Positions 1 through 32,409 of a stretch of DNA of 32,409 bases are shown piece by piece. Numbering within the stretch: the stretch's first letter is position 1; every line of letters starts with the position of its first letter. Below the pieces are notes generated by a model that made no database searches, had not been told where the DNA came from, and was given only the letters and a program-made list of their open reading frames with translations. The stretch is taken from NCBI GenBank assembly GCA_009838845.1, contig VXRD01000125.1, positions 1-32,409 of the forward strand. The letters run 5' to 3'. A program made the position numbers and the translations under genes. Origin of the DNA: Gemmatimonadota bacterium. GTDB taxonomy: Bacteria > Latescibacterota > UBA2968.

Positions 1-4
1 GTTT

Positions 5-1171
5 GTGCGCTATTTCTTGCTCACCATTTTGTGCGTTGTGGGAAGCATGGTCGCGCTGATTGGTCTTTTGGGTTGGCATCTGGGCATGGAAATCACAGTT
101 GATGGACAAGGTCGCTTGCAGCCTACCGCGCGTTATGAAGTGAAAGCACAACGATCAGGCTTGATTCAAACGGTTTATGTGCAACACGGGCAAGAGATTG
201 CACAGGGTGATTTGATGCTGACATTGAATGATACCGATTTACGCACGGAATTGGAGCAACTCGACCATGAACTGACGATGAATCAGAGTCGGCGTGTGGC
301 TCTGGTTGCAGAATTGCAACGCGAGCGTGCTGTTTTGGAGACAGAGATTACACGGGCTGAAGTGGAATATGATACCGCAAGGTTGCAATTGGAACAGGTT
401 CGACAAGAATACCAGATCTACCGCAAATATGCGCCTTATCGCGAAGATGGGAGTGTGCGACCACCTGTTGATACGTTGATTCCCATTCGGGTACACCAGA
501 CGCGAGTGCAGCGTGCAAAAGTAGAAATTGAGCGTTCAAAACGACGGTTGGCTGCTCTGGATAATCGCAAGCAGGAACACGAGATGCTAAAACAGACGTA
601 TGAAAAATTACAGGTCAGCCATCGCCTTGTCAAAACTCGTATGGAACAGATGAAGATATACGCGCCTGTTTCTGGAACCGTGTTGACGCGCGATTTGGAT
701 AAACGCGAGGGAGATCGCATTGAGGCGGGTGAAGCCGTGATTGAACTGGCCGAATTGCACAGTTGGCAAGCAAAGGTGATGATCCAGGAAGTGGATATCC
801 CAAAGGTGAAAGAGGGACATAAGGTGCGGATATATGTGAATGCTTTTCCACACATGGAATACAAGATTTTTGAGGGTATGGTGAAAGATGTGCCGAGAAA
901 ACCCGAACCCATCACACCTATGGGCGCCGGTCTCGTACCGGGCAGTATGAGTACTGTTTATCCGGTGAAGATTAGTGTGATAGATCCACATTTATCTGAC
1001 GGAGAATGTCCACTTGCTTATGGTATGAGTGTGGAAGCCAAGATCGTGACAGAGCGCGGTCCTATCGTTGACTTGCTGTGGAAGAAGTTTTTGAAGACCG
1101 TAGGAAAAATTGGGCGGCCTGAGATTTATCGATTGGAAGAATCCCCTGAAACCTTACAGATCAGGAACTGA
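5..1171 (+). CDS. HlyD-family periplasmic adaptor (membrane fusion protein), possibly 5'-truncated by window edge
   Basis: This protein should link an inner-membrane ABC exporter to the outer envelope. A hydrophobic segment occupies residues 3-25, followed by a lipoyl/barrel-sandwich half (about 35-75), a long helical hairpin (about 80-215) rich in E, R, K and Q, and the second barrel half (APVSGTVL near 220) with a beta-barrel after it. This is the usual HlyD/EmrA order. The frame opens with GTG at position 5, with the membrane segment starting almost at once. HlyD proteins normally have a cytosolic N-terminal stretch, and the frame is open to the window edge, so the true start may lie upstream. 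The stop lies 2 bp before the GTG of the ABC transporter, so the two are co-translated. The family is clear; the substrate is unknown. Confidence 0.88.
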   Translation: MRYFLLTILCVVGSMVALIGLLGWHLGMEITVDGQGRLQPTARYEVKAQRSGLIQTVYVQHGQEIAQGDLMLTLNDTDLRTELEQLDHELTMNQSRRVALVAELQRERAVLETEITRAEVEYDTARLQLEQVRQEYQIYRKYAPYREDGSVRPPVDTLIPIRVHQTRVQRAKVEIERSKRRLAALDNRKQEHEMLKQTYEKLQVSHRLVKTRMEQMKIYAPVSGTVLTRDLDKREGDRIEAGEAVIELAELHSWQAKVMIQEVDIPKVKEGHKVRIYVNAFPHMEYKIFEGMVKDVPRKPEPITPMGAGLVPGSMSTVYPVKISVIDPHLSDGECPLAYGMSVEAKIVTERGPIVDLLWKKFLKTVGKIGRPEIYRLEESPETLQIRN

Positions 1172-1173
1172 AT

Positions 1174-2889
1174 GTGCGTCAGATATTCAAAATTATCAAA
1201 ATGCTCCGACCCTACTGGCGGTTTATCTTTCAGTCATTCCTTGTAGGTATCATGGTTATGTTCTTACAAATTCCAGGACCGTACATCACCAAAGTTTTGA
1301 TCGATGACGTATATCCACACAAAGACTACACGCTCCTGACTTTCATTCTGATTATAGGTGCTGTGCTTTCGACGGGGGTGGGATTTACAGGATTGTTAAG
1401 CACTTATTTTGGTCGTTATGTGGGTGTCAACATGGGACTGGATTTCAAATCTCGATTCTATTCCCATGTGCAATCGCAGGACTTCAGCTTTTTCGACAAT
1501 CGGCAAACCGGCGAAGTTCTATCTCGATTTAGAGATATGGATAGTTCCATCAACAGCACGATCGGAATGGTGAACAGTCTGATTATGAATACCCTTCAGT
1601 TACTCATTTTTCCACCTATTTTGCTCTATATCAATTGGAAATTAGCCTTGATCAGCCTGGCGGTGCTGCCTTTTGATACCGTGTTGATTATGGTTTCCAA
1701 AAAGTACCTCAGCAGAGTTTCTAAAGAAGTCACCGAAGCAGCGGCTGAGTCATCCGCTAAGTCCTATGAATCGCTTTCGGGCATTCGCACCGTGCAAGCA
1801 CTTGGGTTGGAAACCACATTCTATCATAAGCTTAGAGGTATATTTCTTGACGTTGCAAAATTGCGAATTAAGTCAACCCATTTAAGTGGTAGCTTCAGGT
1901 TTATAGGCTCGTTGGTGAAAACAGCGGGTACGTTGGCGTATGGTTGGTACGGTTGGACAGAAGTTCTGAATGGCAATCTTTCACTGGGCAGTTACATGGC
2001 TTTTTCTGGTTATGTGGGGTATCTCTACGGTCCTATCGGCAATCTCATCGGCCTCGTGGGGCAGGTTGAAATGGCTCTAGTTCGCATCAATAGGTTTTTT
2101 GAAGTCTATGACTTGCAACCCGAAATACAGGATCGTCCCGATATGCCCACCTTGCCACAGGTGCGAGGTGAAATCGGTTTTCACAATGTGAGTTTTTCGT
2201 ATCAAGAGGACCTACCTGTTTTGCGCCACATCAACCTGCACATCCCAGCGCAGACCACCATTGCTCTGGTCGGAAAAAGTGGATCTGGCAAATCAACACT
2301 CGCCAAATTAATCCCGAGATTTTATGATCCGCCAGAGGGATACATTTCTATTGATGGTTACGATATTCGGAACTACCGCTTAAAATCTATCCGTCAGCAA
2401 GTGGGATTTGCGATGCAGGGCAGCACCTTGTTTCAGGGCAGTATTTTAGACAACTTAACCTTTGGACACGATATCCCAATGCGAGATGTTCAGGATGCGA
2501 CACAGGCTGCGTACATCCACGACTTTATTGCGTCATTGCCCGAGGGCTATGAAACACTGGTGGGCGAACAAGGAGCGCAGATGTCAGAAGGGCAGAAACA
2601 GCGCATTGCCCTATCTCGTGTGCTGTTGATGGACACGCCTATCCTGATATTAGATGAACCTACTGCCGCATTGGATATGGAATCCGAATATCATATCCAG
2701 GAGGCATTGAAAACAGTGCGACAAGGTAGGACAACCATCATTATTGCACATCGGCTTTCAACCATTCAAAATGCAGATGAGATTGTGGTATTGGATGAGG
2801 GCCAAATTGCAGAGCAGGGGACTCATGAATGGTTAGCCATGCAAGACGGGGTTTATGCCCATTTGTATGAAAAAACAGCAAGTATATGA
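1174..2889 (+). CDS. ABC exporter, fused membrane and ATPase domains (MsbA/type I secretion-like, no peptidase domain)
   Basis: A 571-aa half-transporter that should work as a homodimer with the HlyD-type adaptor just upstream. Residues 1-300 form the six-helix ABC type-1 membrane domain. The ATPase domain carries Walker A GKSGSGKST (near 367), a Q-loop in GFAMQGSTLFQGS, a signature in the variant form MSEGQKQR, Walker B ILILDEPTAALD and the H-loop in AHRLST. There is no N-terminal C39 peptidase domain, so any leader cleavage must be done by another protein; the S8 protease and CPBP protein downstream are candidates. The GTG start at 1174 is favoured by its close spacing to the adaptor stop. 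Substrate specificity cannot be read from the sequence. Confidence 0.93.
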   Translation: MRQIFKIIKMLRPYWRFIFQSFLVGIMVMFLQIPGPYITKVLIDDVYPHKDYTLLTFILIIGAVLSTGVGFTGLLSTYFGRYVGVNMGLDFKSRFYSHVQSQDFSFFDNRQTGEVLSRFRDMDSSINSTIGMVNSLIMNTLQLLIFPPILLYINWKLALISLAVLPFDTVLIMVSKKYLSRVSKEVTEAAAESSAKSYESLSGIRTVQALGLETTFYHKLRGIFLDVAKLRIKSTHLSGSFRFIGSLVKTAGTLAYGWYGWTEVLNGNLSLGSYMAFSGYVGYLYGPIGNLIGLVGQVEMALVRINRFFEVYDLQPEIQDRPDMPTLPQVRGEIGFHNVSFSYQEDLPVLRHINLHIPAQTTIALVGKSGSGKSTLAKLIPRFYDPPEGYISIDGYDIRNYRLKSIRQQVGFAMQGSTLFQGSILDNLTFGHDIPMRDVQDATQAAYIHDFIASLPEGYETLVGEQGAQMSEGQKQRIALSRVLLMDTPILILDEPTAALDMESEYHIQEALKTVRQGRTTIIIAHRLSTIQNADEIVVLDEGQIAEQGTHEWLAMQDGVYAHLYEKTASI

Positions 2890-2896
2890 TGTGAAC

Positions 2897-2912
2897 TTAG
2901 CCTTCGGGGGCT
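2897..2912 (+). repeat. Left arm of a 16-bp perfect inverted repeat flanking the 148-aa gene
   Basis: TTAGCCTTCGGGGGCT lies 7 bp after the ABC transporter stop. Its exact reverse complement is at 3429-3444, and the match ends after 16 bp on both sides. Each arm can also form a weak 4-bp hairpin (AGCC/GGCT), here followed by a T-rich run at 2917-2921. Confidence 0.85.
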
Positions 2913-2938
2913 TCATCTTTTTCACAAGGAGATTTGTT

Positions 2939-3385
2939 ATGCAACTTTGCAAGAAACCTGTACATTCTTATGGCAGGTATAAACAGGCTGTACAATTGTA
3001 TATGCCAGGATCAAGCTCACCACCGACAGCCTTCGTAGAAGCGTCAGTAGAGGTTGGTGAAACCCTGGTAGATATTGGCAGTGCGGCTCTTGATGCGGTT
3101 GATCAGCTTGCTGAAGACTTCTTCACCACTGGGGTTACAGTCCATGAAAATGAGGATGCATCCCTGTCTGTTCGTTATCCAGGCGTAACAAATACGTATA
3201 GAGAGTCGCCTGATCCTGCAGTCCCTGATACCGTATATCAGACTACATCTATAGTTAATTTTACGGTCTATGGACACGGGATAGTGATTGAGAAGACAGT
3301 CAAAACTCCAGTAATAGAAGTGCCAGAAGATGCACCAGAAACAGATACAGATGACGAAAAGAAAAAATCAACAACGGGGGATTAA
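2939..3385 (+). CDS. Hypothetical acidic 148-aa protein, candidate export substrate
   Basis: I do not recognise this protein. The start at 2939 is chosen because AAGGAG sits at 2926-2931, 7 nt ahead; an upstream extension of the frame would overlap the transporter and has no such site. The N-terminus is basic (MQLCKK...), the middle (about 35-70) could form an amphipathic helix, residues 75-125 are rich in V, T and Y and look beta-rich, and the tail is strongly acidic with a short KKK run. There is one cysteine (residue 4), no Gly-Gly leader site and no classical signal peptide. Its place right after the HlyD/ABC pair and ahead of two proteases makes it the best candidate for the cargo, which is inference from position. 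It is enclosed by a 16-bp inverted repeat, suggesting an insertable or separately regulated cassette. Confidence 0.6.
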   Translation: MQLCKKPVHSYGRYKQAVQLYMPGSSSPPTAFVEASVEVGETLVDIGSAALDAVDQLAEDFFTTGVTVHENEDASLSVRYPGVTNTYRESPDPAVPDTVYQTTSIVNFTVYGHGIVIEKTVKTPVIEVPEDAPETDTDDEKKKSTTGD

Positions 3386-3428
3386 GCTATTCGCGTGTAA
3401 AAGCTAACACCGTTCAATTCACCAACCC

Positions 3429-3444
3429 AGCCCCCGAAGGCTAA
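3429..3444 (-). repeat. Right arm of the 16-bp inverted repeat
   Basis: AGCCCCCGAAGGCTAA is the exact reverse complement of 2897-2912. It lies between the 148-aa gene and the CPBP protease gene, 14 bp ahead of the latter's start. Confidence 0.85.
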
Positions 3445-3458
3445 AGAAAAAATTCAGG

Positions 3459-4247
3459 ATGAACAGCAATAGAAACTTAAAATCCACACCTTGGCCACTT
3501 GAAGTTGATATAGGATTTGGTCGAGGTATTGTTCTGACAATCACTGTGTTTTTGGGCAGCCAGCTATTGTACTGGCTCGTTGACCGTACCCAAAAAATAG
3601 TTCTATCTTTTTTAAATTACACTCTAAGTAATACCGGTATTGGTAGCGAAATCTATAGCGGTATTTTAGTCATTTTGGGGTTTATTTTTGTTTATATCGT
3701 TGTGCAAAGGTTTGGAAGAATTAATATCAGAACCCTATTGTGGCATACGCCACCCTCATTAAAACAAGGTATTAAATGGGCATTTTGGGGTTTTTGCTTA
3801 TCCTTTTTCTTTTGCTTGCTTCAGTTATATGCGGATGGTTATATAATAAAAGGTTATGGATGTTATCATTATAGCGACAAATCTTTTCTATATGTTTCTA
3901 TGATAACATTTATTGACATCGCAGTGTCTGGTGTTTTGGCTCCGATAAAGGAAGAAATCTCAGAGAGAGGTATTCTTTATGCGGCTCTGAGAAAAAAAGG
4001 AAAGGTAATAGCGTATTTTCTTTCTGTATTTTGGTTCGTCTTTCTCCACGTACCTTCGTATTCAAATTTGTTTTTTAATGGCATTATAGGGCTTACACTG
4101 CACCACTTCATTCTTATTATTTTAACGGGAATTATTACAGCGTATATTTATGAGTCCACGGGAAAGCTGATACTGTGTGTTATTTTTCACTGCGCGATTA
4201 ATGCGACTCTTACCCTGAGTGCCTTCTTGTATTACTTGATCACCTAA
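3459..4247 (+). CDS. CPBP-family intramembrane metalloprotease (Abi/CAAX-type)
   Basis: A 262-aa polytopic membrane protein with about seven hydrophobic segments. All three CPBP motifs are present in order: the EExxxR motif in KEEISERG (near residue 167), FLHVPS (FxxxH), and HCAIN (HxxxN) near the C-terminus. These carry the glutamate, histidines and asparagine of the glutamic-type intramembrane protease site. Family members process prenylated proteins or, in bacteriocin clusters, act in self-immunity or peptide maturation. In this cluster a maturation or immunity role for the exported product is plausible but is inferred from context. No strong ribosome binding site precedes the ATG (only AGG adjacent to it). 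Confidence 0.85.
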   Translation: MNSNRNLKSTPWPLEVDIGFGRGIVLTITVFLGSQLLYWLVDRTQKIVLSFLNYTLSNTGIGSEIYSGILVILGFIFVYIVVQRFGRINIRTLLWHTPPSLKQGIKWAFWGFCLSFFFCLLQLYADGYIIKGYGCYHYSDKSFLYVSMITFIDIAVSGVLAPIKEEISERGILYAALRKKGKVIAYFLSVFWFVFLHVPSYSNLFFNGIIGLTLHHFILIILTGIITAYIYESTGKLILCVIFHCAINATLTLSAFLYYLIT

Positions 4248-4318
4248 ATCATTATAGCGTAGATGATAAATGCTCTTTGCTGAGGTGCATGCTCTGGCAT
4301 TCTTGGTATGCGACATCA

Positions 4319-5254
4319 ATGTCGAAAAAAAATAAAATGCAAAAAATAAAATCCTTCTTTTTATGGGTGGGCATTGTGCTTGCGGTTGTTATTGGGAGCA
4401 CACTTATTTGGCCGTATTTGAATTATGCCAATTCTGAATACTGGCACAATAGAGGTAGAGCTTTTTATGAGAAAAAAAACTATGAAAAAGCTCTAAAAGC
4501 GTTTGAGCATGCGATATCTTTGGATCCTGAAGATACCTCTGCCTATCAGTGGAAGGCGGCGGTTTTTCTTAAACTGGAATCTTATAATCAAGCCATTGAC
4601 GCCTACGATCAAATCCTTGCATATAGCCCTGATAATCCCAAAATAGTGCTTCTTAAAGGGCAGACTTATGCCAGGGCGAAACAATTTGAAGTGGCACTCG
4701 AAATATTTGATCAGGCGATTAGCACGGGAATCGATAGGCCAGTGAAGATTCAGAATGGCACATTTTCTTTTCAGTATTTACTATTGATCCAGAAATCAAT
4801 AGCACTGATGGAGTTGGAGCGGTATGAAGAGGTACTTAGCGTACTTGAAGCCGCAATCAAAAAGTCGCCTCAAGATGCTAATTTGCGGCATAGCAAAGGT
4901 GCGGCATTACTGATGCTGGAACGGTTTGAAGATGCTATCAAATGTTTTGACTATGCCCTTCAGATAGATCCGGATTCTACTAAAGCTGCTTTGGCCTGGA
5001 ATAACAAAGGGTGTGCATTGTTTGGATTAAAGAAATACGATGATGCTCTCAAAGCGTTTGATCAAGCACTTCTGCTCGACGCTGATTATGACTCGGCATG
5101 GTATAGTCGTGCCCGTGTCTATGTCTCTTTGGGCAATCGAGATTCTGCTGTTTCTTCCTTGCAAAGAGCTATTGCATTGAATCCTGATCATAAACAAAAT
5201 ATGCGGTCAGATGAAGCATTTCAATCCCTGAAAGGTCTGGAAGTTTTTAAATAG
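4319..5254 (+). CDS. Membrane-anchored TPR-repeat protein
   Basis: A 311-aa protein with a basic start (MSKKNKMQKIK), one transmembrane helix (about residues 13-33), then about six tetratricopeptide repeats on the periplasmic or extracytoplasmic side. Repeats show the typical pattern, for example W.NKGCALFGLKKYDDALKAFDQAL and YEKALKAFEHAISLDPED. TPR proteins act as scaffolds, so this one may tether cluster enzymes or cargo near the exporter. The start at 4319 is preferred over an in-frame start at 4277 because it puts a normal positively charged end before the anchor. Its stop is 2 bp before the S8 protease start, which ties it to the same operon. Confidence 0.85.
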   Translation: MSKKNKMQKIKSFFLWVGIVLAVVIGSTLIWPYLNYANSEYWHNRGRAFYEKKNYEKALKAFEHAISLDPEDTSAYQWKAAVFLKLESYNQAIDAYDQILAYSPDNPKIVLLKGQTYARAKQFEVALEIFDQAISTGIDRPVKIQNGTFSFQYLLLIQKSIALMELERYEEVLSVLEAAIKKSPQDANLRHSKGAALLMLERFEDAIKCFDYALQIDPDSTKAALAWNNKGCALFGLKKYDDALKAFDQALLLDADYDSAWYSRARVYVSLGNRDSAVSSLQRAIALNPDHKQNMRSDEAFQSLKGLEVFK

Positions 5255-5256
5255 AA

Positions 5257-7218
5257 ATGCCAAGTCCAAATTCTTCAAGTATTATAGAGAACAGGATGTG
5301 TGATAAGCAGGTTGTGAAAGTGGCTATTATCGACAGTGGTATTGATATATCACATCCGAGCATTGGGATGATTGCAGGTGGCGTAAATATCTCGATTAAT
5401 AAAGATGGTCATTTTATTTATTCTGGAAAAGTCACCGACTGTGCAGGGCATGGTACGGCGTGTGCCGGGATTATCCGGAAGAAGGCCCCTGATGCAGCAC
5501 TTTATAGCGTGCGGATTTTTGATGCGTCTTTGATAGCAGATGGACGGCCGTTGATTATGGCGATTCAGTGGTGTATTGACAATGAGATGGGTGTGGTGAA
5601 TTTAAGTCTGGGCACGACGGATGTGATGTTTAAGGAGGCTCTTCAGAAAGTATGTCGCAAAGCGGTTGATGCTGGTGTGATTCTCATAGCTGCTGAGAGC
5701 AATGACGGAAGTGAGAGTTATCCTGCGGTATTTCCCGAAGTGATTGGTGTCACAGGTGGTGCGATTGCGGATTTAAGCACTCCACAACAGGCCTATAAGC
5801 CAGACGGATTCTACTACCGCAAAGATCATCGCATCGAATGTGTGACGCGAGGGGATGAACAGCGCGTGTGCTGGTTAAACGGCAAACATATTATGACCGG
5901 AGGAAACAGCTTTGCGGCACCACATATCACGGGCATTATCGCACGCCTGTTGGAACAGCATCCAAAGTGTTCTATTCAAGATATTCGGTTATTACTACAA
6001 GAAAAAGCATTAAACGAAATATCTCAAGGTCAAAATAAGTCCAAATCTGGTCTTCAGTCACACCAAAAAGATTTTCAAGAGGACTATGCCTATATCAAGA
6101 AAGCCGTGTTGTATCCGTATAACAAAGAGATGCACAGTCTGGTGCGCTATCGCGATTTGCTCGCGTTTGAGATTGTCGGCGTTGCCGATCCCATTGGCAA
6201 GGAGATGGTGGGCAAGGATGCGGGCAAGGTAATTGGTGAATCTGTTGCAAATCTTCGGATCAGCCCGAATATTCGGCACACAATGGCAGATGCAGATACC
6301 CTCATTCTCGGCTATGTGGATCAACTATCTCGCATCCGCAAGCGCGATTTGCTCAGAGAATATGTGCAATTGGCTCTTGATGAGGAATGTCATGTGTTCA
6401 GTTTTCAGGCACTTGATCCAACCGTTTACGGCGATCTGTATGATACAGCGGACAAAAAGGGACTGCGCCTTGCCTATCCCCATGTTTTAGGAGAAGAAAT
6501 CACTCAGGCGATTCAAAATTTCAATGTGCTCCCGCCTGTGGATGTGCCAGTGCTTTCTGTGATGGGCACGAGTTCTCAACAGGGCAAGTTCACGTTGCAA
6601 CTCGCGCTCAGGCGCAGGCTCATCCAACAGGGCTATAAAGTCGGGCAGATCGGCACTGAACACCATTCTCGGTTATTCGGCATGGATGCTGCTTTCCCAA
6701 TGGGCTATGCTTCGCCGCTCAAATTGTCATTTCAACATTACATACCGTATCTGGATTACAAAATGCGCGAGATTTGCCAGCGCACACAGCCCGATATTAT
6801 CCTGACAGGCTCTCAGTCGGGGACCATTCCCTATCATGTCCAGGAGCACAGCACACATTGCTTGTCTTCACTGGCGTTTTTACTGGGGGTAAAACCCGAT
6901 GCCTGCATTCTGGTGGTCAACAGCATTGATGCCGAAGAGTACATACGCGATACAATTGATGGGATACGTGCTGTGTGTAAAGCGCCGACTATCTTGCTGG
7001 CGATGGGAGACCACGAGAAGCACATCCGGACAGCTTATGGGCGTAGTATGGTCACGCCAAAAAAGATGGCACAATCTCAAATTGATCGTCACCTCAAAAA
7101 ACTACAAGATTCGTTTTGTGTGCCTGCGATTGGGATTCTTTCAGAGACGGGTCAACAGTGTCTTGTGGAAACTGTGATTCAATATTTTTCAAAGAATGAT
7201 ACATCAACTATCGCATAG
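5257..7218 (+). CDS. Subtilisin-like S8 serine protease fused to a DUF1611 (DgcN-like) region
   Basis: A 653-aa, apparently cytosolic fusion (no signal peptide). Residues 20-240 are a full S8 catalytic domain with Asp26 (DSGID), His65 (GHGTACAG), the oxyanion Asn149 (AAESNDGS) and Ser218 in GGNSFAAPH, a variant of GTSMAAPH. From about 280 the protein matches both halves of DUF1611: a Rossmann-like N-terminal part, then a P-loop-like part with GTSSQQGKFT near 436-445 and conserved-looking stretches such as ILTGSQSGT. DUF1611 includes DgcN, reported as a D-glutamate N-acetyltransferase. Protease genes occur in peptide natural-product clusters, but I know of no S8-DUF1611 fusion. Likely roles are maturation of the exported product plus ATP- or acyl-dependent chemistry; this is inference. 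A second possible start is Met14. Confidence 0.85.
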   Translation: MPSPNSSSIIENRMCDKQVVKVAIIDSGIDISHPSIGMIAGGVNISINKDGHFIYSGKVTDCAGHGTACAGIIRKKAPDAALYSVRIFDASLIADGRPLIMAIQWCIDNEMGVVNLSLGTTDVMFKEALQKVCRKAVDAGVILIAAESNDGSESYPAVFPEVIGVTGGAIADLSTPQQAYKPDGFYYRKDHRIECVTRGDEQRVCWLNGKHIMTGGNSFAAPHITGIIARLLEQHPKCSIQDIRLLLQEKALNEISQGQNKSKSGLQSHQKDFQEDYAYIKKAVLYPYNKEMHSLVRYRDLLAFEIVGVADPIGKEMVGKDAGKVIGESVANLRISPNIRHTMADADTLILGYVDQLSRIRKRDLLREYVQLALDEECHVFSFQALDPTVYGDLYDTADKKGLRLAYPHVLGEEITQAIQNFNVLPPVDVPVLSVMGTSSQQGKFTLQLALRRRLIQQGYKVGQIGTEHHSRLFGMDAAFPMGYASPLKLSFQHYIPYLDYKMREICQRTQPDIILTGSQSGTIPYHVQEHSTHCLSSLAFLLGVKPDACILVVNSIDAEEYIRDTIDGIRAVCKAPTILLAMGDHEKHIRTAYGRSMVTPKKMAQSQIDRHLKKLQDSFCVPAIGILSETGQQCLVETVIQYFSKNDTSTIA

Positions 7219-7226
7219 GAGGGGTT

Positions 7227-7505
7227 ATGTCTATTGAACATCGGGTCAAACAGGTGATCATTCGCACGTTGTCTCTGGAAGTTGATGCAGACGAAATTGA
7301 CGATGAAGATGAACTTTTTGGAGGTGGCCTGGGGATTAATTCAATGGCGACGATTGAGATTATTGTGGGTTTGGAAGAGGAGTTTGGCATTGAGGTGCCA
7401 GATGAAGATTTGCGCGTGGAACTGTTTGATAGCGTGCAAACCATGGCCGACTATATTCGCGCAGTGTTACAGAAAGTACCTGAGGTCGCCGGACAGATAG
7501 AATAG
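7227..7505 (+). CDS. Stand-alone acyl carrier protein
   Basis: A 92-aa acidic helical carrier protein. Ser39 in LGINSMA corresponds to the phosphopantetheine attachment serine of the usual DSL motif; here the residue before Ser is Asn rather than Asp. The following helix (IEIIVGLEEEFGIEVPDEDL) and the end (SVQTMADYIRAVL) are typical of ACP/PCP folds. AGGAGGGG lies just ahead of the ATG and implies strong translation. It lacks a fatty-acid-synthesis neighbourhood, and its partner is the BtrH_N-like protein that follows, so a specialised role in carrying an acyl or aminoacyl group is likely. A dedicated loading enzyme is not visible in the window. Confidence 0.92.
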   Translation: MSIEHRVKQVIIRTLSLEVDADEIDDEDELFGGGLGINSMATIEIIVGLEEEFGIEVPDEDLRVELFDSVQTMADYIRAVLQKVPEVAGQIE

Positions 7506-7548
7506 ATTTTTCGCTCTTACTTAGATGATACAGATTTTGAGATAGCTC

Positions 7549-8568
7549 ATGAAAAAATCGCTTCCCATACAGGTATCCCCACCCATCCACGGCTATCCCC
7601 GCCATGGCTATCGGCTTTCGATTATGTCGCTTCAGGATGATTATATTCCCTGGTTCTTCTGCAATTACATACAGCTATTCGCCGTTGACCTGTTACAGGA
7701 GAGCAAACATAACATCCGATTCAACTTCTATTTTCAGGGTCCGTACTCCCCGCCATGGCTGTCTATCTACACCGTTCCGAGGCGATTAATCGCCAAAGTC
7801 TATCATCAGATTGTGCCGTTTATTCGCGATCAAATTGATGAGGGCTTTTATGTCCAGTTGATGGCTGATGAGTATTTCCTGCCGCATACGCCATTTTATG
7901 AGAAGATACATCATCCACATGCTATTATGGTATTTGGATACGATGACGATACAGAAACACTTGAGACTCTGGGATTCAATAGCGCGCGGGACTATTCTGT
8001 TTCCAGGGTTGGATATTCAGATTTTGAAGCGGCGTTTCGCTGGATTGATCCCGAGAAACGCAGATCGTACCTGGTAACTCTTTTTGAGTATAATGAGGAC
8101 GGTGTCTATGAGTTTGATATTGACGCTGTCATTGACCAGTTGCGAGCCTATGTCCATTCTGAGAATCCATCTATCCACTACCGGACGTTGCGTAAGCCAG
8201 TTGAAGGCGTCTTTGGGATGGCGACGTATAAGCTCTTGCGAGATTATTTTACGCATTTGTTTGTTCATCCCCGGTTGTGGGATCGACGGCATTTGTTCAC
8301 GCTTTGGGAGCACAAGCGTTGTATGCTGAACAGGCTTGCTTATCTGGAAGAGCGCGGGTATTTGCGTCGGTCAGACCAGTTTCATCAGGCGTACAAGGAG
8401 GTTGAACAGAAGGCGCATCAGATTCATCTGATGATGCTTAAATTGCGAGCGTTGGTGGAGGTCAAGAGAGCGTGGGATATGGATCGTATTTTGAAGATTA
8501 TCACCTTGTTAGATGATATTTCTCAAAGGGAAGAGCGCATTCTGAAGGATGTTTTGAAGGCGCTTTGA
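7549..8568 (+). CDS. BtrH_N-like (papain-fold acyltransferase/peptidase-like) protein
   Basis: A 339-aa protein whose first half resembles the N-terminal domain of butirosin protein BtrH. Visible marks are Cys38 in WFFCNY, the DEYFLP stretch at 107-112, and HHPHAIMVFGYDDD at 121-134. A Cys38/His/Asp arrangement could form a papain-type site. The second half is helical (about 230-335), like the C-terminal part of such proteins. BtrH transfers an acyl group from the carrier protein BtrI to an amine acceptor; here an ACP lies 43 bp upstream, so ACP-dependent acyl transfer is the best guess. The acceptor (small molecule or the 148-aa protein) is unknown. This is the last gene of the plus-strand cluster and is followed by a terminator. 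Confidence 0.6.
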   Translation: MKKSLPIQVSPPIHGYPRHGYRLSIMSLQDDYIPWFFCNYIQLFAVDLLQESKHNIRFNFYFQGPYSPPWLSIYTVPRRLIAKVYHQIVPFIRDQIDEGFYVQLMADEYFLPHTPFYEKIHHPHAIMVFGYDDDTETLETLGFNSARDYSVSRVGYSDFEAAFRWIDPEKRRSYLVTLFEYNEDGVYEFDIDAVIDQLRAYVHSENPSIHYRTLRKPVEGVFGMATYKLLRDYFTHLFVHPRLWDRRHLFTLWEHKRCMLNRLAYLEERGYLRRSDQFHQAYKEVEQKAHQIHLMMLKLRALVEVKRAWDMDRILKIITLLDDISQREERILKDVLKAL

Positions 8569-8591
8569 AACGCGTACACGATAGCACATAA

Positions 8592-8634
8592 AATCCCCTA
8601 TTGCGCGTTATTGCGATGGGGGATTGGTTTTTTT
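8592..8634 (+). terminator. Rho-independent terminator of the export/modification cluster
   Basis: The stem AATCCCC (8592-8598) pairs with GGGGATT (8619-8625) across a 20-nt loop and is followed by GG and seven T residues. The T run overlaps the stop codon of the convergent DUF58 gene. Confidence 0.75.
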
Positions 8635-9523
8635 ACATCAATTTTTTGCGTTTGGCGAGGTAGTTGAAGAGGGCGGTGTCAAAGGGTTCTGAGGTTTCGA
8701 GGAGGACGTAGTCGATCATGGCTTCGCGGCATTCGCGGCGGTAGCGGTTGATGAGGGTTTCCATGTGGTCGCGGTACTCGGGTGCGAGGTGCCAGGGTTC
8801 TGTAGAGATTTGCGTGCCGGATTCGAGATCGACGAAGCGCATTTCGCGGTTGAAGTCGAGGTCGCGCTCTCGGGGGTCCAGGATGTGGAAGACGATGACT
8901 TCGTGGTTGCGATGGCGAAAGTGTTTGAGGCCGTTGAGCAGGCGGTCTGGGTCGTCGAAGAGGTCGGAGATGACGATGACGAGGCCGCGACGCACAATGC
9001 GTTCTGCCAGTTCGTGAAAGGTGGCGGCGAGGTCGGTGTCGGTGCCTTCGGGGCTGGTGTTTTGAAGTGTGGTGAGGAGGGTGTGCAAATGACTGGTGAC
9101 TGACCGGGGCTGCAAATACGTGCGAATGCGGTCATCAAAGGCGATTAATCCGACGGCGTCGCGCTGGCGCAACATGAGGTGGGATAGGGCGGCTGCGGTG
9201 TAAGATGCGTATTGGTATTTGGTGATGGCGTCCGAGCCATAAGCCATTGAGGCACTGGCGTCTATGAGAAGATGGGATTTGAGGTTGGTTTCTTCTTCGT
9301 ATTGTTTGACGTAGAGGCGGTCGGTTTTGCCAAGTACTTTCCAGTCCAGGTCGCGCAGTGAGTCCCCCGGCATGTATTGCCGGTATTCGGAGAATTCGAC
9401 GGAGAATCCGTGATAGGGGCTTTGATGCAGGCCGGTGATAAATCCTTCGACGACCAGGCGGGCGATCAGGTCCAGGCGCGCGAGCCGGGAGACGACTTCT
9501 GGTTTGAGGTATTCCTGGTTCAT
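8633..9523 (-). CDS. DUF58 domain protein (VWA-like)
   Basis: A 296-aa cytosolic DUF58 protein. The hallmark is EFSEYRQYMPGDSLRDLDWK near residue 45, followed by a VWA-like fold opening with LLIDASASMAYGS, a MIDAS-type DxSxS motif. DUF58 genes usually sit next to a MoxR AAA+ ATPase and VWA membrane proteins. Here there is no MoxR, and the gene lies 2 bp after a chromate transporter gene. The start at 9523 is chosen over a longer frame because the longer version would run into the transporter gene, and the homologous region begins right there (MNQEYLKPEVV). Function in this operon is unclear. Confidence 0.9.
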   Translation of the reverse strand: MNQEYLKPEVVSRLARLDLIARLVVEGFITGLHQSPYHGFSVEFSEYRQYMPGDSLRDLDWKVLGKTDRLYVKQYEEETNLKSHLLIDASASMAYGSDAITKYQYASYTAAALSHLMLRQRDAVGLIAFDDRIRTYLQPRSVTSHLHTLLTTLQNTSPEGTDTDLAATFHELAERIVRRGLVIVISDLFDDPDRLLNGLKHFRHRNHEVIVFHILDPRERDLDFNREMRFVDLESGTQISTEPWHLAPEYRDHMETLINRYRRECREAMIDYVLLETSEPFDTALFNYLAKRKKLM

Positions 9524-9525
9524 CC

Positions 9526-10695
9526 CTAAAAGCCCGCGGCGAGGAGTATCCAACCCGCAACGGCTCCGCCAACGACCAGCCATACTGCGCCGATTCCGCG
9601 CCACAATATCAGAATGGATGCGATGCCTGCGATTGCCATTTTGGGTATTGAATCAAGGGTTAGATAGCCCAGTTCTATTGTTACAGCGGCCATCAATCCC
9701 ACGGCACAGACGTTTACGGCGTCGAGAAAAGACGCCACCCATTCAGATTCTCGCAGCCGGGGCAAGAGGGGATTCAGGGCGGCGACAAATACAAAGGAGG
9801 GTAGGAAGATTGCGCCAGCAGCGACGAGTGCGCCGGATAATTTGCCGCCGGTGACGAGATAGCCGATGAAGGCTGCGGTCGATAATACGGGTCCGGGCGT
9901 GAACTGGCCGATGGCAATGGCTTCCAGCAATTGTTCCTGCGTTAGCCAGGCATACCCCTGTACAAGTTCTTCTTCGAGGAATGCAATGAGTAAGTATCCG
10001 CTGCCGTAGAGGATTGCGCCAATTTTTAGAAAGAACAGGCCCAGTGCCCAGAGGGTTGGTCCTGCTGCGGATACGGCGCCCTGGCTTGCGAGCATGGTCA
10101 ATCCCGTGCCTGCTATTGGCGCGATTGCAGCTGCGTGCCCGCGGTCTCTCGGTCGCGTCATTCTCAGCCAGAACATTCCGACGATTCCGCCGCCGATCAG
10201 TGCGAGGACGCCGTTAAATGGCGTGAGGGCTACGAGCATTACAGCCAGGCCCAGAAAACTCAGTCGCCAGCCTTTTACGGCTTTTTGCCCCAGTCGCCAC
10301 AACGCACCCAGGATGACTGCGAGTACCGCAGGTTTGATGCCGTAGAGCAAGTCGGCGACCTCTGGGATGGCGCCATAAGTCATGTAAGCCCAGGCGAGGA
10401 TTGTTGTCAATGTAACGGCGGGAAATATAAAACACAGGCCAGCCAGCAATAGGCCGGGCCAACCGCCGCGCAAGAATCCCAGGTGTATCGCCATTTCAGT
10501 CGAGTTTGGTCCGGGGATAATGCTGGTTACGCCGACGAGGTCTAAGAATCGCTCGCGCGATAGCCAGGCGCGTTTTTCAACTACTTCGTCTTCCATCAGG
10601 GCGATGTGCGCTGCGGGTCCACCAAAACCTATTACGCCGAGTTTGAAGAATAATGCCGCTACTTCGCGCAGTCGTCCTCGTTTTTCGTTTTCCAT
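9526..10695 (-). CDS. chrA: Chromate transporter, ChrA (CHR) family
   Basis: A 389-aa two-domain membrane protein of the long-chain CHR family. Both halves contain the family pattern: GFGGPAAHIALMEDEVV with IPGPNSTEMA in the first half, and GSGYLLIAFLEEELV with FTPGPVLSTAAFIGYL in the second. About ten hydrophobic segments are seen. The family exports chromate or takes part in anion exchange. It starts 5 bp after the aminotransferase stop, with AGAGG before the ATG, so it belongs to the same minus-strand operon. Nothing else nearby relates to chromate, so the real substrate could be another oxyanion. Confidence 0.92.
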   Translation of the reverse strand: MENEKRGRLREVAALFFKLGVIGFGGPAAHIALMEDEVVEKRAWLSRERFLDLVGVTSIIPGPNSTEMAIHLGFLRGGWPGLLLAGLCFIFPAVTLTTILAWAYMTYGAIPEVADLLYGIKPAVLAVILGALWRLGQKAVKGWRLSFLGLAVMLVALTPFNGVLALIGGGIVGMFWLRMTRPRDRGHAAAIAPIAGTGLTMLASQGAVSAAGPTLWALGLFFLKIGAILYGSGYLLIAFLEEELVQGYAWLTQEQLLEAIAIGQFTPGPVLSTAAFIGYLVTGGKLSGALVAAGAIFLPSFVFVAALNPLLPRLRESEWVASFLDAVNVCAVGLMAAVTIELGYLTLDSIPKMAIAGIASILILWRGIGAVWLVVGGAVAGWILLAAGF

Positions 10696-10700
10696 ATATT

Positions 10701-12068
10701 TTACCTCTGTATATCATCCACAACTTCAGCGAGTACCTGTAAGCCATCTTCGAGCGCGTCTTGTTCAATGGTCAATGGGGGAGAGATTTTTACGGTTTGT
10801 CCCCACGCGCCCACAGGGGCAAAGAATAGCAGTCCTTTGTGAAAACATCGCAGTACAATTTCGTGCGCCAGGTCCGGGTCGGGTTCTTTTTGTCCGGCTT
10901 TTACCATTTGTACACCGCCTACGAGTCCTTTGCAGGTTACGTGCCCGACCACGTCGGGATGTGCGGTTTGGATTTTTTTGATTCCTGCCATCAATACTGG
11001 TTCGAGGCGCGCTGCATTGCCGGTTAAGTCGTCATTTACGATTTTTTTCAGGCTGGCGAGTGCCGCTGCACAACAGACGGGGTTGCCCGTGTGGGTGCTT
11101 GTCATTGATCCGGGGGGGTATAAGTCCATGACTTCGGATCTGCCGATTACGCCCGATAGAGGAAGTGAACTGCTTACGCCTTTGCCAAAGCAGATGAGGT
11201 CGGGCGTTACGCCATAGTGCTCAAATCCCCACATTTTGCCGGTGCGACCAAATCCCGCCTGTATTTCGTCAAAAATTAAGAGAGCATTGTGTGCTTTGCA
11301 CCATTCAGATAGTGCCTGTACGTACGCTACGGGCGCGAAATCAGGTCCCACGCCCTGATATGTTTCGAGCATGACACCGCATACATCGTCTGCATTTAGT
11401 CCTTTGTCTTTGAGTGTAGAGCAGAAGAAGTCGAAATCTACATTTTCTGTCCAATACCCGTCGGGAAAGGGGACCTGTACGATGGCGGGGTCTTCGTTGC
11501 CGATCCAGTCTTTTTGTCCGGGCATGCCGCCGACTTGCTGGGCACCCATTGTACGTCCGTGAAATCCGCGTTCAAATCCCACAAAGCCGATTTTCTTTTT
11601 TCCTCCGGTTGTAATGCCGTATGTTCGCGCGAGTTTCAGGGCGTTTTCCGTGCTTTCAGATCCGGTTGTTAGTAGAAATGCTTTGTCTAACCCTTCTGGT
11701 GCCAGATCCGCCAGAAATTCGACGAGTTGCGCCCGTTCTTCGCTCGGGAATACGTAGTTGTGCAGTAGCCCGGTGCCTACTTGATCTACGATTGCACGCC
11801 GCACTTCGGGCATGCCGTGTCCGGCATTGGTGACGAGTACGCCGGAGCTCCAGTCGAGCCACATGTTGCCGTATTTGTCATAGACCTGACAATCTTCTGC
11901 GCGGTCCCATACAATGGGCGGTTGTCCGCGCATGGAGATGGGTTCTACCCGGTGCAGGGTTTCCAAAGTTGCTACCGAGTCTGGGTGGGGCACAGGGGTC
12001 ACGATGCGGCGATATTTTGTATCGATTTTTGGTACGTTGACAGGGGTGATGTCAAATTCTTTTCCCAT
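10701..12068 (-). CDS. Class-III PLP-dependent aminotransferase (GABA aminotransferase-like)
   Basis: A 455-aa fold-type I aminotransferase. It shows the class-III signature LLIFDEIQAGFGRTGKMW followed by DLICFGKGVSSSLPLSGVIG, whose FGKG lysine binds PLP. TTGSESTENALKLAR is the phosphate-binding region. The family includes 4-aminobutyrate, ornithine and other omega-amino acid aminotransferases; the exact substrate cannot be told. The start at 12068 (MGKEFDITP) is chosen because the upstream extension is encoded by an intergenic repeat (FNPGHPDP). Neighbours are a Gfo/Idh dehydrogenase upstream and a transporter downstream, which suggests breakdown of an amino-containing compound. Confidence 0.9.
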   Translation of the reverse strand: MGKEFDITPVNVPKIDTKYRRIVTPVPHPDSVATLETLHRVEPISMRGQPPIVWDRAEDCQVYDKYGNMWLDWSSGVLVTNAGHGMPEVRRAIVDQVGTGLLHNYVFPSEERAQLVEFLADLAPEGLDKAFLLTTGSESTENALKLARTYGITTGGKKKIGFVGFERGFHGRTMGAQQVGGMPGQKDWIGNEDPAIVQVPFPDGYWTENVDFDFFCSTLKDKGLNADDVCGVMLETYQGVGPDFAPVAYVQALSEWCKAHNALLIFDEIQAGFGRTGKMWGFEHYGVTPDLICFGKGVSSSLPLSGVIGRSEVMDLYPPGSMTSTHTGNPVCCAAALASLKKIVNDDLTGNAARLEPVLMAGIKKIQTAHPDVVGHVTCKGLVGGVQMVKAGQKEPDPDLAHEIVLRCFHKGLLFFAPVGAWGQTVKISPPLTIEQDALEDGLQVLAEVVDDIQR

Positions 12069-12072
12069 TGGA

Positions 12073-12113
12073 TCAGGATGTCCCGGATTAAAGGATTTAC
12101 AGGATACCACCCT
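12073..12113. repeat. Interspersed GGAT/CAGGAT-type repeat between two operon genes
   Basis: The spacer between the Gfo/Idh and aminotransferase genes contains ATCAGGATGTCCCGG and GGATTTACAGGAT. Related units lie at 13439-13471, at 18336-18371 in the opposite orientation, and at 23474-23488, each between or at the edges of genes. Confidence 0.6.
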
Positions 12114-12123
12114 TCCACCACTC

Positions 12124-12147
12124 CACTTCACACTTCACACTTCACAC
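12124..12147. repeat. 7-bp microsatellite (CACTTCA, 3.4 copies)
   Basis: Three copies of CACTTCA plus CAC run across the stop codon of the Gfo/Idh gene, whose TGA (minus strand, 12142-12144) is built from the repeat. Slippage here would change only the last residues of the protein. Confidence 0.8.
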
Positions 12148-13425
12148 TGGCCTATCGTATATTTTTTCAAATACTGCGTCGGGTCCGTCAGATGCGCGGT
12201 TGGGATCTACGATGACGATGCCGTCTGCGCCGAATTGCGCTGTGACTGTGGCGCCTTTGCCTTCGCGCATGTATTCAAAATTGCGGTCACGGACAATGCG
12301 CGCGGCATCTACGATCGCCGTGGTGATTCGGCCGTCTTCAGCGGTGGGATAGATTGCTTTTACGTCTGATAGGGTTTCGCCCAGGAATTCGACGCGGCAT
12401 ATTGCGACGAGTGCTACGATGATGCTGTCTGTGCCATATCCCACATAGACTTCTGTGCCGTCGGGGCGTTTGACGTTGCGCGTGAAGTGGTTGTTTGAAC
12501 TCTGGCTACCGCCGTCTGCGTACCAGAATCGAAATCCGCGATATTGCTGGTCGGATTCCACTTTGCCGTCGGTGCCGACTATTTCGTGTCCCTGATTGAC
12601 AGGTCCTTCAAAATCGTCGGGGGTGATCCAGTTGTTGTGGAAGTAAATGCTCATGCCATTGTCGAAATCTACGCGTACCTGGACGGCGTCATAAGCGTCA
12701 ATTCCGTCGCGTATGAGGCGTTTTTTTTGCCCTACGGCTGTGAGGGATACGGGTTTGCTGCGGTAGTAGTTGTAAAATAGATCGACCCAATGGGGTCCCA
12801 CATAGGAGAAGGGGTCGCTTTCTTCTGCCCACTTAAATGTGGTGGTGGATACTTCGAGGGGTTCTTCCAGCATGGCGAGCCCGTAAATGGGGTCGCCGAT
12901 GCGATTGGCGATGTCGTGCTCGATGCGCATGTGATCCGGGTCGTAGCGTTTGTGCATATCTACCGCGCATACCAGTCCTTTTTCATTGGCGAGTTCGATC
13001 ATTTCATCGGCTTCATGCACCGATAAACACATTGGTTTTTCGGTGATGACATGGGTGCCGTTGTTCAGTGCTGCGAGGACTACGGGTGTGTGCAGGTTGT
13101 CGGGTGTGGCGACGGCCATTACATCGAGGTCCGGAAAGTCGCGCAAGACATCTTCCCAGGGGGTTTCGCCCCAATAGGGTGCGGGCGCGCGTCCGGTCCA
13201 TTGCTCAAAGTTGGCTTTTGCGCGCTGGGCGGAGGCTTCGCTGCGCGTGGCTACTGCAACGAGATCAAATTCGATGTCTGCAAGGTCGCGCGCCCAGGCG
13301 TCGAGTCCGACTCGCCCCATCAGGCCGCTGATGCCGTTGCGTTGCAGATCCGCAAAGGCTCGGGCGTGGACATCGCCGCCAAACATCCCGGCGCCAATCA
13401 ATGCTATTGTTACTTTTTTTGCCAT
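12142..13425 (-). CDS. Gfo/Idh/MocA-family NAD(P)-dependent oxidoreductase
   Basis: A 427-aa dehydrogenase. The Rossmann motif is ALIGAGMFGGDVHARAF, the conserved EKP occurs in VITEKPMCLSVHEADEM, and the C-terminal alpha/beta domain follows. Members oxidise or reduce sugars, inositols and related polyols. GGAG precedes the ATG. This is the first gene of a minus-strand operon leading to the aminotransferase 73 bp downstream. Pairing with a class-III aminotransferase would allow oxidation of a hydroxyl followed by transamination, or the reverse. Substrate unknown. Confidence 0.92.
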   Translation of the reverse strand: MAKKVTIALIGAGMFGGDVHARAFADLQRNGISGLMGRVGLDAWARDLADIEFDLVAVATRSEASAQRAKANFEQWTGRAPAPYWGETPWEDVLRDFPDLDVMAVATPDNLHTPVVLAALNNGTHVITEKPMCLSVHEADEMIELANEKGLVCAVDMHKRYDPDHMRIEHDIANRIGDPIYGLAMLEEPLEVSTTTFKWAEESDPFSYVGPHWVDLFYNYYRSKPVSLTAVGQKKRLIRDGIDAYDAVQVRVDFDNGMSIYFHNNWITPDDFEGPVNQGHEIVGTDGKVESDQQYRGFRFWYADGGSQSSNNHFTRNVKRPDGTEVYVGYGTDSIIVALVAICRVEFLGETLSDVKAIYPTAEDGRITTAIVDAARIVRDRNFEYMREGKGATVTAQFGADGIVIVDPNRASDGPDAVFEKIYDRPV

Positions 13426-13438
13426 TTATTACTCCATT

Positions 13439-13471
13439 CGGGATCAGGTGTACACCATTCTACAGGATTTA
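13439..13471. repeat. Interspersed CAGGAT-type repeat unit upstream of the Gfo/Idh gene
   Basis: The stretch contains GGGATCAGGTGTACACC and TTCTACAGGATTTACGGG, related to the unit at 12073-12113. It lies in the leader of the minus-strand operon. Confidence 0.5.
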
Positions 13472-13630
13472 CGGGTCGCTAATTTACAAAGAGATTGATA
13501 AAATTCAATAGAAAGATGTACAACGGCAATAGCAGTTTACAAAAATGCAAGGTTGTGATACGGGTTTGAGATTTGTGTAATATTGAGTATCTTTAAGAAT
13601 TATCAAGAAGAGCATTCTGGTTAAAATTTA

Positions 13631-13660
13631 TTGAATGATACCCTCACCTCTGATCATAAT
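13631..13660 (+). promoter_or_regulatory. Candidate sigma-70-type promoter for the UPF0175 gene
   Basis: TTGAAT (13631-13636), an 18-bp spacer and CATAAT (13655-13660) precede AAAGGA (13667-13672) and the ATG at 13680. A start near 13667 would give a very short leader. Confidence 0.35.
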
Positions 13661-13679
13661 GAAACCAAAGGAATAAAAA

Positions 13680-13931
13680 ATGCAGATGATTCAGATTGAA
13701 GTGCCAGAAGAGATCTTTCTGTCCTTAAAAGAGACACCTGAAGAATTTACCCAGGAGGTCCGCATGGCCGCCGCGGCCAAGCTCTATGAAATGGGTAAGA
13801 TGTCTTCCGGGCATGCGGCTGAATTCGCTGGCATGTCGCGCATCCAGTTTCTTCAAAATATGGGTCACTACAGCGTGTCCGTATTTGATATGACCTCTGA
13901 AGAATTAGAACAGGACCTCCAAGATGCCTGA
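13680..13931 (+). CDS. UPF0175-family antitoxin-like protein
   Basis: An 83-aa protein of the UPF0175 family, which includes small helix-turn-helix antitoxins. Marks are the N-terminal strand IQIEVPEE, the central ...VRMAAAAKLYEMGKMSSGHAAEFAGMSRIQFLQ typical of the family, and an acidic tail (TSEELEQDLQ). AAAGGA lies 7 nt before the ATG. The gene overlaps by 8 bp the start of a DUF3368/PIN-like toxin reading frame, the usual order for this module, but the toxin is cut short, so the antitoxin is probably a remnant without a partner. Confidence 0.85.
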   Translation: MQMIQIEVPEEIFLSLKETPEEFTQEVRMAAAAKLYEMGKMSSGHAAEFAGMSRIQFLQNMGHYSVSVFDMTSEELEQDLQDA

Positions 13932-14040
13932 GGTCGTGATCAGCAATACATCGCCGATCTTTTACCTCCATCGACTTCGTCTTCTCGATCTGCTTCAAGA
14001 GCTTTGGAGGACTCTAATTTTGAGTAAAGCTGGAGAATAG
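13924..14040 (+). pseudogene. Truncated DUF3368 (PIN-like) toxin remnant
   Basis: The frame begins with ATG inside the end of the antitoxin gene and encodes 38 residues. MPEVVISNTSPIFYLHRLRL is the characteristic opening of DUF3368 PIN-like proteins, including the first acidic/polar site region (here SNTSP, with Asn where Asp is common). The frame then ends after ...LWRTLILSKAGE, where about 110 further residues with the other PIN acidic residues would be expected. The toxin therefore cannot be functional. A terminator follows directly. Confidence 0.7.
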
Positions 14041-14074
14041 CGAATCTAAAGGATTATAACATATTGTTTCTTTG

Positions 14075-14111
14075 AAGGCTACGAGGTTATCAGTAGCCTT
14101 TTTTGTTTTTT
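14075..14111 (+). terminator. Rho-independent terminator after the truncated toxin
   Basis: AAGGCTAC (14075-14082) pairs perfectly with GTAGCCTT (14093-14100) around a 10-nt loop and is followed by TTTTGTTTTTT. It sits between convergent genes and points on the plus strand. Confidence 0.85.
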
Positions 14112-14889
14112 AAATATGCACACGCAAGAACGATAGGTCGGCTTTCGCCGCTGCCCAGAGGTCGTCCATGTTTTCGCCGGGTTCGCGCGTTCCTTTGGAA
14201 AATTCGACGGTGATGGAGCCGGTGAATTTGTATTCAGCCATCAGGTCCAGTGCCGTTTGAGCGCGTTCGGGATGGTCATTAAGCAACTGGACATTGGTGT
14301 TTTCATCGCGCAATTGTGTGTGAGCGTGCGTGACTTTGGGTCCGAAGAGGTCGAACCATTGCTTCAGGACATCCATTTCGGGGATGAAGCAGTGTACGAT
14401 GATTTCCCAGCCTTCGATGTCCAGGTCGTCGAAGAATGCCCTGGCGTCATCGGGATCTTCTACAATTGTGCCCGGGTGGCATTCGCAGAGCAATGTACAG
14501 GTTTGTGGGACTTGTTCGCGCCAGGCGCGCAGGTTGTTCAAATAGGTTTCGCGCAAGGCAGGGTCTTTTCCTGCGTTGAATTTCACACCGGTTGAGCCGA
14601 ATAGGCCGATCATTTCTGCTGCGTTTTGTCGCGCATCGGCAGCGTTGTCGTCAAAGTCGCAATACGTGTTGTAGATTGTTGCGGGAAAATTAGAGGATAG
14701 CAATTTTTCGCGTTCGGCGTCTGAACACAGTGTGGCGTGATATTCCCAGAGTTCCATTCCGTCAAATCCGGCTTTCAGAAAGCGGTCAGTCCAATCGCTT
14801 ACTTCGTAGGTCGGTGTTTTGGGATCGCCCCAGCGGTTGAGGTCCAGGAGTATGGAGCCGATCAAGATTTGTCCATTGCGATTTGACAT
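14110..14889 (-). CDS. Sugar phosphate isomerase/epimerase-like TIM-barrel protein
   Basis: A 259-aa AP-endonuclease-2/xylose-isomerase-like TIM barrel. Motifs include GFDGMELWEYHATL, the CECHPGTIVED strand, HCFIPEMD and THAHTQLRD, with an end-strand SITVEFSKG; the E, H, D and E residues on these strands would bind a divalent metal. GGAG precedes the ATG. It lies 13 bp after a second member of the same superfamily and is the last gene of a minus-strand operon with a sulfatase and a C-N hydrolase. Such proteins isomerise or cleave sugars and cyclitols; exact activity is unknown. Confidence 0.85.
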   Translation of the reverse strand: MSNRNGQILIGSILLDLNRWGDPKTPTYEVSDWTDRFLKAGFDGMELWEYHATLCSDAEREKLLSSNFPATIYNTYCDFDDNAADARQNAAEMIGLFGSTGVKFNAGKDPALRETYLNNLRAWREQVPQTCTLLCECHPGTIVEDPDDARAFFDDLDIEGWEIIVHCFIPEMDVLKQWFDLFGPKVTHAHTQLRDENTNVQLLNDHPERAQTALDLMAEYKFTGSITVEFSKGTREPGENMDDLWAAAKADLSFLRVHI

Positions 14890-14902
14890 ATTATTTCTCC
14901 AT

Positions 14903-15769
14903 TTATTTGTTCCAATTTCTCATCAGCTTGCGCCAGACTTTTATTATCTCGTTCTTTTCCCGGATGGCATCCTCCCAGATGTCGGGAAAACAGGCGAGCG
15001 CGTATCCAGAGCCTTGTGGTCCCAGTTCGGGTACGATATGGAGTATTTTGCCCGATTTCGCGCCCTGTAACCACGCTTCGAGGGCGGGTTCCAGGTAATT
15101 TGTCAACCAGATTTTAAAATCGCGATCCAATCGCCCTTTGCCATTTGTTACCGGGGTCTGACAATGGCTGCCGGTGAAGGGGCGAAAGTGGATGAGTTCG
15201 TGCATTTGTAAGAGGTCGGTGCGTTCCGATAGCCGTTCCCAGTATTCGTGCGGGCGGAGTTGTTTGATGATTGCCGGGTGCGAGTGGTCGAAGTTCATTC
15301 GCAGTTTCTTTTTGTATTTTTTGCGGTACGCATCGGCGAGTGCAAAGGCTTTTTCCGGTGTTTCTGTGCATGTGTCGCGATGGATCTCAATTGCGGGTTT
15401 GACTTTGTGCTTTTTTCCGGCTTTGACGACTGCGCGCGCGACTTTTACCGCAGCTTTTGTTTTTGTGTCGTGGTCGCACAATTGTACGTTGATGTGAACC
15501 ACGCCTATGTCGGCAAATGCTTTCATTTTTTCGTCGGCTTCTTTTTTGCTGCCCACATCTACCCCACCGACCATTTCCAATCCCTGTTTGTGCAGTTCTG
15601 CGGCTAATTCAGCGTCGGCTCCAGACGACATGCCGTGAAATCCCGCTTCTTTCACTTTTCGCACTTTGGTCTGAATAGTCCAGGGGTTTCTTGCAGATGG
15701 GTAATCTCTCAATGACCAGTCTGCTGCCATGATTTTAATTTTTGGTTTTTGAACTGGTTTTTTCGCCAT
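14903..15769 (-). CDS. Sugar phosphate isomerase/epimerase-like TIM-barrel protein (second copy)
   Basis: A 288-aa member of the xylose-isomerase-like TIM barrel family, clearly diverged from the copy downstream. Metal-site-like positions are seen in PAIEIHRDTCTE, MNFDHSHP and HIVPELGP. The lysine-rich N-terminus (MAKKPVQKPKIKI) has no signal peptide. The start at 15769 is chosen because GGAGGT lies just ahead, whereas the longer frame has no such site. It lies 38 bp after the sulfatase stop. Two TIM barrels next to a sulfatase suggest stepwise breakdown of a sulfated sugar or polyol; this is context-based. Confidence 0.85.
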   Translation of the reverse strand: MAKKPVQKPKIKIMAADWSLRDYPSARNPWTIQTKVRKVKEAGFHGMSSGADAELAAELHKQGLEMVGGVDVGSKKEADEKMKAFADIGVVHINVQLCDHDTKTKAAVKVARAVVKAGKKHKVKPAIEIHRDTCTETPEKAFALADAYRKKYKKKLRMNFDHSHPAIIKQLRPHEYWERLSERTDLLQMHELIHFRPFTGSHCQTPVTNGKGRLDRDFKIWLTNYLEPALEAWLQGAKSGKILHIVPELGPQGSGYALACFPDIWEDAIREKNEIIKVWRKLMRNWNK

Positions 15770-15807
15770 ATAACACCTCCGCGACAATGAATACAAATTC
15801 TGGTTTT

Positions 15808-17265
15808 TTACATGGGTCCAATGCGTTCTGGTCCCCTGTCCATTGCGAGCATTGACGCATCAAAGCTGCGTTGCATTAAGTCGAGTTTTACATCTGCATG
15901 ATCGGGATTGTCCCACAGATTGTCAAATTCGTCTGGATCCTCCTGCAAGTCGTAAAGTTCGCCCAGGCCATGCCCGTGATAGACCACGAGTTTGTACCGA
16001 CGGTTGCGATACATTGTGGCAAATGTTCCGTCGGCTTGATCGAGTGCATCGTAATATTCACAGCGCACGAAATCGCGGTGTTCGTCGGGGGGTTGATCAC
16101 CGCTGAGCAGGGGCAATAGAGGATGCGGTTGCATTCGCTCGGGTACTTCTATACCAGCCAGTTCCAATAAGAGAGGGGCTATGTCGCGCAATTCGACGAG
16201 TGCATCGCTTTTTTGTTCCGATTTTACGTGGCCCGGCCATGAGAAAATGAGCGGTACGCGCACCAGTCCTTCGTAAAAACGGCATCCCTTTTGAATCAGT
16301 CCATGGTCTCCGAGAGTTTCGCCGTGGTCGCTGGTGAAGATAATCAATGTGTTGTCGCGCTGTCCAGTTTCTTCCAATGCGGCTATTATGCGCCCGAGTT
16401 GATCGTCGATTAGTTTGATCATGGCGTAATAGGCGGCGATCAGGGTTTTTGCATCGCGTTTTCCGGCTGATTCAGATTCGTGCAATCCGCGCGTCGGTGT
16501 TCTGGGGATTACAGGGCTTCTGATATCCAGTTCATCGGGATGCCGCCCTTTGGACTGGAAGTCGATGGCTTGTAGTTTTTCCTGTTGCGCGAGATCGCTT
16601 TCTCGGAATAGCGGGCCGTTTACCTGTTCGGAATCGAACATTTCGCGGTACGTTTTGGGTGGGTTAAATGGCGGATGGGGGTCGTAGATGTTCACAGAGG
16701 CCAACCAGGGGCCATCGCGCTGTTCGCTCAAAAATTCGATGGTTTTTTCCACACACCATGTGGTCTGGTGCAGTTCTGCGGGTACGCCATCGGGACTTTT
16801 GATGAGTTCGCCCAAGATTTCGCCTTTTGAACGCACCCAGTCGGCATAATCGTGTCCGGTTTCCCAGTCGTCCCGGGGCGCGTGGCTGTATTGCCAGTAG
16901 CGGTATCCGTCATCTGTTCTTTTTTCAATGCGCCCATGCGCGCTCGATAAGTGCAATTTGCCGATTAGTCCGCAGTCGTATCCATTATCTGCGAGTATTT
17001 TGGTGACCAGGGGGGGCGCGTCTGGAAAATGCGAGTTGCCATTGCCGTTTACGTGTACGGCGCTGGCGTATTGCCCGGTCAAAAAACTCGTCCGACTGGG
17101 TGTGCAAATCGGACTCTGGCAATAGGCATGGGTAAATGCAAATCCTTCGGCGATTAGTCGGTCGATATTGGGGGTATCCACATGGGGATTGCCCAATGCG
17201 CCAATGGTGTCATATCGCTGCTGGTCTGTGCAGATCCACAAGATGTTTGGTTTTGTTCCTTTCAT
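15808..17265 (-). CDS. Type-I sulfatase (formylglycine-dependent)
   Basis: A 485-aa sulfatase of the alkaline-phosphatase superfamily. Cys54 in CTPSR is the residue converted to formylglycine; the metal-binding start (ILWICTDQQRYD) and FTSDHGETLGDHGL are present. No signal peptide is evident, so the enzyme looks cytosolic, unlike many secreted sulfatases. The start at 17265 (MKGTKPNIL) has AAGGAG ahead and overlaps the C-N hydrolase stop by 4 bp (ATGA), which implies translational coupling. It should release sulfate from a small imported sulfate ester. A formylglycine-generating enzyme is needed and is not in the window. Confidence 0.94.
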   Translation of the reverse strand: MKGTKPNILWICTDQQRYDTIGALGNPHVDTPNIDRLIAEGFAFTHAYCQSPICTPSRTSFLTGQYASAVHVNGNGNSHFPDAPPLVTKILADNGYDCGLIGKLHLSSAHGRIEKRTDDGYRYWQYSHAPRDDWETGHDYADWVRSKGEILGELIKSPDGVPAELHQTTWCVEKTIEFLSEQRDGPWLASVNIYDPHPPFNPPKTYREMFDSEQVNGPLFRESDLAQQEKLQAIDFQSKGRHPDELDIRSPVIPRTPTRGLHESESAGKRDAKTLIAAYYAMIKLIDDQLGRIIAALEETGQRDNTLIIFTSDHGETLGDHGLIQKGCRFYEGLVRVPLIFSWPGHVKSEQKSDALVELRDIAPLLLELAGIEVPERMQPHPLLPLLSGDQPPDEHRDFVRCEYYDALDQADGTFATMYRNRRYKLVVYHGHGLGELYDLQEDPDEFDNLWDNPDHADVKLDLMQRSFDASMLAMDRGPERIGPM

Positions 17266-18113
17266 ATATGCTCCTTTTTGCAATCTACTAATTTTACGCC
17301 TTTTTTCATCCATTCGCGCAGGCGCGTTGTGTCATTCACGGCTCGCAATGCGATGTTGCGCGATGCCTGATGGAGGTCTAATTTGCGGATTATGATTTCG
17401 TCGGTGAATATGCCAGCTTCGGTTATGACGTTGCCATTTGGGTGGATGATTTTTGATTCGCCGTGGGAAGATCCCGCGCGGTTGATGTCCAGGGGGTCGG
17501 CAGGGGCGTTTGCCATGACGACGTAGATGTCATTTTCGGTTGCGCGGCTGATGGGCATGGCGCGGTAGGCCGACAATTTGTGCTCTGAGGTGACAGAGCT
17601 TTCACAACTTGAGAAGAAGCAGATTTTTGCACCGGCTGCGGCGGGCAATCTCACGAGTTCGGGATATCGAATGTCGTGACAGATTAAAAAACAACAGGGT
17701 ATGCCGCACAAGTGATAAATAGGCAGGTGTTGCGCGGGTTCACACCATTTTTCACCCGCCAGATGTATTTTGCCATAGCGTCCCTTTACGGTGCCATCGC
17801 GATCTATGACGAGCAGGCTGTTGTAGCGTTGTCCGTTTTCGAGATGTGTTGAGCCTACGATTGCGGCAATGCCTTTTTCACGGCATACCTTTATAATTTG
17901 TTGTTCGGCTCTTTCAATGCGCGTTTGATCCAGGCTTGACCAGAAGTCGGGGCAGTTGGTATAGCCGTATAAAATACCTTCGTGAAATGCAGCTATATCC
18001 ACTTTTTCACGCGCACAGGTGTTTAGACGGTCGATAATCTCACATGTGTTTTTTTCGATGTTCTCATCGGCATGCATTTGACATGCGGCAACGCGCAACC
18101 ATTTTTGGGACAT
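17262..18113 (-). CDS. Carbon-nitrogen hydrolase (nitrilase superfamily)
   Basis: A 283-aa C-N hydrolase with an intact triad: Glu45 (AFHEGILYG), Lys115 (RYGKIHLAGEKW) and Cys145 (LICHDIRYPE). Family members hydrolyse amides, carbamoyl groups or nitriles. GGAGG stands 5 nt before the ATG. It is the first gene of the sulfatase operon and shares ATGA with the sulfatase start. The substrate cannot be assigned; the operon suggests an amide-containing, sulfated compound. Confidence 0.92.
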   Translation of the reverse strand: MSQKWLRVAACQMHADENIEKNTCEIIDRLNTCAREKVDIAAFHEGILYGYTNCPDFWSSLDQTRIERAEQQIIKVCREKGIAAIVGSTHLENGQRYNSLLVIDRDGTVKGRYGKIHLAGEKWCEPAQHLPIYHLCGIPCCFLICHDIRYPELVRLPAAAGAKICFFSSCESSVTSEHKLSAYRAMPISRATENDIYVVMANAPADPLDINRAGSSHGESKIIHPNGNVITEAGIFTDEIIIRKLDLHQASRNIALRAVNDTTRLREWMKKGVKLVDCKKEHI

Positions 18114-18264
18114 GTTTTCCTCCGATCGATGGTCAGGCGCAGAATATAATCACTATTTTTTAAAAATGAAGGAATTTTTGGTTGTGGAGTAATATTTGGT
18201 TTGGGTTGTTCTGTGTGATATATTGTGAGAGGCGAGACGTTAAACGCCAGACGTTAAAGGCACT

Positions 18265-18298
18265 TGTCATCGCGGCATGGTGTTGAGCCGCGATCCAG
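18265..18298. repeat. REP-like hairpin repeat, copy 1
   Basis: A 34-bp unit with a perfect 8-bp stem ATCGCGGC/GCCGCGAT around a 10-nt loop. A second copy at 23400-23433 differs mostly in the loop. The single stem change there (C to T) keeps a G-U pair in RNA. Confidence 0.75.
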
Positions 18299-18335
18299 GA
18301 GGTTTTGCTGACTACTGGGGACTGGTTGGGGCATC

Positions 18336-18371
18336 ATCCTGCTCATCCTTTAATCCTGCTCATCCTGATCC
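18336..18371. repeat. Interspersed ATCCTG repeat unit upstream of pckA
   Basis: CATCCTGCTCATCC, AATCCTGCTCATCC and TGATCCCG form imperfect tandem units. They are the reverse-complement counterpart of the CAGGAT units at 12073-12113 and 13439-13471. Confidence 0.6.
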
Positions 18372-18388
18372 CGAAAGGAGTTCATTGT

Positions 18389-19969
18389 ATGACCGGAATA
18401 AATCTGGAACGCTACAATATTACCAGGCCGCTTATTTTGCGCAATGCTTCGCCAGCGGTGCTTTACGAAGAGGCGCTGACCCACGAGACTGGATCGACTA
18501 TTACGAGTACTGGGGCACTTATTGTGCGTTCGGGAGAAAAGACCGGGCGCAGTCCAGAGGATAAACGCATTGTGAATCATCCCGATAGTGTGGACGATAT
18601 CTGGTGGGGTGAGGTCAATATTAAACTCGATGAGCGCACGTTTCTGATTAATAGAGAGCGGGCTATCGATTATCTCAATGTTTGCGATCGCATTTATGTG
18701 GTTGATGGTTATGCGGGCTGGGATCCCAAATATCGCATTAAGGTGCGGGTTGTTTGCGCCCGTGCCTACCATGCCCTGTTTATGCACAATATGCTTATGC
18801 GTCCCTCGCGTACAGAGCTTGAAAATTTTGGCGAGCCGGATTATGTCATTTTTAATGCTGGCAGATTTCCCGCGAATCGATATACGGCTGAAATGACTTC
18901 GACTACGAGTGTAGATGTGAGTTTTGAGTTGCGGGAAATGGTTATTTTGGGGACGGAATATGCGGGTGAGATGAAGAAAGGTGTTTTCACGGTTCTGAAC
19001 TATATTTTGCCCAAGCAGGATATTTTGTCGATGCACTGTTCGGCCAATGTGGGTGTAGCGGGTGATACGGCGCTCTTTTTTGGTCTGTCTGGTACGGGAA
19101 AGACCACGCTTTCAGCCGAGCCTCAGCGTCGTTTGATCGGCGATGATGAACACGGGTGGAGTGATCGCGGCATTTTCAATTTTGAGGGTGGTTGTTACGC
19201 CAAGTGCATTGGCCTTTCGCAAGCGCGCGAGCCAGAGATTTACAATGCGATCCGTTTTGGGACGGTGCTCGAAAATGTCGTTTTTGACGAGCATACGCGC
19301 GTGATTAGTTACGACGATGATTCTATTACGGAAAATACGCGCGCGGCATATCCCATCGAGTATATTCCCAATGCACAAATCCCCTGTGTGGGTGGACATC
19401 CCAAAAATGTGATTTTTTTGACTTGCGATGCGTTTGGTGTTTTGCCTCCGGTGAGCAAGCTCACGCCTGCACAGGCGATGTACCATTTTATCAGTGGTTA
19501 TACGGCTAAGGTCGCGGGTACAGAGATGGGTGTTACCGAACCACAGGCTTCTTTTTCGGCCTGTTTTGGCGCGCCTTTTCTCGTGTGGCATCCGGGGAAA
19601 TATGCCGAGCAACTGGCAGAAAAAATCCAGCAACACAATTCGGATGTGTGGCTGGTCAATACGGGCTGGTCGGGCGGTGGTTACGGGGTTGGCAAGCGCA
19701 TTACACTGACCAATACCCGATCAATTATTCGAGCGATACACAATGGTGCTTTGACAGATGTGGCGTGCGAGACAGATCCGCGCTTTGGTTTCGAGGTTCC
19801 AAAGACCTGTCCAGATGTTACAGGTAGTATTTTGTCGCCGCGTGCGACGTGGTCTAATCCGTCTGAATACGATGCGAAGGCTACGAATCTGGCGCGGTTG
19901 TTTAAGGAGAATTTCAAGCAGTTTGAAGATGGGGTCAGCGATGAGATTCTGAAGGCGGGTCCTGTTTGA
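18389..19969 (+). CDS. pckA: Phosphoenolpyruvate carboxykinase (ATP)
   Basis: A 526-aa ATP-type PEP carboxykinase, which converts oxaloacetate and ATP to PEP, ADP and CO2 in gluconeogenesis. Seen motifs are the P-loop [11 protein letters not shown], the kinase-2 metal site [24 protein letters not shown], and the substrate region [13 protein letters not shown] near the N-terminus. Length is normal for the family. The start at 18389 (MTGINLERY) is preceded by GAAAGGAG at 18373-18380; an upstream start at 18305 would add residues encoded by intergenic repeats. It runs towards the LarA-like gene, whose stop is only 5 bp away, with no terminator between them. It fits growth on organic and amino acids. 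Confidence 0.97.
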
Positions 19970-19974
19970 GGAGA

Positions 19975-21231
19975 TTACAAGTAGGGAATGACCAGTGGTC
20001 CATCGGGCAAGACGGCTACGCGATTATCCCGGGATTCCAGGTGCTCGTGTATCGCTTTGTTGAGGTCGGGTATGACCTGTAGTTTGCAGGCGCGGACCTC
20101 GTCCTTATTCATTTCGGTATAGACTTTTACGTTTACGCGGTTTAAGATGCCCGATAGAATTTGCGCCTGCCACTGGTCGAGGATCGGTTCGCGCGCATAG
20201 ACCGATTCTATCACGTCTGCAGGGGTATGGCCTTCGCGCATCAATGCCGCAAAATTGCCGTGGTCGGGTACGCCATCGCTGCACGCACTGGCTACGAGGA
20301 TTGTTCCGCCATCGGTTACAATACGCGCTGCGGCTGAGATGCCTTTTACGGTTTGATACAGATTTTGATCCAGGGGAAAGCCACTGTTGGATGTGACGAC
20401 CAGCGGGAAGGAGGTTTCGACAGGTACCATTGCCGAGGCTTTTACATCGGTGCACCCCTTTGCATGGGCTTGGGAGAGATCGCCCGCGTAATATCCCGAG
20501 ATTTTCTTTTCTGCATTGAGTGTCACGTTGAGCAAAAAATCCGGAGGACATAGCGCGACGCATTCGCGAATTTTCCGGTGTAGTGGGTTTTCGTGGAGTA
20601 CGCCCCAGGTGCTGTTTGGGTCGGCGATGAGTTCGGCGCGATGTAGTCGGAAAATGGTTTCAATGCTCGCCACACCGGGCGCGACGGCTTTTGGTCCGCC
20701 TGAGAAGCCCGCAAAGAAGTGAGGTTCGATAAATCCGAGGGCGATGCGCACATCTACGTTGAGGTATTCTTTGTTCAAAAATACGGTTGTTCCATCCGCA
20801 GTTTTGCCCACCTGTTCGTTTTGCGTTTCGCTAAATGCATCGTGGTTGACGATGCGTACGCGGCGAACCAGTTCTTCGCCAAACATTTCGACAATTTCGC
20901 GCTTTGTGTTTGGCCTGTGCGTGCCCGTGCCGATTAATACGGTTACCTGATCGGGGGATACGGGCAGTTCTTCGAGTAGCCATGGGATCAGTTGTTTGTT
21001 GGGCACGGGACGGGTGCCGTCGGATGTTGCGATTACGACGCGGTCTGAAGGCTTGACTATTTCTCTGAGCGGTTTTGTCCCGAGAGGGTGGCGCACGGCT
21101 TTGTGAAATAGCCGTTTGGGGTCTTCCAGTGCTGGTTCAAATGAGGGGCGGATTACATCCCAGTGCGCGAGTTTGGGGTCTGTTTGGACAGATACGGCTC
21201 CTCGACCATAAGGTATGTCGATTTGTTTCAT
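19975..21231 (-). CDS. LarA-like nickel-dependent lactate racemase family protein (DUF2088)
   Basis: A 418-aa LarA-family protein. GTGTHRPNTKREI, NHDAFSETQNEQVG and FAGFSGGPKAVAPGVA match conserved LarA stretches; the last is close to the GFSGGRK region. LarA proteins use a nickel-pincer cofactor to racemise or epimerise 2-hydroxyacids. The cofactor makers LarB, LarC and LarE are not in the window. The start at 21231 (MKQIDIPYG) is picked because the longer frame overlaps the upstream gene. The gap to the upstream ceramidase-like gene is 2 bp. Confidence 0.88.
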   Translation of the reverse strand: MKQIDIPYGRGAVSVQTDPKLAHWDVIRPSFEPALEDPKRLFHKAVRHPLGTKPLREIVKPSDRVVIATSDGTRPVPNKQLIPWLLEELPVSPDQVTVLIGTGTHRPNTKREIVEMFGEELVRRVRIVNHDAFSETQNEQVGKTADGTTVFLNKEYLNVDVRIALGFIEPHFFAGFSGGPKAVAPGVASIETIFRLHRAELIADPNSTWGVLHENPLHRKIRECVALCPPDFLLNVTLNAEKKISGYYAGDLSQAHAKGCTDVKASAMVPVETSFPLVVTSNSGFPLDQNLYQTVKGISAAARIVTDGGTILVASACSDGVPDHGNFAALMREGHTPADVIESVYAREPILDQWQAQILSGILNRVNVKVYTEMNKDEVRACKLQVIPDLNKAIHEHLESRDNRVAVLPDGPLVIPYL

Positions 21232-21233
21232 TT

Positions 21234-22499
21234 TTAGCCCCGTACCAAAGTGTCTGCTGTTTGCAAGATGATTTCTTCTTCGCCCTGATATGGCGCAGGT
21301 TCCCCGTAATACGGATAGGCATTGGGTTCGTAACCGCCTTCTTCGTATTGCCGCTCTGTACACAAATATCCCACTTCGTCATTGGCATAGCCCACGGGCC
21401 ACAGGTCCCCGCTGATGTTCCGCAGTCTTTTTTCCATTGCATGCCCAATTTCCTGCACGGGTTCGCCCGGTATGGTAATGAGTGCTATTGGTCCTATCTG
21501 CATCAGTTGCATTTCGGTGGGTTTTTCAGATGGGACAGTGCCTGACGCCACCATGTCCAGGACCTTTCTTGCCCAGGGGCCTGTCAATAGTTGTCCGCGT
21601 TCGCTTTCGTCTGTTGCCATTTTTTTTAGTTCGTCTTCGGGCATCAGGTCGCCGAATGGAATGGCGATGTCGGTGCGGCGAGCAGATATGCCTTGTGCAC
21701 TCCTGGTATTCAGTCCTGTAGCTATGCGGCAGACCTCATCGCCGAGTTCGTGACCACACGCGTCCAATTGTTCTCTGGTGGCGGATGCAAATCCCCCGGT
21801 TTCGCTCAGGATGGCGGGGCGGATGTTGCCGAAGCATCCGGGTAAGAAGAGTGCTTTGCTACCGAGGGTTTGTTCAATTCGGCTGCGAGCTATGCCGGGG
21901 TAATCGGGCGAGATGATGCCGTTGGAACCGCTCAATGTGGTCGGGTGACATGCGTAGTGGAATAATGTGGCGAGGGGGGTGCCGTTTTCTCCTGTTACGT
22001 GTAAAACCCGTACGCGGCGATCGACGATTCCGCCGTAGTTCAAGGTCATGCTCGAGGCTCCGGGGAGCGGACGGCGGTTGATGTTGAAATGCGCGGATCC
22101 GCATCCCAGGCCAAGGGTTACGGGCTGGAGATTTGCGGCTGCTTCGGCTATGCACGCGGCGGTGGTTTCGACTATGCGATCCATATATTCGGGGTCGGGA
22201 GTCCCGCCCAAACACGGCAATGTGGCGAGGGCGCAGTGCGTGTGGCTACACGCTACCATTACGCTGTCCCCCGGAATGATATTTGCCACTTTCGCCCGGA
22301 TTCGGTCAGTGGTGGCTTTTGTTATGCCGATGACGTCGAGTGTGGCAATGGCTATTTGTGCGTCTCCGTCGGCAAAGACTACTGCCCGTACTTCCAGAGG
22401 GTAGAGTACGGAATGCGATGGGTTGGTGTTCCAATGCCCCTGAAGCACTGGGCCGGGTTCTGGCGTGATGTCTCCGCTTGCAACGCCGCTTCGGATCAT
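21234..22499 (-). CDS. Neutral/alkaline ceramidase-like N-terminal domain protein
   Basis: A 421-aa protein similar to the N-terminal catalytic domain of neutral/alkaline ceramidases. It has GVASGDITPEPG at the start, then ACSHTHCALATL and FHYACHPTTL, which hold zinc-ligand-type histidines. True ceramidases are about 650-750 aa and secreted; this one is short and lacks a signal peptide, so it is probably a cytosolic amidohydrolase rather than a ceramidase. GGAG precedes the ATG. It is co-transcribed with the LarA-like gene, a pairing seen in catabolic operons of environmental bacteria. Confidence 0.85.
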   Translation of the reverse strand: MIRSGVASGDITPEPGPVLQGHWNTNPSHSVLYPLEVRAVVFADGDAQIAIATLDVIGITKATTDRIRAKVANIIPGDSVMVACSHTHCALATLPCLGGTPDPEYMDRIVETTAACIAEAAANLQPVTLGLGCGSAHFNINRRPLPGASSMTLNYGGIVDRRVRVLHVTGENGTPLATLFHYACHPTTLSGSNGIISPDYPGIARSRIEQTLGSKALFLPGCFGNIRPAILSETGGFASATREQLDACGHELGDEVCRIATGLNTRSAQGISARRTDIAIPFGDLMPEDELKKMATDESERGQLLTGPWARKVLDMVASGTVPSEKPTEMQLMQIGPIALITIPGEPVQEIGHAMEKRLRNISGDLWPVGYANDEVGYLCTERQYEEGGYEPNAYPYYGEPAPYQGEEEIILQTADTLVRG

Positions 22500-22586
22500 G
22501 GTATGTCTCCTGAATTTGTGCGTTTGAAATTTTATTTTTCAAATGTATCTCAGAATCGCCTTTCGCGCAATCTTCTTACCACGCCA

Positions 22587-22615
22587 TTGACTTTTGTAGT
22601 ATAACACAGTAATTT
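22587..22615 (+). promoter_or_regulatory. Candidate promoter for the 68-aa antitoxin-like gene
   Basis: TTGACT (22587-22592), a 17-bp spacer and TAATTT (22610-22615) lie 50 bp ahead of the ATG at 22666. The -35 box is close to consensus and the -10 box is weak. Confidence 0.35.
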
Positions 22616-22665
22616 TGAAATATCAATCTATGTACTGTTTGAAATACGTACCAGTGGAGAGGACA

Positions 22666-22872
22666 ATGGAAACGATGCTTGATGTGGCAGGATTGCCTGA
22701 AGATCGAATACAATATCTCAAAAATCTCGTTGCGATTTGGAAAGCGCGAGGTGAGAATAGTGGTGGACTACAGCCCATTATCAAGCGGAAAGTAGCGCCG
22801 TCGGAATTTATCGTGAAGGATTCGGATGTTGTTGGCGGTGAAGTGACCCGAGCAATGGCGTATGATGAATGA
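22666..22872 (+). CDS. Small hypothetical protein, antitoxin-like
   Basis: A 68-aa protein I cannot assign firmly. The start at 22666 (METMLDVAGLPEDRI) is chosen because GGAGAGGA lies just upstream; a longer frame from 22615 has no such site. The N-terminal part is helical and acidic-basic mixed (IQYLKNLVAIWKARG), followed by a short tail (KVAPSEFIVKDSDVVGG). Size and pattern recall small antitoxins that precede PIN or RelE toxins, but no toxin gene follows: a strong hairpin terminator is found 60 bp downstream. It may be an orphan antitoxin. Confidence 0.6.
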   Translation: METMLDVAGLPEDRIQYLKNLVAIWKARGENSGGLQPIIKRKVAPSEFIVKDSDVVGGEVTRAMAYDE

Positions 22873-22931
22873 TTTTGGTGATCTCTCATACCTTGATTCC
22901 ATCTCTTGCAACCAAAATCTACCAAATGACA

Positions 22932-22969
22932 CCCCTGAAGAGATTATCTCTCCAGGGGCGATTTTCTTG
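22932..22969 (+). terminator. Long hairpin terminator after the antitoxin-like gene
   Basis: CCCCTG (22932-22937) and AGAGA (22939-22943) pair with TCTCT (22947-22951) and CAGGGG (22953-22958), giving 11 paired bases with one A/C mismatch and a 3-nt loop. A short T-rich run (ATTTTCTT) follows. Confidence 0.7.
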
Positions 22970-23043
22970 CTGGTCTGTCTATTTTGGGTGGGTTGGTGCA
23001 TGATCGGGAGATGATTGCTGACCTTATTTCAAAGGAGGGGTTG

Positions 23044-23328
23044 ATGGATCTCATCCGCGAATCATCTTTGGCCCAGTACCTGATTGAGCAAGAGATTGAG
23101 GAAAACAAAGAACAATGGCTCAAGCAGGGCATTGAGCAAGGTGAAAGAAAAAGTACGCTTGCAGGCCTCCTCGAAGTGTTGGGGATTCGCTTTGGTCTGC
23201 AGGAAGCAGACCCTCTATTTGGCCGCATTGCCGATATTGACGACTTGCAACGCCTCAAGCAGTTGCTCCGTGCGGCAATTCAGGCCACCAGTCTCGAAGC
23301 ATTTGAACACATGTTAGATGATGTGTGA
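23044..23328 (+). CDS. Small helical protein resembling the C-terminal tail of Rpn/DUF4351-type proteins
   Basis: A 94-aa, highly helical, charged protein. The start at 23044 follows AAAGGAGGGG (23031-23040), a near-perfect ribosome binding site. The sequence EQEIEENKEQWLKQGIEQGERK and then LLEVLGIRFGL look like the region after the nuclease core in Rpn-family (recombination-promoting nuclease/putative transposase) proteins; the PD-(D/E)XK core itself is absent. Because the translation signal is strong, this may be a real stand-alone gene rather than a decayed end. Function unknown. Confidence 0.6.
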   Translation: MDLIRESSLAQYLIEQEIEENKEQWLKQGIEQGERKSTLAGLLEVLGIRFGLQEADPLFGRIADIDDLQRLKQLLRAAIQATSLEAFEHMLDDV

Positions 23329-23399
23329 CGCACTTTCCGAGATCATGAAGCGAAATCAAGAAATCAATCTTACGAATCAATCAACCCTGTCAACCAGGT

Positions 23400-23433
23400 T
23401 GTCATTGCGGCATGGGTCTAAGCCGCGATCCAG
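23400..23433. repeat. REP-like hairpin repeat, copy 2
   Basis: A 34-bp unit with stem ATTGCGGC/GCCGCGAT and a 10-nt loop, lying between convergent genes. It matches 18265-18298 with conserved stem and flanks (TGTCAT...GATCCAG). The T in the left stem pairs with G as a wobble. Confidence 0.75.
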
Positions 23434-23479
23434 TGGTTTTGGTTGTCACTATTGACGTTATGCCTCTTATAGGACAGGA

Positions 23480-24598
23480 TCAGGATGCAGCGATCAGCAT
23501 GTCAGCATTTTGCCGGAAGGATAGGGCCACGCTGTCAATATGCGGCTTGTTCTTGTAGTAGAACAAATCATCGTGGGTGAGTCCTGTGACGTTCAGAGCC
23601 AAATTCAACATATGGGGTTGAAGGTGTTTGTTTAGATATATTCCAATTCCGGCTCCAGCTATCGTACCGGCTATGCCACCGATCAGGTTGCCAACTCCCG
23701 GTACGGCTGTGCCTGCGGCAGCCCCACCAAAACCACCGGCAGTTGATAGGACAGTTGAGACGCCAAAACGAGACATTAAAGTTAGGGTTTGCACGACCTG
23801 TATCTTGTTTTTGGTGGTACGATCAGCAGTACTGAATTCCTTCTCAGTTTTGAGGACGTTGTATATCAACTTAGCACCCACAAAAATTGCGCCCGCGTAA
23901 GGGACTATCTCTCCGACACTGTCGGGCAGGTCAAAGCCTTGATTGGCACTGAGGATTTCAAGACCATCCATTGTTCCTTCTACCAGTTCGTATTCAGTGC
24001 CCCTATCGGTTATTTGATTTATCGTATTCTGCGCGCTACCGTAAATTTTATCGTAAATTTCGGTGCTGATGGCGTAATGTATGTTGGGATATTCAGCCAT
24101 TAGCTGTTGGACTTCACCAGCACGGCCTGCTAAACCAGTTTTGACTTGAAACAGTATCTCTTGTCCTTCAGGAGAAGTTGCAGGGATGTCCCAGATAGGC
24201 TGGGTGGGATCTTGGGGCATTCTTATGTTGGTGTACCCTCGTGCTTCGAGCTTTTCTGCGAAGTCGAGTTCGGCATATTTGCCTTTGAGATTGTTTAAGA
24301 ATCCACTGGGAGCATTTCCGCCGCGCTGTAGCATCTCTTGCCAGTGTTCGTGAAGTGAACCTTCGTAAGTCCCGAAGGCCATTTCGTGGGCTTGAGCCAG
24401 TTTGTCATCTATGCTGGAGGTTTTCAACCCATCTTCGATTTTTTGCACCAGCGTATCATTAGATCCAATGTTGGTTATTCGGTTTATCGTATCCTGTGCG
24501 CTATCGCGAATTCTATTATAAATTTCGGTACTAACGACGTAGTGTATGTTAGGATTTTCGGCTATTAGCTGTTGAACTTCTCCAGCGCGGTCTGCCAA
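23480..24598 (-). CDS. Nuclease-like (PD-(D/E)XK-type) module with glycine-rich membrane segment; downstream part of an interrupted gene
   Basis: This is the part of a 525-codon frame (25057 to 23480) that follows an in-frame TAA at 24605-24607. In its own numbering (372 aa from a TTG) it holds one intact copy of a repeated module. Residues 108-112 YAELD, Asp137 in IWDI, and Gln-Val-Lys (151-153) in LFQVKTG resemble a PD-(D/E)XK endonuclease core. Residues 222-250 and 275-322 are hydrophobic; the second has a glycine-zipper pattern (GGFGGAAAGTAVPGVGNLIGG). The C-terminus is a short mixed region. A nuclease-like module joined to a glycine-zipper segment suggests a toxin or membrane-linked effector. 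Translation restart at the TTG lacks a good ribosome binding site, so whether this part is made is uncertain. Confidence 0.6.
   Translation of the reverse strand: MADRAGEVQQLIAENPNIHYVVSTEIYNRIRDSAQDTINRITNIGSNDTLVQKIEDGLKTSSIDDKLAQAHEMAFGTYEGSLHEHWQEMLQRGGNAPSGFLNNLKGKYAELDFAEKLEARGYTNIRMPQDPTQPIWDIPATSPEGQEILFQVKTGLAGRAGEVQQLMAEYPNIHYAISTEIYDKIYGSAQNTINQITDRGTEYELVEGTMDGLEILSANQGFDLPDSVGEIVPYAGAIFVGAKLIYNVLKTEKEFSTADRTTKNKIQVVQTLTLMSRFGVSTVLSTAGGFGGAAAGTAVPGVGNLIGGIAGTIAGAGIGIYLNKHLQPHMLNLALNVTGLTHDDLFYYKNKPHIDSVALSFRQNADMLIAAS
23999..24409 (-). repeat. Internal tandem duplication, copy 2 (intact module)
   Basis: The protein segment from DDKLAQAHEMAFG to about the second ITDRG repeats the preceding 154-residue segment. 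The same spacing (462 nt) is visible in the DNA, for example GAAGGCCATTTCGTG at both 24377 and 24839. Confidence 0.85.
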
Positions 24599-24871
24599 TC
24601 CGGTTTAGACTTGGAACAGTGTCTCCGCTCCTTCCGAAGAGATAGCACTAATGCCCCCTGGCTGGGTGGAATCTGTGGCGATTTCTACGTTGGTGAACCC
24701 TCGTGCTTCGAGATCTTCCGCAAAGTTGAGTTCGGCATATTTGTCTTTCAGTGCGCTGATGAATCCGGTCATGGACTCGCTGCCGCCTTCTGCCATCTCC
24801 TGCCAGTGTTCGTAAAGTGAGCCCTCGTAGTTCCCGAAGGCCATTTCGTGAGCTTGGGCCAGTTTATCATC
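24410..24871 (-). repeat. Internal tandem duplication, copy 1 (degenerate, with nonsense codon)
   Basis: This copy has QPGGI where copy 2 has QPIWDI, losing the Trp-Asp pair and one residue in length, and has TAA where copy 2 has the Lys of FQVKTG. Both predicted active-site residues are therefore gone from this copy, while the rest (AGEVQQLIAENPNIHY) is well kept. Confidence 0.85.
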
Positions 24872-25057
24872 TACATTGATGGTATCAAAAATGCCCCACA
24901 TTGCGAACGAGACCCCTGCTGCCGCTTCTGCCGCATAAAGCTCTCGATCCATACTCCTCAGATCGGTGATCGTATCCTGAAAGGATTTACGCTGGTCAGA
25001 TTCCGAACTGGGGAGTTTCTGTAGTTCTGGTAATAGGTTCAGAGACTTCATGGCCAT
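24605..25057 (-). CDS. N-terminal part of the duplicated nuclease-like protein, ending at a premature TAA
   Basis: A 150-aa product from ATG 25057 to the TAA at 24605. The AGGAG ribosome binding site overlaps the stop of the VOC gene 12 bp upstream, so it is the second gene of that operon. Residues 1-60 are specific to this end (helical, charged); residues 63-150 are the first copy of the repeated module. The reading frame continues past the TAA with TGLADRAGEVQQLIAE, in frame and homologous to the second copy, so the stop is most simply a single AAA-to-TAA change. As a short product it would be a module without catalytic residues, which could act as a regulator or be non-functional. Confidence 0.65.
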   Translation of the reverse strand: MAMKSLNLLPELQKLPSSESDQRKSFQDTITDLRSMDRELYAAEAAAGVSFAMWGIFDTINVDDKLAQAHEMAFGNYEGSLYEHWQEMAEGGSESMTGFISALKDKYAELNFAEDLEARGFTNVEIATDSTQPGGISAISSEGAETLFQV

Positions 25058-25069
25058 GTTATCTATCTC

Positions 25070-26203
25070 CTAAGCGAGCACCGCGACGATTAGCGCGGTT
25101 ATTGCGATGATAGCACTGCCAGCAGCTATGGCGGTAAGTCTGTTTCGGGTCTGACGTGCCTCTTGGCGTAGATTCTCCACTTGCTCAGACAGGGCCTTTT
25201 GAGTGATTTGTTCATGGGTTTCGTTTAGCTGTTTTTGAGCAGTATCCAGGGCTGATTCATACTGTTGAGCTTGCTCAGATAGAGCCTTTTGCATGGTGTC
25301 GCTGAGTATTTGCTGCAAGTTGTCGTGCTCAGCGATGTGCTGGGTTAGCAGTTCATTCTGACGAATGACTCGTGGAATTAGCTCCTGGTTGATTCGGTCC
25401 TGTTCCTCCCAAAAGCGGACTTTTTCTACAATACTCGGCCTTTCCGTATTTCCATCTTGACTATCTGTTTCCTCATCTAATATGGTTTGCTCAAGTCCGA
25501 CTAATCCTATTTTCACGTTGTCTGGACCTCCAAAAAAGCCCCAACACCACCCGTGTTCATTGACCTCTCCGAGATCGACATCCACGTCTGCGGCCTCAAG
25601 TTTCTGGACGGTGTTATATAAGTTGTCCACTTCAAAGTCTATTCTGTCGAAGCCCTCAGACTCAAACCATCCGGTCGATAAGAGTACTATGATTATATTC
25701 CCTGCTTGTAAACCAACATAGTCCTCATTGTCCTCATAGGAGAAGCCTTCTATTTCTTTTAACCCCAGGACCTGGGTATAGAATTGTATCGAGTCTTCTA
25801 CATCGTCCGTTTTCAGGACGAATCGATAAATCCGAATTTCTGTTTCCTCGCCGCCAGACGTATCAAGTAGGTCTGCTGTTGCCAATCCTATTGTCACATT
25901 CTCAGGACCCTCAAAATGGGCTACCCGCGTCCCGTCATCATAGTTTTTGAGTCTGACATCTACATCCGCATCCTCAAGTTTCTGAACGATGTTGTCTAAG
26001 TTTTCCACTGTAAAGGATATGTGATCTAATCCTTCATCCACGTCCGCGTCCTTTAGGAATAATAAAAGGCCACTTATATCTTTCCCCTGCAAAGCCACTA
26101 TGTCAGATTCACGCTCTATTTCCTTCAGTCCCAGGGTCTGGGCGTAGAAGTTGGCCGAGTCTTCTAAATTGTCCGTTACTAAATGGATTCCTCTCAAATG
26201 CAC
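25070..26203 (-). CDS. Tandem VOC (glyoxalase/bleomycin-resistance fold) protein with coiled coil and C-terminal membrane anchor
   Basis: A 377-aa protein of unusual build. Residues 1-112 and about 123-240 are two VOC domains, each starting with a HLVTDNLEDSANFYAQTLGL-type strand-helix (second: FVLKTDDVEDSIQFYTQVLG). Residues 265-350 form a Q/E-rich coiled coil (repeats of QKALSEQ), and 355-377 is one transmembrane helix ending the protein, a tail anchor facing the cytosol. VOC enzymes use paired modules to bind metal and small ligands; here the usual metal residues are not clearly kept, so a ligand-sensing role is possible. The start is a GTG at 26203 with GGAGG 8 nt ahead. It is the first gene of a pair with the nuclease-like gene. 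I know of no described protein with this architecture. Confidence 0.82.
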   Translation of the reverse strand: MHLRGIHLVTDNLEDSANFYAQTLGLKEIERESDIVALQGKDISGLLLFLKDADVDEGLDHISFTVENLDNIVQKLEDADVDVRLKNYDDGTRVAHFEGPENVTIGLATADLLDTSGGEETEIRIYRFVLKTDDVEDSIQFYTQVLGLKEIEGFSYEDNEDYVGLQAGNIIIVLLSTGWFESEGFDRIDFEVDNLYNTVQKLEAADVDVDLGEVNEHGWCWGFFGGPDNVKIGLVGLEQTILDEETDSQDGNTERPSIVEKVRFWEEQDRINQELIPRVIRQNELLTQHIAEHDNLQQILSDTMQKALSEQAQQYESALDTAQKQLNETHEQITQKALSEQVENLRQEARQTRNRLTAIAAGSAIIAITALIVAVLA

Positions 26204-26463
26204 TTTTGTTCCTCCATCTTATAAATGAAATACTTGACACTTTTCAACCACGTCCCATAATAGCTACTGAACTGTGTGAACACAATTAAAAATCAAGTTT
26301 AGAATGACTCTCTTCAACTGGAGTTCTGTGATGGCATTGACAACTAATTATGTCGCTTATGATTTGGGTGTGTCAGTAATGTAGGGTTCGTAGGGTTGGA
26401 TGGTGTTGAACCAGCATTTATTGCACGTAAGTTCTTCATTGACGCTGTCCGGACGCTGGAGCA
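26204..26463. other. Intergenic region upstream of the VOC gene
   Basis: No gene is seen in these 260 bp. They contain a candidate minus-strand promoter (26257-26285) and an overlapping palindrome. A plus-strand TTGACA near 26338 points into the end of a minus-strand gene. GTAGGGTT is repeated near 26381-26397. Confidence 0.5.
26257..26285 (-). promoter_or_regulatory. Candidate promoter of the VOC/nuclease-like operon
   Basis: On the minus strand TTGTGT (26285-26280), a 17-bp spacer and TATTAT (26262-26257) lie 54 bp ahead of the GTG start. The palindrome TGTGT-GA-ACACA (26273-26284) overlaps the -35 box and could be an operator. Confidence 0.35.
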
Positions 26464-27906
26464 TCACTTGTCCTGCTGGTACTTAGCCTCTATATAAGTT
26501 CGCGTTTCAGGTTGCAGACAACGCATCACGTCTGCCCACTGAACTGGCGTGTCGCGCTTGAGCAGGCTCGCGAGAGTACGGCAGGCCAGGTCGCGTCCAT
26601 CCTCAAGCTCTTTATAGAGTAAATCCCGATAGAGCAAATCCCGCGCAGGCGTTGACTTCTTCGAGTGTACGATATTTGATCGTACTTTATAGAAGTGCTT
26701 CGCCTGATCGTATATCCGCTTTTGTTCCTCGGCATTTTCTCCAATTAATCCCGCAGCGCGTAGCGCGAGCTTGCGGCCCGTACCTCCATAAAATACTTCC
26801 AGCGCGATGGCAACGTCTATAATGCGGTCTTCCTCACCGAACTGTCCACCTGGACGAGAGAAGGAACCGGCTAACCGACGAATCGCAAGGTTCATGGCGT
26901 CCAATTTGCCCGCATATGCGCCCCAGCCGCGAGATAGTGCTACGAATGTATCTACGTCATCCTTTGACAGGTCGCGGCCTTTCGGCCACACGTCGGACAT
27001 GAAGCCCTCGGAGACCCGAGTGCCAAAGGCGTCATAGTAAGGAGTGATTTCTTTTGTCCATTTGGGTAGGCGGACATAAAGAGTGCGGGAAAGCAATGGG
27101 ACCCGCGCGGCGATTGAAAGCAGATCGACGAGTAGTTTGCTGTCGTTGAACCAACGCTCAAGATTGATCTGGTAGTTAGTCGGAAAACGGTAAGAGATTT
27201 GCCCTTGGGGAAGGCCGGGACCATCGTCTGACGGCGCAACACAGGGTCCATAGCGGAGGCTGCGTACAATCACAGCCGCATTTGGATAACTCGACTTTGG
27301 CCACGGCTCAGGTTCTTCGGGAAGGTCGAACTCGCTCCTGGCGTACTCGTACGGGGCGATGTAAGCTCCATTGCCAAGATCGATACGTCTCTTCACAACC
27401 AGTCCGTGGAAGACTGTGATCTCGTGCGCTGGCACGCTCGCATTTGCTCCAGCACTCAGGAAGCGATGCAGGCGTCGAGCAGCCTCTGCACCGCCTTCCT
27501 TCACGGAGAGTTTTGCGAGATGCGACACGAGCGATGTCAGACTTAAGCCGAAGCTGTTGTTGAGAATACTGAATTGGAACCCTTCATCCTTGCCTAAGCC
27601 ATTTAGTCCCGACTTTATCAGAGGGTGTTCCCGCAGGATAGCTCTCGCTTCGGTAGGGTCTGTTTTAACCTGGAGGCGCGATTTATTGAACTGGCGCGAG
27701 GCTACCGGATCGTGTTTCGCTCGTGCTGCGAGATCTCGGTATCCACGATGTAGAGCTGAATAAAACTCGTGGGTTGGGATTGGGCCGGATCGCATTATCT
27801 CAGGTGGAAGTGGAAAGTTTAAGGGTCGGGCATTTGCCGCGACGGTTTCCAAAGCGGCAGCCAGGCGTGCGATCCAGTCTGCTTCGTTGAAGTGTGGGTG
27901 TGCCAA
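26464..27906 (-). CDS. ApeA-like HEPN domain protein (candidate abortive-infection ribonuclease)
   Basis: A 480-aa protein with a C-terminal HEPN domain of the ApeA-like type. The stretch EEDRIIDVAIALEVFYGG...LALRAAGLIG leads to KVRSNIVHSKK, whose R-x4-H (Arg409, His414) is the HEPN ribonuclease motif. The first 300 residues are a large sensor-like region without a family I can name. ApeA proteins stop phage growth, apparently through RNA cleavage. The start is taken as TTG at 27906, since AAGGAGG lies 5 nt ahead; a TTG at 27927 would be too close to its own AAGGAG. It is divergent from an HTH antidote gene and sits between two other defence-like units. Confidence 0.75.
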   Translation of the reverse strand: MAHPHFNEADWIARLAAALETVAANARPLNFPLPPEIMRSGPIPTHEFYSALHRGYRDLAARAKHDPVASRQFNKSRLQVKTDPTEARAILREHPLIKSGLNGLGKDEGFQFSILNNSFGLSLTSLVSHLAKLSVKEGGAEAARRLHRFLSAGANASVPAHEITVFHGLVVKRRIDLGNGAYIAPYEYARSEFDLPEEPEPWPKSSYPNAAVIVRSLRYGPCVAPSDDGPGLPQGQISYRFPTNYQINLERWFNDSKLLVDLLSIAARVPLLSRTLYVRLPKWTKEITPYYDAFGTRVSEGFMSDVWPKGRDLSKDDVDTFVALSRGWGAYAGKLDAMNLAIRRLAGSFSRPGGQFGEEDRIIDVAIALEVFYGGTGRKLALRAAGLIGENAEEQKRIYDQAKHFYKVRSNIVHSKKSTPARDLLYRDLLYKELEDGRDLACRTLASLLKRDTPVQWADVMRCLQPETRTYIEAKYQQDK

Positions 27907-27940
27907 CGTATCCTCCTTGTCTTTCAAACTCCTTGTTTTT

Positions 27941-27958
27941 TGTATCCTATAAGATACA
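27941..27958. promoter_or_regulatory. Palindromic candidate operator between divergent genes
   Basis: TGTATC-CTATAA-GATACA has perfect 6-bp arms. It lies 35 bp before the HEPN start and 60 bp before the antidote start, where an HTH protein could repress both. Confidence 0.5.
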
Positions 27959-28018
27959 TTTAATAGATGATAGAAATTCGGCAGACATTGGCGCGCAATT
28001 TATGAGGAGGAGATAATT

Positions 28019-28306
28019 ATGGCAAAAACGAAAACTCATCCCTGGAATGCTGCGACCCATCTGAAGACCAAAGAAGATATTGCCGCGTATCTCGAGGCCG
28101 TGTTTGAGGATGGCGATCCCACTTTAATCACTGCTGCCTTAGGCGATATCGCCTGTGCCAAAGGTATGACACAAATTGCCCGTGAAACAGGTCTCGGACG
28201 CACAAGCCTTTACAAAGCATTATCACCTGAAGGCAATCCGGGTTTTGCTACGGTGCTCAAGGTTATACACGCATTGGGCTTTCGGTTGCACGCGATACCT
28301 ATTTGA
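28019..28306 (+). CDS. Addiction-module antidote protein, HTH (HigA/Xre-like)
   Basis: A 95-aa antidote protein. WNAATHLKTKEDIAAYLEAVFEDGDPTLITAALGDIACAKGM is the family opening, followed by the helix-turn-helix MTQIARETGLGRTSLYKALS and ATVLKVIHALGFRLHAIPI. GAGGAGGAG (28005-28013) precedes the ATG. This family normally follows a RelE/ParE-type toxin gene; none is found on either side, so the gene is an orphan. Its only close partner is the divergent HEPN gene, which makes a regulatory or antidote role there possible, though this is inference. Confidence 0.92.
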   Translation: MAKTKTHPWNAATHLKTKEDIAAYLEAVFEDGDPTLITAALGDIACAKGMTQIARETGLGRTSLYKALSPEGNPGFATVLKVIHALGFRLHAIPI

Positions 28307-28615
28307 TCACTTATAAGTCCATACCTCGGCCTCGTTGTGATCGCAAAAGCGTATCCCATTGCACCACCATTCCCGAGTTTCCAAAATACAGACAAAAACA
28401 CGAATTATACCACCGCTGAAGCTCAGGATAGGAGTTGCTTTTTAGGCCAAATTCTGATATATTCTTTCCACCTTTCCCCTACCCTCCGGGTTCCTCGCTC
28501 TGTCCCGGTGCTGTGCTTCACAGCTCTCCCCTGCTGAACTGAGACTCCCCTTTTCTACATCCGACCCGTGAAGGGATTTCTACCTGAAATCAGGTTATTG
28601 CCCTCCGGTTATACG
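28307..28615. other. Gene-free stretch with C/T-rich segment and hairpin
   Basis: No convincing gene is seen in about 310 bp. From 28468 to 28560 the plus strand is C/T-rich and includes a perfect 6-bp hairpin GCTGTG-CTT-CACAGC (28510-28524). It could be the scar of an insertion, but no terminal repeats were found. Confidence 0.4.
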
Positions 28616-28852
28616 ATGGGGCATTTTTGTGTTTATAAAAGAAACCCTCGGAAACTGTTGGAAGGAATTGAGGAAGTGGAAATAAAAAAAGAAAATGATG
28701 TGATTACAATTATGGCGACGGGACAGAGGTATTCCTACAGTCGTCGTACACAACTTGATCTTATTTGGAACTTGGGAGAAAATCCAGTGGAATGTAGTAT
28801 TTTAGATGCTTCTGAACAGCATGACAAATATTTGTATGGAACATCTTCATGA
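28616..28852 (+). CDS. Small hypothetical protein paired with a truncated PIN toxin (putative antitoxin)
   Basis: A 78-aa basic, beta-rich protein (LLEGIEEVEIKKENDVITIM) without a family I can name. The ATG at 28616 is preferred on homology-like grounds, since the region before it is C/T-rich and repeat-like, but no clear ribosome binding site is present and a GTG at 28568 is possible. Its TGA overlaps the ATG of the following PIN frame by two bases, the coupling typical of antitoxin-toxin pairs. With the toxin broken it probably has no partner. Confidence 0.55.
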   Translation: MGHFCVYKRNPRKLLEGIEEVEIKKENDVITIMATGQRYSYSRRTQLDLIWNLGENPVECSILDASEQHDKYLYGTSS

Positions 28853-28992
28853 ACCCAAAAATATTCTTTCTTGATACAGGTTATTTCATTGCTCTTGAAG
28901 TTTCTAACGACAAAAATCATACACACAAAAAATTATTGGCGAAATCTTTAATAATAGTGCTACGCCATTCGGTTGCCGGAGGTTGTAAATGA
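28849..28992 (+). pseudogene. Truncated PIN-domain toxin (N-terminal remnant)
   Basis: A 47-aa frame beginning MNPKIFFLDTGYFIALEVSN, the standard start of a PIN ribonuclease with its first catalytic Asp (FLDTGY). Homology appears to stop after ...NHTHKKLLAKSL (near 28950); the rest is unrelated and the frame ends in the start codon of the Argonaute gene (ATGA). About 90 residues with the remaining acidic site are missing. The junction near 28950 probably marks an insertion or deletion edge next to the Argonaute unit. Confidence 0.7.
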
Positions 28993-31319
28993 TGCCTTCC
29001 CATTCTCAGGACCAAATTTTAAATATTGTGCCTATTACATTCGACAGAGAAGAAATCGAAATTGGGCGCTTGCCTAATATGGAGAAGGGGGAGTATGCAA
29101 AACTTAGACATGACCATTGGAGAACTCATGTCTTTCGCTTTGATCCTCGTACCCAAGAAATTCTCAATGTAGCTCTAGTTCCAAATATTGATCCTCTGGG
29201 CACAAAGGATACAGTGATAATCGACAATCATCTACTGCTCCTCGCAAGAGCAGTCCAACATCAAATAATGGTTTGGATTGCGCATAGGAGACCTATTCTG
29301 AGCGGCGGTAAGAAACTCATTTTTTGGGGGCAGAAGGAGAACGCATATCTCTTGCACCAGGCAGTTTTGAAGGTCGGTGAAGAGCCTGATAGAAGACTTG
29401 ATGTGGTTCTTCGTTATGAGATTGACTGTCGAATGCTTCAGTATGATGAAAACAAATACTACATTGGTTTGGTTTTAGACGTGGCCACATCAAACATTAT
29501 TGATATACCAGTCTCAGAACTACAGGAAGATGGATTGGATATAAGGAGGCGGTATGTCTGTAGCCGTCAGCAGCCTGATATAGACTATTTACATCCACGA
29601 CTTGAATTGCTGGGGAGAGTAGGCGGCATTGATGGCAATACTTTATTCCTAACAGACAGTGAGGGCGATATACGCATCCAGGCGCAGAAGGCCTTCTTAG
29701 AACCAAGGCTTGAAAACCTCAATGATGTTGTTCAACTTTACTATGGCAACAAAGCCCGGCGCATTCTCTTGGAGTTAGAAAATATCAGAAAACCTGTGGG
29801 CACTGCCTTGGGCAAACTTGCTCACTTGCAGGAGACATTGAAAGGAATTAAACGACACAATTTTACCATCAATAATGAGGTAAAAATATCTTTTGGAGAT
29901 TTGCTTAACCCGAGTGACGGAAAATATCCATCCCAAATAACCACGAAAAGACCACCACTTCTATTCGGAGCTCAAGGAAGAAATATCCAAGCAAATCCTG
30001 ATAGTGGTATCAAGATGTATGGCCCATATATGTTTACCCAACACACAAGAAATTCACCTCTTATCGCTGTTGTTTGCGAATCAAGTTATAAAGGAAGGGT
30101 TGATCAATTTCTGCAGATGCTTCGTGTAGGTTTTCCAGATGCATACTGGCAGGATAAAAAGAAGGAAAATCCGTTTCGAGGTGGGTTATTGGGGAAATAC
30201 AGATTATCGAGTTTGAGATTTGAATTTGAAGAATGTCAGACCCCAACGCCACAAGAATACCGTAATGCGGCCAGACGATTGTTAAATAGGCTACCTGATC
30301 TTCCCGATCTGGCAATTGTCCAAATAAGGGAAGATTTCATCCATCAATTCGGCGATATGAACCCCTACTTCGTGAGCAAATCTGAATTTATGGGAGCAGG
30401 TGTCCCAGTACAGGCATTTAGAATTGAAAAGATAGACCCTCCTGAACGCAACCTTCCTTATCTTTTGAATAATATCTGTTTGGCTTCATACGCCAAACTT
30501 GATGGAACGCCGTGGGTTATGTCAATGCGAGATCCGGATTCACACGAATTGGTTATTGGTATCGGTTCATCTGCCGTCGGGTTTGGTCGCAGAGGTCACA
30601 GGACACAATATGTGGGGATGACAAGTGTCTTTCAAGGAGATGGCAGGTATCTCGTGTGGGGACAGACCCGCGAAGTTGAGTTTAGGAACTACCCTCAAGC
30701 ATTACTCGAAAGCCTGCAAAGAACGGTGAGTTATGTAGAACAACAACAAGCCTGGGTAAAAGGTGACAAGATTAGAATCATCTGCCATGTTTATAAGAGA
30801 TTGCGTGACTGCGAAGTTGAGGCTATCAAGAAGCTTGTTGATAGCTTAACTGATAACAAATATCAAGCTGAATATGCGTTTTTAGATATTTCTTGGCATC
30901 ATCCCTACCAGATTTTCGCCCCAAATGAACAGGGTGCTAATTATTGGACAAAGAGAAAGTCGTCAAAAAAAGGAAAGGGAGTGCCCCAGAGAGGCCTCTG
31001 TCTACAACTTGAAAGACGGCGTGGATTACTTCAACTAACCGGACCAACAGATCTTAAGACAGCAGATCAAGGTTTACCCAAACCACTGCTAGTGGAATTA
31101 CATCCCGATTCGGATTTTGATGATATGACATATCTGCTCAGACAGATATTCCACTTTACATATTTGTCTTGGAGAAGCTTTTTTCCTGGAAGCGAACCTG
31201 TTACTATCGGCTATTCTCGACTGATTGCCAGATTGCTTGGCAATCTTAAGGAAGTTGCAGGATGGGATAGCACAGTTTTGGCCGTTGGAGCATTACGTGA
31301 CCGACGGTGGTTTCTATAA
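28989..31319 (+). CDS. Prokaryotic Argonaute, long type, PIWI catalytic site degenerate
   Basis: A 776-aa Argonaute-like protein, expected to bind a guide and target nucleic acid. Residues 1-330 would be the N/L1/PAZ-type half (YYIGLVLDVATSNIIDI), 345-500 the MID domain (from MYGPYMFTQHTRNSPLIAVV), and 500-776 the PIWI domain. In PIWI, the strand that normally carries the first catalytic Asp reads VIGIGSSAVGFG, with Gly526 in its place; the R-D-G strand is replaced by CHVYKRLRD (about 599-607). The C-terminal FHFTYLSWRSFFPG...VTIGYSRLIARLLGNL is typical of pAgo. It should therefore bind but not cut, as in long-B pAgos. GGAGG (28978-28982) lies 6 nt before the ATG. The stop shares a base with the next start (TAATG). 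Confidence 0.85.
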   Translation: MMPSHSQDQILNIVPITFDREEIEIGRLPNMEKGEYAKLRHDHWRTHVFRFDPRTQEILNVALVPNIDPLGTKDTVIIDNHLLLLARAVQHQIMVWIAHRRPILSGGKKLIFWGQKENAYLLHQAVLKVGEEPDRRLDVVLRYEIDCRMLQYDENKYYIGLVLDVATSNIIDIPVSELQEDGLDIRRRYVCSRQQPDIDYLHPRLELLGRVGGIDGNTLFLTDSEGDIRIQAQKAFLEPRLENLNDVVQLYYGNKARRILLELENIRKPVGTALGKLAHLQETLKGIKRHNFTINNEVKISFGDLLNPSDGKYPSQITTKRPPLLFGAQGRNIQANPDSGIKMYGPYMFTQHTRNSPLIAVVCESSYKGRVDQFLQMLRVGFPDAYWQDKKKENPFRGGLLGKYRLSSLRFEFEECQTPTPQEYRNAARRLLNRLPDLPDLAIVQIREDFIHQFGDMNPYFVSKSEFMGAGVPVQAFRIEKIDPPERNLPYLLNNICLASYAKLDGTPWVMSMRDPDSHELVIGIGSSAVGFGRRGHRTQYVGMTSVFQGDGRYLVWGQTREVEFRNYPQALLESLQRTVSYVEQQQAWVKGDKIRIICHVYKRLRDCEVEAIKKLVDSLTDNKYQAEYAFLDISWHHPYQIFAPNEQGANYWTKRKSSKKGKGVPQRGLCLQLERRRGLLQLTGPTDLKTADQGLPKPLLVELHPDSDFDDMTYLLRQIFHFTYLSWRSFFPGSEPVTIGYSRLIARLLGNLKEVAGWDSTVLAVGALRDRRWFL

Positions 31320-32383
31320 TGGAACAAGAAATATTATCAACAAAGCGGGATCGTCTGCTACGCGTAATTGAAGATTCATTTCAGCAATGTACGCCTCATT
31401 CAGCAGCTTTTGTCCTACGCATTCTTCCCGAAATAGACAGGCAGCTTGATCTAAGCACCATTGCAAATGAATCAACTTTAGGACATTATCCTCAAATTGC
31501 AACTCTGGGCTTTTCAATCGGATCAGGGAATAAATATTACACTGAAAATTTTCTTGACGGTCTCAACCGCCTACAGCGAAGGACAGAGCCGGGTTTACAA
31601 GATTTCGCGTCCGATGACATAGCTATCCTTGGGGTTGCTGACGGATTGAGGCACCTCGAAGATACAGAAACAACTAAAGAATTAAAGAAATGGCTTCTTG
31701 AGATTGTCAATATATCTCAATCTACTAAGGACTGGTCGTATCGAATGAGGGCACTTGCCGGAGACCTGCTTGATACTACGGGCAGGCTAAAAACTGATCC
31801 AGATTTTGACACTTGTGGATTTGCTTTGGAAGAAACACTACGTACAATATGGCCAGATCAGTATAGTCAAATTCCTGAGCCTGCCAGAGATACGAGACGG
31901 AAGTTTTTCAAGGATTTGCTTACGCAAGATCCGTCACAAGCTGAAGACATTGAGATGGCTACAATTTGGTTTAAAGCCATTGATGTGATATGTGATAAGG
32001 CAGTTGAGAAAATTTTGACGGAAGAAGATAACGCAGCTATCGAACTGTTAGGAAAAATTAAAAGCAACATCGACAGAAATGCTCATCGGACTGCGAAAAG
32101 ATGCCTGTTGTACTTCCTTAGTTTCTTTGTGCTTGTCTTCCTTATTCATGTAGGGTTGATTTTTCATTTTGGGTGGGAGACAATGGAATCGTGGACATGG
32201 GGCGTTGAGGGGGTAATAATCATCGTTGGATATTTTTATTATGCGATAACATTGAGTGACCCGAATCCCGTAAATATTTTTGATAAACTTGCATCTCGGG
32301 AACAAAGAACGATGTATGAAAGATTGGGATTTGATACAAAAAAATTCGAGCAACTTCGCCAACATCATAATAATTCAAAATGA
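31319..32383 (+). CDS. Argonaute-coupled membrane protein, candidate effector
   Basis: A 354-aa protein without a family I can name. Residues 1-255 are helical and soluble; two transmembrane helices follow (about 262-284, CLLYFLSFFVLVFLIHVGL; about 294-312, VEGVIIIVGYFYYAITL), and a 40-residue cytosolic tail ends the protein. The ATG at 31319 overlaps the Argonaute stop (TAATG), so the two are translationally coupled; a GTG at 31307 is the alternative. Inactive pAgos have been reported to work with membrane proteins that depolarise the cell when activated (for example the SiAgo-Aga system and long-B pAgo membrane partners). By position and topology this is the likely effector. Confidence 0.7.
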   Translation: MEQEILSTKRDRLLRVIEDSFQQCTPHSAAFVLRILPEIDRQLDLSTIANESTLGHYPQIATLGFSIGSGNKYYTENFLDGLNRLQRRTEPGLQDFASDDIAILGVADGLRHLEDTETTKELKKWLLEIVNISQSTKDWSYRMRALAGDLLDTTGRLKTDPDFDTCGFALEETLRTIWPDQYSQIPEPARDTRRKFFKDLLTQDPSQAEDIEMATIWFKAIDVICDKAVEKILTEEDNAAIELLGKIKSNIDRNAHRTAKRCLLYFLSFFVLVFLIHVGLIFHFGWETMESWTWGVEGVIIIVGYFYYAITLSDPNPVNIFDKLASREQRTMYERLGFDTKKFEQLRQHHNNSK

Positions 32384-32392
32384 GATTGTGTA

Positions 32393-32409
32393 ATGGTCAA
32401 TTTTAAGAA
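32393..32409 (+). other. Possible start of a further gene, cut by window end
   Basis: An ATG at 32393, 9 bp after the effector stop, opens a frame (MVNFK...) that runs out of the window. It could be a third gene of the Argonaute operon, but five codons are too few to judge. Confidence 0.2.

Follow-up and report, generated by a model that had tools for sequence, protein, structure and literature searches.

The gene cluster

The window, 32,409 nucleotides of DNA from an uncultured Latescibacterota bacterium, has the first base of contig C125 as its own first base. It opens with a run of genes on the forward strand which, judging from their sequences, form a peptide natural-product cluster. The run begins with an HlyD-type membrane fusion protein (5–1171), whose start is missing at the contig edge, and an ABC exporter with membrane and ATPase domains (1174–2889). 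A small gene preceded by an AAGGAG ribosome-binding site (2939–3385) encodes a putative precursor peptide of 148 aa. It is followed by two genes that are also present in relatives: a CPBP/Rce1-like membrane protease (3459–4247), possibly an immunity protein, and a TPR-repeat protein with a hydrophobic N-terminal segment (4277–5254). Next, at 5257–7218, comes an intact open reading frame of 653 aa in which an S8 protease is fused to a DUF1611 (TIGR04066-like) protein.

Downstream lies an acyl carrier protein (ACP) of 92 aa (7227–7505; PF00550, E 1.2e-11), with its phosphopantetheine attachment site at Ser39 (codon 7341–7343). This serine is conserved in 32/32 aligned sequences, and of the 34 clusters for which enough DNA is available, about 31 have an ACP adjoining the fusion. 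Against the ACP-related model TIGR04069 the protein reaches 18.1 bits, below the cut-off of 70, and ordinary acyl carrier protein models score higher. The last gene of the run (7549–8568) encodes a BtrH_N-like protein, a relative of papain-like acyltransferases, with a score of 26.3 bits that falls under the Pfam cut-off of 29.7. About half of the relatives have Ser in place of its putative nucleophile, Cys38, and the WEHK-x-C motif is invariant; these proteins may be able to use either nucleophile, or they may be inactive. An ACP-loading enzyme or phosphopantetheinyl transferase was not seen in the clusters examined.

The gene order of the window recurs in L002/L036, and L036 also holds a second, diverged copy of the gene set in tandem. 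In L003 and L004 the TPR and CPBP genes are swapped and an extra gene stands ahead of the fusion. Exporter genes are present in nearly every cluster that contains the fusion.

The fused protein

The S8 catalytic domain occupies residues 20–259 (5314–6033), as delimited by Pfam, conservation and fold, and matches PF00082 over this whole range (E 2.1e-24; 86.8 bits versus a cut-off of 21.8). The catalytic triad and the oxyanion asparagine are where the earlier note had placed them: Asp26 (codon 5332–5334), His65 (5449–5451) and Ser218 (5908–5910) are identical in 35/35 aligned fused proteins, and Asn149 (5701–5703) is kept in 32/35. The best-scoring named family for this half is QhpE (NF049966; E 1.8e-41, 141.9 bits, cut-off 165). 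Since the domain begins at residue 20, a signal peptide and a subtilisin prodomain cannot fit ahead of it, and the enzyme should therefore be cytoplasmic.

A flexible linker (residues 256–280; 6022–6096), which varies from 15 to 42 residues among relatives, leads to the DUF1611/TIGR04066-like domain (residues 281–644; 6097–7188). The earlier note had assigned residues 280–645 to both halves of a DUF1611 protein, and this reading holds. PF07755 is matched above its threshold (E 1e-7; 32.0 bits versus 25) across residues 428–630; the N-terminal half has no separate Pfam match in the fusion and is evidenced by the fold and by TIGR04066, which covers residues 281–644, and so both halves, with model positions 1–359 of 361 (E 1.3e-37, 129.7 bits). 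By sequence, no named family is closer to the second half than TIGR04066, the “peptide maturation system protein”. Its curated cut-off of 200 bits is passed by none of the 64 Latescibacterota genomes searched. Because the curated cut-offs of QhpE and TIGR04066 are both missed, the fusion counts as a relative of these families, not as a member.

Structure prediction leads to the same picture. The AlphaFold model of the full-length protein (mean pLDDT 83.0, pTM 0.57) comprises two confident domains with a disordered linker between them (pLDDT <50 at residues 255–273), and the second half modelled alone reaches a pLDDT of 88.6 and a pTM of 0.87. In Foldseek searches the first half matches subtilisins. 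The best PDB matches of the second half are all DUF1611 proteins, namely 2g0t (E 3.7e-14), 2obn and 7xrj, with alignments that span 387–407 columns, nearly the whole of it. The model therefore gives this half the two-part DUF1611 fold along its length rather than an unrelated one, and the two folded domains foreseen in the earlier note are both present. The closest match with an assigned function is 7xrj, the “N-acetyltransferase DgcN-25328”.

The P-loop-like stretch GTSSQQGKFT singled out in the earlier note is found at residues 437–446 (6565–6594), and the region around G437, T438, Q442 and K444 is retained in nearly all fused relatives. Even among sequences that share as little as 27% identity, these four residues do not vary, and neither do E468, D477 and Q520. 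From the “EGQG” motif of DUF1611, by contrast, the fusion has lost the glutamate (Gly stands there in the alignment with 2g0t). With this residue exchanged beside an otherwise constant P-loop, E468, D477 and Q520, the reaction may no longer be that of DgcN.

Distribution of the fusion

Is this protein an isolated case? A search for other proteins with both domains, which the earlier note had proposed, gave a clear answer: among 64 Latescibacterota genomes, 35 contain TIGR04066 matches, 53 in total and up to six per genome, and for 40 of the 53 the reading frame is 620 aa or longer. The short matches that were inspected, which are most of them, sit at contig ends or frame breaks, and an S8 gene is found directly upstream wherever the DNA reaches, as it likewise is in L037 and L049. 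A stand-alone TIGR04066-like gene was not found among the 53 matches. The fusion is the rule in Latescibacterota, and its recurrence in many independent assemblies argues against an assembly artefact. Pairwise identities of the S8 and DUF1611 halves are strongly correlated (r 0.90; 0/5000 permutations), which indicates co-evolution, as would follow if the fusion is old and its two parts have been passed on together.

A scan of genome contigs with the single protein returned five close relatives, of which the named ones are Latescibacterota. In the plasmids searched, the first half matches S8 peptidases and the second half has no relative; in the viral contigs searched, relatives of the S8 half alone were found and no fusion.

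Precursor peptides

The putative precursor gene of the window is syntenic with canonical precursors of L003, L004 and L072. In the syntenic loci, a short gene behind a strong ribosome-binding site stands beside the exporter, and its product starts with the consensus M-K-K-L-x-K-P-...-V-x-A-Y. Small precursors of this type, alike in their leader and hypervariable in their core, are seen in many of the clusters. The window peptide begins with the motif MQLCKKPVHSYGRYKQAVQLYMPG (2939–3010), a variant of the K-P/R...V-x-A/G-Y leader. Comparison with L036 divides it into three parts: a leader identical at 40/40 positions, a hypervariable core (3059–3319) with 4–11 identities out of 20 per block, and a tail identical at 18/19. 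The genes that flank the precursor are 84–94% identical between the two loci. A leader, a core and a follower are the usual parts of the precursor of a ribosomally made, modified peptide (RiPP), and the conservation seen here matches that pattern. Beside a putative maturase and an exporter there is thus a precursor whose leader is conserved and whose core varies, the arrangement by which a RiPP cluster was recognized here.

A regular expression for the leader retrieved 28 open reading frames preceded by a ribosome-binding site in the fetched loci, versus 2 in reversed DNA; one of the 28 (L054, 1903–2565) is probably a chance match. A 22-position leader profile matched at E ≤0.1 in about 21 of the 64 genomes, all of which have TIGR04066 matches, a co-occurrence that is partly by construction because the profile was built from TIGR04066 loci, and to which several genomes that contributed no row also belong. 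The two kinds of match mostly share a contig. When one group at a time was left out, detection of its leaders was weak, with E values from 1e-4 to 4, or failed. The window leader itself is missed by the regular expression and by a profile built without it, and the peptide is unrecognised by NCBIfam; the gene is called a precursor because of its position, its synteny and the variability of its core. Overall, the profile yields dozens of candidate precursor peptides in the Latescibacterota genomes searched.

Relation to known systems

The partners of the fusion have been met before as separate proteins. In the SacP23 cluster of Paenibacillus polymyxa (PMC10731318), and in the same way in Roseburia intestinalis (PMC4573289), a subtilase, a TIGR04066 protein, a TIGR04069 ACP-related protein, a radical SAM enzyme and an ABC transporter are encoded together by separate genes. 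The window shares with these Firmicutes clusters the functions of subtilase, TIGR04066 protein, ACP-related protein and ABC transporter. The unfused pair is therefore already known from Firmicutes, and what Latescibacterota adds is the fused form, in which the protease and the TIGR04066 part are one protein. Other differences concern the rest of the cluster. The window adds the HlyD, CPBP, TPR and BtrH-like genes; its precursor, at 148 aa, is long and is not rich in Cys, whereas that of SacP23 is short; and the radical SAM gene of the Firmicutes clusters has no TIGR04068-like counterpart on the window contig, as far as it extends upstream, the matches listed for G000, the genome of the window, being on other contigs. 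In genome G007, which has no TIGR04066 matches, a radical SAM gene scores 330 bits against TIGR04068 (CcpM) at L056 (G007:C188:2060–3460).

DgcN (NF041892; PDB 7xrj) shares with the second half the two-part fold and the P-loop region; unlike DgcN, the domain is fused to a protease, has changed motif residues and is about 17% identical to it. From its sequence the domain does not appear to be a DgcN. The earlier note had mentioned that DUF1611/DgcN acts on D-glutamate; as a substrate of the fusion it looks unlikely, because nothing in G000 matches the DgcN model, the “EGQG” glutamate is replaced, and a genuine DgcN occurs as a separate protein in another genome of the phylum. A role in D-glutamate metabolism was accordingly rejected, the families scanned in the window including no DgcA-like neighbour. 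The genuine DgcN (530 bits) is at L081, 1483–3545, in genome G058, which has no TIGR04066 matches; an enolase-superfamily-like gene adjoins it and may be DgcA.

As for the protease, QhpE is the subtilisin-like protease of quinohemoprotein amine dehydrogenase maturation; that of the window is instead fused to DUF1611, and no Qhp genes were found in the window. The PatA/PatG cyanobactin proteases, which work on a RiPP precursor, resemble the fusion in joining an S8 domain to another domain, and they differ in what that second domain is.

A different link is offered by L054 (G050:C1:694000–712000), where positions 4603–12093 hold a fused protease–DUF1611 gene, an ACP, a radical SAM gene, a gene of the PF12640 peptide-arginase family and a precursor. 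Against FlmE/OhkG the radical SAM protein reaches 389 bits (cut-off 500); the precursor contains Cys, has DILF as its last residues and gives weak matches to the FlmA and Clo7bot models. With the Flm/Ohk “DD(I/V)LF” orphan RiPPs (PMC12703449) L054 shares the radical SAM type and the DILF ending, and would by its sequences tie the fusion clusters to this second orphan group. It is the single such locus seen in Latescibacterota, and neither a radical SAM nor an arginase gene was found in the window.

Proposed function

Fusion of two proteins is good evidence that they act jointly. Taken with the neighbouring genes, it makes a role as a two-domain RiPP maturase rather probable for this protein. 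The S8 domain, in the cytoplasm, would quite likely cut the precursor near the V-x-A/G-Y end of the leader, which reads V-Q-L-Y in the window. It is about as likely as not that the DUF1611 domain works with the phosphopantetheinylated ACP to act on this peptide too, and the fusion could then pass the freshly cut peptide directly to the modifying site. The BtrH-like protein might serve as a second ACP-dependent transferase, and the product would leave the cell through the HlyD and ABC proteins.

Which reaction might the second domain catalyze? The simplest guess, and a tentative one, is that the ACP donates an acyl or aminoacyl group from its thioester to an amine, for which the α-amine exposed by the cut would be the first candidate; it is drawn by analogy, since the relative DgcN is an N-acetyltransferase and an ACP is kept beside the fusion. 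The donor of DgcN is presumed to be acetyl-CoA, and in acetyl-CoA as in holo-ACP it is a phosphopantetheine arm that holds the acyl group. The complete scheme, in which one and the same protein cleaves off the leader and, with the ACP, acylates the new N-terminus, is more speculative still. The proposal of the earlier note that one enzyme cuts a peptide and modifies its end has accordingly survived in part: the general idea fits the precursor, the ACP downstream and the exporter upstream; the chemistry that was named for it stays conjectural.

Two other roles for the second domain have to be considered, both of which we regard as rather unlikely. It could be a non-catalytic binding module (for the leader, the ACP or a nucleotide) that presents the peptide to a leader protease. 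Separate domains that solely bind the leader are known from other RiPP systems, and the loss of the motif glutamate, the score under the TIGR04066 cut-off and the unmatched DgcN model all agree with such a role; yet the seven residues invariant to 27% identity look like a retained active site, and an ACP with its serine is retained alongside. Or the domain could spend ATP to activate a carboxylate, which it would load on the ACP or join to the peptide, with no acyl-thioester as donor. This would suit the P-loop, which resembles the BioD/CobB type, the absence of any other enzyme seen to load the ACP, and a Foldseek match of the second half to cyclic 2,3-diphosphoglycerate synthetase (E 8e-7); the TM-score of that match is low (0.22), however, and 7xrj, the structure that comes closest with a function, points to N-acetyl transfer.

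Doubts about the protease half carry less weight. An S8 domain that works as a transpeptidase, a PatG-like macrocyclase or ligase giving a cyclic or ligated product, is improbable: the fusion of a protease domain does recall PatA/PatG, and some cores, those of L051, are hydrophobic like circular bacteriocins, but the PatA/PatG match, at 31.5 bits, is far under its cut-off of 421 and confined to residues 99–236, and it is QhpE that gives the domain its best score. S8 proteases are common, so that a housekeeping protease with a stray domain in a coincidental context might be imagined; the phylum-wide tie to ACP, exporter and leader peptides and the presence of up to six paralogues per genome make this very improbable indeed. 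An immunity role for the TIGR04066 part, the guess made in PMC10731318, is also unlikely: its fusion to a protease of the cytoplasm is more in keeping with processing and argues that this part belongs to the processing step.

The maturase reading bears on a wider group of proteins. TIGR04066 proteins and their ACP partners lie beside bacteriocin genes of Firmicutes without a known function, and an enzymatic activity was found for no TIGR04066 protein in the open-licence papers covered; the fusion turns the problem into a single testable enzyme. If true, coupled cleavage and acylation would be the first peptide-maturation function for the TIGR04066/DUF1611 group, and a large family of acylated RiPPs would be defined in an uncultured phylum. 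The family of clusters, widespread and with its own precursors, ACP and exporter, is apparently undescribed.

Variation among the clusters

Other clusters add further genes: the radical SAM and peptide arginase genes of L054, an ACP–transglutaminase fusion in L039 and, in some, PhyH, redoxins, a rhodanese or a glycosyltransferase. The L039 gene (3083–4435, minus strand) is directly downstream of the fused protease–DUF1611 gene, and its transglutaminase-like domain joined to an ACP would fit a papain-like ACP-dependent acyltransferase. In L041, L044, L050 and L052, Cys-containing precursors adjoin genes for 6-bladed beta-propellers (DUF5128), a recurring sub-type of the cluster; L044 has a redoxin-like gene as well.

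The fusion itself also varies. In L005 (7977–10184; G037:C1, a single-contig genome), a chimeric open reading frame of 735 aa contains the S8 domain and the start of DUF1611 (query 20–351) and is joined in frame to the second part of the ABC exporter, probably as the outcome of a deletion between tandem cluster copies. The fused protease of L051 has an additional N-terminal stretch of ~245 aa, and the same locus holds four tandem precursor genes (16275–17812, minus strand), whose leaders are near-identical (KP...SYTGE..Q(V/I).AYS) and whose hydrophobic cores differ.
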